Part shown: one piece after another, positions 1 to 64,000 of the stretch
How positions within the stretch are numbered: the stretch's first letter is position 1
How the letters are laid out: every line of letters begins with the position of its first letter
From: Alcanivorax sp. DSM 26293
Lineage (GTDB): Bacteria > Pseudomonadota > Gammaproteobacteria > Pseudomonadales > Alcanivoracaceae
Assembly (NCBI RefSeq): GCF_900107995.1
Contig: NZ_FNUM01000001.1
Coordinates: 1-64,000, forward strand
Direction of reading: 5' to 3'
Length of the DNA stretch: 64,000 bases
Notes under the pieces: generated by a model
Databases searched by the model: none
What the model saw: only the letters and a program-made list of their open reading frames with translations
What the model was told of the DNA's origin: nothing
Translations under genes and position numbers: made by a program

Positions 1-1316
1 GCTTCCGGGCACAGTTGCTCGGTCAGCGGGTTGGAGCCCAGCAGCAGGTCCTGAACGTCGCTGAAATTACCGCCAGCTTCGGTCAGACAGTCCAGCGGCG
101 TGGTCGGGCCCAGGTCGGCTTCGGAGGTTTCCGGGCAGAATTGCGCCAGTACCGGCTGCAGCGGGTTGCCATCGGCACCCGGCAGGCCACCGCCACCCGG
201 GGCAAGACCACCGGCCGCTTCCGTGAAGCAGGCAGCGGGATCGATCGGGCTGTTGGCCGCCGCTTCCGGGCACAGTTGCTCGGTCAGCGGGTTGGAACCC
301 AGCAGCAGGTCCTGAACGTCCTGGAAGTTGCTGCCCGCTTCTGCCAGACAGTCAATCGGTGTGGACGGCCCCAGGTCTGCCATCGCGGTTTCCGGGCAGA
401 ACTGTTCAAGGGCCGGAGCGAACGGATTGCTGCCACCGTCGCCGCCGTCTCCGCCATCGCCACCATCACCGCCGCCGGGGATATTGCCCAGGCCGAGCAG
501 TGCTTCGGTGAAACACTGGGGAGGGTCGATACGGCCATCCGCATTATCCATGGGACAGATCTGCTCGGTCAGCGCATTGCTGGCGGTGAGCATGTCATAG
601 ATTTCGATGTAGGCACGGCTGGCTTCGTTCAGACAGTCGATGGGCGTTTGCGGTCCCAGTTCCTGTTCGCCGGTTTCCGGGCACAGCTGGGCGAACAACT
701 GGTCAGCACCAGGCATTTCGCCACCGCCGCCACCGGGCAGCCCGCCCTGGCCGGCCGCTTCTGCGAAGCAGCTGGCAGGATCGAAGTCATCGCTTGCAGC
801 TTCTTCCGGGCACAGCTGATCGGTAAGCGGGTTGGAGCCGCCGATCATGTCACCGATGTTCTGGAAATTACCGGCCGCTTCCTGCAGACAGGCTGCCGGG
901 AAGGTGGCAGAACCGTCAAAGGAGGTGTCGGTATCGTAAAGAAAATCCTGATCCAGCATTTCGCCGTTGAAGGTCAGCGTGGCATCGAACACCTCCGCCG
1001 CTTCCGGGCAAAATTGCTGTACCACTGGATTCAGAGACAGCTCATAGCCGGTATCTTCCTCGGCAGCCTCCTCGCTTTCATCCAGACAGGCTTCCGGGTC
1101 TACAGCTCCCCCCTCTCCTGCATCACCGGACGCGCCGGGACACAGAGCATCGGTAAGCTCGTTCTGATCGTCGATGATCTCTGCGATTTCTGGAGGCAGG
1201 GCACGGGCCGCCGGACCAGAGTCGGCAGGCGTAGAACTGCTACCCCCACCGCCACAGGCCGTCAGCAGAGCCGCAAGGGCGCTACTGCCTACCAGAAGTT
1301 TTAGTTGATTAGCCAA
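1..1316 (-). CDS. Cysteine-repeat lipoprotein, C-terminus beyond window edge
   Basis: Open on the minus strand from position 1316 to the left edge with no stop, so the 3' end is missing; about 438 residues are visible. I start it at a TTG (1316-1314) because a GGAGGGG ribosome site lies just upstream and the translation opens with a lipoprotein signal peptide: ANQLKLL, a hydrophobic stretch, then LLTACGGGG with the lipidated Cys at about residue 21. The mature part has repeated four-cysteine units: QLCPE, DPxxCFxEA, QFCPET and PxDCLxEA, separated by Gly-rich linkers. The last two units are nearly identical in DNA with a 261-bp (87-residue) period. It is probably anchored in the outer membrane. 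I do not recognise the family; function unknown. The plus-strand open frame over the same bases is a shadow. Confidence 0.8.
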   Translation of the reverse strand, partial: MANQLKLLVGSSALAALLTACGGGGSSSTPADSGPAARALPPEIAEIIDDQNELTDALCPGASGDAGEGGAVDPEACLDESEEAAEEDTGYELSLNPVVQQFCPEAAEVFDATLTFNGEMLDQDFLYDTDTSFDGSATFPAACLQEAAGNFQNIGDMIGGSNPLTDQLCPEEAASDDFDPASCFAEAAGQGGLPGGGGGEMPGADQLFAQLCPETGEQELGPQTPIDCLNEASRAYIEIYDMLTASNALTEQICPMDNADGRIDPPQCFTEALLGLGNIPGGGDGGDGGDGGDGGSNPFAPALEQFCPETAMADLGPSTPIDCLAEAGSNFQDVQDLLLGSNPLTEQLCPEAAANSPIDPAACFTEAAGGLAPGGGGLPGADGNPLQPVLAQFCPETSEADLGPTTPLDCLTEAGGNFSDVQDLLLGSNPLTEQLCPE

Positions 1317-1479
1317 GATGAACCCCTCCATCGTACTTTGTCGTCGTTATGGCTTCCGAACGGAAGCTGGCATCAGCGACTATGGAAGGGATGTGCAATC
1401 TGATGTAGAGCAAGGAAGTTGGTGGACTGTAAGCAAGCGTAGCCAGCGTTACGGAAGCGTTTCTGAACCCTGATCAGGG

Positions 1480-2511
1480 CTACTTTTGATAACAATTTAC
1501 CGGTTGCGTGGCATATCCTGCCCCCCCCACCACCTTGGCCCGGGCACGCACATGGCTGTGGCGATCCTTGTCATCAAGGTGGCCGTGCACAAAGGCACCG
1601 ATTTCCTGCAACGCCTGACCCGCTTCCGGCAGCCAGGCTGCCAGGGCGTGGAAGACATGGGGCATCCGCTCCCAGACCTGTAGCTGGCAATCCACACCCG
1701 CCTCCTTTGCCTGGTCGGCAATGCGCACCGCATCACTGTAGAGCAGCTCGGTACTGCCCACCTGTACCAGCAACGGCGGCAGACCGGTGAAGTCGGCAAA
1801 CACCGGCGACAGCATGGGGGATGCCGCGTCGTAGCCACGGCTGTAGGAGGCGGAGACGAAGTTCAGGGCACCCAGGGGAATCAGTGGCTCCTTGTCCGCA
1901 TTGTCCCGGATGCTGTCACCGGAACAGGTCAGATCGCCCCATGGGCTGATCAATACCGCTGAGGAGGGCAACGGCAGTTTCAGTTCCCGTAACCGCAGCA
2001 GGGTGACCAGTGCCAGGTTACCGCCGGCGGAATCCCCGGCAAAAACGATATGTTCACTGCTGTAACCACTGTCCAGTAACGCCTTGTAGGCGCGCACCGC
2101 ATCTTCCAGGGGAGCCGGATACGCCCAGTCCGGTGGTTGCCGGTAATCCAATGCCAGGACCTTGGCCCGACAGTAATGACTGAGCCGCCAGGTGACGGCG
2201 CGATGGGAACGGGGCGAACCAAAAAAATAGGCGCCGCCGTGGAAGTACAACACCACCCGGTTACTGCGTACCCGCCGCCCGGTGATCAACCATTCCCCGG
2301 GCACACCCCCCACTTGTGCCCGGGCAATATGCACGTCGGACGGTACCGGCAACGCCAGCGTGACCGCATCGAATCCCAGTTGGGAAAATTTCATGAAACG
2401 GCGGGAGAATTTCAGTCGGCTGATTACCGGCTTGACCATATTCCTGGCCACCACATTGATGGCCCTGCCCTGCCAGCTCAGTGCTGGATAATGTTTCTTG
2501 TTGTTCTTCAT
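1480..2511 (-). CDS. Alpha/beta hydrolase, hormone-sensitive-lipase (HSL) type esterase
   Basis: A 343-residue carboxylesterase/lipase-like hydrolase. Visible signatures are the oxyanion-hole HGGAYFFGS, the nucleophile elbow GDSAGGNL, an acid-residue region near GSTELLYSDA, and a catalytic His in MPHVFHAL; together these are the hormone-sensitive-lipase (family IV) pattern. No signal peptide is evident, so it is probably cytoplasmic, acting on short acyl esters (family knowledge; substrate unknown). It stands alone, 163 bp upstream of the lipoprotein gene on the same strand. The 5' side is a 379-bp repeat-bearing gap before the end of nasA. Confidence 0.88.
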   Translation of the reverse strand: MKNNKKHYPALSWQGRAINVVARNMVKPVISRLKFSRRFMKFSQLGFDAVTLALPVPSDVHIARAQVGGVPGEWLITGRRVRSNRVVLYFHGGAYFFGSPRSHRAVTWRLSHYCRAKVLALDYRQPPDWAYPAPLEDAVRAYKALLDSGYSSEHIVFAGDSAGGNLALVTLLRLRELKLPLPSSAVLISPWGDLTCSGDSIRDNADKEPLIPLGALNFVSASYSRGYDAASPMLSPVFADFTGLPPLLVQVGSTELLYSDAVRIADQAKEAGVDCQLQVWERMPHVFHALAAWLPEAGQALQEIGAFVHGHLDDKDRHSHVRARAKVVGGAGYATQPVNCYQK

Positions 2512-2640
2512 GGCTTGCGCCGCATCGAAACTGTTGCTTCGAGACTAAGCGTTGATCGTGATACGGGCAAGGTAACAGGAAAGCGGGAAATGTAGAAACG
2601 TGCGAAACAGATCTGCACCGCCTTCAATTTTTATTTTTGT

Positions 2641-2735
2641 TGTAGGAGCTATGCTTGCATGGCGAAGAGGTACTCGTCGCCCTGAAAGGCTGCTGGAAAG
2701 CGCCGTGTTTTCGCCATGCAAGCATAGCTCCTACA
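2641..2735. repeat. REPIN-like inverted pair of REP elements
   Basis: Two perfectly complementary 25-nt arms (2641-2665 and 2711-2735) enclose a 45-nt spacer. Each arm starts TGTAGGAGC and contains an internal GCTTGC / GGCGA, which closely resembles the GTAGGAGC...GCTTGC...GCGA REP family of Pseudomonas. Two REPs in inverted orientation are the REPIN configuration mobilised by RAYT transposases in other gammaproteobacteria. No RAYT gene lies in the window. Confidence 0.7.
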
Positions 2736-2784
2736 AAAGATCGGTGGCCAATGTGTAGGGTGGGTTAACCGGGGAAAGACAGTG

Positions 2785-2883
2785 GCGAGTTACGAGGAGC
2801 GAGTTACGAAAAGCGAAAAGCTACCCCTCTGTTGTTTCACGGTTTTGATTTTCGAAACTCGAAACTCGTATCTCGCAACCCGC
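2785..2883. repeat. Heptamer-periodic inverted repeat (element A)
   Basis: The left arm 2785-2820 and right arm 2847-2883 are imperfect inverted repeats. Each is built of 7-bp units of the type GCGAGTT, ACGAGGA, ACGAAAA. The right arm ends 7 bp short of the nasA stop codon, so in the mRNA it would fold into a long hairpin just after nasA. The same architecture with other heptamers occurs at 44477-44645 and 51003-51164. Confidence 0.65.
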
Positions 2884-2890
2884 CCCTCCA

Positions 2891-5503
2891 TCAAACGCTG
2901 CAGCTTTCCAGCAGGCCGCGCAGTTCCGGGATGCAGGAGCCGCAGTTGGTGCCGGCCTGGCAGCCTTTGCCGATGGCTTCCACGCTGTCTGCACCCTCTT
3001 CCACTGCGGCCTGGATGGTTTTCTCGCGCACCTGAAAACAGCTGCAGATCACGGGTCCCAGGTCAGGACCGGCATCCACCGGTTGGCCGGCAAGCAGCGC
3101 CAGGTGCGGGGTGTCTGCCTCGTCAGCGAAACAGTTGGCCAGCCACTCCACATCGCACAATGGCAGGGCGTCGCCGATGGCCAGCCAGGCCAGCAATCGG
3201 CCCTCACTGTCCAGGGCAGCGCGGCGGAAGTGTCCGGTGGCAGGGTCGTTGAGTGCCAGCCACTGAGCGGCGTCGGGAAGCCAGTCGTGCAGCTGTTGTT
3301 CGGTTAGGTCCGCATCGCCGGCCAGCCGATAGCGCTGTACCTGGCCCGCCTGCAAAAATGCATCGACGGGAACTCGGGCCCAGTACTCCACGGCGGGAGG
3401 GGGCGCCGCCGTGAACAACCAGCCATGCCAGCGGGGTTGCCAGTCGCTGACGTTGACCGGCGTATGCTTGAACGCCGGCTGGCCGGAATGCGGATCCAGA
3501 CGTGCCGGCACCAGGGCATCCACCCGGGCACGGCGAGAAAACTGATCGGTCCAGTGCATGGGCATGAAGGCGGTGCCGGGACGTTGCCCGGCATCGCTGG
3601 TGACCCGCACCAGGGCGTCACCGACCTTGCTGGCAAGGCGTACAAAGCCGCCTTCCTTGAGCCGGTAACGTTCAATATCGTTGGGATGCAACGCCGCAAA
3701 CGGTTCGCTCAGGTGGGCAAACAGACGTCCGGCGCGGCCGGTACGTGTCATGGTGTGCCACTGGTCGCGGATACGGCCGCTGTTGAGAATGATCGGGAAG
3801 GCATCACCGATCCGGTGGACGTTGGGATTCTCGCAGGCCACGAAACGGGCACGACCATCCGGCGTGGCGAAGTGTCCGTCGCCGAAGCAGCGAGGCTCCC
3901 CTTGCAAGGGCCACTGTTGTGGCTGCCATTGCTCATACTGGTCGGCGCTCAGCTCCGCGGCAGCAGTCATATCCAGCCGCTTGCCAAATCTGCCCGCCAA
4001 GGCGGTGAGCGCCGAGTACTCGGCAAAAATCTGATGTTCGTGCTGGTAGGGAAACGCGGAAGCGTAGCCCATGCGCCGGGCCACTTCGCTGATAATCCAC
4101 CAGTCCGCCCTGGCATCACCCGGGGCTTTCACAAACGGACGCTGCCGTGACACGCACCGCTCGGAGTTGGTCACCATGCCGGATTTCTCCCCCCAGCCCA
4201 GGGCGGGCAGGCGAATATCGGCGCAAGCCAGGGTGTCGCCGCTGGCCACGCAGTCGGAGACCACCACGGTGTCACAGGCCATCAGTGCATGGCGTACCCG
4301 ATCCGCTTCCGGCAGGGAATCCACCGGGTTGGTGGCCATGATCCACACCGCTTTTACCTGACCGCTTTCCACCGCATTGAACAGGTCCACCGCAGTGAGG
4401 CCGTTTTCAGTGGCCAGGGTGTCGGTCTGCCAGAAATTGGCCACGGCTGCGTGGTGTTCCGGGTTATCAATATCCAGGTGCACGGCAAGCTGGTTTGCCA
4501 ACCCCCCCACTTCGCGACCGCCCATGGCATTGGGCTGGCCGGTGATGGAAAACGGGCTGGCGCCGGGCTTGCCCACCCGGCCGGTGGCCAGGTGGGCGTT
4601 AATGATGGCGTTCCCCTGATCTGAGCCGTTGCGGGCCTGATTAACGCCCTGGGAAAACACGGTAACCGTCCGGTCGCAGGCGGCAAACCAGTCATAAAAA
4701 GTGGTCAGGTCCTCCTGGCTGACCCCCAGCTGCTCGGCCAGGGTAGCCCAATCATTGCCCTGCTCCCGTGCTGTGGCCAGCGTAGCCGCGAACCCCTCGG
4801 TGTGGGCATGGATATAGTCGCGGTCCAGGCCATTGTGATCATCCAGCCAGGTGAGCAGACCGTTGAAAAGCTGCACATCCTGGCCGGGACGTATGGCCAG
4901 GTGCAGGTCGGCCAGATCACAGGTGGCCGTCCGGCGGGGGTCGATCACCACCACTTTCATGTGCGGCCGCGCCTGTTTCGCGGCAGCGATGCGCTGGTAC
5001 ACGATGGGGTGCGCCCAGGCGGTATTGGAGCCGGTGAGAATCACCAGGTCCGCCAGCTCCAGATCCTCGTAACAACCGGGCACCACGTCTTCGCCAAACG
5101 CCCGCTTGTGGGCAACCACCGCACTGCTCATGCAGAGGCGGGAGTTGGTATCGATGTTGGCGCTGCCAATAAACCCTTTCATGAGTTTGTTGGCCACGTA
5201 ATAGTCTTCAGTGAGCAACTGGCCGGACACATAGAAGGCCACCGCATCCGGACCGTGTTCTTCGACGATACGGCGGAAACGTTCGGCCACTTCATCCAGG
5301 GCGCGATCCCAGGAGACGCCCTCCCCGTTGACCTGCGGCTGCAACAGACGATCCTGATCGCCCAGGGTTTCCAGTACCGAAGAGCCTTTTACACACAGGC
5401 GACCGGCATTGGCCGGGTGCTGCGTGTCACCCTGCAGGGTAATGCCATCGGTTTTGATGCCGCAGCCCACGCCGCAGTAAGGACAGGTGGTGCAAATACT
5501 CAT
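2891..5503 (-). CDS. nasA: Assimilatory nitrate reductase catalytic subunit
   Basis: Cytoplasmic molybdoenzyme that reduces nitrate to nitrite for assimilation. The 870-residue protein begins MSICTTCPYCGVGCG, the N-terminal [4Fe-4S] binding motif, followed by the bis-MGD molybdopterin oxidoreductase domains (for example DPRRTATCDLADLH and the SQGVNQARNG region) and the dinucleotide-binding domain. It ends with a BFD-like [2Fe-2S] domain (ICSCFQV ... GTNCGSC), as in the NasA type that accepts electrons from a partner flavoprotein. An in-frame extension to 5611 exists, but the start at 5503 matches the family and overlaps the upstream stop as ATGA, implying translational coupling. Last gene of the nirB-nirD-reductase-nasA operon. 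Confidence 0.95.
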   Translation of the reverse strand: MSICTTCPYCGVGCGIKTDGITLQGDTQHPANAGRLCVKGSSVLETLGDQDRLLQPQVNGEGVSWDRALDEVAERFRRIVEEHGPDAVAFYVSGQLLTEDYYVANKLMKGFIGSANIDTNSRLCMSSAVVAHKRAFGEDVVPGCYEDLELADLVILTGSNTAWAHPIVYQRIAAAKQARPHMKVVVIDPRRTATCDLADLHLAIRPGQDVQLFNGLLTWLDDHNGLDRDYIHAHTEGFAATLATAREQGNDWATLAEQLGVSQEDLTTFYDWFAACDRTVTVFSQGVNQARNGSDQGNAIINAHLATGRVGKPGASPFSITGQPNAMGGREVGGLANQLAVHLDIDNPEHHAAVANFWQTDTLATENGLTAVDLFNAVESGQVKAVWIMATNPVDSLPEADRVRHALMACDTVVVSDCVASGDTLACADIRLPALGWGEKSGMVTNSERCVSRQRPFVKAPGDARADWWIISEVARRMGYASAFPYQHEHQIFAEYSALTALAGRFGKRLDMTAAAELSADQYEQWQPQQWPLQGEPRCFGDGHFATPDGRARFVACENPNVHRIGDAFPIILNSGRIRDQWHTMTRTGRAGRLFAHLSEPFAALHPNDIERYRLKEGGFVRLASKVGDALVRVTSDAGQRPGTAFMPMHWTDQFSRRARVDALVPARLDPHSGQPAFKHTPVNVSDWQPRWHGWLFTAAPPPAVEYWARVPVDAFLQAGQVQRYRLAGDADLTEQQLHDWLPDAAQWLALNDPATGHFRRAALDSEGRLLAWLAIGDALPLCDVEWLANCFADEADTPHLALLAGQPVDAGPDLGPVICSCFQVREKTIQAAVEEGADSVEAIGKGCQAGTNCGSCIPELRGLLESCSV

Positions 5504-6732
5504 GCGGCAAGGTTCTCCTGGTTGTCGTCGCCAGGGGCCGGAAGATTGCAGAAGGCTTCCCCCAACAGCAGGCTGGAACGCACCGCACTGATATCCGTGC
5601 GGTTCCGCCACAGGCTTTCATAGAAAGGAGCTTCGGCCACGCTGCCATACAACACCATGCCGGTGATGCGATTGTCGCAAAGCTGCAGACGGCAATAACT
5701 GCCAGGCAAACTCAGCTGCAGGGTGTCACCCTCTCCGGAGAAATCCCCGAAGGAGACCAGATCGATGCCGGAAATCTTCAGCCGGGTGGCGCTATCTGCA
5801 TACAGATAACGACGGTGACCCAGCTCGGCCAGATGGCTGGCACAGACCGCCGCCTGTTCATACAGGGGCGCTACCAGACCAAAGGTACGCTGGCGATGCT
5901 CCACGCATTCGCCGATGGCATAAATGGCCGGGTCGAACGTTTGCAGGGTATCGTCGACGCGAATCCCCTGGTTCACGGTCAGACCGGCCTGTTCGGCCAG
6001 GGCCATACGGGGCACGATCCCCACCGCCTGGACCACATAATCCGCAGGCAGGCGTTGGCCATCGCCCAGCTGAACGGCGGTGACAGCGCCCCGCCCGTTG
6101 TCTTCGATGGTTTGCGTACGGGCCTTCATGACAAACTTGAGCCCCCGGGCTTCCAGATCCTGTTGCAGGCGATGGCCTGCCGCCTCATCCAGTTGCTGGT
6201 TAAGCAGGTGGCCACGGCTGTGTACCAGCGTCACATCGTGCCCCTGTTTCACCAGGGCATCCGCCGCCTCCAGGCCCAAAAACCCGCCGCCCACCACCAC
6301 CACCCGGCCAGGGGGCAGGGACAATAGTGTTCTGACGTCATGCAGATCACGAAAGCTCATGACGCCTTTCAGGTCCACACCGCCCACCGGCAACTGGCGC
6401 GGTGCCGCCCCGGTGGCCAGCACCAGGCGATCATAATCGAGTCTGTGTCCCGCAGCGGTGATCACCTGTCGCCGATGGCGATGAATCTGTACCACCGGCG
6501 AGCCGGTGATAAGGCGAATATCCCGGTCGCGATACCACTGGTGGGGATAGGTGGTAATGGTCTGCTCGTCCGTACCGCCCCCCAGCAAGGGGGACAGCAT
6601 GACCCGGTTGTAACCGGCAAAGGGCTCCTCCCCCACCACCGTGATCTGATACAGATCCGGCGCCAGGCCAGTGAGCTCCTCCAGCAGGCGGCACGCCGCC
6701 ATGCCGTTACCGATGACTACCAGTCGCTTCAT
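5500..6732 (-). CDS. FAD-dependent NAD(P)H oxidoreductase, nitrate reductase electron-transfer subunit
   Basis: A 410-residue pyridine-nucleotide-disulfide oxidoreductase. It has the N-terminal FAD-binding GNGMAACRLLEEL, the NirB/rubredoxin-reductase-like AGYNRVMLSPLL, and a second nucleotide-binding VVVGGGFLGLEAA for NAD(P)H. It resembles the flavin half of NirB but lacks the Fe-S and siroheme modules. It lies between nirD and nasA and overlaps the nasA start by 4 bp. The natural inference is that it passes electrons from NAD(P)H to NasA, as NasB/NasC-type proteins do elsewhere. Symbols for this subunit vary between species, so none is given. Confidence 0.85.
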   Translation of the reverse strand: MKRLVVIGNGMAACRLLEELTGLAPDLYQITVVGEEPFAGYNRVMLSPLLGGGTDEQTITTYPHQWYRDRDIRLITGSPVVQIHRHRRQVITAAGHRLDYDRLVLATGAAPRQLPVGGVDLKGVMSFRDLHDVRTLLSLPPGRVVVVGGGFLGLEAADALVKQGHDVTLVHSRGHLLNQQLDEAAGHRLQQDLEARGLKFVMKARTQTIEDNGRGAVTAVQLGDGQRLPADYVVQAVGIVPRMALAEQAGLTVNQGIRVDDTLQTFDPAIYAIGECVEHRQRTFGLVAPLYEQAAVCASHLAELGHRRYLYADSATRLKISGIDLVSFGDFSGEGDTLQLSLPGSYCRLQLCDNRITGMVLYGSVAEAPFYESLWRNRTDISAVRSSLLLGEAFCNLPAPGDDNQENLAA

Positions 6733-6754
6733 TACCGCATCGCCCTCGTGCTGT

Positions 6755-7105
6755 TCAGGCCGGGATGGCCAGCTTTATCACGTCCCCTTCCACCTGAACC
6801 GGATAGACCGTGAGGGAGACTTCCTCGTCTTCCAGACACTGACCGGTTTCCAGGTCGAAATGCTGCTTGTAGATTGGCGATGCCACCACGCGCTTGTCGC
6901 CCAGGGAGCCAAGGATCCCCCGGCTCAGCACATTGGCCTGGCTGAACGGGTCGCGATTATCCAGAGCGTAGAGATTGCCATCGCGGGTGCGGAACAGGGC
7001 GGCCTGGCGCCCGGGCAGACGGACGCCCACCCCGGTGCCCGGCAGCACATCATCAAGCTTGCAGACGGTTTGCCACTGCACGGCTACAGAACTGTTCATG
7101 CTCAT
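6755..7105 (-). CDS. nirD: Nitrite reductase (NADH) small subunit
   Basis: A 116-residue Rieske-fold protein (MSMNSSVAVQWQTVC..., PGTGVGVRLPGRQAALFR, QHFDLETGQCLED). As usual for NirD, the Rieske Cys/His cluster ligands are absent. It partners NirB in reducing nitrite to ammonium in the cytoplasm. It overlaps the nirB stop by 4 bp (ATGA) and is followed 22 bp later by the flavoprotein gene. Confidence 0.93.
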   Translation of the reverse strand: MSMNSSVAVQWQTVCKLDDVLPGTGVGVRLPGRQAALFRTRDGNLYALDNRDPFSQANVLSRGILGSLGDKRVVASPIYKQHFDLETGQCLEDEEVSLTVYPVQVEGDVIKLAIPA

Positions 7106-9630
7106 GCCTCCTCGACCAGTTCGATACGTTCATGCTCATAGGCCGGACGACGCTGACCCCGCTCACGCACGTATTTCAGATTGTCATCGGCACTGTCATC
7201 GTTAACGAAATGTTTGAAACGTTTCAGCGCTTCATCGTCTTCGATGGTGGTCTTCCACTCACACTGGTAGGTGTCAATCACGTGTGCCATTTCCGCTTCC
7301 AGCTCGGCACCGATACCCAGGGAGTCCTCCAGAATCACCTGCTTCAGGTAATCCAGGCCCCCTTCCAGGTTTTCCAGCCAGACGCTGGTGCGCTGCAGGC
7401 GATCGGCGGTCTTGATGTAGAACATCAGGAAACGGTCGATGGTCTTGATCAGTGCTTCGTCGGAGAGATCGGACGCGAACAGGTCCGCATGGCGCGGGCG
7501 CATGCCGCCGTTGCCGCACACATACAGGTTCCAGCCTTTCTCGGTGGCGATCACCCCCACATCCTTGCTTTGTGCTTCGGCACATTCGCGGGTACAGCCA
7601 CTGACCGCCATCTTGATCTTGTGGGGACTGCGCAGGCCCTTGTAACGCTCTTCCACCTGGATAGCGGTACCGACCGAATCCTTCACCCCATAGCGGCACC
7701 AGGTGGAGCCGACACAGGATTTCACGGTACGCAGGGACTTGCCGTAGGCGTGGCCGGTTTCAAAGCCGGCATCCACCAGGGTGCGCCAGATATCCGGCAA
7801 CTGCTCCACGCGGGCACCAAACAGATCCACCCGCTGGCCACCGGTGATCTTGGTGTAGAGGTCGTATTTCTTGGCCACTTCACCGAGCACGATCAGCTTG
7901 TCCGGCGTAATTTCGCCGCCGGCCACACGGGGCACCACGGAATAGGTACCGTCGCGCTGCAGGTTGCCCAGGAAGTAGTCGTTGGTGTCCTGCAGGCCCG
8001 CGTGGGGCTTCTTCAAGACGTAGTCGTTCCAGCAGGACGCCAACACCGAGGCGACCGTGGGTTTACAGATGTCACAGCCGTCACCGCTACCGTGTTTTTC
8101 CAACAGTTCGTCAAAGGTGGTGATCTGACCGACTCGCACCAGGTGATAGATTTCCTGACGGGAATACGGGAAGTGTTCGCACAGGTGGTTGTTCACTTCC
8201 ACACCGCGTTTTTCCAGTTCGCTGTCCAGTACCTGTTTCACCAGTGCCGAACAACCGCCACAGGTGGCGGAGGCCTTGGTGCAGGATTTCAGGTCGCCAA
8301 CGGTCATGGCACCGCCATCAATGGCCGCGCACAGATCACCTTTGGAGACGTTGTTGCAGGAACAGATCTGGGCGCTGTCAGGCAGGGCATCGGCCCCCAG
8401 CAACGGCGCACCATCAGAGACCGGCGCCACCAGGGCGGCAGGGTCACCGGGCAGGTCCATCTCATTCAGACAAAGCTGCAACAGGTTACCGTAGTCGTTG
8501 GCATCCCCCACCAGTACCGCACCGAGCAGTTTCTTGCCGCACTCACTGATCACCGCCTTCTTGTAGATACCGGCGGTCTGATCCATGAACACGGTGCTGC
8601 GCGAACCGGGGGTATTGCCATGGGCATCACCAATGGACGCCACATCCACGCCCATCAGTTTCAACTTGGTGCTCATGTCCGCACCGAGGAACTGTTTTTC
8701 CTGCTTGCCCATCAGATGTTCGGCCGCGATCTCCGCCATCTGGTAACCCGGTGCCACCAGGCCGAAGATGCGCCCTTCCCACAGCGCCACCTCACCAATG
8801 GCATAGATGTTGTCATCGGAGGTGACACAGTGGTTGTTCACCACAATCCCGCCTCGCTCGCCGATTTCCAGTTCGCAGGCGCGACCCAGTTCGTCCTGGG
8901 GACGAATCCCGGCAGAGAACACAATGACATCGGTTTCCAGATGTCTGTCTTCACCGAAATTCATTCGATGTTTGCAGCTTTCCCCGTCGACAATATCCCG
9001 GGTTCCGGTGTTGGTGTGCACAGTGACACCCAGCTCCTGGATCTTGTCCCTGAGCAGGCCACCCCCAAAGTCGTCCACCTGCACGGCCATCAGGCGCGGC
9101 GCGAACTCCACCACATGGGTTTGCAGACCCAGATCATGAAGGGCTTTTGCCGCTTCCAGACCCAGCAGGCCACCCCCCACCACCGTGCCGACCTTGCCAT
9201 CCTTACTGGCGGCGATAATGGCATCCAGATCCTCAATGGTGCGGTAGACGAAACAGTTGTCCCGGTCGTTACCGGGAATCGGCGGCACAAACGGATAGGA
9301 ACCGGTGGCCAGCACCAACTTGTCGTAACCCAGTGTCTCGCCGGTATGGGTGGTCACCGTACGAGCGACACGATCAATGACGTCCGCCTTGGTATTGAGC
9401 TTCAGCGTGATGTTGTGCTGATCAAAGAAACCGTCCGGCACCAGCGACAGGTCATCGGCAGTCTTGCCTGAGAAATAGCCGGTTAGTCCCACGCGGTCAT
9501 AGGCCGGCAGTGGCTCCGCGCACAATACGGTAATGTCGAAGTGCTCGCGGCCACCCTGGGCTACCAGGGACTCCAGATAACGTTGACCCACCATGCCGTG
9601 GCCAATAAGTAGAAGTTGTTGCTTTGCCAT
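7102..9630 (-). CDS. nirB: Nitrite reductase (NADH) large subunit
   Basis: An 842-residue siroheme enzyme that reduces nitrite to ammonium. Domain order seen: FAD-binding (LLIGHGMVGQRYLESL), NAD-binding (GTVVGGGLLGLEAAKAL), BFD-like [2Fe-2S] (ICSCNNVSKGDL ... TCGGCSALV), a second Cys pair (CDICKPTV), then the sulfite/nitrite reductase ferredoxin-like and siroheme/[4Fe-4S] domain with CVGSTWCRYG and CTRECAEAQSKD. The open frame extends to 9687, but MAKQQLLLIG at 9630 is the family start, has GGTGAG upstream, and sits about 30 nt after the predicted sigma-54 start site. First gene of the nitrate-assimilation operon. Confidence 0.96.
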   Translation of the reverse strand: MAKQQLLLIGHGMVGQRYLESLVAQGGREHFDITVLCAEPLPAYDRVGLTGYFSGKTADDLSLVPDGFFDQHNITLKLNTKADVIDRVARTVTTHTGETLGYDKLVLATGSYPFVPPIPGNDRDNCFVYRTIEDLDAIIAASKDGKVGTVVGGGLLGLEAAKALHDLGLQTHVVEFAPRLMAVQVDDFGGGLLRDKIQELGVTVHTNTGTRDIVDGESCKHRMNFGEDRHLETDVIVFSAGIRPQDELGRACELEIGERGGIVVNNHCVTSDDNIYAIGEVALWEGRIFGLVAPGYQMAEIAAEHLMGKQEKQFLGADMSTKLKLMGVDVASIGDAHGNTPGSRSTVFMDQTAGIYKKAVISECGKKLLGAVLVGDANDYGNLLQLCLNEMDLPGDPAALVAPVSDGAPLLGADALPDSAQICSCNNVSKGDLCAAIDGGAMTVGDLKSCTKASATCGGCSALVKQVLDSELEKRGVEVNNHLCEHFPYSRQEIYHLVRVGQITTFDELLEKHGSGDGCDICKPTVASVLASCWNDYVLKKPHAGLQDTNDYFLGNLQRDGTYSVVPRVAGGEITPDKLIVLGEVAKKYDLYTKITGGQRVDLFGARVEQLPDIWRTLVDAGFETGHAYGKSLRTVKSCVGSTWCRYGVKDSVGTAIQVEERYKGLRSPHKIKMAVSGCTRECAEAQSKDVGVIATEKGWNLYVCGNGGMRPRHADLFASDLSDEALIKTIDRFLMFYIKTADRLQRTSVWLENLEGGLDYLKQVILEDSLGIGAELEAEMAHVIDTYQCEWKTTIEDDEALKRFKHFVNDDSADDNLKYVRERGQRRPAYEHERIELVEEA

Positions 9631-9670
9631 AAGGCTCACCCTCGCGGTGCATGACTGACACTCACCACTG

Positions 9671-9686
9671 AGCAAGCCCTGTGCCA
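9671..9686 (-). promoter_or_regulatory. Sigma-54 promoter of the nirB operon
   Basis: On the minus strand the sequence reads TGGCACAGGGCTTGCT, an exact match to the -24/-12 consensus TGGCAC-N5-TTGCW. The predicted start site is near 9660, giving a leader of only about 30 nt before the nirB ATG. That is too short for a NasR/NasT-type antitermination hairpin. Confidence 0.88.
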
Positions 9687-9770
9687 ACTTGATAACCCCA
9701 TGTTTCCAATAGATTTATTGGTTTTTTCTGGCAATAAATCCAAAAAAACTGCTTTCTTTTAATGCGTTCA

Positions 9771-9799
9771 TGCACGAGAAAAATGCATTTTTCCGTGCA
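9771..9799. promoter_or_regulatory. Candidate NtrC enhancer in the shared control region
   Basis: A 29-bp near-palindrome (one base out of register) with TGCA at both ends and at its centre. It can be read as two overlapping NtrC-like dyads: TGCAC-N7-ATGCA (17 bp) and TGCAT-N6-GTGCA. It lies about 110-150 bp upstream of both predicted sigma-54 start sites, the usual distance for an activator such as NtrC. That NtrC binds here is an inference. Confidence 0.6.
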
Positions 9800-9896
9800 C
9801 CTACATGGCACAAAAACGCTCCGCATTTGCGCACAGGGATTGTCTTATTGCGGCTGCATTTCATTTTATTTTATTGAAAACAGTCACTTACCAAGG

Positions 9897-9912
9897 TGGC
9901 ACAGGAGTTGCT
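9897..9912 (+). promoter_or_regulatory. Sigma-54 promoter of the nitrate transporter-kinase operon
   Basis: TGGCACAGGAGTTGCT matches the sigma-54 consensus TGGCAC-N5-TTGCW exactly, with the GG and GC doublets separated by 10 nt. The predicted start site is near 9923, about 30 nt before the ATG at 9953. It is the mirror partner of the nirB promoter. Confidence 0.88.
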
Positions 9913-9952
9913 CAGATCAGCCCGTCGTTAACCGCCCATGCATGGAGAAGTC

Positions 9953-11422
9953 ATGAGCGATCAAAAGCTGAATCTGTTGAACCTGTCCGCGCCGCGTATC
10001 CGCCTGTTGCACCTGAGCTGGCTGGCGTTCTTTATTACCTTTGTTGTCTGGTTTTCCCATGCGCCATTAATGGGGCACCTTCGGGAAGCCTTCGATTTGA
10101 GCCCGGACCAGATAAAGGCGTTGCTGATACTTAACGTGGCCCTGACCATTCCTGCACGGGTGATCATCGGCTCACTGGTGGACCGCTTCGGTCCCCGACT
10201 GGTGTTTGGCTCACTGCTGATGCTGGCCGCGCTCCCCTGCTGGGCCTTCGCACTTTCCACCAGCTATGAACAGCTGGCAGTCACCCGTCTGCTGATGGGG
10301 TTTGTGGGGGCCGGCTTCGTGGTGGGCATCCGCCTGATCAGCGAGTGGTTTCCGGCCCGGGAAGTGGGCCTCGCGGAAGGCGTTTACGGGGGCTGGGGCA
10401 ACTTCGGCTCCGCTGCCGCGGCGATTACCCTGCCTTCCCTGGCTCTCCTCTATGGCGGCGAAAACGGCTGGCGCTGGGCCATTGCCACCACCGGTGCCGT
10501 GGCCTTCCTCTATGGCACCTTTTTCCTGTGGCGGGCACGCAACACGCCCCAGGGGGCGTCCTACTTCAAGCCGAAGAAAGCCAGCGCCCTGGAAGTGAGC
10601 AGCAAGAAGGACCTGTTCTTTTATCTGGCCATGAGCCTGCCGCTGTACATTGCCCTGCTTGTCATCGTCTGGCGCCTGGGCCCCACCAACCTGAATCTGT
10701 TTGGCCAGACCACCCAGTTACTGTTGGCAGCACTGATTATCAGCCTGGCCGTGATACAGCTCGGTCAGGCCTGGCGGGTCAACCGTGATCACCTCAAGGA
10801 AGGGGTTCCTGAACACGACCGCTACAGTTTCAAGCAGGTGGCGATTCTGGATCTGGCCTACATGGTGACCTTTGGCTCCGAGTTGGCAGTAGTGTCCATG
10901 CTGCCGCTGTTCTTTACCGATACCTTCAGCCTGAGCGCGGTCACCGCCGGTCTGCTGGCCTCCGGCTATGCCTTCATGAACCTGGTCGCTCGTCCCGGTG
11001 GCGGCTGGGTCTCCGACAAGTTCGGGCGCAAAAAATCCCTGGCTATCCTGCTCTGCGGGCTGATGGTGGGTTACGGCCTGATGAGCCAGATCGGCAGCAG
11101 CTGGCCCATTGCCCTGGCGGTGATTGCGACCATGTGCTGTTCCTTCTTTGTGCAGGCTGGCGAGGGGGCCGTGTTTGCCACCGTGCCGCTGATCAAGCGC
11201 CGCCTTACCGGTCAGATCGCCGGTATGGTGGGTGCCTACGGCAATGCCGGCGCCGTGATCTTCCTGACAGTGCTGACCTTTGTGGATCCGTCCACCTTCT
11301 TCCTGGTGATTGCCGCCAGCGCGGCCGTGGCCCTGGCCGCCGTGCAGTTTCTGGATGAACCCAAGGGGCATATTGCGGAAATCGACGAAAAAGGCGACGT
11401 TCAGCTTATTGAGGTGGGCTGA
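9953..11422 (+). CDS. narK: Nitrate/nitrite transporter, MFS (NNP) family
   Basis: A 489-residue, roughly 12-helix inner-membrane transporter. It has the MFS loop motif [11 protein letters not shown], a repeat of it in [10 protein letters not shown], and the two glycine-rich signatures typical of nitrate porters ([12 protein letters not shown] and [11 protein letters not shown]). A start five codons earlier (9938) is open, but ATG 9953 is preceded by GGAG at good spacing. It imports nitrate for the divergent nasA/nirBD enzymes. The symbol narK is by family; nasA-type names are also used for assimilatory copies. Confidence 0.9.
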
Positions 11423-11457
11423 GTCTTTCCGCCACGTCATACACAGGAGTTTTGATC

Positions 11458-13164
11458 ATGGATGTAGCCAGCGCCACCGCTACCGCTCCGGAAGCCGCCT
11501 CCGAACCGGACCTGCACCCGCAGGTTCGCATCGGCCAATACAGCGATCCGGGGCCCAAGTTGCATAACCAGGATGCCCTGGCCATGCAGATTCCCGAGGG
11601 CCCACTGTTACGTACCAAGGGTATTGTGGCCGCCCTGGCCGATGGCCTGTCCAGTGCCGGTGCCGCCCGGGAGGCGGCGGAGTCCTGCGTACTGGGATTC
11701 ATCAATGATTACTACGCAACGCCAGCGCTGTGGAGTGTGCCACGCTCTGCACAGCGGGTGCTGGAAGCGCTCAATCGCTGGCTCTGCCGTCAGACACTGG
11801 CCGGCGAGAGCCACCTTTGCACCCTGTCATTGCTGATTCTTCGCTCACGCACGGCGCATCTGTTTCAGGTGGGGGATTCCCGCATCTGGCGGCTGCGTAA
11901 TGAGCGACTGGAATGCCTGACCCGGGACCACAGCCGTATCATCGGTGACAACCGTCAGGTGCTTACGCGGGTGATGGGCGGCGATACCCGCCTGGATGTG
12001 GACTACAGCAGCAGCGACTTGCAGGTGGGCGATGTGTTCCTGCTCACCAGTGATGGGGTCCACGGTTTTCTGTCCCGTTCCCGCATGCAGGGCATCGTCC
12101 GCGCCAGTGGCCAGCCGGAGGTGGCCGCCCGCAGCCTGGTGGAAGCGGCCCTGGCCAGTGGCAGTGATGACAACCTGAGCTGTCAGGTACTGCAGGTGGA
12201 TGGCCTGCCGGACGCCAGCGCCGACGAAGCCCTGCGCCAGCGCGGCAGCCTGCCGTTGCCGCCCCCGTTAAGCCCGGGTATTCGCCTGGACGGTTTCACC
12301 GTGAAGCGGGAGCTTTACGCCAGTGTGCGCAGCCATCTGTATCTGGTGGAGGATGACAGTGGCAAACCCTCGGTACTGAAGACGCCATCAGTGAACCTGG
12401 AAGATGACCGGGATGCGCTGGAGCGCTTTGTCATGGAAGGCTGGGTGGGTCAGCGACTGCGCAATGCCCACCTGCTGCACACCCTGCCGCTGCCGGACAA
12501 CCCCAGCTGCCTGTATCAGCATCTTGAGTTCATTGACGGCGTCACCCTGCAACAGTGGCTGAAGGAACATCCGGATGTGGCCGTGGAAGAAAAACTGTAT
12601 CTGGCGGACCAGTTACTCAACGGGGTCCGCGCCCTGCACCGGGCCGATGTGATCCATGGCGACCTGAAGCCGGACAACATCATGGTGGATACCCGCGGGT
12701 TGGTTCGCATCGTGGATTTCGGGAGTTGCCATTGCCGTGGCATGGAGCAACACAATGCCGGCATTCCCCTTGGCACCCGGGATTACAGCGCCCCGGAACT
12801 GCTGGATGGCGTCGCCCCCAGCGAACAGAGCGATCTGTTTTCCGTGGCGGTGATCATTCATGAAATGCTCACCGGATCGCTGCCCTGGCAGGGCCGCTAC
12901 GAAAAGTCCGCCCATCGACCCCTTCCGCCCCTGCAGGGCCACAACGCCTTCGTGCCGCTGTGGATCAACAACGTGCTGCAGATCGCCCTGCAACACCAAC
13001 CCAAACAACGCTTCACCGATGCCGCCGAATTCCGCGATGCCCTGCGCCGCCCGGTACGCAGCCGCAAACCGGTCATCGACAACGACATCCGGCAACAGCG
13101 CATCTGGAAAGGAATCAGTATTGTGCTTATGGTGTTGTTGCTGATTAGTGTGGCGGCGAAATAA
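11458..13164 (+). CDS. PP2C phosphatase-Ser/Thr kinase fusion with C-terminal membrane anchor
   Basis: A 568-residue bifunctional signalling protein. Residues of about 20-260 form a PP2C domain (ALADGLSSAG, FQVGDSRIWRL, LLTSDGVHGF, GSDDNLSCQV). Residues of about 280-530 form a Hanks-type kinase (VLKTPS Lys, VIHGDLKPDNIMVD catalytic loop, VDFGS metal loop, GTRDYSAPELL). A single C-terminal helix (GISIVLMVLLLISVAAK) anchors it in the inner membrane. AGGAG at 11445-11449 selects the ATG at 11458 over a TTG two codons earlier. It follows narK by 35 bp in the same operon, as in Pseudomonas nitrate loci, so it may tune nitrate uptake or reduction; the target is unknown. Its TAA is the first bases of a heptamer-repeat arm. 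Confidence 0.9.
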   Translation: MDVASATATAPEAASEPDLHPQVRIGQYSDPGPKLHNQDALAMQIPEGPLLRTKGIVAALADGLSSAGAAREAAESCVLGFINDYYATPALWSVPRSAQRVLEALNRWLCRQTLAGESHLCTLSLLILRSRTAHLFQVGDSRIWRLRNERLECLTRDHSRIIGDNRQVLTRVMGGDTRLDVDYSSSDLQVGDVFLLTSDGVHGFLSRSRMQGIVRASGQPEVAARSLVEAALASGSDDNLSCQVLQVDGLPDASADEALRQRGSLPLPPPLSPGIRLDGFTVKRELYASVRSHLYLVEDDSGKPSVLKTPSVNLEDDRDALERFVMEGWVGQRLRNAHLLHTLPLPDNPSCLYQHLEFIDGVTLQQWLKEHPDVAVEEKLYLADQLLNGVRALHRADVIHGDLKPDNIMVDTRGLVRIVDFGSCHCRGMEQHNAGIPLGTRDYSAPELLDGVAPSEQSDLFSVAVIIHEMLTGSLPWQGRYEKSAHRPLPPLQGHNAFVPLWINNVLQIALQHQPKQRFTDAAEFRDALRRPVRSRKPVIDNDIRQQRIWKGISIVLMVLLLISVAAK

Positions 13165-13189
13165 TTAATAATGAATAGTTAATAGCTGC
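13163..13189. repeat. Left heptamer-repeat arm bracketing the accessory cluster
   Basis: 27 bp built of units such as TTAATAA, TGAATAG, TTAATAG and ending CTGC. 25 of 27 bases match the reverse complement of the arm at 23735-23769. It begins inside the kinase stop codon. The following 120 bp (13190-13309) contain nothing recognisable. Confidence 0.65.
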
Positions 13190-13309
13190 CCTTACGAACA
13201 GCGGCCCATGACCCAGGGCTCTGGCGGGGCGCTACCCCTTACCGAATAGCAGACTTGCATCGCTTGATTTACCGCCAGCGCGGCCCGGCGCTCTGCGTAT
13301 CCCGTTCTT

Positions 13310-13912
13310 TTATATTCTTTCTCCTTTACTGCTAATGTATGAATTTATGCATAAATAAAACTCATTTAGCACATCTTGAACCTCACTATTCTTTATATAA
13401 GTACCTTCAAAATAAGAAAAAACATAGCCTGAAACAGACTTAACAATTAGATTCGGCCCCAAACAAGATAACCTTGAAAAATCCTCAAGCACATTTACTG
13501 CCTCTTCCTCACTCAACCCTTTGAAAACAAGATCGGGAAAACCCCTAAAGCTTTGATAACTTCTTTGCTCCCATTTTGTCTCAAAAACCCTCTTCCTTCT
13601 AACCTCAAAATCATCATCCCAGTCTGGGCAGAAAAAATATAGAACAGTGACCTGAGACACCCCCGAATATCTCCCAACTCCTTTAAAAACCCATATATCA
13701 GAAACCCCATAAACACCTTCATCGGCAACTCTCTCAAAGGCTCCACCAGACCGCCACCCTTTAATAGAGATATTATCAACAGAAAACATAGCCCCCCTTT
13801 TTTTTGAGAAACCCATCCCCCTTATCAATTCTCCTCGTTTTTTGCATCTAATTAACGAGAAAAAAACATAGCCGGCTACAACCACCACAGTTAAAAAAAC
13901 AACAACAATCAT
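13310..13912 (-). CDS. Small AT-rich membrane-anchored protein, candidate immunity protein
   Basis: A 200-residue protein with an N-terminal membrane helix (MIVVVFLTVVVVAGYVFF) followed by a basic stretch (RCKKRGELIRG) and a soluble domain rich in aromatic residues. No family recognised. Base composition is far lower in G+C than its surroundings (17 of 60 bases at 13321-13380 versus 36 of 60 at 12001-12060), a sign of recent acquisition. Its ATG overlaps the stop of the transglutaminase-fold gene (ATGA), and that gene's AT-rich hydrophobic tail lies immediately upstream. A small, AT-rich gene coupled to a variable C-terminus is the usual position of an immunity gene, so I suggest that role; the sequence itself does not prove it. 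Confidence 0.65.
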   Translation of the reverse strand: MIVVVFLTVVVVAGYVFFSLIRCKKRGELIRGMGFSKKRGAMFSVDNISIKGWRSGGAFERVADEGVYGVSDIWVFKGVGRYSGVSQVTVLYFFCPDWDDDFEVRRKRVFETKWEQRSYQSFRGFPDLVFKGLSEEEAVNVLEDFSRLSCLGPNLIVKSVSGYVFSYFEGTYIKNSEVQDVLNEFYLCINSYISSKGERI

Positions 13913-16900
13913 GGATTCCGACCTTTAACACAGAGGGCATCTATAACAAGGTTAACAAACGCATTTACGATAACGCCAATCAATACAGCAAAAAGTAAAC
14001 CAACCAAAGTAACCGCAAGCAAAGAAGCTAAAGCGAACAATGCCACTTGAACCACAGAATACAAGAAAACAAAAGCAAGGAAACCTGGAACCCCCATGCA
14101 TTTATCGAAAAGCGACACCAAACCAAACGCAAACCCTAATACACCTGCCGCACCACCTAAGTATTTACCAATCAACTTCCCAAGATCACCAACCAAATCA
14201 AGAAAATCGAGGGCATCAATGATTGTTGCTATATGATCGAGGAATTCGACTATCAGTTCTGCACCATTTTCTCCGCCGCCGATCAAATACCCTCCAGCGC
14301 CAGTCTGAGGATCAATCACTATATATCCTGTAGATTGACGTCCAGAGAAGTTAACTGGCCTCTCGTGCGCAGTCACTTCTTTACCCGCATACACCGAATT
14401 CCGAATATCGCTCTTTATTTCACTGGATAGCTGCAACTTAGGAAGAGCAACGGACAGGTTATCCTGTGTAATAGTCCAGATCTTTTGCCCCTCGGCCGCC
14501 GCAAGCTGAACCGCTTTAACCGCACTAATACCATAAGCCGGCACATCTTCGGTGCTATACATCTGCTCAGGCACTAAGTGCTCCATAGCTGACATTCTCG
14601 TGCCTTGAGCACGGTTGAAGCTAACCCAGCGCTGATGATGGTTATCCTTATCAACACGAGTGCTTGTCATGTGGTCCACATCCATGGTCAGGCCTTCCGC
14701 CTTCACATCTCTCGGGACACCAAACCAGTACTGCGGTGTCAGGCTGGTTTTGAACAAACCGTAACTCGGGGCGCGGTAGCCTATGCTGTTGGCTTGCTTC
14801 TGGGCGATCTGGTCCTGCACGTCGCTCAGGGCGAAGTAACTCAGAATGGTGCTATACAGCAGGTCACCTACCACTTGCTGCTTGGTCAAGCCGGTAAAAT
14901 CCTCTGATTCCAGTTTTTGCTGGGTGGATTCCAGATCGGTTTGTAGGGCTTGTGCCTGATGCTGGCTGATGCCTTGTAGATTCAGAGCCAAGGCACGATA
15001 TTCACCCGCTATCGGCTGATTACGTGTGGTACGCCAGCCTCGGCCCGGTTGCCAATAGCCCATTTCCGAGAGCAGTTCTTCGCCCATCGCCATATTGCTG
15101 ACTGCCGTGGCCGCTATGTCGTCGCCTATGGCGAATTCGCCGGTCAGCGCAATCAGGTAACCCGGCAATGTATCCGGTATGTCATTGGGATCGATTTCAC
15201 CGTTTTCATCCGGCTCAGGCAGATAGCTGGCCAGAGTCTCCTCATCGTCCGGGGTGGCCGGTTCGAAGGACAGGGACAGCTTCTTGCCGGCAAGGGCCAC
15301 GGTGGGCTGCTCGATTTTCAATAGCTGGGTGCCTGGCGTCCCATACAGACTGGTGTGGAGTTGATACTGGAATTTCCAGCGCAGGTTGTCCGGTAATTCG
15401 GGTGCGACCAGCTTACGGGTCAGCAATTCATAAGGCAGAGTGGTTGCCAGTTGCTCGTGGATGATCTCCTTGATGCTGTGCGTGCCCAGCACGTCGCCCA
15501 CGGAGGCATCCGGGGCCTGGCTTTCCAGATAACTTTCCAGTTGGGCGCGATAGTCGGTCAGGGACTCTTCCATGGCCTGTTGTGGCACACCCTGCACCCA
15601 GCCTTCCTCTTCGTTGATGGTGCTTTGGTCCTGGATAGTCTGCGCCAGGCCTTCCGCATCGAAGAGCACCTGTTCTTCCAAGGCCATCCCCTCGCTGTAT
15701 TCATACTGCTTGAAGCTCGCATCCATGGGCACCCAGCTATCACCCACCCGGTGTACCGCGCCCCGGCTGGGTTGGTAGTCGATCCAGGCCTCTACCCAGA
15801 CATGCTCCAGCTTCGTATGGGTGACCTTGCCCCCGGAGACCATTCCAATGTTGGGAATGCCCCCTTGGCCCAAGAGGTTCCCCGCCGCTTCCGGGGTACT
15901 CACGTTGCCCACCCAGTTCATCACCTTGTCGGCGGGCATTTGTACGGTACCAAAGGCGTAACGGGCCGGGATGTTGGCGGCGCGCAATAGGGCGATAAGC
16001 AGGCTTGCCGTGTCGAAAGCGTTGCCCTTGCCATGTTGCAAGGTGTATTCCGCCCCCTGGATGGAGCCGTAACTGGGGATGAACTCGATGTTATTGCGTA
16101 CCCACTGGTAGATTTTTACCGGATCATCGTCCAGCTCTTCGGCTTTTGCGCTGATGGCTTCGGAAAGGGGGGCATCGAGCGTTGCAGCCAGGTCATCTTC
16201 GGTGGGGCCGCCGGGATTGCCCAGCATATCGGGGGTGATGACATTACTGGCCAGTTGCACTCCCTGCTCAAAAAGAGGAAACCCACTGCGGGCGCTCAGC
16301 TCGTCGGCGCTGTCCGCCGGTTTTGGCGTTTGGCTCGGGTCCGGGGTGCTCCAGGGTAGGTTATTGGGATCGAAGGGATCACGGGGCTTGCTGAGTGTGA
16401 AGCTGTCCATCCATTTTTTCAGGGAAGCTGCTGCTTCCTGTTGTTCACTGAGGCTTTCCGCGTCGAGCAGGGCTGACAGGCGCGCCTGCATGGCTTCGTA
16501 GCGGCTCTGGTATTCCGCCTTTGCCTGCTCATTGCGCTGGCGAACCCGGGCAGGCAGGTTCTTGTTTTTCAGTCTCTGCTCGGTTTTCTGGAATGCCTTG
16601 AGCGCTTTCTGATGCAGCTTGTCGGCACGCTTGGCCAGCCAGGCCAGATCACTGGTTTCTTCCAGCGTTAGTTGGCTTAGACCAATGGCCGTCAGCACAT
16701 TATCCAGTGTGCCCCCTTCTTCCGCCAGGCGACGGTCAATTAGCGCTTTACGGTCGCGGGTCTTGTCGCGCACATGCTTGAGTACTTGGTGCAAGTGCTG
16801 GTTCTTGGCCTCCCATTGTGCCTGGCGATGCTGCTCTTTCTGCCGCTCGGTTTCGATGGCCAGGGCCCAGGAAGGCCAGATTACCGCATTGAGGAAGAGC

Positions 16901-17043
16901 GCCAGAATGCTGATGGCAACGGTTCGGAAGAAGCGGCGTGATTCCCGCAATACTTCGATGGCCGGGGCCTCTTCCAAAGGTTGGCGCTCTACTGTTTCAT
17001 GAAGCAGACGTTTACCGTAATCCTGATCTGTACTCGTTGTCAT
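13909..17043 (-). CDS. Membrane-associated transglutaminase-fold protein lacking the catalytic Cys, with variable hydrophobic tail
   Basis: 1044 residues. Order: cytoplasmic N-terminus (1-40), hydrophobic helix or late signal sequence (41-62), charged coiled-coil-like region (63-215), Pro-rich linker (216-245), transglutaminase-like domain (about 305-445), and a long middle region. A conserved-looking module follows (GQKIWTITQDNL ... GYIVIDPQTGAGGYLIGGG), and then a strongly hydrophobic tail (930-1044) with two or three possible membrane helices. In the transglutaminase fold, His414 (HVWVEAW) and Asp441 (VPMDASF) are present. The position of the nucleophilic Cys is Ala342 (GNAFDTASLL), so catalysis is unlikely. 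From memory, proteins with this layout often sit beside RHS proteins. The tail is AT-rich compared with the rest. The gene starts 12 bp after the preceding gene, with GGGGGAAGAG before the ATG. Confidence 0.85.
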   Translation of the reverse strand: MTTSTDQDYGKRLLHETVERQPLEEAPAIEVLRESRRFFRTVAISILALFLNAVIWPSWALAIETERQKEQHRQAQWEAKNQHLHQVLKHVRDKTRDRKALIDRRLAEEGGTLDNVLTAIGLSQLTLEETSDLAWLAKRADKLHQKALKAFQKTEQRLKNKNLPARVRQRNEQAKAEYQSRYEAMQARLSALLDAESLSEQQEAAASLKKWMDSFTLSKPRDPFDPNNLPWSTPDPSQTPKPADSADELSARSGFPLFEQGVQLASNVITPDMLGNPGGPTEDDLAATLDAPLSEAISAKAEELDDDPVKIYQWVRNNIEFIPSYGSIQGAEYTLQHGKGNAFDTASLLIALLRAANIPARYAFGTVQMPADKVMNWVGNVSTPEAAGNLLGQGGIPNIGMVSGGKVTHTKLEHVWVEAWIDYQPSRGAVHRVGDSWVPMDASFKQYEYSEGMALEEQVLFDAEGLAQTIQDQSTINEEEGWVQGVPQQAMEESLTDYRAQLESYLESQAPDASVGDVLGTHSIKEIIHEQLATTLPYELLTRKLVAPELPDNLRWKFQYQLHTSLYGTPGTQLLKIEQPTVALAGKKLSLSFEPATPDDEETLASYLPEPDENGEIDPNDIPDTLPGYLIALTGEFAIGDDIAATAVSNMAMGEELLSEMGYWQPGRGWRTTRNQPIAGEYRALALNLQGISQHQAQALQTDLESTQQKLESEDFTGLTKQQVVGDLLYSTILSYFALSDVQDQIAQKQANSIGYRAPSYGLFKTSLTPQYWFGVPRDVKAEGLTMDVDHMTSTRVDKDNHHQRWVSFNRAQGTRMSAMEHLVPEQMYSTEDVPAYGISAVKAVQLAAAEGQKIWTITQDNLSVALPKLQLSSEIKSDIRNSVYAGKEVTAHERPVNFSGRQSTGYIVIDPQTGAGGYLIGGGENGAELIVEFLDHIATIIDALDFLDLVGDLGKLIGKYLGGAAGVLGFAFGLVSLFDKCMGVPGFLAFVFLYSVVQVALFALASLLAVTLVGLLFAVLIGVIVNAFVNLVIDALCVKGRNP

Positions 17044-17055
17044 TGCTCTTCCCCC

Positions 17056-20000
17056 TTACTGCCCCAATACGTCCAGAGTGGTCCCCACAGGGCCGTATTC
17101 CACCAAGCCTTGATCTGTGCCCACGTCGATTTTCCCCTGCAATCTGATTTCCCCGGGCTGGTCCGGCAGCCTGATCCAGAATTGCCATTGCTGCTCCTGG
17201 CCTGCCTCGATATGGAAGGGCCAAAGAAGGCTGCCATCATCCGCCAGGCGGCCTGTACCCGCGTCAACTGCCTCGGTGCCAGACGGCAAGATCAAATTCA
17301 CCTGACCCGCCACAGGTAGACCCAGGTTGGTCAGCGTTAAGCTCAGCGGGATCACCTTTCCTGCCACGGGAGACAGCGCTTGCGGGTGGATATGATCGAG
17401 AGCATGGGTAATCAGACTTGCCTGGGTACTTTCAAGCCCCGCGACAGAGGCTTCCGCCAGGACATCGAACCCCATGTAGACGCCCCGCCCCTGCCCATAG
17501 GCATAGTCGGTGGCGGATACGCCCCCTGACGGCAAATAATGCGCCAGCGCGTTGGCACCATTCAGTTGTACGCGCAGCGGTTTACCGTGGAGAGCCAGAG
17601 AAAAGCTGTCCTCTCCGGCATGGATGGGCGAATCACCCAGAGCGATCCCCCGAACTTTGGGTAGCTTGCCACGGGCGCTGATACCCAAGGCTGATTCCAG
17701 CCGGCCATTACGCTTGTCGTGATACCCGGCATAGAGCAGTCCGGCGCCATCAGCTACGGCATCGACCAGCTCATGTTGTGTACTTTCCGGTATTTTGACC
17801 GCTTCATGGAACAAGCCATAAACGGTATAACCACCGGTCTCGAACTCGCGAACGAAGTCGTCCGCCGTGCTGACCAAGGTATAGGACCAACCAGCCTCTT
17901 CCAGCAATTGCTGCAAGAAGCGACGCTGAGACAAGGCGGTGGGTGCGCCATCCGGGCCGTAGGGTTCAGCGCTATCCGTCGCCAGTACCTGATCGATGAC
18001 ATAGCTTTCCTGTTGCAACCCGGGATACAGCGACTGGCAGTCTGGCGTCAGCAGCCCACTGTCATGCAAAACGGGATTACCATTCTGCCAATGGGTTGCC
18101 ACAACCCGGACAGGAGACGACAGCTCTGCCTGGTTGACTGGGGCCAACGTGAAGGCCACATGGCTGGCACCGCTTCGCAGTATCGACACATCGACCTTGG
18201 TGCCGGGGTTGTTGTTAAGCACACCAGACTCTTGGCCAATCGATACCGTTTCAGTATCAAGCAGGTCGCCGCCGGCGGAATAGACTTCTAGTAGCACCTG
18301 ATCTTGAGGAAGCAGCACGACATCAGGCTGGAAATGCAGATCCAACTGACCTACCCCCTGACAAGAGCCTGCTTCCGCCCCATCGACCAGGGCCAACAGG
18401 CGCCCCCTACCCTCAAGGGAAAAGGCTGCTGGCAGCTTGTCGGCGATGGAGAAGGTACGAGTGGCCAGGATTCGCTCATTACCCCCCACATGTGTTGTCA
18501 GGACAGCTGCATAGGTAGCACCGATGGGGGCCAGGGCAAACCATGACTGACTACTTGCGGCACTCCCCTCAACAGGAAGCTCATCAATGCTGCTTGGCCA
18601 CTGGGCGACTACTTTTTCTGTTTCAGGATCGACAATGGAGAGGGTTACCGGAACATCCGACATGTCCGCGTTGCCCTCATTACTCACTGTCGTATTGATA
18701 GTCAGGTACTCGGATCGAAACACCGGATCCGCATTGATCTGGATATCACCCTGCAACCCTGCGCCATCCATCGCCGTTGAGAGGACTTCGAAGCCGGTTC
18801 CCGCTTCTGCCAGCAGGCTTCCCGGCTGATCACGCACCTCCAGGGTCAGGGTATAGTCACCTGGGCTGACGCCATCCAGCTCAATACGGTATTCAATATC
18901 ATGGAATCCCTGCGGACCGATTTGCGGCAGGTCTGCTTCCTGCTCCCAAACCTTTTCGCCGTCTGGCGCATACAACGCGGTGTGAGCCAGGGCGCCATTT
19001 AACTGTGCATTCAATGCCGGATTACTAATGCGGTCCTGGACTGTCACTGTTTCCCCCGGGAAGTAACCGGGCTTATCGGTATGGATGCTGGCTGCGGTTT
19101 GCGCCTGATCCGCAGAGACGATCTCGAATGGACTAGCCGCTTCATCAATCTGCAAACCGTTCTGATCAAACAGAGCGATGTGGGCCACATATTCACCGAC
19201 ATAAGCAGACCCTGTGTTCCAGGTAACTGGAGAAAGGGTTTTATGCTCTCCGTCAGACAAATAGATATCACTGAAATAGCGGACATCATTAACCAGATTT
19301 CCCGCAGCATCATGGATGGAAATCTGTGCATCTACCACTGAATCGAAACTGCTCAGACTGGTTACCGTCGAGCCTATTTCGACAAGCTGATTCGATGAAT
19401 AAGCAAACCGATCGGTAGTGATAGATTGTTTGTAGGCAGATGCCAATACCTTAGCGAATTGCGGCTCCAGGTCTCGACGAACTCGGTTGCCGTTTATATC
19501 TTCATAGGTAAGCACAATAGATTGGGTTACCAGCCGATCCTCTCCCGGTATGGGATTACGAAGCAGCACGCCGAAATCCAGGGCAGCCTGCTCCCCAGTA
19601 CCAAAGGTAGGGAAATCCCACTCCACCCGGATTCCATTCTCTTCACTTTCAATGCGGTCAGGCGGCACCTGGAAGCTACCCGAATTTATCTCAATGTCGG
19701 TTTTCCCCAGCAGCGCCGACACGGTTACATCGCGGATTTCTGCCTCGATAACCTTCACTTTAACGGGGTGAGGTAGCGCTGCCCTGCCACGATCATCAAT
19801 GGCAGTGAAGGTAATGATATGTTCTCCCAGCTGGGCCACTGATGGGGTCCAATTCAGTGCAGCCGTTGCCGGATTTCCCGGCGTTGACGTCAAGGTTGCC
19901 CCTGCAGGCAACCCCACATGGTCCAGAGACACGACATCTGACGTATCCGGATCCGTTGCTCTCAGATCTAATGAAAAGGGTCTATTGGCTGGCGCCAGAA

Positions 20001-20889
20001 TAGTGGTATTTGCTGGTGGAGTAGGCGGAATAGTGAATTGAGGTGCCGCGTTATCGGCAAAATCTTGTACCTGAATCAGGAAATCGATGGCGGTTGAGCT
20101 TTTGGCCTGGCCATCGCTACCAATATCTTCCATTTTCACTTGTAGTGCATACATGCCCAAAGCAGCGCTGGACGGGATTTCCCACCGAACAATCCCCGTT
20201 TCAGAATCAATCTGGATTGGGAATGAGCTCCCCCCTGGCAGTGCCCCAATCAAAGACTCCGAACTCGGAGAGAAACTCCAGCGAAGAGGATCCCCTTCAT
20301 CGCGTGCAGGAACGGAGAATGTGCAAACGTCTCCACGTGGGCAAGTCACAATCGGAGGAAGATTGCTGGAAGGAGGGGTATTCGGCTCTGACAGATCCAC
20401 TGACGCACGCACCAGGAAACTACTTGCCGGGTTACGCAATCCACCAATCCTGCAACACCCACTCGCACTCATGATCCATGGCTGACCATTTGTGTTAACC
20501 GATGCCGGATAGGTTTTTCGAATTGCACTATCGCCCGTCTGGGTTGATTTGCTTACGGCAACCACCCAGTCCTGGGCTGCACTGTAGGCGACAACCTCGA
20601 AATATATCGTTCCTAAAGAGGTTCCATCACCAAAATTCAGGCGCGCACCAGGCCGAATAATGTCTCCTATTTGGGGACGACCATCTTGGGCACTTCCCCA
20701 AAAATAGCTGCGCCGCCATGCGGTAGTGAATGAAATATCAATCGTATTTTCCGCTATATCAGGCCTTGGCTCCCAAGTCAGATGACCGAAGCGGAAATGA
20801 GAGGCCTCCACTCCACGCATCAATATCAGTAGGATTAAACCCACCATAATTCTTACCATGGTTTTAAAAGCGATATTATTCTGTTTCAT
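17056..20889 (-). CDS. Large secreted Ig-like protein with a C-terminal GATase-like domain
   Basis: 1277 residues with a signal peptide (1-29, MVGLILLILMRGVEA). Mature domains: an N-terminal module starting SHFRFGHLTW and containing SGCCRIGGLRN (30-168); two putative Ig/cadherin-like domains (about 178-275 and 280-385); a series of beta-sandwich repeats of the CARDB/NEW3 kind, for example TDRFAYSSNQLVEIG and TDKPGYFPGETVTV. A domain resembling glutamine-amidotransferase-like/ThuA folds follows (around 1000-1170; GGYTVYGLFHEAVKIP, GAGLLYAGYHDKRNG), then a final beta-sandwich. Predicted to be exported to the periplasm or surface. The start overlaps the previous stop as ATGA. Function unknown; the domain mix suggests a structural or adhesive component. 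Confidence 0.85.
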   Translation of the reverse strand: MKQNNIAFKTMVRIMVGLILLILMRGVEASHFRFGHLTWEPRPDIAENTIDISFTTAWRRSYFWGSAQDGRPQIGDIIRPGARLNFGDGTSLGTIYFEVVAYSAAQDWVVAVSKSTQTGDSAIRKTYPASVNTNGQPWIMSASGCCRIGGLRNPASSFLVRASVDLSEPNTPPSSNLPPIVTCPRGDVCTFSVPARDEGDPLRWSFSPSSESLIGALPGGSSFPIQIDSETGIVRWEIPSSAALGMYALQVKMEDIGSDGQAKSSTAIDFLIQVQDFADNAAPQFTIPPTPPANTTILAPANRPFSLDLRATDPDTSDVVSLDHVGLPAGATLTSTPGNPATAALNWTPSVAQLGEHIITFTAIDDRGRAALPHPVKVKVIEAEIRDVTVSALLGKTDIEINSGSFQVPPDRIESEENGIRVEWDFPTFGTGEQAALDFGVLLRNPIPGEDRLVTQSIVLTYEDINGNRVRRDLEPQFAKVLASAYKQSITTDRFAYSSNQLVEIGSTVTSLSSFDSVVDAQISIHDAAGNLVNDVRYFSDIYLSDGEHKTLSPVTWNTGSAYVGEYVAHIALFDQNGLQIDEAASPFEIVSADQAQTAASIHTDKPGYFPGETVTVQDRISNPALNAQLNGALAHTALYAPDGEKVWEQEADLPQIGPQGFHDIEYRIELDGVSPGDYTLTLEVRDQPGSLLAEAGTGFEVLSTAMDGAGLQGDIQINADPVFRSEYLTINTTVSNEGNADMSDVPVTLSIVDPETEKVVAQWPSSIDELPVEGSAASSQSWFALAPIGATYAAVLTTHVGGNERILATRTFSIADKLPAAFSLEGRGRLLALVDGAEAGSCQGVGQLDLHFQPDVVLLPQDQVLLEVYSAGGDLLDTETVSIGQESGVLNNNPGTKVDVSILRSGASHVAFTLAPVNQAELSSPVRVVATHWQNGNPVLHDSGLLTPDCQSLYPGLQQESYVIDQVLATDSAEPYGPDGAPTALSQRRFLQQLLEEAGWSYTLVSTADDFVREFETGGYTVYGLFHEAVKIPESTQHELVDAVADGAGLLYAGYHDKRNGRLESALGISARGKLPKVRGIALGDSPIHAGEDSFSLALHGKPLRVQLNGANALAHYLPSGGVSATDYAYGQGRGVYMGFDVLAEASVAGLESTQASLITHALDHIHPQALSPVAGKVIPLSLTLTNLGLPVAGQVNLILPSGTEAVDAGTGRLADDGSLLWPFHIEAGQEQQWQFWIRLPDQPGEIRLQGKIDVGTDQGLVEYGPVGTTLDVLGQ

Positions 20890-23597
20890 TGCGCCTCTCC
20901 CCTAAGACGAACTTCGACACCCAGATTTGCATCGCCCTCCGGCACAACGACTGAGGGAGACAACCCCTGCTCAATCTCAAGACGAGTACCTGGTGCAACA
21001 TAAAAAGGCGCCCCCTGGACAGCTTTTGGCTGCACACTTCCACCTACCTGCACGTGGATGGCGTGTTCTCCAGGGTGCTCAAATGTCAAAGGCACAGCAT
21101 CTAAAACGACACGTTTTTGAGGCTGACCAGGTTCAAGATCAAGAGCCCACTGGCCATTTTGAATAACATTCCCATCAGGAGAGACAAGTTGAAAATCTCC
21201 TGACAAAGAGGATGCCATATTGGAGTAATGCAAAGCCTGTACAGAAAAAGCGACATCTTCTGTGGCACCTTGAGTGGTGTATGCAGGCTCTGGCTTGATG
21301 ATCAGAAGTTCAACGTTTTGCGTTGCCACTACCGAAATCGTTACCTCATGTTCTGCCAACACCGCCCCTTCAGAGGCATCTACGGCTTGAACCACGATGC
21401 GATATTCCCCAGGCGGGAATGCATCGGTATTCCAATTGGCGGGCACAATTTCTTGCTGACCAGGCTCCAGTGTAATGAACGCTTCTGTATCACCATGATG
21501 GTGATGGCTATGACCATAATGTCCCTCTTCCAGATCAACAGCGGGATACTGTTCAAACAAATCACCATTACTACCAAAAACATTGACATAAAGGCGTACT
21601 GTCCTTGGTCTATCTCCCTGATTTCTCAATGTACTTTCAAGAAGTACAGCGTTATAAGCCTGATATTGATTCCTGTCCGTGGTCAGCGCTTCAAATCCAA
21701 CCCCTTCAACTGATGCTTTTTGCAGGGGAATATCCAGATTGATGTTACCCGGCTCCTGTATCGTCAAATTCATGGCTGCGGATAGGTAACCAGAAAAAGA
21801 AGCGCGGATATCAAACTCGGTCACACTGATTCCTTCCAGCCTATAAGCGCCCTCAGCATCGCTAACTGCCTCAACTCCAGCAGCACTAACTTTAGCACCG
21901 GATAACGGAGCACCAGACTCACTGTCCTTTACCTTTCCAGAAATCGTCGTCGTTGCACTCTGTTTTCGAAGAGCAACAACGCCCAAATCGTTACCTCCTA
22001 CTGCCGGAATAAAACCGATCACCGTAGTTTCGTAGCCGGACATAGATAATTGAACTTGAGTTTCTTCCACTTCCAGACCTTCAAGCATGAAGGAACCATT
22101 GCTTGAACTTTTTACACTAAGCCCTTTTTCCTCCACTTCTACAGATACGTTTTCCAACCCCTTACCGGTATCAGAATCAACAGCCTTGCCCTGAACAGAA
22201 ACATCCTGTGGAGGAGGATTTCCTTTCAGATAAAGCACGGGAGAGAAATTAAGGTGGCTTCCAGCCACAACAGAAGCGGTAGCAGTGACCGTCACATAGC
22301 CCTCCGAGCTGACCGCTAATTGAATGTCGCCTGGTAAGGAAGATAGAGCGTACAGGCCATTTTCATCCGAAACGGTCTGCCCGGTTGAAGCCCCGGCCAA
22401 AGAGACCTGCGCTCCAGGAATTGGGAGCCCCCGCGTATCCCTGATCACTCCGCTAATGAGTCCGCTATCGGGTAGCGGGCTCATTTCAATAGTCCCTACA
22501 CTCAGATGCTGGCCTGCCCCAACGCGTCCACTCTGACTCACCCCCTGAAACCCACTGGCTTGATAGGACAGGGAGTAATCATCCGGCTCCATATCGGTCA
22601 GCCGGAAACGGCCATCTTGGCCACTTTTTGCGCTATAACTACTACCACCCTGAGCAGTGACTACTACGTTTTCTATGGGCTGGCGAGTATTGCTGTCGAT
22701 GACCTGCCCCTCAATGTTTCCAGCACTGGGGTCAACGGGTTCTGGAGCGGTGGAAACTTGATAAAGGGCGCGCAACGCCAGAGCTGTAGCAAACACATCA
22801 CCGCCCCAGCTGCCATTCTCTGTCTGACCGACCTTCAGGTTTTCCAAGCCCGCTTGGTAGCGAGTGCTGTCGGTAATGACAGGAATAAGAGCCTGCAATG
22901 CCAATGCCGTCTCCACGATGCTTCCCCAGCCATCACTACTCTGATTAGCGAGAAGATATTCACTAGCGGCAGATATCGAGGCCCCGACAGGATATCGGAA
23001 CCGGTAACGCTGCAAAGCCCGGCTGGTTATAGCCGTTACGTAAGTGCTAGTAAAATTAGGAGTTTCAGACCAGCCGCCATCTGCTTGCTGGTTTGAAAGA
23101 AGAAAAGTGATAGCTCGATCAAGCTTGTCAGGCGACACAGAATCTCCTGACGCCCATGCATTAAGCGCTAAGGCAGTATTCAGCACACTCCCATCATGAC
23201 CCGGATAGCCTCCAACACCGCCGTTATAGGCGATTCGTTCTGACACAATGCCAGAATCGATAGTATCCGTTAGCCCGAATTGCTCAGCCAGAAGATCCAT
23301 TCTGGAATGGAATTCAGAGTGGGAAGAGAGATCAGGCTGCAACAAGAAGCCTACTCCCGAGTCACGCTGTGTATCGGATAGGCTTTCCAAGTCGCCTAAT
23401 GCCAATAGTGACTCAATCGTTGCCTGGTATTCAGTCGAACTCGTCTGATCTGTATAGAAGGCGCCATCCTGGCGTTGCTGCTGCTTTAGCCACTCGACTC
23501 CTGAAGGAGTGCTTGCCCAAGCTCCAGAAATAAAGAGAAGGCAGAAAGACAGAAAAAGATAGTAAATACTTCCTAATGAAGCGCCCCGCATCCCCAT
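20886..23597 (-). CDS. Secreted alpha/alpha-toroid and carboxypeptidase-regulatory-repeat protein
   Basis: 903 residues with a signal peptide (IYYLFLSFCLLFISGAWAS). Residues 30-285 carry repeats of the prenyltransferase/squalene-cyclase type (WLKQQQRQDGAF, LLSNQQADGGWSE, NLKVGQTENGSWGG), likely a toroid used for binding, not catalysis, since no acidic DxDD motif is seen. Four carboxypeptidase-regulatory-like beta domains follow (about 293-375, 378-457, 465-545, 550-628; each with GxV.D...xPxxxxxV and SDxxGxY/F-type strands). The C-terminal 270 residues are Ig-like and include a histidine cluster (GHYGHSHHHHGD, 692-702). First gene of the four-gene cluster; the promoter should lie in 23598-23730. 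Confidence 0.85.
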   Translation of the reverse strand: MGMRGASLGSIYYLFLSFCLLFISGAWASTPSGVEWLKQQQRQDGAFYTDQTSSTEYQATIESLLALGDLESLSDTQRDSGVGFLLQPDLSSHSEFHSRMDLLAEQFGLTDTIDSGIVSERIAYNGGVGGYPGHDGSVLNTALALNAWASGDSVSPDKLDRAITFLLSNQQADGGWSETPNFTSTYVTAITSRALQRYRFRYPVGASISAASEYLLANQSSDGWGSIVETALALQALIPVITDSTRYQAGLENLKVGQTENGSWGGDVFATALALRALYQVSTAPEPVDPSAGNIEGQVIDSNTRQPIENVVVTAQGGSSYSAKSGQDGRFRLTDMEPDDYSLSYQASGFQGVSQSGRVGAGQHLSVGTIEMSPLPDSGLISGVIRDTRGLPIPGAQVSLAGASTGQTVSDENGLYALSSLPGDIQLAVSSEGYVTVTATASVVAGSHLNFSPVLYLKGNPPPQDVSVQGKAVDSDTGKGLENVSVEVEEKGLSVKSSSNGSFMLEGLEVEETQVQLSMSGYETTVIGFIPAVGGNDLGVVALRKQSATTTISGKVKDSESGAPLSGAKVSAAGVEAVSDAEGAYRLEGISVTEFDIRASFSGYLSAAMNLTIQEPGNINLDIPLQKASVEGVGFEALTTDRNQYQAYNAVLLESTLRNQGDRPRTVRLYVNVFGSNGDLFEQYPAVDLEEGHYGHSHHHHGDTEAFITLEPGQQEIVPANWNTDAFPPGEYRIVVQAVDASEGAVLAEHEVTISVVATQNVELLIIKPEPAYTTQGATEDVAFSVQALHYSNMASSLSGDFQLVSPDGNVIQNGQWALDLEPGQPQKRVVLDAVPLTFEHPGEHAIHVQVGGSVQPKAVQGAPFYVAPGTRLEIEQGLSPSVVVPEGDANLGVEVRLRGEAQ

Positions 23598-23734
23598 GCA
23601 GCCCCCTAGATTATTAGTCTATTAACCAGCAGGGCAGAGGCTAGCAGCTGAGCCTATCCAGAGTAATGGGGAATAGATCAAGAGAGCGTAAGAGATTTCC
23701 TACATGCGCTGACCATGAAATCGACACTTATTTC

Positions 23735-23769
23735 GCAGCTATTAATTATTCATTATTAACTATTAATTA
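23735..23769. repeat. Right heptamer-repeat arm bracketing the accessory cluster
   Basis: 35 bp, read on the minus strand as 7-bp units TAATTAA, TAGTTAA, TAATGAA and so on, ending CTGC. It is the inverted partner of 13163-13189. The stop codon of the DUF1285 gene (23769-23767) is its outermost TAA. The rest of the gap 23598-23734 shows no gene. Confidence 0.65.
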
Positions 23770-24318
23770 CCCCAGGCTGCCCAACTCAAAACGCCGACCA
23801 TTACTCTCCACAAACAGCTTTCCCTCTTCCTCAAACGCCCAATCCACCAGCTGATAAAACGCAGAACGACCGATCAGGGCTTCCAGGTTTTCCCGTACCA
23901 GCAGGTACGGAGACGGCTCGCCGGTTTGCGGGTCGGTTTCCACGCGCAAGGGGTGGTTGTCGCCCGCTACCACATGGCTGCCCACATTGGTGGTGAACAC
24001 CAGTTTGCTCGTGCCGCCCTCTTCCAGACGTTGTACTTCCACCGCCACGAAGGGGGCATCGTCCACCTTGATACGCAGCTTTTCCACCGGGGTGATCAGG
24101 AAGTAGTCATCGCCTTCACGCAGCAGGATGGTGGAAAACAACGCCACCATACGTTCACGCTGGATGGGGGAATTCTGATAGTACCAGGTGCCATCCCGGG
24201 CGATGCGCATGTCGATATCCGCATGGCGCTCCGGCTGCCACTGGTGCACCGGCGGCAGGCCGCTTTCATCCTTGTCCGCTTTCTCCAGGAGTGCCAGCAG
24301 TTCTTCCGCCTGTTTCAT
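23767..24318 (-). CDS. DUF1285 family protein
   Basis: A 183-residue soluble protein of the DUF1285 family, recognised from PPVHQWQPERHADIDMRI and the following DGTWYYQNSPI with VALFSTILLREGDDYFLITP. Function unknown. It overlaps the end of the TetR gene by 4 bp (ATGA), so the two are expected to be cotranscribed. Its stop codon belongs to the repeat arm at 23735-23769. Confidence 0.85.
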   Translation of the reverse strand: MKQAEELLALLEKADKDESGLPPVHQWQPERHADIDMRIARDGTWYYQNSPIQRERMVALFSTILLREGDDYFLITPVEKLRIKVDDAPFVAVEVQRLEEGGTSKLVFTTNVGSHVVAGDNHPLRVETDPQTGEPSPYLLVRENLEALIGRSAFYQLVDWAFEEEGKLFVESNGRRFELGSLG

Positions 24319-24950
24319 CGCGGCCCCCGTTGGCCCTTGTTGCCCATGCGGATGCCGATCTCGATAAGGAAATCCAGGAAGTCGTCCTTGTCATCGATGA
24401 GCTTCTGGTAGAACGGGGATTCCATCAACGCCACCGCCCCATGGGCCAGCGCCCAGGCGGAGCAGATATGATAGATCGGGTCCACATCTTCCAGGGAGCC
24501 TTCGGCAATGCGCGCCTTGACGATATCCGTCAGGCGGGCAAAGTTGGCTTCGCGAATGCGATGCAACTTGTCCACCAGCTCCGGCAGGGCATGATCCTTG
24601 ATCACCTTGTTCTCAAGGCGGTCGAACAACTGGTAGCGCTTGGGGTCACTGATCCGGAAACGGAAATACTCCCGCGCCAGTCTCTCCTTGTCGTCGCCAC
24701 CGGAAATGCTCTGGAACACCTCAGCCAGATCCTCCTCATAACGGAGCATCAGCAACAGGTAAATCTCGTTCTTGGTCTCGAAGTGCTTGTAGATGGTGCC
24801 CTTGCCGATACCGACCCGGTCGGCAATCATTTCCACGGTCACACGGTCTTCGCCCTCTTCCAGAAACAGTTCAAGGGCTGCATCGAGAATCTGTCGCTCC
24901 CGTTGACGAAATTCCTGCGCCTTGCGCGTGGCTTTTTCCAGGTCACCCAT
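24315..24950 (-). CDS. TetR/AcrR family transcriptional regulator
   Basis: A 211-residue regulator with an N-terminal helix-turn-helix (RQILDAALELFLEEG ... MIADRVGIGKGTIYKHFETK) and a ligand-binding C-terminal domain. The frame opens at 24974, but AAGGAG is placed 6 nt before the ATG at 24950, whereas the earlier ATG has no ribosome site, so I prefer 24950. A 14-bp perfect palindrome 50 bp upstream could be its own operator. It is cotranscribed with the DUF1285 gene. Confidence 0.88.
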   Translation of the reverse strand: MGDLEKATRKAQEFRQRERQILDAALELFLEEGEDRVTVEMIADRVGIGKGTIYKHFETKNEIYLLLMLRYEEDLAEVFQSISGGDDKERLAREYFRFRISDPKRYQLFDRLENKVIKDHALPELVDKLHRIREANFARLTDIVKARIAEGSLEDVDPIYHICSAWALAHGAVALMESPFYQKLIDDKDDFLDFLIEIGIRMGNKGQRGPR

Positions 24951-25000
24951 CAATTTCTCCTTCGAACCCGTCATACCAGACGTAAGGACGGTTTGAGAAA

Positions 25001-25014
25001 CCTCTGATCAGAGG
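25001..25014. promoter_or_regulatory. Candidate TetR operator palindrome
   Basis: CCTCTGATCAGAGG is a perfect 14-bp palindrome between the divergent TetR and aminotransferase genes. Position and symmetry suit autoregulation by the TetR protein. This is an inference from location only. Confidence 0.45.
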
Positions 25015-25130
25015 CTCCTAACTCCCGCAATTCTAACGTATTCCCTTTTTATAAACACAGGCTTGTATTGATGGAAATACCACAGGGGTTAGCATAGCGT
25101 CATGACACACTCGCCCAGCATGGAGGCATC

Positions 25131-26237
25131 ATGGCTCACCCGGAATTTCCCCACCGTGAAGACCTGCTTTACCTGAACCATGCGGCGGTGGCTCCCTGGC
25201 CCACACGTAGCCGCCATGCGGTGGCGGAATTCGCCCGTCAGAACTGTGAGATCGGTGCCCGTGATTACCCCCAGTGGCTGAAAGTGGAGCAACGCCTGCG
25301 CGAACGCCTGTCCTGGCTCATTGGCGGCGTCAGCACCGACGAGATCACCCTGTTGAAAAATACCTCCGAGGGTTTATCAGTGATTGCCCAGGGCATTGAT
25401 TGGCAGGCCGGTGACCAGGTCGTGATCAGCGATCAGGAGTTCCCTTCCAACCGTATTCCCTGGGAAGCGCTGGCGGATCAAGGTGTCGAGGTGGTTTCCG
25501 TGGGCCTGGATACGGCCCGGCCGGAACAGGCGGTCATCGATGCGCTGGGGCCCCGGACACGGCTGGTCTCGCTCTCCGCCGTGCAGTATGGCACCGGTCT
25601 GCGGATGGACATGGCGCCCATCGGCGCAGCCTGCCGGGAACGGGACATCCTGTTCTGTGTGGATGCCATCCAGATCCTCGGTGCCCTGCCCTTCTCCGCG
25701 GAACAGGCAAAGGCAGATTTCGTGGTGGCGGATGGTCACAAGTGGATGCTGGGCCCGGAGGGGCTGGCATTGTTTTATTGCCGCCAGGACGTGCAAGACC
25801 GGCTGACCCTGCGCCAGCATGGCTGGCATATGGTGGCCAATGCGGGGAATTACACCACCACCGACTGGCAAGTGGCCAATAATGCCCGCCGTTTCGAATG
25901 CGGCAGCCCCAATATGCTGGGGGCCCATGCGCTGGAGGCCTCCCTTTCCCTGCTCGAGGAAGAAGGCATGGCCCAGGTGGCCGCGGCCCTGCAGGACCGG
26001 GTGCAGCGACTGATCGACGGACTGGGCGAGCGCGGAGCGACTCTGCTCAGCCCTGCGGAACCGCAGCGGCGGGCCGGCATTGTCACCTTCAGCTTGCCGG
26101 AGGAAACGCCGGCAAAGACCTTCCAGCGTCTGCGCCAGGCCGGTGTGGTCTGTGCGGAACGGGGCGGCGGGGTACGATTCTCACCCCATTTCTATACCGA
26201 CTATTCGGTCATCGACCGGGCCCTGGCCCTGTTGTAA
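25131..26237 (+). CDS. Class V (NifS/kynureninase-like) PLP aminotransferase
   Basis: A 368-residue fold-type I PLP enzyme. It opens YLNHAAVAPWP, has the cofactor-binding LLKNTSEGLSVIAQG, the Asp-containing FCVDAIQILGALP, and the Schiff-base lysine in VADGHKWMLGPEGLA, as in class V aminotransferases/cysteine desulfurases. The catalytic Cys loop expected in desulfurases is not obvious, so an isopenicillin-epimerase-like or aminotransferase activity is more likely; substrate unknown. GGAGG precedes the ATG. Divergent from the TetR gene and followed 33 bp later by the YiiX-like gene. Confidence 0.85.
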   Translation: MAHPEFPHREDLLYLNHAAVAPWPTRSRHAVAEFARQNCEIGARDYPQWLKVEQRLRERLSWLIGGVSTDEITLLKNTSEGLSVIAQGIDWQAGDQVVISDQEFPSNRIPWEALADQGVEVVSVGLDTARPEQAVIDALGPRTRLVSLSAVQYGTGLRMDMAPIGAACRERDILFCVDAIQILGALPFSAEQAKADFVVADGHKWMLGPEGLALFYCRQDVQDRLTLRQHGWHMVANAGNYTTTDWQVANNARRFECGSPNMLGAHALEASLSLLEEEGMAQVAAALQDRVQRLIDGLGERGATLLSPAEPQRRAGIVTFSLPEETPAKTFQRLRQAGVVCAERGGGVRFSPHFYTDYSVIDRALALL

Positions 26238-26270
26238 GCTGCTGAGCTTCTTGTCATCCCCGGAGTCACC

Positions 26271-27113
26271 ATGAGTCGACAACTGGCCTTCTACCAATGG
26301 ATCTGCCGTCGCCTGCAACGGGACGAGCCGTTCAGTGGCCAGCCCAGTGCCGACCTGGACAGCCTGCGTACGGTGATCAAACCCTGTGACGTTCTCCTGG
26401 TAGCCGGCCACAGCAACGTTGACCGTACCTTCAAGGTCATCGGTGACAGCCGTTTTGCCCGGGCGGTGCTTTACATCGGTCGGCTTCATGACGTGGCAGA
26501 CCCGGCCTTGCGCGCGCTGCTGGCGGACTACACCCCCTGCGAACCGGATACCCAGCTGGTGATTGATGCGCGGCTGGAACGGGGGCTGATCGTGGAACCG
26601 CTGTCTGCCCTGGAAGGCCGGCAGATCCGCGTCTGCCGGGCCCAGGGACTCAGTGACAATGAGGCACAGGACGTATTGCGCTATGCGATCAGCCGGATCG
26701 GCGCCGGTGGCAGCCAGTCCTGGGCGGCATTGGCACTGTTGACCCTGATGCCGTGGCGATGGCTGCCGCTGCGTTGGCGCCTCAATATCTTCCGGCGCTG
26801 GGCCGGAGAGCTGGTGCGGGCCCTGACTGGCACCGTGGTCGCCGATGCGTTCAGCTTTGTGCAATTCCCGGTGCTGCCGCTGGTCAAGGAAGATCGCGCC
26901 GGCAGCCGCCTGCTGCGGCTTCAGCCCCGGGCCATCACCGCCGCCGATTTCGACCACTCCCCCTACTTCGAGATCATCAAGGCCCCCTTCCAGTTAACGG
27001 AAATTCCCAGGGGAATGGATGCCGTGCCCTGGAAAGGCAACCAGGGCGCGCTGGCGCCGGAGCGCCAGCGGCACCTGTCATTGGTAGAACCGACGACCGG
27101 CAACCAGGGCTAG
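26271..27113 (+). CDS. YiiX/YebB-like NlpC/P60-superfamily protein, degenerate active site
   Basis: 280 residues. The segments IKPCDVLLVAGHSNVDRTFK and FARAVLYIG resemble the start of YiiX/LRAT-type permuted papain-like hydrolases, and TVVADAFSFVQFPVLPL resembles their C-terminal helix. The catalytic His expected before the LYIG strand and the Cys expected before the AF helix are not present in this reading, so an enzymatic role is doubtful. The assignment is by resemblance and is tentative. The 3' end overlaps the convergent protease gene by 36 bp. Confidence 0.6.
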   Translation: MSRQLAFYQWICRRLQRDEPFSGQPSADLDSLRTVIKPCDVLLVAGHSNVDRTFKVIGDSRFARAVLYIGRLHDVADPALRALLADYTPCEPDTQLVIDARLERGLIVEPLSALEGRQIRVCRAQGLSDNEAQDVLRYAISRIGAGGSQSWAALALLTLMPWRWLPLRWRLNIFRRWAGELVRALTGTVVADAFSFVQFPVLPLVKEDRAGSRLLRLQPRAITAADFDHSPYFEIIKAPFQLTEIPRGMDAVPWKGNQGALAPERQRHLSLVEPTTGNQG

Positions 27114-28706
27114 CCCCAGCAGCGCCAGCAACGACAGGCTGCCGCCGCCGCCACCGCCACTGTCCGGCGCCGTGCTGGGCGCCGTGCTTGCACTGCGGGC
27201 TTGCGCCGGGCGGGTATAGGCCTTGCTATCGCCGGTGGGAAAATCCCCGTTATCGGTCCACACCTGCACAGTCATGGCATCATAGCCCTGGCCCGACAGC
27301 ACCAGTTGCTGCGCCGCGGACTGGCCCGCAGACAAATCCCCCAGTCCGCACTGAACCGTGCGGCTGCCGCTGCAGTTTTCCGGCAACTGCACGGTCTGCC
27401 AACCACTGGGTAATGCAAAACTCACTCTTACCCGGGCAGCACTCTCATGGGTCGCCGCATTGCGAACCTGGGCACTGACGCGCACATGGCCGTCGCTACC
27501 CCGGTTGGAGGTCAGGCCAAGCACCACATTGGGCTCGTTGCTGAAGACCAGATTGAACGCTTCACTACGCAGGCTGAAGTAATCGTAGGCATCACTGATC
27601 GGACTTACCCGTACCTGATCGGCCCAGCGGCTGGAGGCCTTCAGGGTCATGGCATAGCTGCCGCTGCTCTGCCCCAATGCCAGGAACAGGCTGTTGCGGC
27701 AATCGGTATACCCCGTGTAGGTGCGACAGGACAGGCCCGGCACCGATACGGACAGCCCGGGCTTGTGCTCGATACGCAGGCCCACATTGCGTGCATCCGT
27801 GCGCGTACTGGTGTTGGCAATGCGCGGGTACAGGGTCACCGAACTGCCCGTGTTGCGGTACTGATCACCGTTGAGGCCCTCGGCCTGCAGGTCCACCAGC
27901 CCACCGGAGGTGGTTTCCTCCAGCCAGGGCAAGTAGCGGTCGACACGGGTATAGACCGCGGGCACACCATTGGTGGCACAGGTTTCATGACCATAGCTGG
28001 TGACGCCCACCAACCATTGCTGGTCTTCGTTGTGATAAACCAGCGGGCCGCCGCTGTCACCCCGACAGGAATCCTGTTTCTGGCCCTTTGGGTTCATCTC
28101 ACCGGCGCAGATCTGATTATTGGTCAAGCTACTCCACTGGCTGGCGCAATAGTCCTGCGGCACGAAGTCCAGATCCGCCTTTTGCAGGGTGTCGGTCAGG
28201 GCATAGCCATCCGGCGTGGTGGAGCCCCAGCCCAGCACCTCCAGAACCTCATCGTGGCTGCCTGCGGCAAGCCCGGTAACGATATGGGGCTTGGCCATAT
28301 CCAGCGGTGCAAACCGGCTAGGAGACGCCAACTGGAGCAAGGCCAGATCATTATGGAACTGGGCAGCATTGTAGGCCGGATGCAGCTGCAGATCGGTAAC
28401 CGCCAGCCGCTCGGGGGTTGCAGCTGTGTTGCGGTTCACGCTGCCCAGGGAAACAAACAGCATGTTTGCCTGCACGTTATCCACACAATGAGCTGCGGTC
28501 AGCACCCAGCGGGGGGCAATCAGGGTGCCGCCACACAGTGTCGACGTGTAAGCGGGATTGCCGGACCGGCTGATTTCCACCTCGGCCATCCACGGCCGCA
28601 CCTGTGTGACATCCTGTCCCCCGACCACCCGGGGCTGGGCATCCAACGCCGATACCGTCTGAACCAGACCTGCCCCCAGCAACAAGGAGGCCATCAAACG
28701 ATACAT
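27078..28706 (-). CDS. Secreted trypsin-like serine protease with GlyGly-CTERM anchor
   Basis: 542 residues. Signal peptide MYRLMASLLLGAGLVQTVSA, then an S1 protease domain starting RVVGGQDV with the full triad: TAAHC (His), NDLALLQL (Asp), GDSGGP (Ser). A roughly 250-residue beta-rich region follows. The end is a GlyGly-CTERM sorting tail: SGGGGGGSLS, a hydrophobic helix (LLALLGLALVAG) and the basic RRFYQ. Such proteins are processed by rhombosortase and exported by type II secretion in other Gammaproteobacteria (family knowledge); no rhombosortase gene is in the window. Convergent 36-bp overlap with the preceding gene. Confidence 0.92.
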   Translation of the reverse strand: MYRLMASLLLGAGLVQTVSALDAQPRVVGGQDVTQVRPWMAEVEISRSGNPAYTSTLCGGTLIAPRWVLTAAHCVDNVQANMLFVSLGSVNRNTAATPERLAVTDLQLHPAYNAAQFHNDLALLQLASPSRFAPLDMAKPHIVTGLAAGSHDEVLEVLGWGSTTPDGYALTDTLQKADLDFVPQDYCASQWSSLTNNQICAGEMNPKGQKQDSCRGDSGGPLVYHNEDQQWLVGVTSYGHETCATNGVPAVYTRVDRYLPWLEETTSGGLVDLQAEGLNGDQYRNTGSSVTLYPRIANTSTRTDARNVGLRIEHKPGLSVSVPGLSCRTYTGYTDCRNSLFLALGQSSGSYAMTLKASSRWADQVRVSPISDAYDYFSLRSEAFNLVFSNEPNVVLGLTSNRGSDGHVRVSAQVRNAATHESAARVRVSFALPSGWQTVQLPENCSGSRTVQCGLGDLSAGQSAAQQLVLSGQGYDAMTVQVWTDNGDFPTGDSKAYTRPAQARSASTAPSTAPDSGGGGGGSLSLLALLGLALVAGRRFYQ

Positions 28707-28986
28707 AAAATTACCCTCAGTTAGCGTTTCGTTACGTAACCGATACTAACTAAGGAATTTGCCTTATACCTGTGACCTGGTTCTGATATTAGAACGATGG
28801 CACCCAGGTGCCAGAAGATCGTTAAAAATGACCACCCAGCCCAGTCATTTTGTGGCTATTTTTGTCGCATTTAGCGACATATCGCGTCATTTTGCATTTA
28901 TTTTTAATGCACATTTTTATAATGCAAAACGCTTTATATGAATGCAAGCTTTTACAAGTTTCACACCGGATTGTCCGACTGACCCG
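28707..28986. other. AT-rich intergenic region between protease and rmuC
   Basis: 280 bp without a convincing gene. It holds the protease promoter region, a small ggcacc/ggtgcc palindrome near 28799-28814, and an AT-rich tract with repeated TGCAT/ATGCA words (28890-28960). A perfect 8-bp stem hairpin (28975-28982 with 28987-28994) overlaps the rmuC stop codon. Confidence 0.5.
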
Positions 28987-30321
28987 TCAGTCGGTACGGT
29001 CGTCTTGCACGCCTGCGTCATCGTCCTCTTCCGGAGACGGCAGGCTGCGTCGCGCCTTGGCACCCAGATCTTTCAACTGATGGGCCTGACGCAACAGATT
29101 ACCGTTACCCGTGGTCAGGCGCTTGCGGGTCTGCTCCCAGGAGGAGGTTGCCCTGGCAAGCTTGTCGCCAACGTCGTCCAGGGATTCCGTTACCAGGGAC
29201 ACCTGGTCACAGATTTTTCCGGCGCGGTCGGCAATATCCAGGGCATTACGATTCTGGTATTCGTAACGCCAGATGTTCTGGATAGTCCGCAACGTGACCA
29301 GCAAGGTGGTGGGGCTGACCAGGACGATATTGCGGGCAAAGGCATCGGTGTAGAGGCTGGAGTCCTGCTCCATGGCCACCATGAAGGCCCCCTCGATGGG
29401 AATGAACAGCAGCACGAAATCCAGGCTGCGAATACCTTCCAGGCCGCTGTAATCCTTGATATCCAGGCCCTTGATATGACTGCGCAGGGACATCAGATGA
29501 TCTCGCAGGGCCTGTTCCCGCTCTTCGCTGGTGGAGGCTGATGACAATCGCTCATAGGCCACCAGAGAGACCTTGGCATCGATCACCACATCCTTGTTCT
29601 CGGGCAGATGAACGATGGCATCGGGGAGACGGCGCTGGCCACTGTCGTCTTTCAGGGTGACCTGGGTTTCATACTCGCGCCCACGGGTCAGCCCGGAGGA
29701 TTCCAGCACCCGCTCAAGGATCATTTCCCCCCAGTTCCCCTGGGTCTTCACCTGCCCTTTCAAGGCATCGGTCAGGTTACGGGCGTCCTCGTGCATTTGC
29801 TGGTTGAGGCTGCGCAACTGGCTCAGTTGTTCAATCAACGAGGCCTGGGCCCGGGTTTCATCGCTGTGGATCTGATCCACCCGGCGGCGGAAGTCTGCCA
29901 GCTGCTCACGGAATGGCTTGAGCATGCCGTCCAGGCCCTGCTGCTGTTGCTCCTGCAGCTGTTTGCCACGCTGCTCGAAAATTCGCGCGGACAGGTTTTC
30001 GAATTCCTGCTTGAGCTGTTCGCGACTTTTCTCGGCAAAGGTCAGTTTCTCTTCCTGCCCGGCCAACCGTTCTTCCAGTCGCGCCTTGTCCGAGGCCAGC
30101 TGCTGCAGACGGGACTCACTGTCCTGCAAACGGCGCTGACTGGTTTCCAGCTGCTCACGCAGCAGTGGCACCTGGGCCAGGGGCTCGGACAGGGCCTGTT
30201 TCTGGCTTACCAGTTCCGCTTCCCGGGCAGCACTGCGACGACGCTCCATCAACAGCACCAGCAATGCCGCAAAGACCGCGCCGCCAAGCGCTGCCAGCCC
30301 CAGCATCAGATTCGGGTTCAT
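28987..30321 (-). CDS. rmuC: DNA recombination protein RmuC
   Basis: 444 residues: an N-terminal membrane helix (LMLGLAALGGAVFAALLVLL), a long coiled coil rich in Gln/Glu/Arg (about 30-180), and the conserved nuclease-like RmuC domain (QGNWGEMILERVLESSGL, VIDAKVSLVAYERL, LLFIPIEGAF, TLLVTLRTIQNIWRYEYQ). RmuC limits recombination at inverted repeats and restricts certain inversions in E. coli. The ATG overlaps the tatD stop by 4 bp. Confidence 0.95.
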   Translation of the reverse strand: MNPNLMLGLAALGGAVFAALLVLLMERRRSAAREAELVSQKQALSEPLAQVPLLREQLETSQRRLQDSESRLQQLASDKARLEERLAGQEEKLTFAEKSREQLKQEFENLSARIFEQRGKQLQEQQQQGLDGMLKPFREQLADFRRRVDQIHSDETRAQASLIEQLSQLRSLNQQMHEDARNLTDALKGQVKTQGNWGEMILERVLESSGLTRGREYETQVTLKDDSGQRRLPDAIVHLPENKDVVIDAKVSLVAYERLSSASTSEEREQALRDHLMSLRSHIKGLDIKDYSGLEGIRSLDFVLLFIPIEGAFMVAMEQDSSLYTDAFARNIVLVSPTTLLVTLRTIQNIWRYEYQNRNALDIADRAGKICDQVSLVTESLDDVGDKLARATSSWEQTRKRLTTGNGNLLRQAHQLKDLGAKARRSLPSPEEDDDAGVQDDRTD

Positions 30322-31109
30322 GGTTGCGCCTTGTTGAACAGGGTGAAGAAGTTATCGCGGGTAATCCGCGCCAGTTCGTCCACGGAAATGCCTTTCAGCC
30401 CGGCCACACACTCGGCCACCTGGGCCACATAGCGAGGCTCGTTGGGTTTGCCCCTGAACGGTACCGGGGCCAGCCAGGGAGAATCGGTTTCGATCAGCAG
30501 CCGCTCCAGCGGCAAGGCTTTGACGGTGTCACGCAGGCTTTCAGCATTGCGAAATGTGATGATCCCCGAGATGGAAATATAGAACCCCAGTTCGATGGCC
30601 TGCTGCGCCATGTCCAGGTCTTCGGTAAAGCAATGCAGCACACCGCGCACCTGTCCCTGACCATGCTCTCTCAGCAACGCCAGCGTATCGTCCTTGGCGC
30701 CACGGGTATGGATGACCAGTGGCAGCCCCGTCTCCCGGGCCGCCTGAATATGCGCAACGAAATAGCGCTGTTGCCAGTCCCGCTGCTCCTTGGCATAGAA
30801 ATAATCCAGCCCGGTCTCACCGATCGCCACTACCTTGGGATGGGTCGCCCTCTCCACCAGTTCCTGGACCTGGGGCTCGCGGGATTCCTTGTACAGCGGA
30901 TGCACACCGACACTGGCGAACACATGGTCGTGCTGCTCGGCCAGTGCCTGCACATCCGGAAAGCTTTCCAGATCCACCCCGATGCACAACATGTGGCTCA
31001 CGCCGGCCTCGGCGGTGGCGGCCATCATGGCGTCAAAATCCCCGTTATGGGCGTCCAGATTGAGGCGATCCAGGTGGCAGTGGGAATCCACAAAAGCGAC
31101 GTCAGACAT
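30318..31109 (-). CDS. TatD family metal-dependent DNase
   Basis: A 263-residue TIM-barrel hydrolase with metal-ligand motifs FVDSHCHLDRL, AIGETGLDYFY, VIHTRGAKDD and LIETDSPWLAP. TatD proteins are 3'-5' exonucleases acting in DNA repair and turnover. The position next to pilZ-holB-tmk matches the Pseudomonas order, where the gene is a TatD paralogue (YcfH type). Confidence 0.92.
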   Translation of the reverse strand: MSDVAFVDSHCHLDRLNLDAHNGDFDAMMAATAEAGVSHMLCIGVDLESFPDVQALAEQHDHVFASVGVHPLYKESREPQVQELVERATHPKVVAIGETGLDYFYAKEQRDWQQRYFVAHIQAARETGLPLVIHTRGAKDDTLALLREHGQGQVRGVLHCFTEDLDMAQQAIELGFYISISGIITFRNAESLRDTVKALPLERLLIETDSPWLAPVPFRGKPNEPRYVAQVAECVAGLKGISVDELARITRDNFFTLFNKAQP

Positions 31110-31190
31110 TCAGTGCTCCGGCATGACAAACGCGGGCATTGTAGCGTAGACAGACCCTACGCACGACGCCCGGGGACAGGGGCCTGACGC

Positions 31191-31222
31191 AAAAAACGGC
31201 AATACCCACCGGGAAATTGCCG
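31191..31222 (-). terminator. Rho-independent terminator after pilZ
   Basis: A 7-bp stem (attgccg 31216-31222 with cggcaat 31197-31203) followed on the minus strand by six T residues (31196-31191). It ends the tmk-holB-pilZ transcript before tatD. Confidence 0.75.
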
Positions 31223-31292
31223 CTTTTGATCTGCGAGGCGCTTGAATGCGGCTTCAGGCTTTTGCCGCTTTCGACGTCAGAGGTCCGACACC

Positions 31293-31640
31293 CTACATGG
31301 TATGGGTCGGGCGATCAGACTCCAGCGAGCCGGCCAGGTGGTTTTCAATGGTCACCCGGGCCGTGTCGTCCTGATCGGAAAACTGCACGCCGATGCCGGC
31401 ACTTCGGTTGCCCTGGGCCCCTTTGGGGGTGATCCAGACCACCTTGCCCGCCACCGGGATCTTGTCCGGCTCATCCATGATGTTGAGCAACAGGAAGATT
31501 TCCTCGCCCAGCTTGTACTGCTTGTCGGTGGGAATGAACAGGCCGCCATTGGTGATAAAAGGCATGTAAGCGGAATACAGTACTGCCTTGTCCTTGATGG
31601 AAAGCGACAGGATGCCGCTGCGGCCGCCGGGCATTTTCAT
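31293..31640 (-). CDS. pilZ: Type IV pilus assembly protein PilZ
   Basis: 115 residues matching the pilus-assembly PilZ itself (GILSLSIKDKAVLYSAYMPF, NGGLFIPTDKQYKLGEE, GKVVWITPKGAQGN). This type lacks the RxxxR and D/NxSxxG c-di-GMP ligands of typical PilZ domains, and none is seen here. It works in twitching motility by contacting FimX/PilB in related bacteria. It lies 90 bp downstream of holB in the same order as in Pseudomonas. Confidence 0.93.
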   Translation of the reverse strand: MKMPGGRSGILSLSIKDKAVLYSAYMPFITNGGLFIPTDKQYKLGEEIFLLLNIMDEPDKIPVAGKVVWITPKGAQGNRSAGIGVQFSDQDDTARVTIENHLAGSLESDRPTHTM

Positions 31641-31730
31641 AGGGGGTGCCTCGTATCACATACGGGCTGGAGACAAGCGCGCCAGCAACATGCCACAACC
31701 CGTAAGACTTTATTATTAATAGGGTGAAGA

Positions 31731-34410
<2,680 letters not shown>

Positions 34411-34581
34411 GAGAGAAATTGTAGGGCCTGTGTTGCCGAATGAAATAAATACTTTGCCAAAGTGGTAACGATAGCACTGCGGATAACAGGGAGCTGAGTG
34501 GAAAGCCCAGACCATTCAGAGGCGCTTTCGTCGGCAAGTGACGGATTGCGTCTGATTGTCTCTCACAGATTGCCCGCGGAT

Positions 34582-35385
34582 TTATCCTGGCAGAAAAAGC
34601 GCGTCGGCAGAGCGTTGCAATTGCAACACTGAATCCAGCACCGGCCACTGCCATTGCGCCAGTTTACGCACCGGGAGCACGCCGACAACACTGTTGCACA
34701 AAAACACACCGCGAGCGCCGTGAAGCTGTGACAGCGGCCTCAAATCACAGGCCACCGTTTCCCCCCGCGCGGCCAGATGCGCCATGAGCCACTGGCGCAT
34801 TACCCCGGCCACGCCGGCTCGGGCGGCCAGCAAGTCAGGTGTCCACCAATGATCATCGAAGCGGGCAAACAGATTCATCGCCGTGGCTTCCAGGGGCTGG
34901 CGACGGCAACTGAGCAGCAGCCCTTCGTGCCAGCCCTGACGAGCCACCTCACGACGAGCCTGTACCTGGGGAAGTCGATTGAGATGCTTGAGCCCGGCCA
35001 GGGACTCTGGATACAGAGGGGCATCGCACAGCCCCATTGTGATGCCCTGCTTGCGCAGCGGCTCGGACCAGACCGGTAGCGAACCCGCCTGCCACAACAC
35101 GGTTGGCTGTGGCTCCGGGGGCGGCAGATAGCCCCGCCCTCCCGGCCCCCGGGTCAGGGTGAGTTTGACCACACCGGGCTTCCCTGCCAGGGCAGCGACG
35201 CCTTCCGCAATGGCTGCCTGGTAACGACACTCCGGCAGCACTGGCAACCCCAGCGCCCGCACTCCCTGTTGCAGGCGCCGGTGATGACCCGCCCAGAGAG
35301 GAACTCGCCCTTCGGCTGTCACTCTCAGGGTTTCAAACAGACCATCGCCATAGGCCAGTCCGCGGTCACGGGGATCGAGCATCAC
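34582..35385 (-). CDS. pabC: Aminodeoxychorismate lyase
   Basis: A 267-residue PLP fold-type IV enzyme of folate synthesis (4-amino-4-deoxychorismate to p-aminobenzoate plus pyruvate). Recognised by [31 protein letters not shown] and the C-terminal [12 protein letters not shown]. It overlaps the fabF stop by 4 bp, the classic fabF-pabC-mltG-tmk-holB order. Confidence 0.94.
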
Positions 35386-36620
35386 ACCTTCTTGAACAGC
35401 AGGGTTCCGTTAGTGCCACCGAAACCGAAGGAATTGGACAGGGCGTAATCGATGTTCCGCTGCTGAGCCTTGTTGGCCACCAGATTCAGATCGCAGCCCT
35501 CGTCCGGTTCATGCAGGTTGATGGTGGGCGGTGCGATGGAATCACGAATGGCAAGGATGGAGAAAATGGCTTCCACCGCCCCGGCCGCGCCCAGCAGGTG
35601 ACCGACCATGGATTTGGTGGAGCTCACCGCCAGCTTCTCGGCATGGGCACCAAACAGGGATTTGATGGCAGCAATTTCTGCCAGATCGCCCATCTGGGTA
35701 GAGGTGCCATGGGCATTGATATAATCCACCTTATCGGCAGAAACCCCGGCGTTGCGCAGGGCATTTTCCATGGCCTTCATGGCCCCGACACCGCCTTCCG
35801 CCGGCGCAGTGATGTGATAAGCATCATCACTCATGCCGAAACCCGCCAACTCCGCATAGATGGTCGCACCACGGGCCTTGGCATGTTCGTAGTCTTCCAG
35901 CACCACCGCACCCGCGCCGTCGGCCAGCACGAAACCATCCCGCCCCTTGTCCCAGGGACGGCTGGCGCCCTGGGGATCATCATTACGGGTAGACAGTGCC
36001 CGGGCAGCCGCAAAGCCCCCCAGGCCCAGCGGCGTGGAGCCTTTTTCGGAACCGCCCGCGACCATCACGTCTGCCTGGCCCAGCATGATCTGCTGGGCGG
36101 CAAAACCAATATTGTGCGTACCGGTGGTACAGGCCGTGGTGATGGCCACGTTGGGCCCCTTCATGCCGTACATGATGGCCAGATTCCCGGCAATCATGTT
36201 GATGATGGTGCCAGGCACAAAAAACGGCGACAGCTTGCGCGGGCCGGAGTCCAGCATCTTGACGTGATTGTCTTCAATGTTGGTCAGACCACCGATACCG
36301 GAGCCAAAAGCCGCACCGACCCGGTCACCGTCCTCCTTGTCCATATCCAGGCCCGCGTCACGGATAGCCTGAATCGCCGCCACAAGCCCGTACTGAATAA
36401 AGATATCCATCTTGCGGGCATCTTTCGGAGACAGGTAATCCGCAATGTCGAATTCCGGAACCAGCCCGGCAAAACGTGTGGAAAAGGCTTCCGTATCAAA
36501 GTGATCGATATTGCGGATACCGCTCTTGCCCGCCTTGATACCTTCCCAGGTGGAAGCCACATCCGCTCCCAGCGGCGTCAACATTCCCAGACCCGTGATC
36601 ACTACTCGCCGTGACGTCAC
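35382..36620 (-). CDS. fabF: Beta-ketoacyl-ACP synthase II
   Basis: Condensing enzyme of fatty acid elongation, 412 residues. The triad is visible: [12 protein letters not shown] (Cys), [11 protein letters not shown] (His) and [15 protein letters not shown] (His). The frame opens at 36638, but a GGAGG lies 7 nt before a GTG at 36620 that gives the usual (M)[12 protein letters not shown] start, so I use that. Between it and acpP lie 236 bp with the acpP terminator. Confidence 0.94.
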
Positions 36621-36795
36621 CCGAATACCTCCATCCATTATTTTTGCGGCAATAGCGACAAGGTTACTACAAAGTGCCGATCTGCTCGTCGCCGTTATGT
36701 AAGCAAAATCAACATTCTGGCCTTGCTTGACCAGCCATGGGGCCGTTCATTCTGCCCGGTTTTCATGACAACCGAACGACCTGTTCAGCGGCAAC

Positions 36796-36830
36796 AAAAA
36801 AGCCGCAAGTTCTGAGGAACCTTGCGGCTT
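36796..36830 (-). terminator. Rho-independent terminator after acpP
   Basis: A 10-bp stem (aagccgcaag 36800-36809 with cttgcggctt 36821-36830) around an 11-nt loop, followed on the minus strand by a T tract. It probably attenuates transcription between the highly expressed acpP and fabF. Confidence 0.85.
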
Positions 36831-36856
36831 TCTTGATACTGCCTGAACGACTGAAA

Positions 36857-37090
36857 TCAGCTGTGAGCCTTGATGTAATCCACAGCAGACTGAACGGTGC
36901 TGATCTTCTCAGCTTCTTCGTCAGGAATTTCAGTTTCAAACTCTTCTTCCAGGGCCATCACCAGCTCAACGGTGTCCAGGGAGTCGGCACCCAGATCTTC
37001 AACGAAGGACGCTTCTGATTTTACGTCTTCCGGCTTAACACCCAGTTGTTCAACGATGATTTTCTGTACGCGTTCTTCGATGCTGCTCAT
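36857..37090 (-). CDS. acpP: Acyl carrier protein
   Basis: A 77-residue acidic ACP with the phosphopantetheine attachment site [18 protein letters not shown] (Ser at about 37). Carrier for fatty acid and lipid A acyl chains. It has its own likely promoter (37140-37169) and terminator, as expected for its high expression. Confidence 0.98.
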
Positions 37091-37139
37091 GATCCTATAA
37101 CTCTCCTGATTAATGGTGTGCTAGCACCTGTCAGCGGCT

Positions 37140-37169
37140 ATTCTAGGTGAACGCTGTTTGCGCTTGCAA
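37140..37169 (-). promoter_or_regulatory. Candidate sigma-70 promoter of acpP
   Basis: On the minus strand TTGCAA (37169-37164), an 18-nt spacer, then TAGAAT (37145-37140), about 50 nt before the acpP ATG. A good but not perfect sigma-70 match. Confidence 0.5.
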
Positions 37170-37276
37170 CCCAACCGAGCCAGTGCTGCAACTTCAAGTT
37201 TTTCCAAATATTTTCTTCTGTAAAAACAGTGTATTAGACCGCTTTTCCAGAAACCCTCCGGTGCCCACTTATTGGG

Positions 37277-38008
37277 CTATCCGGTAAACATGCCGCCATT
37301 GACATGCAAAGTGGTCCCGGTGACGTAACCGCCACCGTCACTGGCAAGCCAGCCAACCGCGCTGGCAATCTCACCGGGTTGCCCCAGACGAGCCAGCGGA
37401 ATACCCGCCAGAAGTGCGTCCTTCTGCGCCTCTGGCAAGGCCTCCGTCATGTCCGTCTGGATAAAGCCCGGCGCCACGGAATTCACTGTGATGTTACGTG
37501 AGCCAAGCTCCCGCGCCAATGCGCGGGTGAAACCTTCTACCCCGCCCTTGGCAGCGGCATAGTTCGCCTGGCCCGCGTTGCCCATGGTCCCGACCACGGA
37601 GCTGATATTGATAATGCGACCCCAGCGCGCCTTGGTCATGCCTTTGAGGCAGGCCTTGCTGACCCGGTACAGGGAATTGAGGTTGGTATCGATGACATCT
37701 TCCCACTCGTCATCTTTCATGCGCAGCATGATGTTGTCGCGGGTAATCCCTGCATTATTCACCAGCACCAACGGTGCACCAAACTCATCATTGATGCTCT
37801 TTACCGTGCTGGCAACAGATTCCTTGTCGGTCACGTTCAGCACCTTGCCGGCACCGTTGGCGCCCAGCGCTTCACCGATAGCCGCAGCCCCTTTTTCGGA
37901 AGTGGCTGTGCCAACCACGAAAAAGCCATCTGCTACCAGCTGCTCGGCAATGGCGCGACCGATACCGCGACTGGCACCGGTAACCAGCGCGATTTTCTTT
38001 TCTGACAT
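37277..38008 (-). CDS. fabG: 3-oxoacyl-ACP reductase
   Basis: A 243-residue NADPH-dependent SDR: TGASRGIGRAIAEQL cofactor motif, NNAGITRDNIMLRM, and the active site Ser-Tyr-Lys in ISSVVGTMGNAGQANYAAAK. It reduces beta-ketoacyl-ACP. It starts 2 bp after fabD. Confidence 0.97.
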   Translation of the reverse strand: MSEKKIALVTGASRGIGRAIAEQLVADGFFVVGTATSEKGAAAIGEALGANGAGKVLNVTDKESVASTVKSINDEFGAPLVLVNNAGITRDNIMLRMKDDEWEDVIDTNLNSLYRVSKACLKGMTKARWGRIINISSVVGTMGNAGQANYAAAKGGVEGFTRALARELGSRNITVNSVAPGFIQTDMTEALPEAQKDALLAGIPLARLGQPGEIASAVGWLASDGGGYVTGTTLHVNGGMFTG

Positions 38009-38010
38009 CC

Positions 38011-38940
38011 TTATTCTCCTTTCAGAGCGGCCTCGAAGGCCTCTCCGTTTTCCAGCGGCCGGGCAGCAATGTCCCGGTCAATCCGTTTGATCAGACCACT
38101 GAGCACCTTGCCGGGACCACATTCATAAACGTGGCTCACACCCTGCTCTTTCAACGCCTGAATGGTTTCCACCCAACGTACTGGCGAATAGAGCTGGCGG
38201 ATCAGCGCGTCACGGATCTGCTCCGGCGCGGTTTCCATGGCCACATCCACATTATTGATCACGGGCATTTCCGCAGCATGAAAATTGGTGGCATTGAGCG
38301 TTTCGGCCAGCTTGTCCGCCGCCGGTTTCATCAACGCACAGTGGGACGGCACACTGACCGGCAGAGGCATGGCACGCTTGGCACCCGCTTCCTTGCAGGC
38401 GAAGATGGCGCGCTCCACGGCTGCTGCGGAGCCGGCGATCACTACCTGACCGGGCGCATTGAAGTTTACCGCTTCCACCACGTCACCTTCCGCCGCCTGG
38501 GCACAGGCCGCACGCACCTGTTCATCATCCAGACCCAGCACCGCCGCCATCTTGCCTTCTCCTTCGGCCACGGCCTGCTGCATCAGCTGTCCACGGGTAC
38601 GGACCAGACGTACGGCATCACCCAGGTTGATCACACCCGCACAGGTCAGCGCGGTGTACTCACCCAGGCTGTGACCGGCAAGCAGATTCGGGCGCGGGCC
38701 GCCGCTCTGTTCCCAAAGCCGCCACAGGGCCACCCCGGCAGTGAGCAACAGGGGCTGGGTATTTTCGGTCTGGTTCAGGGCGTCCTGGGGGCCTTCCTGG
38801 CAGAGAGCCCAGATATCCAGGCCAAGGGCGCCGGAGGCTTCCTGGAAGGTCTGCTTTACCGCCGGGCGGTCGGCAAAGTCAGCAAGCATGCCAAGGCTCT
38901 GGGAGCCCTGACCGGGAAAAATAAAAGCAGTTTTGGACAT
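38011..38940 (-). CDS. fabD: Malonyl-CoA:ACP transacylase
   Basis: 309 residues, loads malonyl groups onto ACP. Motifs FPGQGSQSLGM, AGHSLGEYTAL (catalytic Ser), and the substrate His in PVSVPSHCALM. In the order plsX-fabD-fabG-acpP-fabF. Confidence 0.97.
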   Translation of the reverse strand: MSKTAFIFPGQGSQSLGMLADFADRPAVKQTFQEASGALGLDIWALCQEGPQDALNQTENTQPLLLTAGVALWRLWEQSGGPRPNLLAGHSLGEYTALTCAGVINLGDAVRLVRTRGQLMQQAVAEGEGKMAAVLGLDDEQVRAACAQAAEGDVVEAVNFNAPGQVVIAGSAAAVERAIFACKEAGAKRAMPLPVSVPSHCALMKPAADKLAETLNATNFHAAEMPVINNVDVAMETAPEQIRDALIRQLYSPVRWVETIQALKEQGVSHVYECGPGKVLSGLIKRIDRDIAARPLENGEAFEAALKGE

Positions 38941-39030
38941 TCACTATCCCCTTGAAAGTGCAGGTCGCAGTATGCCGGCTTTGCCGTTAGCTGTCCGGCT
39001 CACCCTGCAACAAAGTATTAATGTACTGTT

Positions 39031-40056
39031 TCAGGCGTCGGTGCCGCTGCTCGCAGGTGCCAGGGCATCGCGGATCAGCGCCGGCACATTGCGGCGCGCT
39101 TCCACTTCGGCCACTTCCAGGGCGCTGGTGAAGCCTTCCACCGTGGTACCGCCGTGGCTTTTCACCACCACGCCGCGCAGGCCAACCAGGCTGGCGCCAT
39201 TGTAACGGTCCGGGTCCATGCGCGATTTCAAGCCACGGAACACCGGCAGTGCCAGCAAGGCGGAAAGCTTGCGCAACCAGGAACGCTCCGCTTCCTCGCG
39301 GATCATGTTCTTGAGCATCTTGGCCACGCCTTCCATGGTCTTGAGCGACACATTGCCCACAAAACCGTCGCAGACCACCACGTCGGCCTCACCGGCGAAG
39401 ATGCCATCCCCTTCAATAAAGCCGGCGTAATTGATGTTTGGCGCATCCCGCAACAGCGCAGCGGCGTCCTTGATCTGCTCGTTGCCCTTGATATCTTCCT
39501 CACCGATATTGAGCAGGGCCACCCGGGGATGGCGTACCCCATCCACCGCATTGACCAGGGCTTGTCCCATGAGGGCAAACTGCAACAGGTGCTCTGGCTC
39601 GGAATCCACATTGGCGCCCAGGTCCAGCATATGACAGTGACCGGAGACAGTGGGAATGGCGGTGCAGATGGCGGGTCGATCCACCCCAGGGAGGGTTTTC
39701 AGTACAAAGCGGCTCACGGCCATGAGTGCGCCGGTATTACCGGCACTGATCGCCGCCTGGGCACGCCCTTCCTTGACCATGTTGATGGCCACCCGCATGG
39801 AAGAGTCTTTTTTCTGGCGCAGGGCCACGGCCACCGGATCATCCATGGCCACCAGTTCGCTGGCAGGCTGGACCGTCACCCGGGGATGGCCATCAAGGCC
39901 GGCCTTTTTGATGGCGTCAGCCAGCGGTTCCGGCTGGCCAACGAGAATAATGTGCAGATGTTCCTGGCGGGAAAGCATTGTTGCCACAGCAGGCACTGTC
40001 ACGGCCAGACCGTGATCTCCCCCCATGGCATCCACCGCCAACGTCACAACCGACAT
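39031..40056 (-). CDS. plsX: Phosphate acyltransferase
   Basis: 341 residues. Makes acyl-phosphate from acyl-ACP for phospholipid synthesis. Recognised from LAVDAMGGDHGLAVTVPA, SAGNTGALMAVS and DGFVGNVSLKTMEGVAK. An upstream ATG at 40092 is in frame, but AAGGAAA precedes the ATG at 40056, giving the family start MSVVTLAVDAMGG. Confidence 0.96.
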   Translation of the reverse strand: MSVVTLAVDAMGGDHGLAVTVPAVATMLSRQEHLHIILVGQPEPLADAIKKAGLDGHPRVTVQPASELVAMDDPVAVALRQKKDSSMRVAINMVKEGRAQAAISAGNTGALMAVSRFVLKTLPGVDRPAICTAIPTVSGHCHMLDLGANVDSEPEHLLQFALMGQALVNAVDGVRHPRVALLNIGEEDIKGNEQIKDAAALLRDAPNINYAGFIEGDGIFAGEADVVVCDGFVGNVSLKTMEGVAKMLKNMIREEAERSWLRKLSALLALPVFRGLKSRMDPDRYNGASLVGLRGVVVKSHGGTTVEGFTSALEVAEVEARRNVPALIRDALAPASSGTDA

Positions 40057-40160
40057 GGGCTGTTTCCTTGTTATCAATTCAGCGGCGGACATTCTGACAA
40101 ATTTCCGCCCATGGAAACATGGTGACTTCTTATTCGCTTACAAAAATGACCACTTACAAA

Positions 40161-40182
40161 AAATCCTCCCGAAGGAGGATTT
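40161..40182 (-). terminator. Rho-independent terminator after rpmF
   Basis: A 9-bp stem (aaatcctcc with ggaggattt) and a 4-nt loop, with a T run on the minus strand. A second hairpin, CGGGAGCC/GGCTCCCG near 40218-40236, lies closer to the rpmF stop and is also followed by TTTT, so termination may occur at either. Confidence 0.8.
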
Positions 40183-40242
40183 CATGGTGCCTTTACAGGT
40201 GCAGGCACACAGCAAAACGGGAGCCCCTGGCTCCCGCGTCAC

Positions 40243-40431
40243 TTATTCGTCGTCGGTCTCAACCTGACGAATCACCTGGCGGCCACGGTACATGCCGTCC
40301 GGAGAAATGTGGTGACGACGGTGAACTTCACCGGTGTTGGTATCTTCGGTCAGCGCGGCAGAAGTCAGCGCGTCGTGAGAACGGCGCATGCCGCGCTTGG
40401 AACGGGTTTTACGGTTCTTCTGAACAGCCAT
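40243..40431 (-). CDS. rpmF: 50S ribosomal protein L32
   Basis: 62 residues, [20 protein letters not shown], the typical bL32 N-terminus. No zinc-ribbon cysteines, the C-minus form. Follows yceD by 33 bp, the conserved yceD-rpmF-plsX order. Confidence 0.97.
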
Positions 40432-40464
40432 TTCGAACTCCTCGGGCGTTTATTCAGCCTGAAT

Positions 40465-40980
40465 TTACTTGCCTTGACCTTTTAATTTGGCCAGCACGGC
40501 AAAAGGGTTATCCGCGTTTTCCTGTTTCTCAGGTTTACCGCTCTCGTGCGGTAAAGCTGTCGGGCAAGAGTCATGCAGTGCCACCAACGGCATGGCCAGC
40601 AACAATTCCTCTTCAAGCAGATCGGTGAGCACCATGGGCTCCTCACCAACCAGCCAGGGGTCCAGTCGCTCCGGCAACGCCTTGGCCTGATCCTCATTCC
40701 ATACCAGCGCCACATTGATGGTCGCCTGTACGTCACAGGTCACTGGCTCCAGGCAGCGCTGGCATGGCAGCACCAGTTTCGTGCTAACCTCGCCCTCGAT
40801 ACGCCGATGCCCCTCTTCATCACGACCGAACGCCAGTGATATTGCTACCGGCTGGTCCAGACTTTCGTGGTATTCCTGCAGGCGAGGCAGGTCTCCAACG
40901 GTGAGCTGGCCCTCAACGACGCGACCCTGATCCGCGTATTTGCGGGGATCGAGGAACTGTGGCAGTTGCCCTGAAAACAT
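40465..40980 (-). CDS. yceD: YceD family (DUF177) protein
   Basis: A 171-residue small acidic protein of the DUF177 family, with the paired-cysteine LPCQRCLEPVTCDV. Always found upstream of rpmF; linked in the literature to 23S rRNA accumulation in plants and bacteria, mechanism unclear. Divergent from maf; 220 bp between them contain both promoters but no pair I would assign. Confidence 0.9.
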   Translation of the reverse strand: MFSGQLPQFLDPRKYADQGRVVEGQLTVGDLPRLQEYHESLDQPVAISLAFGRDEEGHRRIEGEVSTKLVLPCQRCLEPVTCDVQATINVALVWNEDQAKALPERLDPWLVGEEPMVLTDLLEEELLLAMPLVALHDSCPTALPHESGKPEKQENADNPFAVLAKLKGQGK

Positions 40981-41200
40981 AAGCGCGCAATTCTAGGGCC
41001 GCAAGGCCCGCCTGTCAAAGTTAATGTGGCCAGCTAAGCTACTGACGTGAAAAGAGTTTTTTGTAACCGGCAAAAAGATTACCGGTCTGGAGGCAGAAAT
41101 CCGGCCCAGGCGGGTCATTTTACCCGGTTTAACGGCCTACAGCCCTTCTTCCATCCCGGGAAAATCACTACACTCTGCCGCGCCTGAAGCGGAGATTATC

Positions 41201-41791
41201 ATGACCGACACCCCTGCCCTGTTACTTGCCTCATCCTCACCTTTCCGTCGCCAGTTATTGGACAAGTTAGGTCTGGATTTTATCCACCAGAGCCCGGATA
41301 TCGATGAATCCCCCCTGGCGGGCGAATCTCCCCGTGAAATGGTGATGCGCCTGGCCCTGAACAAGGCCTCGGCCCTGGCCGGTGACCACCCGAATACACT
41401 GATTATCGGTTCTGACCAGGTCGCCGTGATCGGCGATCAGGTGCTGGGCAAACCCGGCACACGGGAAAAGGCCATCGATCAGCTGACGTCAGCCAGCGGC
41501 CAGAGGGTCACTTTTCTTACCGGCCTGTGCCTGCTCAATACCGCCACCGGACGAAGCCAGGTGGCCTGCGACCCTTTTCACGTGCAGTTTCGCACTCTGC
41601 GCCCGGAACAGATCGAGCGCTATGTGGACGCAGAACAACCTCTCAATTGCGCCGGCAGCTTCAAATCCGAGGGACTGGGCATCGTCCTGTTCAAGGCAAT
41701 GGAAGGCCGCGACCCCAATACCCTGGTGGGCCTGCCGTTGATTCTGTTGACGGAATTCCTGGCAGCGGAAGGACTCTCTCTGCCTCTATAA
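41201..41791 (+). CDS. Maf family nucleotide pyrophosphatase (YceF type)
   Basis: 196 residues: LLLASSSPFRRQLLDKLG, SPDIDESPLAGESP, IIGSDQVAVIGDQVLGKPG and CAGSFKSEGLGIVLF. House-cleaning hydrolase of non-canonical NTPs; the YceF subgroup prefers 7-methyl-GTP. Situated beside yceD-rpmF as in E. coli. Confidence 0.94.
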   Translation: MTDTPALLLASSSPFRRQLLDKLGLDFIHQSPDIDESPLAGESPREMVMRLALNKASALAGDHPNTLIIGSDQVAVIGDQVLGKPGTREKAIDQLTSASGQRVTFLTGLCLLNTATGRSQVACDPFHVQFRTLRPEQIERYVDAEQPLNCAGSFKSEGLGIVLFKAMEGRDPNTLVGLPLILLTEFLAAEGLSLPL

Positions 41792-41800
41792 AGGAATGGC

Positions 41801-41835
41801 GCGGGTTCCGGAGCAATGCGGCCTCCGGAACCCGC
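41801..41835. terminator. Bidirectional hairpin between maf and sppA
   Basis: A 13-bp perfect stem (gcgggttccggag / ctccggaacccgc) with a 9-nt loop in the 61-bp gap between two convergent genes. There is no T tract, so its terminator role is by position. Confidence 0.6.
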
Positions 41836-41852
41836 CAGCTGGCGGCGCTCTT

Positions 41853-42827
41853 TCAGCGAATTTCCGGAGCCGCCAACAGGCCCAGCGTCTTGGCGACACC
41901 TTCGCCGATGGAAACACCGAAACGACGCACGAACTCTTCCAGGGGCGAGCGGCTGACGCTGTAGTTCACCATCTCTTCCAGATTGACCACATCCCGGGCC
42001 ACGTCACCGGGGCTTTTCAGGCCATCCACCAACCCCAGATCCAGCGCTTTCTCACCGGTCCAGAACAGGCCAGAGAAAATCTCCGGATGGGTATCTGCCT
42101 TGAGACGATCGCCTCGGCCATTCTTCACGGCGGTAATAAACTGCTGATGGATCTCATCCAGCATCGTCTGCATATGCTCTCGATCATCCGCACTGATCGG
42201 GGAAAACGGATCCATTACTGCCTTGTTTTCTCCTGCGGTGAGCACACGGCGCTCCACACCCAGCTTGTCCGCAGCTTCCTGGAAACCGAAACCGGCCATA
42301 ATCACACCGATGGACCCCACGATACTGGCGGGATCCGCATAAATTTCATCCGCGGCAGAGGCAATATAATAGGCACCAGAGGCACCGAGATCGGTAATGG
42401 CGGCGTACACCTTCTTCTCCGGGTACTCGGCACGCAGCCGCTTGATCGCGTTGTAAACCTGGTTGGACTGCACCGGGGAGCCGCCCGGGCTATTGATCTT
42501 GAGGACGATAGCTTTGGCGTTTTCCGCTTCGAAAGCCCGCGTCAGGCCGGAGACAATCATATCCGCACTGGCATCCTGATCCGGGGCAATCACGCCGGAG
42601 ACGTTAACGAACCCCACATGCTCCTCGGTGACTGTCATGCTTTCCCCGGTTTTGCCCGGCAACATGACGAAAAGCAGCACGAAAAGGTAAACGAAAGTGA
42701 GAATCTTGAAGAAAATACCCCAGCGACGGGATTTGCGGTGCTCGTCCTGGGCCTGGCCCAGCAATTTCTCGATGAGTTTCCACTCTCGCTCATTCCCGGG
42801 ACGGGAAGATGGGGGCTGATTTTCCAT
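41853..42827 (-). CDS. sppA: Signal peptide peptidase SppA, S49 family
   Basis: A 324-residue membrane-anchored serine protease (single helix about 35-60; FLKILTFVYLFVLLFV-like). Catalytic Ser in DLGASGAYYIASAA and Lys in LTAGENKAVMDPF. The half-length 36-kDa type that acts as an oligomer on cleaved signal peptides. Its ATG directly follows the stop of the HAD gene. Confidence 0.92.
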   Translation of the reverse strand: MENQPPSSRPGNEREWKLIEKLLGQAQDEHRKSRRWGIFFKILTFVYLFVLLFVMLPGKTGESMTVTEEHVGFVNVSGVIAPDQDASADMIVSGLTRAFEAENAKAIVLKINSPGGSPVQSNQVYNAIKRLRAEYPEKKVYAAITDLGASGAYYIASAADEIYADPASIVGSIGVIMAGFGFQEAADKLGVERRVLTAGENKAVMDPFSPISADDREHMQTMLDEIHQQFITAVKNGRGDRLKADTHPEIFSGLFWTGEKALDLGLVDGLKSPGDVARDVVNLEEMVNYSVSRSPLEEFVRRFGVSIGEGVAKTLGLLAAPEIR

Positions 42828-43505
42828 TTACAGACTCTCCGTAACCAGTTCAGTGGCTGCCAAACCCAGTACAGGCAGCAGATGGTGCAATCTATCAATG
42901 ACAGCCAGAGGCTCACAAGGCAATAGCTTCTCCACCGGGTGGGCACCGTAACTGACCGCAACACGATCAACACCGGCGGCACGAGCCATCTCCAGATCAA
43001 ACGTGGTGTCACCCACAACAATCGCCCTCTGTGCCGGCACCGCCAGCTCTTCGAGCAACTCCAGCACCATGGCGGGATGGGGCTTGGAATGACTTTCATC
43101 GGCGCAACGGGAGGCATGGAAGTAACGATCCAGCCCGGTATTGCCCCATACCCGCTGCAACCCCTTGCGGCTTTTGCCTGTGGCGACCGCCAGCTTCAGC
43201 CCGGTATCCCGCAGTTCGGTCAATAACGATTCGGCACCGGGATAGAGCGCGCTGGGGGTCGCCTCTGCGGCAATAAAGTGGAATGCATAGCGCTCGCGCA
43301 TGGATTCGATGCCACCGCCGTCCAGCACCGGGTACAGGGTCCCGATTGCCTCCGGCAGCCCCAGTCCGATAATGCTGCGCACCACTTCATCGGGCAGTGA
43401 AGGCAACCCCAGATCCCCCGCCGCAAGCTGCATACAGCTGACGATACGCCCGGTGGAGTCCATCACCGTGCCATCCCAGTCAAAGATCACCAGATCATAA
43501 TTCAC
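42828..43505 (-). CDS. HAD superfamily phosphatase, phosphoglycolate-phosphatase-like
   Basis: A 225-residue HAD-IA hydrolase: VIFDWDGTVMDS (nucleophile Asp), VATGKSRKGL (motif II) and VGDTTFDLEMARAAGVDRVAV (motif IV). It overlaps rluC by 4 bp and abuts sppA; the rluC-HAD-sppA order is conserved in Pseudomonas. Physiological substrate unknown. Confidence 0.92.
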   Translation of the reverse strand: MNYDLVIFDWDGTVMDSTGRIVSCMQLAAGDLGLPSLPDEVVRSIIGLGLPEAIGTLYPVLDGGGIESMRERYAFHFIAAEATPSALYPGAESLLTELRDTGLKLAVATGKSRKGLQRVWGNTGLDRYFHASRCADESHSKPHPAMVLELLEELAVPAQRAIVVGDTTFDLEMARAAGVDRVAVSYGAHPVEKLLPCEPLAVIDRLHHLLPVLGLAATELVTESL

Positions 43506-44455
43506 CGGGCACCTCGCAGGGCGGTCAGGATGGCCTCGAAATCCTCATCCAGCGGCGCGGTGAGGGAAACCGTCTTGCCGGTATTCGGGTGTGGAAAAAC
43601 CAGGGTCCGGGCATGCAGGCACAGCCGTTTGTGACCGATGCTGGCCAGCAACGCGGCGCCTTTGTCCGTGCCGTATTTGTCATCCCCCAGCAGAGGGAAC
43701 CCGCCAAACTGGCTGTGCACGCGAATCTGGTGTGTGCGCCCGGTTTCCAGGGTGGCTTCTACCAACTGTGCGTCCGCCAGCCGCTCCAGCATGCGAAAAT
43801 GGGTCACCGAGGCTTTGCCTTCCCGTGACACCCGGACGATTCGCTCGTTGCCGTTCTGCATTTTCAGCAGAGGCGCCTCCAGGGTCCGCTCCTTGCCCTT
43901 GAACCCCTGACAGAGCAGCCAGTAGCGTTTCTCTACCTGACCGGCCTGCATCAGTCGCTGCAGCTTGCGCAGAAAGGCACGCTTGCGGGCCACCATGATC
44001 AGGCCGCTGGTATCCCGATCCAGTCGGTGTACCAGTTCCATTTCCTTTTCCTGGGGGTAAATGACCCTCAGGGCCTCAATCAGCCCCAGGCTCACCCCAC
44101 TGCCGCCATGCACGGCCAGCCCCGCGGGCTTGTTGAAAACGAAAAGCTGGTCATCCTCATAGACGCAGGCACGGCTGAGCCGCTCGGTAAGTCCGCTGCT
44201 GACCACCGGTGGCGCCTCGGATTCACTGGTACGGATAGGAGGGATACGCACCACATCACCACTGGCCAGCCGGGTAGTCTGTTTGGCACGCCCTTTATTC
44301 ACCCGCACCTCCCCGGAGCGGATAATCCGGTAGACACGGGATTTGGGCACCCCTTTGAGGTGGGTGAAGAGGAAATTGTCCAGGCGTTGACCGTGACGGC
44401 CTTCGTCGATGGTCACGAAGCTGACACGATCCGCTGCGGGGGTCTCGTCTGACAT
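43502..44455 (-). CDS. rluC: 23S rRNA pseudouridine synthase RluC
   Basis: 317 residues with an S4 RNA-binding domain (QRLDNFLFTHLKGVPKSRVY) and the RluA-family catalytic domain: ELVHRLDRDTSGLIMVAR with the catalytic Asp, GRTHQIRVHSQFGGFPLLGD. Modifies U955, U2504 and U2580 in E. coli. Divergent from rne, as in most Gammaproteobacteria. Confidence 0.94.
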   Translation of the reverse strand: MSDETPAADRVSFVTIDEGRHGQRLDNFLFTHLKGVPKSRVYRIIRSGEVRVNKGRAKQTTRLASGDVVRIPPIRTSESEAPPVVSSGLTERLSRACVYEDDQLFVFNKPAGLAVHGGSGVSLGLIEALRVIYPQEKEMELVHRLDRDTSGLIMVARKRAFLRKLQRLMQAGQVEKRYWLLCQGFKGKERTLEAPLLKMQNGNERIVRVSREGKASVTHFRMLERLADAQLVEATLETGRTHQIRVHSQFGGFPLLGDDKYGTDKGAALLASIGHKRLCLHARTLVFPHPNTGKTVSLTAPLDEDFEAILTALRGAR

Positions 44456-44476
44456 GGCGGCGATTCTATAGAAAAG

Positions 44477-44645
44477 CAGTTAATAGTGAACAGTTAACAG
44501 TGAATAGTTGCGCGCAAAAGTGCATTCTCACCAAAAATGCCGCCAGCTCGCGCCCAACTCCCAAGCGCGCGCATACACCTATCAACAACACAGAATCGAT
44601 ATCGCGAAGCTATTAACTGTTAACGATTAACTATTCACTGCACTG
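44477..44645. repeat. Heptamer-periodic inverted repeat (element B)
   Basis: Left arm 44477-44515 and right arm 44604-44645 are imperfect inverted repeats made of 7-bp units (AGTTAAT, AGTGAAC, and variants), enclosing about 90 bp of unremarkable sequence. It lies between the divergent rluC and rne promoters. Confidence 0.65.
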
Positions 44646-44656
44646 TTCCTATCTGA

Positions 44657-44686
44657 TTGATCCCCCTTGGCTTTTGCTGCTATAGT
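44657..44686 (+). promoter_or_regulatory. Candidate sigma-70 promoter of rne
   Basis: TTGATC, 18-nt spacer, TATAGT. A start near 44693 would give a leader of about 500 nt, in line with the long rne leaders that mediate autoregulation in E. coli. Confidence 0.5.
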
Positions 44687-45191
44687 CAAGCGTCGACCTG
44701 AATATAGGCGACGGCGACGCGCAGCGAACATTCGCCGTCCGGCCCGCTCCGGCATAGCCGAGAAGACAGAGCCCGCCTCAGGTTTACAACAAGCGTTATA
44801 GCCCATTCGCAGAATGCAGTGTGGGCAAACGCTGCAGATGAACCCATTTAAACAGCGTCCGATGACGGACCCTGAACATTAACGATGGTGGCTGCAGCGC
44901 CGGTCAAACGACCTGGAAAACAGACAGACAAGAGTTTACACATTGCTGTGTGACGCTAACCACGGCAATCGCGTGAAGCATTATAGACTGGCCACTTGCC
45001 AGTACGATTACGCACTAAACATTGCACACAACTCGGAGAGCCGCTGACTCAGGCACAATCATCACCCAGGAAAGCGATCAAACACGCCCAGCGTGCGCCC
45101 TGCCCGTGACAAGCCTGCCAGCACTCCCCCTGGTCTGCTACCGGTTACATTCCGGCCCTGCCTCATGCCACCACAACCTTGTGGTAGCACC
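44687..45191 (+). promoter_or_regulatory. Long rne 5' leader
   Basis: About 500 bp between the predicted promoter and the RNase E start contain no convincing gene; an in-frame extension to 45093 lacks a ribosome site and homology to RNase E. In E. coli the 361-nt rne leader binds RNase E and tunes its own mRNA decay. A similar role here is inferred from position and length; the sequence-level hairpins were not computed. Confidence 0.5.
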
Positions 45192-48100
45192 ATGAAACGT
45201 ATGCTTATTAACGCCACTCACCCTGAAGAGGTTCGGGTGGCACTGGTCGACGGCCAACGGCTGTATGACCTGGATATCGAACACAGAACCCGCGAACAGA
45301 AAAAGGCCAATATCTACAAAGGCAAGATCACCCGGGTAGAACCCTCCCTGGAAGCCGCCTTCGTGGACTTCGGCGCTGAACGCCACGGTTTTCTCCCTCT
45401 CAAGGAAATCTCCCGCCAGTACTTCCAGAAAGACCCGAAAGATATCCAGGGTCGCATCAACATCAAGGAAGTCATCAAGGAAGGCCAGGAAGTCATTATC
45501 CAGGTGGCCAAGGAAGAGCGCGGCAATAAAGGCGCCGCCCTTACCACCTTCATCAGCCTGGCCGGCCGCTATCTGGTACTGATGCCCAACAACCCCCGGG
45601 CCGGCGGTATTTCCCGTCGCATTGAGGGTGAGGAACGCCAGCAGCTCAAGGAAGCCCTGGGCGCGCTGACCATCCCCGATGAAATGGGGGTCATTGTTCG
45701 CACCGCAGGGCTGGGCCGTAGCGCCGAAGAACTGCAGTGGGACCTGAACTACCTGCTGAAGCTGTGGAATTCCATTGATGATGCCTCCCGGGAACGCAAG
45801 GCGCCCTTCCTGATCTACCAGGAATCCAACGTCATCATCCGCGCCATTCGCGATTATCTGCGCAAGGACATTGGCGAAGTCCTGATCGACTCCAAAAAAG
45901 TCTACGACGAGGCCCAGGGCTTCGTGCAGCAGGTCATGCAGGACTTCCAGCACAAGATCAAGCTGTACAGCGATGAGACCCCGCTCTTTTCCCGCTTCCA
46001 GATCGAATCCCAGATCGAGACCGCCTTCGAGCGTGAAGTGAAACTGCCGTCCGGTGGTTCCATTGTCATCGATCCCACCGAAGCGCTGGTATCCATCGAT
46101 ATCAACTCCTCCCGGGCCACCAAGGGCGCGGACATCGAGGAAACCGCCCTGAACACCAACCTGGAAGCGGCGGATGAAATCGCCCGCCAGTTGCGCCTGC
46201 GTGATATCGGCGGCCTGATCGTGGTGGACTTCATCGACATGGGGCCGGCACGCAACCAGCGGGATGTGGAAAACCGCATGCGCGATGCCCTTGAGGCTGA
46301 CCGGGCCCGTATCCAGCTGGGTCGCATCTCGCGCTTTGGCCTGCTTGAGCTGTCCCGACAGCGGCTGCGGCCGAGCCTGGGTGAAACCTCCAGCATTGTC
46401 TGCCCGCGCTGTAACGGACAGGGCCATATCCGTGACGTGAAATCCCTGGCGCTGAGCATCCTTCGCCTGATCGAAGAAGAGGTCATGAAGGAGCGCACCG
46501 GCGAGATCCAGGCCCAGGTACCGGTGGCCGTGGCCACCTACCTGTTGAACGAAAAGCGCGAACCCCTGCGCGCCATTGAAGATGCACATAACGTTCGTGT
46601 GGTCATCATCCCCAACCAGAATCTGGAAACCCCGCATTTCGAGGTGGAACGGATTCGCGATGACCAGACCACCGCCCAGCCAAGCCATGAGATGGAGCTG
46701 CTGGAAGGAAACAAGGATGCGGATATCGCTTCCGCCCAGGATACGGAAATCAAGACCCAGGAGCCGGCGGTCAAACTGATGGCGCCGGATACCGCCCCGC
46801 CAGCGCCGAAGCCGGCTCCGGCACCGGCGGCTACCGCAAAAGAAAATCTGGGTATCCTGGCCCGCTTCTTCACCTGGCTGGCGCAGATCTTTACCAGCGA
46901 GCCCAAGCCGGCCAAGGTCAAGAAACCCCAGCCCCAGGGCAAGGGTAACCCGCGCCAGCAACACTCCCGCGGCGGTCGCGGCGGCAACAATCGCAACCGT
47001 AACGACAACCGAAACAAGCAGGATGCTGGCAAGAGCGGTGGCAAGGGTGGCGACAGTGATAATCGCAATCCGCGCAACAAACGCCAGAACGACAAGGACG
47101 GGGGCAATCGCAAGAACGATAACCGCCAGTCGGACAACCGTTCCGCAGACCGCTCCGGCGACAACAAGGACGACAATCGCAACGAACGTCGCGGCCGTAA
47201 CGACAACCGTCGTAACCGCAACGACAACCGTGGCGGCGACAACCGTAACGACGGTCGTAACAATGAAGGCCGCAATGACCACAAGGGCGACAAGAGCGAC
47301 GGCGGTAACAAGCCACGCAACAAGAAGCCCCAGCAGCAGGACAACACCGAAGGCAGCAGTGACAGCAAGGGGCCCAAGGCACCCCGTCGCAACGATGCCA
47401 AGGATGACCGTCCCCTGCGCGAACGCCAGCGTCCTGCAAAAACTGCAGCCAGTGGCGACAAGCCTGCTGGCGAGCAGAAGCCCCAGCAGGCTCAGCCGGC
47501 CCGCAACGTGAAGCAGGGCGACAAGCCGCAACCGACCCGCTCCCCTGCCCCGGCAGCGGAGCAGGACGATGAAGGCCATCCGCCGGCGAAGCTGGTTCCG
47601 GCACAGGAACCCACTGCCAGTGCGCAGCCTCAGGCAGCCAGCAAGGTGGAGAAAACGGAGAAAGCCGAAAGTGAACGCGCGGCCAAGCCGGCACAGCCTC
47701 AGGAAACGGCCAAAACCGAAAAGGTAGAGACAGACGCCGAGGCACAACCCGCTGAGCAAGCTGCCACCCCGGCTCCGGTTGCGGAAAAGCCGCAAGCAGA
47801 CACCCAGCCCAAGCAGCCGGTAAACGCCGAGCCGCCAGTGAAGGCTGAAGCGAAACCGCACGCTGAAGCGCCCGAGAAACCGGCCGAAAAACCGGTAGCG
47901 CCCGCGCCTGCTGCGGAGAAACCTGCCCAGGAAGCGGAAGCGTCCCAGGCCGAAACGCCGAAAGCGGCCGCGCCCAACGCTGAGCAGCCCGCCGCTGCAC
48001 CGCAACCGGCTGCTGCCAAAGCCCCTGAGCAAGCTGCGCCACAAGCCCAGGACACGGCCAAAGCAGAAACGCCTGACCAGGCGCCCGCTGCAGAGGCCCC

Positions 48101-48443
48101 GGTTCAGGCGGAAGACAAGCCTGCCGCCAGCGAACCGGTGGCAGAAAAGAGCCCGGCCGAAGGCGATACGACGGTCCGCGCCAGCAATGATCCGCGCCAG
48201 CCGGGCTACCAGCGCACTGCGCCGGCTCCCCGTGAAGCGGAGAAGCCGAAGGCGGCCCCCGAGCCGGAAGCCAATGCGCTCCCCAGCCGGGCCACCGAGG
48301 TGAAAGCGGTACGCGCCGAAGCCAAGCCCGCCGCCGCAGAAATGGGCCGGGCCAGCAATGACCCGCGCCAGCGTCGTCGGCAGCAACAGGCCGAAGCGGC
48401 CGCCGCCAAAGCCGCAGAAGAGGATGCTTCCTCGGAATCCTGA
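45192..48443 (+). CDS. rne: Ribonuclease E
   Basis: 1083 residues. Catalytic half: [21 protein letters not shown]1 domain ([23 protein letters not shown]), 5' sensor/RNase H-like region, DNase-I-like active site ([13 protein letters not shown] and DFIDM with catalytic Asp residues) and the Zn-link CPRCNGQG. From about residue 580 it is an unstructured scaffold: an Arg/Asn/Asp-rich RNA-binding tract ([13 protein letters not shown]...), then an Ala/Pro/Glu/Lys-rich segment, then two copies of RASNDPRQ near the C-terminus. A membrane-targeting helix is suggested by [12 protein letters not shown] (about 557-568). Start chosen at 45192 by family alignment. Confidence 0.95.
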
Positions 48444-48470
48444 GGTAAGCGGACTCTTCACTATAAAAAA

Positions 48471-48499
48471 GCCCCGCTCTTTTGAGCGGGGCTTTTTTT
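48471..48499 (+). terminator. Rho-independent terminator of rne
   Basis: A 9-bp GC-rich stem (gccccgctc / gagcggggc) with TTTT loop followed by seven T residues. Preceded by an A tract, so it could work in both directions, although the minus-strand murB lies beyond the next repeat. Confidence 0.92.
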
Positions 48500-48516
48500 A
48501 TGGGTGCTTTCCAAAA

Positions 48517-48600
48517 CGTAGGGTGCACTGAGCCTAAGGCGAACTGCACCGATCCAGCGTTTGAATGGTGCAGTTCGCCTTAGGCTCAGTGCACCCTACG
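48517..48600. repeat. Perfect 34-bp inverted repeat
   Basis: Arms 48517-48550 and 48567-48600 are perfectly complementary and enclose 16 bp. The arms begin CGTAGGGTGCACTGAGCC, of the GTAGGGTGC kind common in dispersed gammaproteobacterial repeats. It sits just beyond the rne terminator and before the 3' end of murB. The following 48601-48715 holds nothing I can identify. Confidence 0.8.
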
Positions 48601-48715
48601 CAACCTGTGATAACGGTGAGGGATTCAGCGTCCGAGGTTCGTTTGTAAAAGGCGCCTTGCCGCCGAACTCTTCACGCGCAAGCACCTATGCGCTCTCGTT
48701 CGTACAGCTCCGCTA

Positions 48716-49744
48716 TTACGGCAGCAGGACCGGCTCCTGCTCCAGGCTGACGCCGAAGCGCTCCCACACATCACGACGCACGGCAGAGGCCAGTGCCAGC
48801 ACATCATCGCTGGTCGCGCCGCCATGGTTGACCAGCACCAGGGCTTGCTCAATATGCATACCGACTGGACCCAACCTGCGGCCCTTCCAACCGGCCTGTT
48901 CTATCAGCCAACCGGCAGCCAGCTTGATGCCCTCGGGCTGCTCATAGCCCACCAGGCCCGGGAAGCTCTTTTTCAGTTGCCCCGCCTTGCTGGCAGTGAC
49001 CACCGGATTTTTGAAAAAGCTGCCCGCATTGGCCAGTACCGCCGGGTCAGGCAATTTACTCTGACGCACGGCAATCACTCGCTCGCGCACGGACGCCGGC
49101 GATATTTCGTCACTGGGTAAATGGCCGAAGTATTCTTTCAGGGGACCATAACTCACATTACAGGCGGGTATCTTGTTGAGGCGCAGCTCGATGCCGGTAA
49201 TCACATAACGGCCGCGATCACGGCTTTTGAAACGGCTGTCACGGTAGGCGAACGCACATTCTTCGGCAGCAAAGTGAGTCACCCGACCGGTTGCCACTTC
49301 CATGACGGTCACCTGCTCCAGCACTTGCGACAGCTCTACCCCATACGCCCCGATATTCTGGAAAGGTGCCGCCCCGGCGGTGCCGGGAATCAATGACAGG
49401 TTTTCCAGTCCCTGCCAGCCCTGCTCCACCGTCCAGCCCACCAGGTCATCCCAGTGCACTCCCGCACCGGCAGCGACCCAGACACAGTGTTCATCCTCTT
49501 TTACCCTGGCCATACCGTCCATGGCCGGACACAGGGTCAGACCGGGCAAATCATTCTGGATCACCAGATTGCTGCCTTCACCGATTACATGTAACGGCTG
49601 TGATGGATCCCGCGTTGCCAGCACCTGCTCCAGGGCATCCAGCGTGGCCGGCCGGGCCAGACGTCGGGCCCGGGCAGGCAGGCGCAGGGTGTTCAGTGCA
49701 CTCAGATCCGCATCCGTTTCTATCAGTGCCGGCGGCAGGCTCAT
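48716..49744 (-). CDS. murB: UDP-N-acetylenolpyruvoylglucosamine reductase
   Basis: A 342-residue flavoenzyme of peptidoglycan precursor synthesis. Motifs: NTLRLPARARRLARP, VIGEGSNLVIQNDLPGL, GLENLSLIPGTAGAAPFQNIGAYGVE split across the FAD site, NAGSFFKNPVV, and the C-terminal HGGATSDDVLALASAV. E. coli-type (type I) MurB by length. It overlaps the phosphatase stop by 4 bp. Confidence 0.96.
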   Translation of the reverse strand: MSLPPALIETDADLSALNTLRLPARARRLARPATLDALEQVLATRDPSQPLHVIGEGSNLVIQNDLPGLTLCPAMDGMARVKEDEHCVWVAAGAGVHWDDLVGWTVEQGWQGLENLSLIPGTAGAAPFQNIGAYGVELSQVLEQVTVMEVATGRVTHFAAEECAFAYRDSRFKSRDRGRYVITGIELRLNKIPACNVSYGPLKEYFGHLPSDEISPASVRERVIAVRQSKLPDPAVLANAGSFFKNPVVTASKAGQLKKSFPGLVGYEQPEGIKLAAGWLIEQAGWKGRRLGPVGMHIEQALVLVNHGGATSDDVLALASAVRRDVWERFGVSLEQEPVLLP

Positions 49745-50214
49745 AGCCGCTCCCGCAACGCGTCCAGCAGACCGTCGGCACCGCCCTCAATCAGGTCCAG
49801 TACCCGGTCGAAACCGTCCTCGCCGCCATAGTAGGGATCCGGTACCTCTTTCACTGACGCGGCGGTGGAGTAATCCAGAAACCGGCCCAGCGTCACATTC
49901 ACATCCGCTGGCTGCATGGCTTGCAGATCCGCCAGATTGGTATTGTCCATGGCCAATACCACATCAAATTCATAGAAGTCCTGCGGGCTCACCTGCCGAG
50001 CACGCAGGGTATCCATCTGGTAACCGCGGCGGGCCGCCGCTTCCCGGGTGCGGGGATCCGGGGCACGACCGATATGCCAGTCACCGGTACCGGCGCTGTC
50101 GATACGGATATGCGCCTCCAGCCCGGCGGCGATCACCCGCTCGCGAAAGACCGCTTCAGCGGTCGGCGAACGGCAGATATTACCCAGACAGACGAACAGG
50201 ACGGACACCGTCAT
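49741..50214 (-). CDS. Low-molecular-weight protein tyrosine phosphatase
   Basis: 157 residues with the P-loop [13 protein letters not shown] (CX5R) near the N-terminus and the general acid in [12 protein letters not shown]. Coupled to kdsB and murB by 4-bp overlaps, as in Pseudomonas. Probably acts on phosphotyrosine proteins in envelope or polysaccharide control; target unknown. Confidence 0.94.
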
Positions 50215-50969
50215 ACCTGCCCTCCCAGTTGTTTTCGCAGCCGCTCCAGATCTGCCGGGGTATCCACCCCGCCGGGTACGACCTCAGTGGCCGGCGCCAC
50301 ATGGATCGCCACGCCGTTGGCCATGGCTCGCAGCTGCTCCAGGGATTCCAGTTGTTCCAGCTGGGCTGGCGGCCACTGGACATATTGGTGAAGGAAAGAC
50401 ACCCGATAGGCATAGATGCCGATGTGCCGCCACCACTGGCCATCGCGGATATCCCTGCCACCCTCCGCAAAGCCATCGAGATGCCAGGGGATCGGCGCAC
50501 GGGAAAAATACAGGGCTCGACCCTGGTCATCGAACACCACTTTCACCACATTGGGGTTGAACAGAGAGTCCGCATCATCGATGGGCTCACACAGAGTGGC
50601 CATCTGGCAGGAAGGATTGGCGGCCAGGTTGGCGGCTACCTGGTTAATCACCGACGGCGGTATCAACGGCTCATCGCCCTGCACATTGACGATGATATCG
50701 TCATCGGCCAATCCCAGTGTGGCGGCCACTTCCTGAAGACGATCGGTGCCCGAAGGATGGTCCTCCCGGGTCATCACCACCGGCACCTGTCCGTCCAGGG
50801 CAGCCGCAATGCGGCTGTCATCGGTGGCCACATAGACCTGCCCCGCCTCACTCTGCTGGCAGCGCTCGGCGACTCGTACCACCATGGGTTTGCCGGCAAT
50901 ATCCGCCAGCGGTTTACCCGGTAGGCGGGTTGATGCGTACCGGGCAGGCACCACCACATAAAAGCTCAT
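50211..50969 (-). CDS. kdsB: 3-deoxy-manno-octulosonate cytidylyltransferase
   Basis: 252 residues. Activates Kdo as CMP-Kdo for lipid A core synthesis. Motifs [30 protein letters not shown] and [11 protein letters not shown]. Followed by the phosphatase gene with a 4-bp overlap. Confidence 0.97.
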
Positions 50970-51002
50970 CAGAAAACCTCATTGTTTGCAGCTACTCAGG
51001 AT

Positions 51003-51164
51003 GAGTTGAAAGTTTAAAGTTCAAAGTTGAAAAGCACGGGCCGGATCCGTGTTGAATCTTTAATACTGCACCCGCGCACCGACTGCAGCGCGAAACACGA
51101 AAAGAACCCGGTTACGCAGCACCCTATTCGCGTTTGAACTTTCAACTTTAAACTTTCAACTCTC
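51003..51164. repeat. Heptamer-periodic inverted repeat (element C)
   Basis: Left arm 51003-51037 and right arm 51132-51164, units AGTTGAA, AGTTTAA and AGTTCAA in a 7-bp register, around 94 bp of GC-richer sequence. The lpxK stop codon (51158-51156) lies inside the right arm. It fills almost the whole gap between lpxK and kdsB. Confidence 0.7.
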
Positions 51165-52151
51165 TCCTTCATCGAATCCCAGCGCCCGGTCCAGCATCTG
51201 CTCCAGCAACCCCTCAGGCAAACTGGCAGTCACCGGCAGGTACCACCAGTGAGGCTCTGCGAAAGGAGCGCATTTGACCGCATCCTTCTCCGTCATGAGT
51301 ACGGGCAGCCCATCAGCAAAAGCCAGATCCGCTGGCTGGAAAGCGTGATGATCGGGGAAGACATGAGGAGTCGTGCCAAGACCCAGCATACTAAGCAGAT
51401 TGAAAAAGCGCTTGGGGTTGCCAATACCGGCCACCGCATGGACCTGGGGATGCTTGCGCAGGAATGCCCGGGGATCGAGCGTTTCCTCCGTGGCCAGGGA
51501 GGTGATGTCTGCAGGGCGCATTATCATGGGGTATGCCCCACTCCAGCCGCCCCCGGTGCTGACCACGAAATCCACCTCCTTGAGGCGAGTGGCCGGCTCG
51601 CGCAACGGGCCCTCCGGCAAACAGCGTCCATTACCAAGACCACGCTGGCCGTCCACCACAACAATCTCAGCGCTGCGGGGCAAGGCATAGTGCTGCAGCC
51701 CATCGTCACTGATTACCAGATCCGGGCTGTACTCACGAATCGCCACATCCAGAGCGTTACGGCGGTCCGGGTCCAGAATAACCGGCACCCCGGTGCGACG
51801 GGCGATGAGCACCGGCTCGTCTCCCACTTCCAGGGCATTGCTGTCCGCCGTGACCTGGCGGGGATACTGATCCGTCTTGCCTCCGAATCCCCGGGATACC
51901 ACTGCCACCTTCAATCCACGGGCAACGGCGGCCTGGACCAGGGCGATCACCAACGGGGTCTTGCCGGTACCGCCCACGGTGATATTACCGACGACCAACA
52001 CCGGCACCGGCGGTAACGGCCTTTGCTTGCGGAACCGTTGCAGCCGGCGCTTGGCTTCCAGTGACACCAGCAGGGAGAGTGGTCTCAGCGGCACCAGCCA
52101 GGGGCTGCCCTTGTACCAGCCCTGTTGAATCCATTCGCTCAATGAGCCCAT
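51156..52151 (-). CDS. lpxK: Tetraacyldisaccharide 4'-kinase
   Basis: About 331 residues. Phosphorylates the 4' position of the lipid A disaccharide at the inner membrane. Walker A VVGNITVGGTGKTPLVIAL, SRGFGGK and VISDDGLQHYALPR. I prefer ATG 52151 (MGSLSEWIQ) 8 nt after the msbA stop, with GAGGAG upstream; an ATG at 52172 inside msbA is also open. Its last codons fall in repeat element C. Confidence 0.95.
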   Translation of the reverse strand: MGSLSEWIQQGWYKGSPWLVPLRPLSLLVSLEAKRRLQRFRKQRPLPPVPVLVVGNITVGGTGKTPLVIALVQAAVARGLKVAVVSRGFGGKTDQYPRQVTADSNALEVGDEPVLIARRTGVPVILDPDRRNALDVAIREYSPDLVISDDGLQHYALPRSAEIVVVDGQRGLGNGRCLPEGPLREPATRLKEVDFVVSTGGGWSGAYPMIMRPADITSLATEETLDPRAFLRKHPQVHAVAGIGNPKRFFNLLSMLGLGTTPHVFPDHHAFQPADLAFADGLPVLMTEKDAVKCAPFAEPHWWYLPVTASLPEGLLEQMLDRALGFDEGES

Positions 52152-52158
52152 GGCCGAC

Positions 52159-53901
52159 TTACTCCTCGGCAAAATCCATGCGGTACAACTGGGTGTAGAG
52201 GCCGTTTCTGTCCAGCAGCTCCTGATGGGAACCCTGCTCGATCAGCTGCCCCTGATCCAGTACCAGAATTCGGTCCGCCTTCTCGATGGTCGACAGGCCG
52301 TGAACGATAACCAGGGTGGTACGGCCCTGCATGACTTGCTCCAGCGCTTGCTGGATGTGGTGCTCGGATTCCGTGTCCAGAGCACTGGTCGCCTCGTCCA
52401 GAATCAGGATCGGCGCGTCTTTCAACAGCGCCCGTGCAATGGCAATACGCTGACGCTGCCCTCCCGAAAGCTGAACCCCATCCTGGCCCAGCCGGGTATC
52501 AAGCCCCTGCTCCAGCTGCTCAATAAATCGCCAGGCGTGGGCGTCACGTGCGGCCTGCTCGATCGTCGCATCATCCACGCCGCGAAGCTCACCATAGGCG
52601 ATATTGTTGCGCACCGTATCGTTGAACAGCACCACCCGCTGGCTGACCATGGCAATCTGATGACGCAGATCCGCAAGCTGGATTTCGGGCAGCGGCACAC
52701 CATCAAGGAGAATACGGCCCTGATCCGGATCGAAGAAACGGGGCAACATGGCACTGATGGTACTTTTCCCTGCCCCGGAACGCCCGACCAGCGCCACGGT
52801 TTCACCGGACTTGATAGAGAAGCTCAAATTTCTCAGTACCGGCTGGGCCGGGTCATAACCATAGGTGACGCCGTCAAATTCAATATCCCCCCGTGCCTTG
52901 GCTGGCAACACGTAGGTCCCGGCATCTTCCTCCTGCTCGGTATCCAGCAACTCGAACAGGCTGGCGGCGCCGGTGACCCCGCGCTGCACTTTCACATTCA
53001 CATCCGTAAGCTGCTTGAGCGGCTTCTGGATCATACCGGCAGCAGCGATATAGGACAGGAAGCCGCCGACGGACAGGTCTTCCCCCATCAGGTTGATATA
53101 CAGAAACGTGATGGCACCGATCCCCACAGCCACAAACAACTGCACAATCACCGTGCTGGCAATCTTGCTGGCATTGAGCTTCACATTCTGTTTGGCAAAG
53201 CTGCGGCTGACGCCATGAAAACGATCGGCCTCCTGTTCCTGGGCACCGAAAATTTTCACCTCACCACTGCCCTCGATAGCTTCGCCGAGAAAGTGGGTGA
53301 TGTTTGCCATGGAGGACTGGATACGACGGCTGATCTTGCGAAAGCGCTTGCTGGTCACATTTACAACCAGGGCAATCAAGGGCACAACAGCCACCAGAAT
53401 CAGGGTGAGCTTCCAGTTTTGCCAGAGCAGGAAGGCGGTCAAGCCGATTACCGTCAAGCCTTCGCGAATAATCACGATAATGGCATCGGTACCGGCACTG
53501 GTAACCTGCTGGGCGTCGAAGATGATTTTCGACATGATCCGCCCGGACGCATTGCGGTGATACTCCGACTGGGGCAATCGCAACACATGACCAAACACAT
53601 CATTGCGCAGCACATACACCAACTGCTGCGCTACCCAGTTCATGGAGTAGCTGCCCATGAACTGGCCCAGGCCCTGAAAGATCACCAACACCAAGGGCGC
53701 GATGGAAACCAGCAGGACCTTGGCATCGGTAGGCTCGACAATGGTTTCACCGAGAAAACCGGCAAGCTGGGCGGCTCCGGCCTGTGTGGCCGCGTACAGG
53801 GCATAGCCGATTACGCTGATAACCAGCATGAACCAGTAGGGTCGAACGTAACTGAGCAGCCGCTTGTAGGTCGGCCACACGTCCACAGAGGATTGACTCA
53901 T
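52159..53901 (-). CDS. msbA: Lipid A export ATP-binding/permease protein MsbA
   Basis: A 580-residue half-transporter: six-helix membrane domain then ATPase domain with Walker A VGRSGAGKST, Q-loop MVSQRVVLF, signature LSGGQRQRIAIARALLKDAP and Walker B ILILDEATSALD. The H-loop reads VIVHGLST instead of the usual IAHRLST but keeps the His. Flips lipid A-core across the inner membrane. Placed between exbD and lpxK, with a 4-bp overlap to exbD. Confidence 0.96.
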   Translation of the reverse strand: MSQSSVDVWPTYKRLLSYVRPYWFMLVISVIGYALYAATQAGAAQLAGFLGETIVEPTDAKVLLVSIAPLVLVIFQGLGQFMGSYSMNWVAQQLVYVLRNDVFGHVLRLPQSEYHRNASGRIMSKIIFDAQQVTSAGTDAIIVIIREGLTVIGLTAFLLWQNWKLTLILVAVVPLIALVVNVTSKRFRKISRRIQSSMANITHFLGEAIEGSGEVKIFGAQEQEADRFHGVSRSFAKQNVKLNASKIASTVIVQLFVAVGIGAITFLYINLMGEDLSVGGFLSYIAAAGMIQKPLKQLTDVNVKVQRGVTGAASLFELLDTEQEEDAGTYVLPAKARGDIEFDGVTYGYDPAQPVLRNLSFSIKSGETVALVGRSGAGKSTISAMLPRFFDPDQGRILLDGVPLPEIQLADLRHQIAMVSQRVVLFNDTVRNNIAYGELRGVDDATIEQAARDAHAWRFIEQLEQGLDTRLGQDGVQLSGGQRQRIAIARALLKDAPILILDEATSALDTESEHHIQQALEQVMQGRTTLVIVHGLSTIEKADRILVLDQGQLIEQGSHQELLDRNGLYTQLYRMDFAEE

Positions 53902-54323
53902 TGTGCCTCGTTGGGAGATTCGCGAGTAGTGAGCGACAGCTTAACAAAACCCAGCTGCCCGGCCACGTCATAAACGCGAACCACCGACTGATAGGCCACA
54001 TTGGCATCCGCATAGATTTGCAACGGAAGGTCGGTTTTTTCCTGACCCAGTTTCAGTAGAGCCATGCGCAGCGTCTTGCTGTCACTGGCGGCCAGTTTTT
54101 CACCATTGACCAGATAATCGCCGGTAGAGGTGATCGTCACCTCCACCTGTTCGGGAGACTGAGCCAACGGTGCCGCATCAGCCTCCGGCAAGGTGATCGA
54201 CAACTGGGTCTTGTCATCAAAGGTGGTGGAGACCATGAAGAAAATCAGCAGCAGGAACACCACATCAATCAGGGGCGTCAGATTAACGCTGATCTCCTCC
54301 TGGCTGGGCCGGGGAAATTTCAC
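53898..54323 (-). CDS. exbD: Biopolymer transport protein ExbD/TolR family
   Basis: 141 residues: one N-terminal helix with the proton-path Asp (VNLTPLIDVVFLLLIFFMV) and a periplasmic domain. With ExbB it forms an energy-transducing proton channel. ATGA overlaps on both sides. Confidence 0.93.
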   Translation of the reverse strand: MKFPRPSQEEISVNLTPLIDVVFLLLIFFMVSTTFDDKTQLSITLPEADAAPLAQSPEQVEVTITSTGDYLVNGEKLAASDSKTLRMALLKLGQEKTDLPLQIYADANVAYQSVVRVYDVAGQLGFVKLSLTTRESPNEAQ

Positions 54324-54949
54324 GCCTTGCCTCCCGGTTCCGCCTCGCGATCGCCATGGACCAGATCCACGACATGCACCGCGCTCTGTTCCAGCTCCAT
54401 GGTGATTTCTTCCACCCGACGTACAAAAAAACGATGGAAGAAAATGGCGGGAATCGCCACCACCAGACCGGCAGCGGTGGTCAGCAGCGCCTGGGAAATA
54501 CCGCCGGCCAGTTGGGCCGCATCGCCCGTACCATGCATCATGATGGCGGCAAAGACATCAATCATGCCGATCACGGTACCCAGCAAACCCAGCAGCGGCG
54601 TAATGGCGGCGATGGACCCCAGGGTGCTGAGAAATTTTTCCAGTTCATGGACCACGATGGTGGCACTCTCCTGGATGCTTTCCTTCATGATGTCACGACC
54701 ATGACGGGCATTGGCCAGACCGGTGGCCAGAATCCGGCCCAGTGGTGAGCTGTCGCGCAGCTTGACCAGGTTGCCCTCGTTGAGCAGACCCCGCTTGAGC
54801 AGTGTCTGCACCTGCGGCAAGGTATCCGCCGGTGCCAGCTTGCTCGGACGCAGTGTCCAGAAACGTTCCACCACGATGGCCAAAGCCACCACCGAACAGA
54901 TCAAGATCGGGAGCATCATCCAGCCCCCGGACTGCACAAGATCCTGCAC
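54320..54949 (-). CDS. exbB: MotA/TolQ/ExbB proton channel family protein
   Basis: About 209 residues with three membrane helices (LPILICSVVALAIVVERFW; IAAITPLLGLLGTVIGMIDVF; ISQALLTTAAGLVVAIPAIFF). The frame opens with GTG at 54967, but AGGGGAG lies 8 nt before a second GTG at 54949, and the shorter product aligns with the family start, so I prefer 54949. Function with TonB/TolA-like partner not encoded here. Confidence 0.9.
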   Translation of the reverse strand: MQDLVQSGGWMMLPILICSVVALAIVVERFWTLRPSKLAPADTLPQVQTLLKRGLLNEGNLVKLRDSSPLGRILATGLANARHGRDIMKESIQESATIVVHELEKFLSTLGSIAAITPLLGLLGTVIGMIDVFAAIMMHGTGDAAQLAGGISQALLTTAAGLVVAIPAIFFHRFFVRRVEEITMELEQSAVHVVDLVHGDREAEPGGKA

Positions 54950-55005
54950 CTTTATTTCTCCCCTCACTCACAGCGGCGCCAATAAAGCGCGCGCCGGGTT
55001 AATGG

Positions 55006-57231
55006 TTACCAGAAACGCCAGGCCGCTGGCCGATGCCAGGGTCTTTCACGATATTGGCGCCATGTTGTTATAAGCGGCACATTATCAGCGGCACCCCAGC
55101 GAAACACAATCATGCCATCCCGGTCGGTGCGCAGAACTGTGACACCGGCATTGCCCAGCCGTTGCAGTACCTGTGGATGCGGATGACGAAACCGATTCCG
55201 ATAACCGGCACTGACCAGGGCATAGGCGGGCCGCAGCTGTCGCAGCAACGCCGCACTGGTACTACTGTTACTGCCATGATGGGGCACGACCAGCAAGTCC
55301 GTGGGCGGCAGCTCACCCAACAACCGATACTCGCTCTGCTTACCGATATCACCAGGAATCAACAACGAGCGGTCGGCACCGGCCACATGGAGCACACAAC
55401 TGGACTCATTGCCCGGCCTGACGCCCCGCCGGGGCCACAGCAACGAAAAGGCCACGCCGTCCCATTGCCACTGCTGCCCGGCATGGCAGGGCCGACTGTC
55501 CGGCACCCGTGAGGATTCCCCGCTCAGGACCGGTGCCATCCCCGCCAGCGCATCCGCTCCGCCAGCATGATCATTGTCGCCATGGCTGATAATGATACGA
55601 TCCGGTGTCAGCCCCTGGCGGGCCAGCCACGGCACCACAATACGTCTGGCCATACTGTCACCGGGCCAGGATGGCCCGGTATCGTAAATCAGCAGATGCT
55701 CCCGGGTGCGAACCGCCAGCGCCAGACCCTGGCCCACATCAAACGCCACCAGCTGCCACTCACCGTCGGGCAATGGCTGCGGGCGCTGGCACAGCCAGGG
55801 CAACAACAATAGCGGCAACAGCCGGCGCGGAAAGGGTAACGAAGGTAACAGCAGCACGATCAGGGCCAGCAGCGCAAAGGCGCCATTGATCGCCGTGGGT
55901 AGTGGCAACCGCCAGTGTCCGGTCCATGCTGCCAGCGCGTCCATCAACCACACCGATAACTCGGTACCGGTGGCCGCCCCCTGCAAAAGCCAGGTCTGCT
56001 GAAACAGGCTGCCCAGCAACGCCAGAGGTACCACCAGACAGGTATAGAGGGGAATCAGTACCAGATTGGCCAGCGGTGCGCTTACCGACCATTGCTCGAA
56101 TAAAATGGCGCCGACCAACGCCATGACCAGCGGCAACAGCACCAGCAAGCGGCGCCCGCCATGGCTGGTCAACAACACGGCGATGGTCAGTACCGCACCG
56201 AACGATAACCACAGGCTCTCGGACAATGCGGACAGGGGAAACAGCAGCAACACCAGCAACAGCGCCATACCAAGGCTTTTCCACAGCGGAACAGCCACGC
56301 GGGTACATTGCGCCCCGGCCACCACCGCCAGCATGATCACAGCCCGGACGGTTGGCAGGCTGAAACCGGCCAGGGCGGCATAACCCAGCGCCGCCAGCAA
56401 CGCGGGGCCCCATGCCAGTTGCTGCAGGGTGAACGCCCCCAACACAGGAAAAAGCCGCTGCAGGAGCGGCCCCAACAACCAACGCCCCAACCACCAGAAC
56501 CAGCCTGCCACGATGGCAATATGTAGCCCGGAGATAGCCAACAGATGCGCGCCACCGGTTATCTGGAACTGCTGCCACAGTTCAGGGGACAGGCGCGACC
56601 GGTCGCCCACCACCAATGCCGGCAGAATGGCCCTGCCTGCCGGTGATTCGGCCACCTGCTCCGCCACCCGCTCTGCCCCGCTCTGCCGCCAGCTATCCAG
56701 CCCGACCGCTTCATCCAGCACGCGCCATGCCTTTACCGTGCCTCTGGCATCAATGCCGCTGGCCAGATCACGGCGCGCTGCATCCACCCCGGTGGCGTTG
56801 TACACCCCTCGGGGCGCTTTCAGTTTCACCGTCAACGCCAACCGCTGGCCAGCCTTCACCCGCACCGGCAGTTCATAGGCATTCGCCCGGATACGATGCC
56901 TCCCCGGCCAGGCGGGCGCCGCCCACACATCCAGCGTCAGTGTCTGGCGATAACGCCAGCGACCGAAACGGAACTCCTTGACCGTGGCAGGCAATCCCAC
57001 CACCTGCCCCTGCACGCTCAGCGTTTCCCCCTCCAGGGATTCCGGCAATCTCGCGGCTAACCCACTGTGCAACTGCACCACGCCGTAGCACCACAACAGC
57101 GGCAACCACACCAACCAATGCCTGCCTCGCCGCCAGCCGGTAACGGCCACAACGAACAGCAGCACTGCCGGCCATAGCATGCCCAACCAGCATGCGGATG
57201 CCAGCGCTGCCGATAACCCCCACCATCGCAT
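55006..57231 (-). CDS. comEC: ComEC/Rec2 DNA internalization protein
   Basis: 741 residues: N-terminal OB-like DUF4131 domain, central multi-helix competence domain (GGAHLLAISGLHIAIVAGWF), and C-terminal metallo-beta-lactamase-like domain (FDVGQGLALAV, SHGDNDHAGGADAL, VPHHGSNSST). It forms the inner-membrane DNA channel for natural transformation. pilZ in the same window fits a type IV pilus based uptake system. Confidence 0.94.
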   Translation of the reverse strand: MRWWGLSAALASACWLGMLWPAVLLFVVAVTGWRRGRHWLVWLPLLWCYGVVQLHSGLAARLPESLEGETLSVQGQVVGLPATVKEFRFGRWRYRQTLTLDVWAAPAWPGRHRIRANAYELPVRVKAGQRLALTVKLKAPRGVYNATGVDAARRDLASGIDARGTVKAWRVLDEAVGLDSWRQSGAERVAEQVAESPAGRAILPALVVGDRSRLSPELWQQFQITGGAHLLAISGLHIAIVAGWFWWLGRWLLGPLLQRLFPVLGAFTLQQLAWGPALLAALGYAALAGFSLPTVRAVIMLAVVAGAQCTRVAVPLWKSLGMALLLVLLLFPLSALSESLWLSFGAVLTIAVLLTSHGGRRLLVLLPLVMALVGAILFEQWSVSAPLANLVLIPLYTCLVVPLALLGSLFQQTWLLQGAATGTELSVWLMDALAAWTGHWRLPLPTAINGAFALLALIVLLLPSLPFPRRLLPLLLLPWLCQRPQPLPDGEWQLVAFDVGQGLALAVRTREHLLIYDTGPSWPGDSMARRIVVPWLARQGLTPDRIIISHGDNDHAGGADALAGMAPVLSGESSRVPDSRPCHAGQQWQWDGVAFSLLWPRRGVRPGNESSCVLHVAGADRSLLIPGDIGKQSEYRLLGELPPTDLLVVPHHGSNSSTSAALLRQLRPAYALVSAGYRNRFRHPHPQVLQRLGNAGVTVLRTDRDGMIVFRWGAADNVPLITTWRQYRERPWHRPAAWRFW

Positions 57232-57517
57232 CCCTGCTCCCGTGGATAATCGTCGCCCTCTTCACGCCCGTTGTTTGTATCATGGGATCGGTACATAAAG
57301 GCCCGTGAAGGTGTATGCCTTTTTTTCTGATACGGGCATAATAGCCAGCCGCGGGGGTTGGTCAGGTAGGATTCTGGCGCTATTTCATGCCCGCCATGCG
57401 CTATCACAACGCATAACAGATGTCGGCGGGATGTCCCGCCTGTCGGATATCCACCGAGATACCGGCAACATTCACGGGGGCTCCGGCCACCCGATCACGG
57501 TCTGCAGACACGAGTTC
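57232..57517. other. Intergenic region upstream of the DUF2062 gene
   Basis: 286 bp between divergent comEC and DUF2062 genes. An in-frame upstream extension (from 57305) has no homology and no ribosome site; I regard it as non-coding. No clear promoter was picked out. Confidence 0.5.
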
Positions 57518-58084
57518 ATGCCAAAACGGATCTTCCGCAAATACCTGCCCAAACCCGATCGCCTGCGCGAACACAAAGCGTTGAGCTTTTTGGGTGAGGT
57601 GTTGTCCGATCCGAACCTCTGGCATATCAACCGGCGCTCTCTGGCCGGTGCGGCTTTTATCGGGGTATTTTCCGCCCTGCTACCCATCCCCCTGCAGATG
57701 GGCCTGGCTGCCCTGCTCGCCGTGCGCTTTCACTGCAATCTTCCCCTCTCCGTGGTGCTGGTATGGATTTCCAACCCGGTCACCTATGTGCCGATTTTCT
57801 ATTTCACCTACCGGATTGGCGCCTGGATACTGGGCATGCCACCCCAGACCGGCGAAGGCATCACCGTGGCCTGGTTTGTGGAGCAGCTGGTGCCGTTGTG
57901 GCTGGGATCCATGCTCTGCGCATTGGTGTTTGGCGGGATGGCCTACGCGGCCGTCAAAGTCGCCTGGCGGCTAGCCGTTGTTCGCAGCTGGAACCTGCGC
58001 GCCCACCGTCGCGCCAGAGCAATACGACGGGAAGTCCGCAAACAGGAAAAACAGGAAAACAACGAGGACGACGACTCAGTCTAG
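57518..58084 (+). CDS. DUF2062 family inner-membrane protein
   Basis: A 188-residue protein with the DUF2062 pattern (MPKRIFRKYLPKPDRLREH, AGAAFIGVFSALLPIPLQM, WISNPVTYVPIFYFTYRIG) and three to four membrane helices, ending in a basic tail. Function unknown; widely found beside comEC and lolCDE. The start at 57518 gives the conserved N-terminus. The TAG stop (58082-58084) touches the left end of the MITE-like element. Confidence 0.9.
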   Translation: MPKRIFRKYLPKPDRLREHKALSFLGEVLSDPNLWHINRRSLAGAAFIGVFSALLPIPLQMGLAALLAVRFHCNLPLSVVLVWISNPVTYVPIFYFTYRIGAWILGMPPQTGEGITVAWFVEQLVPLWLGSMLCALVFGGMAYAAVKVAWRLAVVRSWNLRAHRRARAIRREVRKQEKQENNEDDDSV

Positions 58085-58348
58085 GGAGCCTCTAAATAAT
58101 TCCTTGCGTGCTCAGCGTGGCCTGAAGGGTGCAGCTGTTGCGTTTTGTCGCGACGGGCAGGGTGGCTCCCTTTCCTAGCGGCAAAGCGCAGCAGATGGGC
58201 CCTTCAGGCCACGCCCTCCGGGCCTTCCAGGCTAGCCCGCACTCGTTGTTGCAATGTCTCGATGGGTGGACACACACTTTCGACATTGCGCCTAGATTGC
58301 GAGCCAGCCTGAAAGACTGAGCATGCAAGGAATTATTCAGAGGCTCCC
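58084..58348. mobile_element. MITE-like element with 32-bp terminal inverted repeats
   Basis: The left terminus 58084-58115 and right terminus 58317-58348 are inverted repeats with 2 mismatches, starting GGGAGCCTCT and including AATAATTCCTTGC. The 265-bp element has no gene of its own; the short frames inside match nothing I know. No target-site duplication is visible. It sits exactly between two convergent genes and provides the lolD stop codon, so it behaves like a non-autonomous insertion element. The transposase family is not identified. Confidence 0.65.
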
Positions 58349-59050
58349 CAGCCGCCGCAATAGCCCATCATGCAGCTCGTATTGCTGCGGGCAACGGGAG
58401 GCGAACTCCCGGTCGTGGGTGACGATCATAAACGCGGTACCCAGCGTTTCGTTCAGCTCCAGCATCAGTGACTGGACCTGGGCCGCGGTGCGCTCATCCA
58501 GATTCCCCGTGGGTTCGTCCGCCATCACCAGCGCAGGTTCAGTCACCAGGGCCCGGGCAATGGCTACCCGCTGACGCTCACCGCCACTCAGTGTTGAGGG
58601 TTTGTGCGACAGACGATGATCCAGCCCCACCTTCTTCAGCGTCGCTGCCGCCTTCTCCTGGCAGACAGCCGGGGTCTCACCACGAATCAGCAGTGGCATG
58701 GCCACGTTTTCCAGCGCGGTGAATTCCGGCAACAGGTGATGGAACTGATAGACGAAGCCCAGATAGCGGTTGCGCAGCTTGCCGGTGTCACGATCACTCA
58801 TGCTGGCCAGAGCATTCCCGGCAATGGAAACGCTACCCCGGGTTGCCCGGTCCAGCCCGCCCAGCAAATTCAGCAAGGTAGACTTGCCCGAGCCGGAGGT
58901 ACCGATGATCGCCAGGATATCGCCCTGGGTCACGGTCAGATCCACACCACTCAGCACTTCCAGCTCGTTATTGCCTTCCTCGTAGCACTTCACCAGTTTT
59001 TCGGCCTGAAGCACGATACCGGTGCCGGCAGCATTGCGGGAATCATTCAT
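58337..59050 (-). CDS. lolD: Lipoprotein-releasing system ATP-binding protein
   Basis: 237 residues. ABC ATPase of lipoprotein export: Walker [18 protein letters not shown], signature [17 protein letters not shown], Walker [13 protein letters not shown]. The start at 59050 overlaps the lolC stop by 8 bp. The last three residues (Gly-Ser-Leu) and the TGA are encoded by the terminus of the MITE-like element, so the native C-terminus was probably slightly different. Confidence 0.95.
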
Positions 59051-60287
59051 AGCGCAGGGCCTCCGCCGGTTGCACCCGGCTGGCACGCCAGGAAGGGTAA
59101 AGGGTGGCCGAAAAACTGATTACCAGGGCGATGGAAACGATGGTGATCACGTCGGACCACTGCAGCTCCGAGGGAAGATAGTTAACAAAATAGGCATCAA
59201 ACAGCCGGGTGTTGAAGGTCCGCTCCACCCATTCGGCAAGATTGCTCACATTGGTGGCCATCAGTACACCGAGACCGGTACCCAGCAGGGTGCCGGCAAA
59301 ACCAATCACGGTACCCTGCACCATGAAGATACGCATGATGGTCCCCGGCGAGGCTCCCAGGGTTCGCAACACGGCAATATTGGCGCGCTTCTCGGTAACC
59401 AGCATCACCTGGCTGGAAATAATATTGAATGCCGCCACCGCCACAATGAAGCTGAGCAACAGCGTCATCATGGTCTTTTCCATCTTGATGGCCTGGAACA
59501 GATTGCCGTGGCTGCGAGTCCAGTCCCGGGTGTAGTAATTCGGGCCCAGCTCCTGCTGCAACGTCCACCCCATGGCCGGGGCACTGAACAGATCATCCAG
59601 CTTCAGCCGCACCCCTTGCACGGTCCCCGCCTGACGGGCCAGCTTGGCGGCATCCTGCACATTGATATAGGCATACAGGGAATCCACTTCCGCTCGCACG
59701 CGGAAAATACCGGTGACGGTGAAACGCTTGAAACGGGGCATCACGCCGGCAGGGGAAATGGTGGCTTCCGGCAGTACCAGGGTAACCTTGTCTCCCAGTT
59801 CCGCCCCCAGACGACGGGCCAGGCCATAGCCGAGCACCATACCAAACTCGCCCGGGGCCAGTTTCTCCAGCTCACCCTGCTCCATGTAGTCACCCACGAT
59901 GGACACCTTGCGCTCGGCCTGAGGCTCAATGCCGTTGATCATGGCGCCAGCCACATTGCCACGATGGCTGAGCATGCCTTCCAGCTCCACGAAGGGCGCC
60001 ACCGCGGTAATCTCATCGTGGTGACCCAGCCGATTGGCCAGCGCCTGCCAGTCCTGGACCGGCTCGCGCCCCTGGACGGACAAATGGGTGACCATGCCCA
60101 GGATGCGGGTCTGCAATTCCCGGTCGAACCCGTTCATAACGGAAAGGACCGTGATCAGTACGGCAACCCCCAGCATCAGACCCAATGCGGAAATCAACGT
60201 AATCACGGAGATAAAACTGTTGCGGGCGCGAGCACCGGTGTAGCGCAGCCCCACATAAAAGGATAGTGGTCGAAACATGGAGCGCAT
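59043..60287 (-). CDS. lolC: Lipoprotein-releasing system permease, LolC/LolE family
   Basis: 414 residues: N-terminal helix ([20 protein letters not shown]), periplasmic domain, and three C-terminal helices typical of LolC/E (MacB-like fold). Extracts lipoproteins from the inner membrane with LolD. Only one LolC/E-type gene lies next to lolD, so the complex may use a LolF-like homodimer or a LolE encoded elsewhere. An alternative ATG at 60278 is possible. Confidence 0.92.
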
Positions 60288-60448
60288 TTAACCCGAAACC
60301 CGGGACAAATACCACGGGTCTGGAAAACTGCTACATTATGAGTGCTGCTTTGTGAACAACGTCCGCGTTCAGGATCTGGCAAAGTGGTTGAATAAGCGTC
60401 CCTAACTTTCTAATATCGAAAGAAAATACATTCTCGCCGGGGGAAGAA

Positions 60449-61387
60449 ATGAAGATAAGAATAATGACGCTGCTGGCCTCTGCAGCGCTGGCCATGCCTG
60501 CTGCGGTCGTGGCCGCCGAGGTTCCCCAACGCGGTATGTCTGAAGCACGGGTACGGGCAGACTTCGGTTCACCCTCCTCCGTCCGCGGCCCGGTGGGCTC
60601 ACCGGCCATTACCCGCTGGAATTATGACGGTTTCACCGTCTACTTCGAAAACGGCATCAGCCTGCATACTGTGGTCGATCGCCCGGCCACCGCCGCACCG
60701 GATGTGGTGTCAGGCACCCAGGAATTACCCGCCATTGAGGAAACGACAGCCGAGGCCGAGCAGGAGCCGCAAGCGGCGCCGGAAAGCACCGCCCCGCCCA
60801 TGTTCGATCCGGTGACCGGCAGTTTTGTCGGTGCGGAAACGAAACAAGAAGCTCCCAGCCCGGAAGCCCCCGCTGCCACCGAGAGCCCTGAACCGAAGGC
60901 GCCGGAACAGGCCGCCGAGCCGGCGCCCGAACCTGAACCGGCGCCCCAGCCACCAGCCAGCACTGCCGAGCAAACGCCTGAAGCCGTTGCCGAACCCGCC
61001 GCCGATGCGGAATCCTCGGAACCGCCCCCTGCCGACGGCGAGTTCCGGTTTGACCCGGTGACAGGTCGCATCATCATTTCCGGTGAGCCAGCCCCGAAAC
61101 AGGCTGCCGCCGAAAAACAGCAAACGGTGAAGCAGCAGGCCGAAGACGCCGGCGAGTCAGTCCAAGCCGATGTGAAACAGGTGAAAACATCCGTCTCCGA
61201 CGCGACCACAGACGCCGAACAGCAGGCTGAGCGGGCCACCGCTGATGCCCAGCAAAAGGTCAGCGAAGCCGAACAAAACGTGGACGCCGAGGTGCAGGAA
61301 AAGACTGACGAGGCGGAGCAGAGGGCTGAACAGGCAGAGGAAGAATCCCAGGGCGGTTTCTCTATTGACTGGGATGCCCGCCGATAG
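60449..61387 (+). CDS. Secreted Ala/Pro/Glu-rich protein of unknown function
   Basis: 312 residues. Signal peptide (MTLLASAALAMPAAVVAAE), then a short conserved-looking domain (RGMSEARVRADFGSPSSVRG ... RWNYDGFTVYFENG, about 27-75) resembling the SmpA/BamE-type small folds. A long Ala/Pro/Glu region contains a duplicated FDPVTGxxxxxxE motif (FDPVTGSFVGAE and FDPVTGRIIISGE), and the end is a coiled-coil-like Glu/Gln/Ala segment. GGGGGAAG precedes the ATG. Periplasmic by prediction; role unknown. Confidence 0.8.
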   Translation: MKIRIMTLLASAALAMPAAVVAAEVPQRGMSEARVRADFGSPSSVRGPVGSPAITRWNYDGFTVYFENGISLHTVVDRPATAAPDVVSGTQELPAIEETTAEAEQEPQAAPESTAPPMFDPVTGSFVGAETKQEAPSPEAPAATESPEPKAPEQAAEPAPEPEPAPQPPASTAEQTPEAVAEPAADAESSEPPPADGEFRFDPVTGRIIISGEPAPKQAAAEKQQTVKQQAEDAGESVQADVKQVKTSVSDATTDAEQQAERATADAQQKVSEAEQNVDAEVQEKTDEAEQRAEQAEEESQGGFSIDWDARR

Positions 61388-61422
61388 CACACTCGCGCGC
61401 ATTGCCCCCTCCAGCGGACTCC

Positions 61423-62436
61423 ATGAGCATGCGCCGACTTCTCCCTGAATGGCACCCCCAATGGGGGGTGCTGCTGGCCTGGCCCGACGCCCACACTGAT
61501 TGGGCGGATCATCTCGCCGACGCCGAACAGTGTTATCTGGATCTACTTGCCGCCCTGCTGGACCATCAGCAGGTGCGGCTGGTCTGCCGTGATAGCCACT
61601 GCGAGCAACGGATCAAGACCCTGGTGGCCGAACGTGGGCTGGAGGCGGCCCGCCTGCAACTGATCATTGCCGACTACAACGATACCTGGGCCCGGGACTT
61701 CGGCCCCATCGCCGTGGAAGACAACGGCAGCGTGGAACTGCTGGACTACACCTTTACTGGCTGGGGCGGCAAATTTGATGCCGACAAGGACAACACCCTG
61801 AACCGCCGCCTGCCCTGGCAGCTGCCTCTGCACAGCCCGTCACTGGTGCTGGAGGGTGGCGCCATCGACACGGACGGTCAGGGCAACCTGCTGACCACCC
61901 GCCATTGTCTGCGTAACCCCAATCGCAATCCGGACCTGAGTGAAGCGGAGCTGAGCGCACTGCTCAAGGAACAGCTGGGGGTAACCGATATCTGGTGGCT
62001 GGACCATGGGGAACTGGAAGGCGACGATACCGACGCCCACGTAGATACCCTGGCCCGTTTCGTGGATGCCCGCACCATCGCCTACGTGCAATGCCGGGAC
62101 CGGGAAGACAGTCACTATTCCGGTCTGGCCGCCATGGAAAAGGAGCTGCAGGCACTGGCGCTGGCGCACAATCTGACCCTGGTTCCCCTGCCCCTGCCCA
62201 CCCCGCAATTCAACCGGGAAGGCGAGCGGCTGCCGGCCACCTATGCCAACTTTCTTATCACCAACGAGAAGATCCTGCTGCCGGTTTATGGTTGTAACAC
62301 GGATGAGGCCGCCATTGATGCCCTGCGAGCCGTGTGCGGCAACCGCACCGTGGCACCGGTAAATTGCCGGGTATTGATCGAACAACACGGCAGCCTGCAT
62401 TGTGTAACCATGCAATTGCCCCGTGGCGCGGTCTGA
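61423..62436 (+). CDS. aguA: Agmatine deiminase
   Basis: About 337 residues. Hydrolyses agmatine to N-carbamoylputrescine and ammonia. Motifs: LPEWHPQWGVLLAWP, NDTWARDFGPI, FTGWGGKFDADKDN, VLEGGAIDTDGQGNLL, HVDTLARFVD, and the catalytic Cys in GSLHCVTMQLPRG. A TTG at 61402 is open upstream; I use the ATG at 61423. Followed by aguB. Confidence 0.94.
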   Translation: MSMRRLLPEWHPQWGVLLAWPDAHTDWADHLADAEQCYLDLLAALLDHQQVRLVCRDSHCEQRIKTLVAERGLEAARLQLIIADYNDTWARDFGPIAVEDNGSVELLDYTFTGWGGKFDADKDNTLNRRLPWQLPLHSPSLVLEGGAIDTDGQGNLLTTRHCLRNPNRNPDLSEAELSALLKEQLGVTDIWWLDHGELEGDDTDAHVDTLARFVDARTIAYVQCRDREDSHYSGLAAMEKELQALALAHNLTLVPLPLPTPQFNREGERLPATYANFLITNEKILLPVYGCNTDEAAIDALRAVCGNRTVAPVNCRVLIEQHGSLHCVTMQLPRGAV

Positions 62437-62475
62437 AAAGGGTTGGAAGGGTTGAAAGAATTAAAGGAGACATTC

Positions 62476-63369
62476 ATGCGCGTGGCCGTGATCCAGCAGA
62501 AAAACCAGTCTGATCTGCAAGCGAATCTGGAGCACTCCCTCTCTCTGATTCGTGAAGCGGCGGACCAGGGCGCCGAGCTGGTGCTCCTGCAGGAACTGCA
62601 CCGCAGCCTGTATTTTTGCCAGACCGAGGACACCGCCGTTTTCGATCTGGCGGAAACCATCCCCGGCCCCAGCACCGATACCCTGGGCAAACTGGCCAGG
62701 GAGCTGGGCATTGTCATTGTCGGCAGTCTGTTCGAAAAGCGGGCCGCCGGTCTTTACCACAACACCGCCGTGGTAATGGAAAAAGACGGCAGCCTGGCCG
62801 GCATCTATCGCAAGATGCACATTCCCGATGATCCGGGCTTCTACGAAAAGTTCTACTTCACTCCGGGGGATGCAGACTTCAACGGGGGTCGCAGCGGCTT
62901 CAGCCCCATTGAAACCAGTGTCGGCAAACTGGGCCTGCTGGTCTGCTGGGACCAATGGTACCCGGAAGCGGCGCGCCTGATGGCCCTGGCCGGCGCCGAC
63001 CTGTTGCTCTACCCCACCGCGATTGGTTGGGATCCCAGTGACGACGACGGGGAAAAACAGCGCCAGCTCAACGCCTGGATCACCATTCAGCGCGCCCACG
63101 GCATCGCCAACGGCCTGCCGGTACTGGTGGCCAACCGTACCGGTTTCGAGCAAAGCCCGGTGGATGACAGCGGTATCCAGTTCTGGGGTAACAGTTTCGT
63201 CTGCGGCCCCCAGGGAGAATTCCTGGCCCAGGCAGACAATGACAACGAACAGGTGCTACTGGCCGACGTGGACATGCAGCGCAGCGAGTCCGTGCGCCGC
63301 ATCTGGCCCTACCTGCGTGACCGGCGAGTGGATGCCTACGGCGACCTGACCAAGCGCTACCGGGATTGA
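62476..63369 (+). CDS. aguB: N-carbamoylputrescine amidase
   Basis: A 297-residue nitrilase-superfamily enzyme making putrescine from N-carbamoylputrescine. Triad: Glu in LVLLQELHRSLYF, Lys in YRKMHIPDDPGFYEKFYF, Cys in LLVCWDQWYPEAARLMAL. AAAGGAG upstream of the ATG at 62476 sets the start. With aguA it forms the two-step agmatine route to putrescine. Confidence 0.96.
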   Translation: MRVAVIQQKNQSDLQANLEHSLSLIREAADQGAELVLLQELHRSLYFCQTEDTAVFDLAETIPGPSTDTLGKLARELGIVIVGSLFEKRAAGLYHNTAVVMEKDGSLAGIYRKMHIPDDPGFYEKFYFTPGDADFNGGRSGFSPIETSVGKLGLLVCWDQWYPEAARLMALAGADLLLYPTAIGWDPSDDDGEKQRQLNAWITIQRAHGIANGLPVLVANRTGFEQSPVDDSGIQFWGNSFVCGPQGEFLAQADNDNEQVLLADVDMQRSESVRRIWPYLRDRRVDAYGDLTKRYRD

Positions 63370-63460
63370 CCTGCTCGACAACATTACAGAAAGCCCCTTG
63401 AGGGCAACGTTGCCGGAAAGTACCTTGCCCGTTTTCCCGCGATCTCAGATGGAGCCCACA

Positions 63461-63787
63461 ATGACACGCCTATCCATGCTTCTTGCCGCCACCTTGCTCG
63501 CCGGCTGCGCGGCCCCTTCCGCCATGGTAGTCAGCGATGGCAACCAATCCGAAGGTACCGTGGTCCTGTCCTATGACTACAGCCTGATGCAGAGCCCCAA
63601 AGTGGATTGGCAAGAGGGGCTGCAGAAAGCCAGCGCTCAGTGCCTGAGCTGGGGTTATAACGGCGCCCTGCCCTCCGACAAACCCAGCAAATCCTGCAAG
63701 ACAGAAACCCAGGACGGCGACTGCATCGCCTGGACCCTGAGCACGACCTTCCAGTGCACGGCCAAGGCGCAGCAACCCCAGCAATAG
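63461..63787 (+). CDS. YecR-like lipoprotein
   Basis: A 108-residue lipoprotein. Signal with lipobox LLAATLLAGCAAP; mature part GTVVLSYDYSLMQSPKVDW, QCLSWGYNGA and four more cysteines (CKTETQDGDCIAW, FQCTA), as in the YecR-like family. A start at 63398 is open, but the lipoprotein signal begins at 63461, with a GGAG site upstream. Function of the family unclear; E. coli yecR is flagellum-coregulated. Confidence 0.8.
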   Translation: MTRLSMLLAATLLAGCAAPSAMVVSDGNQSEGTVVLSYDYSLMQSPKVDWQEGLQKASAQCLSWGYNGALPSDKPSKSCKTETQDGDCIAWTLSTTFQCTAKAQQPQQ

Positions 63788-63812
63788 ACCACATCCGCCG
63801 GTCGGCCGGTAT

Positions 63813-64000
63813 TTATCCGCTTGCTGTGACCGCCGGGTAACCCCGAGCCATATCCGTGTAGGTCAGGCTGGCCGAGACCGCCTCTGCCATGGGGATCACC
63901 CGGTGACCCAGCCGCAATGACAGATCATCCGGGTGAATGCCCAACCGCAGAGGCTGCCCGGTGTGGCAGCCTCTGCGCCAGTTGACGTGATTAACGCCCC
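63813..64000 (-). CDS. 3' end of an unidentified gene, cut by window edge
   Basis: On the minus strand an open frame runs in from beyond 64000 and stops at TAA (63815-63813), giving 62 C-terminal residues (...RRGCHTGQPLRLGIHPDDLS... ending AVTASG). The IHPDDL phrase is faintly like the C-terminus of polysaccharide deacetylase (DUF2334) proteins, but this is too little to assign. A GC-rich inverted repeat (gcagaggctgcc / ggcagcctctgc) lies within it at about 63946-63976. Confidence 0.55.
   Translation of the reverse strand, partial: GVNHVNWRRGCHTGQPLRLGIHPDDLSLRLGHRVIPMAEAVSASLTYTDMARGYPAVTASG

Follow-up and report, generated by a model that had tools for sequence, protein, structure and literature searches.

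According to excerpts from Zhang et al. 2012 (PMC3482391), the inactive-transglutaminase RHS toxins possess an N-terminal signal peptide or transmembrane segment, a dead transglutaminase and a variable C-terminal toxin; RHS repeats invariably come after the inactive-transglutaminase domain, and Ig-type domains are found as occasional neighbours. The terms “alpha-macroglobulin” and “carboxypeptidase regulatory” are absent from the text of that paper, as far as excerpted. Judged by title and the start of the abstract, the open-access literature on transglutaminase, RHS or polymorphic toxins together with partner domains offers nothing closer to the locus discussed here, and that on Alcanivorax and polymorphic toxins offers nothing on this locus type. 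The closest functional likeness is with ionophoric toxins of contact-dependent inhibition (CDI), for which the excerpted text of Halvorsen et al. 2024 (PMC11630599) describes highly variable hydrophobic C-terminal toxins beside membrane immunity proteins that are likewise polymorphic, VENN as the short motif at the toxin boundary, and CdiB/CdiA as carrier and export route. Another related case is Tse5, an Rhs pore-forming effector with a polymorphic C-terminal membrane toxin, assigned in the part of the source used (PMC10684867) to a type VI secretion system.

The present locus lies in the window, i.e., the whole stretch of 64,000 nucleotides of Alcanivorax sp. DSM 26293 that was analysed, and consists of four minus-strand genes, whose coupling by 4-bp overlaps (20886-20889 and 13909-13912) and one 12-bp gap, pointed out in an earlier note on this DNA, is confirmed by the ORFs (Table 1). 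As judged from sequence, it is very probably a polymorphic toxin-immunity locus, composed of a carrier (gene 3) with predicted Sec export and a predicted membrane toxin tail, a predicted cognate immunity protein (gene 4) and two putative partners (genes 1 and 2). This reading draws on features that the sequences show directly, namely a fixed junction, cassette exchange, co-variation of tail and downstream gene, orphan modules and known toxin domains in the corresponding slot of relatives. The earlier note had proposed an apparatus of an undescribed kind; instead, the locus fits the polymorphic toxin-immunity pattern and the inactive-transglutaminase class, as excerpted from Zhang et al. 2012 (PMC3482391), so that of the interpretation as a whole, co-occurrence of the genes and the pattern of variation stand, and the undescribed apparatus does not.

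Like the inactive-transglutaminase RHS toxins, gene 3 combines an N-terminal export signal, a transglutaminase that has lost its catalytic residue and a variable tail, but an RHS array after the transglutaminase is lacking. With the CDI toxins, as described in the excerpts, the variable hydrophobic tail beside a variable, putative membrane immunity protein and the short boundary motif (GGENG in gene 3 carriers) are shared, whereas the carrier and the predicted export route differ; the likeness of the tail to the five-helix CDI ionophores would be one of function. The tail, as predicted, also resembles that of Tse5 in the part of its description used; gene 3, however, has a Sec-type signal and no RHS.

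Table 1. Coordinates of the four-gene locus, its domains and its borders in the window
Feature	Position	Strand	Description
Gene 1	20886..23597	-	903 aa, predicted secreted; alpha/alpha-toroid and carboxypeptidase-regulatory repeats; putative partner protein
Toroid-type domain of gene 1	22743..23525	-	residues ~25-285; weak SQHop_cyclase, Prenyltrans and TED matches (Pfam) and iterative HMM
Carboxypeptidase-regulatory-like repeats of gene 1	21708..22718	-	four stretches; Pfam
Gene 2	17056..20889	-	1277 aa, predicted secreted Ig/macroglobulin-like protein
ThuA/GATase-like domain of gene 2	17380..18411	-	residues ~827-1170; model residues 230-573
Gene 3	13909..17043	-	1044 aa, polymorphic-toxin carrier with predicted export and a variable tail
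Long Sec-type signal peptide of gene 3	16858..17043	-	residues 1 to ~62; export and cleavage predicted
Inactive transglutaminase domain of gene 3	15718..16164	-	residues 294-442; Cys column is Ala342
Conserved Gly-rich junction motif of gene 3, GYIVIDPQTGAGGYLIGGGENG	14254..14325	-	residues ~907-930
Variable toxin tail of gene 3 (predicted)	13912..14265	-	residues 927-1044, hydrophobic, ~118 residues, GC 0.417
Gene 4	13310..13912	-	predicted cognate immunity protein; soluble domain and a single hydrophobic segment at the N-terminus; GC 0.376
30-bp AT-rich inverted repeat, first arm	13160..13189	+	downstream island edge
30-bp AT-rich inverted repeat, other arm	23735..23764	-	upstream island edge

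Gene 3 is recognised in Pfam by Transglut_core only, with no match to an RHS family; the domain has the fold of the transglutaminase-like superfamily, and one weak transglutaminase match for the carrier was obtained in the PDB by sequence. The transglutaminase Cys is replaced in all 55 aligned carriers (Ala in 49, Asp in three, Ser in two, Pro in one). The AlphaFold model is mostly confident up to residue ~931; past this point, the tail is modelled as helical with pLDDT mostly under 50. Gene 3 has no cysteines apart from residues 982 and 1038, which both lie within the tail. As for export, GspD of the type II secretion system (T2SS) scored over the cut-off in all seven genomes checked and gives no discrimination, because it does so with or without the locus (G001 and G004 have no gene 3 match).

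The boundary between carrier and tail is sharp at the level of both DNA and protein. Two genus relatives, G006 and G013, match the window with 92% DNA identity over 25200-14264 and with 91% over 18792-14263 (as well as 90% over 24962-22071), respectively; in both, the match then ceases until about 13154/13171, where it restarts past gene 4 inside the neighbouring gene (presumably encoding a phosphatase-kinase). The two breaks are no more than one base apart (14263/14264) and lie inside the Gly-Glu-Asn-Gly codons that belong to the junction motif. For the 54 other carriers, mean identity to the window drops from 0.55 (residues 901-930) to 0.10 (residues 931-960). Where two carriers are at least 80% identical in the core (13 pairs), the tails lack detectable similarity in ten pairs and are similar in three (BLAST E <= 0.01); L049 and L050, for instance, are 96% identical as carriers and unrelated by BLAST in their tails. 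GC content steps down from 0.565 in the carrier (0.59 in the window) to that of the tail and, further, to that of gene 4 (Table 1). What is found is, hence, a conserved carrier with abrupt C-terminal variability at a fixed junction, as in polymorphic toxins, and the homology break, the drop in identity and the ten divergent pairs bear out the earlier prediction that variation would be concentrated in gene 4 and the tail of gene 3. Since alignments of gene 3 over its whole length to G006 and G013 extend across the tails, these may be remote kin of the window tail.

The tail set comprises matches that reach residue 915 with a frame closed at the 3' end and a length below 1600 aa (which drops L041), with four duplicate loci omitted; its 77 tails are that of the window and 76 of the 78 listed (L043 and the 36-aa tail of L098 were dropped, and the 2-aa tail of L066 had been excluded earlier). 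Carrier set A4 contains 50 of 55 members (L101, the second L092, L095, L094 and L115 were dropped), and set A6 the window plus 29 of 31. The window tail had no family match in the domain search. In 293 order genomes, it gave, besides the window itself, three matches at E ~4e-4, all of which we put down to probable chance similarity between hydrophobic stretches; one of them, L177, looks like a multi-spanning carbon-starvation-type transporter.

Gene 4 has no match in Pfam. A match to it occurs in just two of 57 relatives and, with the second at E 9.5e-4, in two of 369 class genomes; both counts include the genome of the window. Although the carriers of the window and L049 (Alcanivorax sp. UBA4485) are just 62% identical, their tails share 55% identity and gene 4 is homologous to the L049 next gene (E 1.7e-9); the tails and next genes of the window's closest carriers, G006 and G013, show no such similarity to those of the window. 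Pairwise comparison of the 74 tails that have a next gene gave seven pairs similar in both, 25 in the tail only, with next genes that lack detectable similarity, four in the next gene only and 2665 in neither; as the pairs are not independent, the Fisher p of 5e-12 can serve as an indication only. The ORF of greatest length between -60 and +200 bp was taken as the next gene (>1000 aa excluded), so that some are misassigned; at least one of the four “next only” pairs (L098-L115) joins toroid genes. The 69 next genes retained are that of the window and 68 of the 71 listed, L064, L106 and L094 being omitted because their ORFs are doubtful. An adjacent downstream gene that varies with the toxin domain, as observed here, is typical of polymorphic toxins and predicts an immunity function for gene 4.

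Both halves of the variable unit also occur in isolation. Orphan relatives of gene 4 are present in G018 and L101 and, via the L049 gene, in L071, where two frames are involved; G006 carries, behind its own next gene, a two-piece relative of the G013 next gene with 94-95% identity. In G003 and G018, truncated C-terminal modules stand ahead of small genes, several of which are hydrophobic; orphan C-terminal modules are found in several named loci as well. Such standalone cassettes and orphan immunity genes, another trait of polymorphic toxins, are thus seen in relatives; the window holds none.

In relatives, the variable slot accommodates known toxin and pretoxin domains, none of which is matched by the window tail: the 77 tails contain NLPC_P60 (six), DUF6310 (two) and PT-HINT (one), and the 69 next genes PD40 propellers (three), DUF3592 (three), DUF5953, MORN_2 and DUF2283 (one each). 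Hydrophobic tails of 85-145 aa account for 59 out of 80. A Cys in the last 12 residues with another one 38-72 residues before it, spacing limits that were picked after inspection of the data, is present in 28 of 55 non-redundant tails, compared to a mean of 4.2 and a maximum of 11 in 1000 shuffles. Because the slot holds peptidoglycan hydrolases and hydrophobic tails alike, targets in the cell envelope are suggested. From co-variation, orphans and slot contents together, gene 4 is likely the antidote and the tail likely a membrane-active toxin; its reading as a pore or ionophore is drawn from hydrophobicity and company, given that a family match is lacking and the helix model is of low confidence. 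In L083 (10852-11841), a carrier tail with the pretoxin HINT domain precedes a 69-aa gene, which is probably the single DUF2283 match.

RHS repeats are present in related transglutaminase proteins (L041, L044 and L045; genomes G056, G029 and G052), and L041 lies beside a toroid gene, in agreement with the earlier remark that such domain mixes occur near RHS proteins. Among the full-length carriers listed, RHS-like motifs occur only in L041, the loci having been fetched with an RHS-less profile and proteins of at least 1600 aa omitted from the tail count. In L093 (14061-20153), the carrier junction of an orphan cassette is continued by an RHS array with 18 RHS_repeat stretches. Tse5 has an enclosing RHS shell.

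Genes 1 and 2 resemble alpha-2-macroglobulin/complement-like proteins in that a toroid (with a weak TED match) is combined with MG2 and Ig-like domains. However, in Foldseek with the gene 2 model, the C3/C4/A2M chains that rank first have low TM-scores, gene 2 possesses a ThuA-like domain, and only Ig-like arrays are shared. The Pfam content of gene 2 is SIBA-E_N, putative Ig, MG2 and weak CARDB; PDB sequence searches yielded one match for gene 1 and one, at E 0.08, for gene 2. From the VIA-align rows, those for transglutaminase and ThuA-like domains were used, and others, e.g., FAT domains, were set aside. The NCBIfam names S-layer, SusC and squalene cyclase were rejected for gene 1 at scores far below the cut-offs, and a defence-system reading was dismissed with zero PADLOC matches for all four proteins.

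Of the 39 loci that extend at least 7 kb upstream, 33 have the toroid partner close to the carrier (30 before the allowed overlap was widened, since annotated carrier starts overlap the partner by >100 bp). In the other six, no toroid partner is visible, and two of these, L060 and L082, show a gene 2-like match. The predicted synteny across genera, hence, holds in that the large genes are mostly together, and fails as a strict rule. Parts of genes 1 and 2 are fused in 17 of the 24 loci where both are seen. Stretch 18793-22070 of the window (gene 1 end and gene 2 start) has no DNA-level match to G013 (L031), with ~90% identity on both sides, and a mosaic exchange inside the partner genes is possible.

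The island occupies this site in three of 17 genus genomes (window, G006, G013). The flanking genes adjoin each other in the other 14 (~0.7 kb apart in G008, less elsewhere); in G003, the site is empty and the locus is found on other contigs. The gene at 11452-13164, which presumably encodes a PP2C phosphatase-kinase fusion and lies beside a nitrate transporter-like gene, is present in 17/17 genus genomes with 74-100% identity. The arms of the 30-bp inverted repeat bracketing the island are 93% complementary; its role as a transposition border is doubtful, because similar repeats are present in several empty genus sites, and it may simply be intergenic. In the class, the carrier profile matches 19 of the 274 genomes drawn, the window's own included, with frames of 1019-1168 aa alongside eight long ones of 1514-2578 aa (G294 twice, G224, G127, G184, G175, G150, G256); in viral contigs, 48 pattern stretches contained no relatives. 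Elsewhere in the window, one 2-kb step (46001-48000) has an AT skew of 0.388, far above the remainder, and 27078-28706 presumably encodes a secreted trypsin-like protease whose Gly-rich C-terminal anchor resembles GlyGly-CTERM.

Different explanations of this pattern are conceivable. In a polymorphic toxin, the tail could bind or block a membrane protein or serve as a membrane entry device, with no pore being formed, which we consider unlikely, albeit not negligible: a hydrophobic tail, modelled as helices and matching no family, would be compatible with it, and CDI ionophore entry domains use membrane-protein receptors according to the excerpts from PMC11630599, but a tail of 118 residues, hydrophobic for the most part, can hardly house an additional entry or enzyme domain. 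Translational coupling, together with the frequent vicinity of toroid/Ig partner and carrier (33/39 loci) and the fusion of gene 1 and gene 2 parts (17/24), would also suit a structural or adhesive surface complex with all four proteins as permanent subunits; a gene 4 that changes with the tail and is matched in only 2/57 relatives and 2/369 class genomes is, however, hard to reconcile with a fixed subunit, which renders this explanation very improbable.

It is barely credible that the tail is a mere membrane anchor of a surface-displayed carrier, gene 4 an accessory membrane protein and their variation neutral drift. While a hydrophobic C-terminal tail on an exported protein, with a small membrane protein encoded next, is what an anchor would look like, identity stops abruptly instead of fading, at points no more than one base apart in the two comparisons, and 96%-identical carriers bear tails without detectable similarity. 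Further points against an anchor are the NlpC/P60 and HINT domains in the same slot, the orphan immunity-like genes and the GC step.

For the polymorphic toxin-immunity locus that we favour, the following course of events is proposed. Gene 3 would be a carrier exported by Sec, made up of a helical neck, the inactive transglutaminase and a mixed alpha/beta region; past the fixed Gly-rich junction, it would present a C-terminal tail that can be exchanged. The present tail would insert into the inner membrane of a competitor and cause leak or depolarisation, and Cys982 and Cys1038 may form a disulfide after export; the gene 4 product would sit in the membrane of the producer as the cognate immunity protein. 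Genes 1 and 2 may supply exported partners, probably holding, presenting or releasing the carrier at the cell surface. Tail and immunity gene would be swapped together via recombination at the junction, for which the cassettes and immunity genes that lie as orphans downstream in relatives may serve as a store.

Relative to what is excerpted from Zhang et al. 2012 (PMC3482391), an RHS-less inactive-transglutaminase class with partner genes is an undescribed variation on a known theme. Whether this extends to a separate RHS-free polymorphic toxin class in several phyla, as judged by record titles, is a close call that leans slightly to the negative. In such a class, the dead-transglutaminase carrier and a dedicated toroid/macroglobulin-like/ThuA-like surface partner would form a presentation machine; its cargo would mostly be hyper-diverse, undescribed short membrane-depolarising toxins, many with a Cys pair, and RHS shells would be one more pluggable cassette at the same junction.

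The published rule that inactive-transglutaminase toxins always carry RHS repeats now needs qualifying, and the junction provides a means of recognising such carriers. Tens of candidate toxin-immunity pairs without a family name are thereby supplied. With two named partner genes, the delivery of Sec-exported polymorphic toxins becomes open to gene deletion in a marine bacterium.
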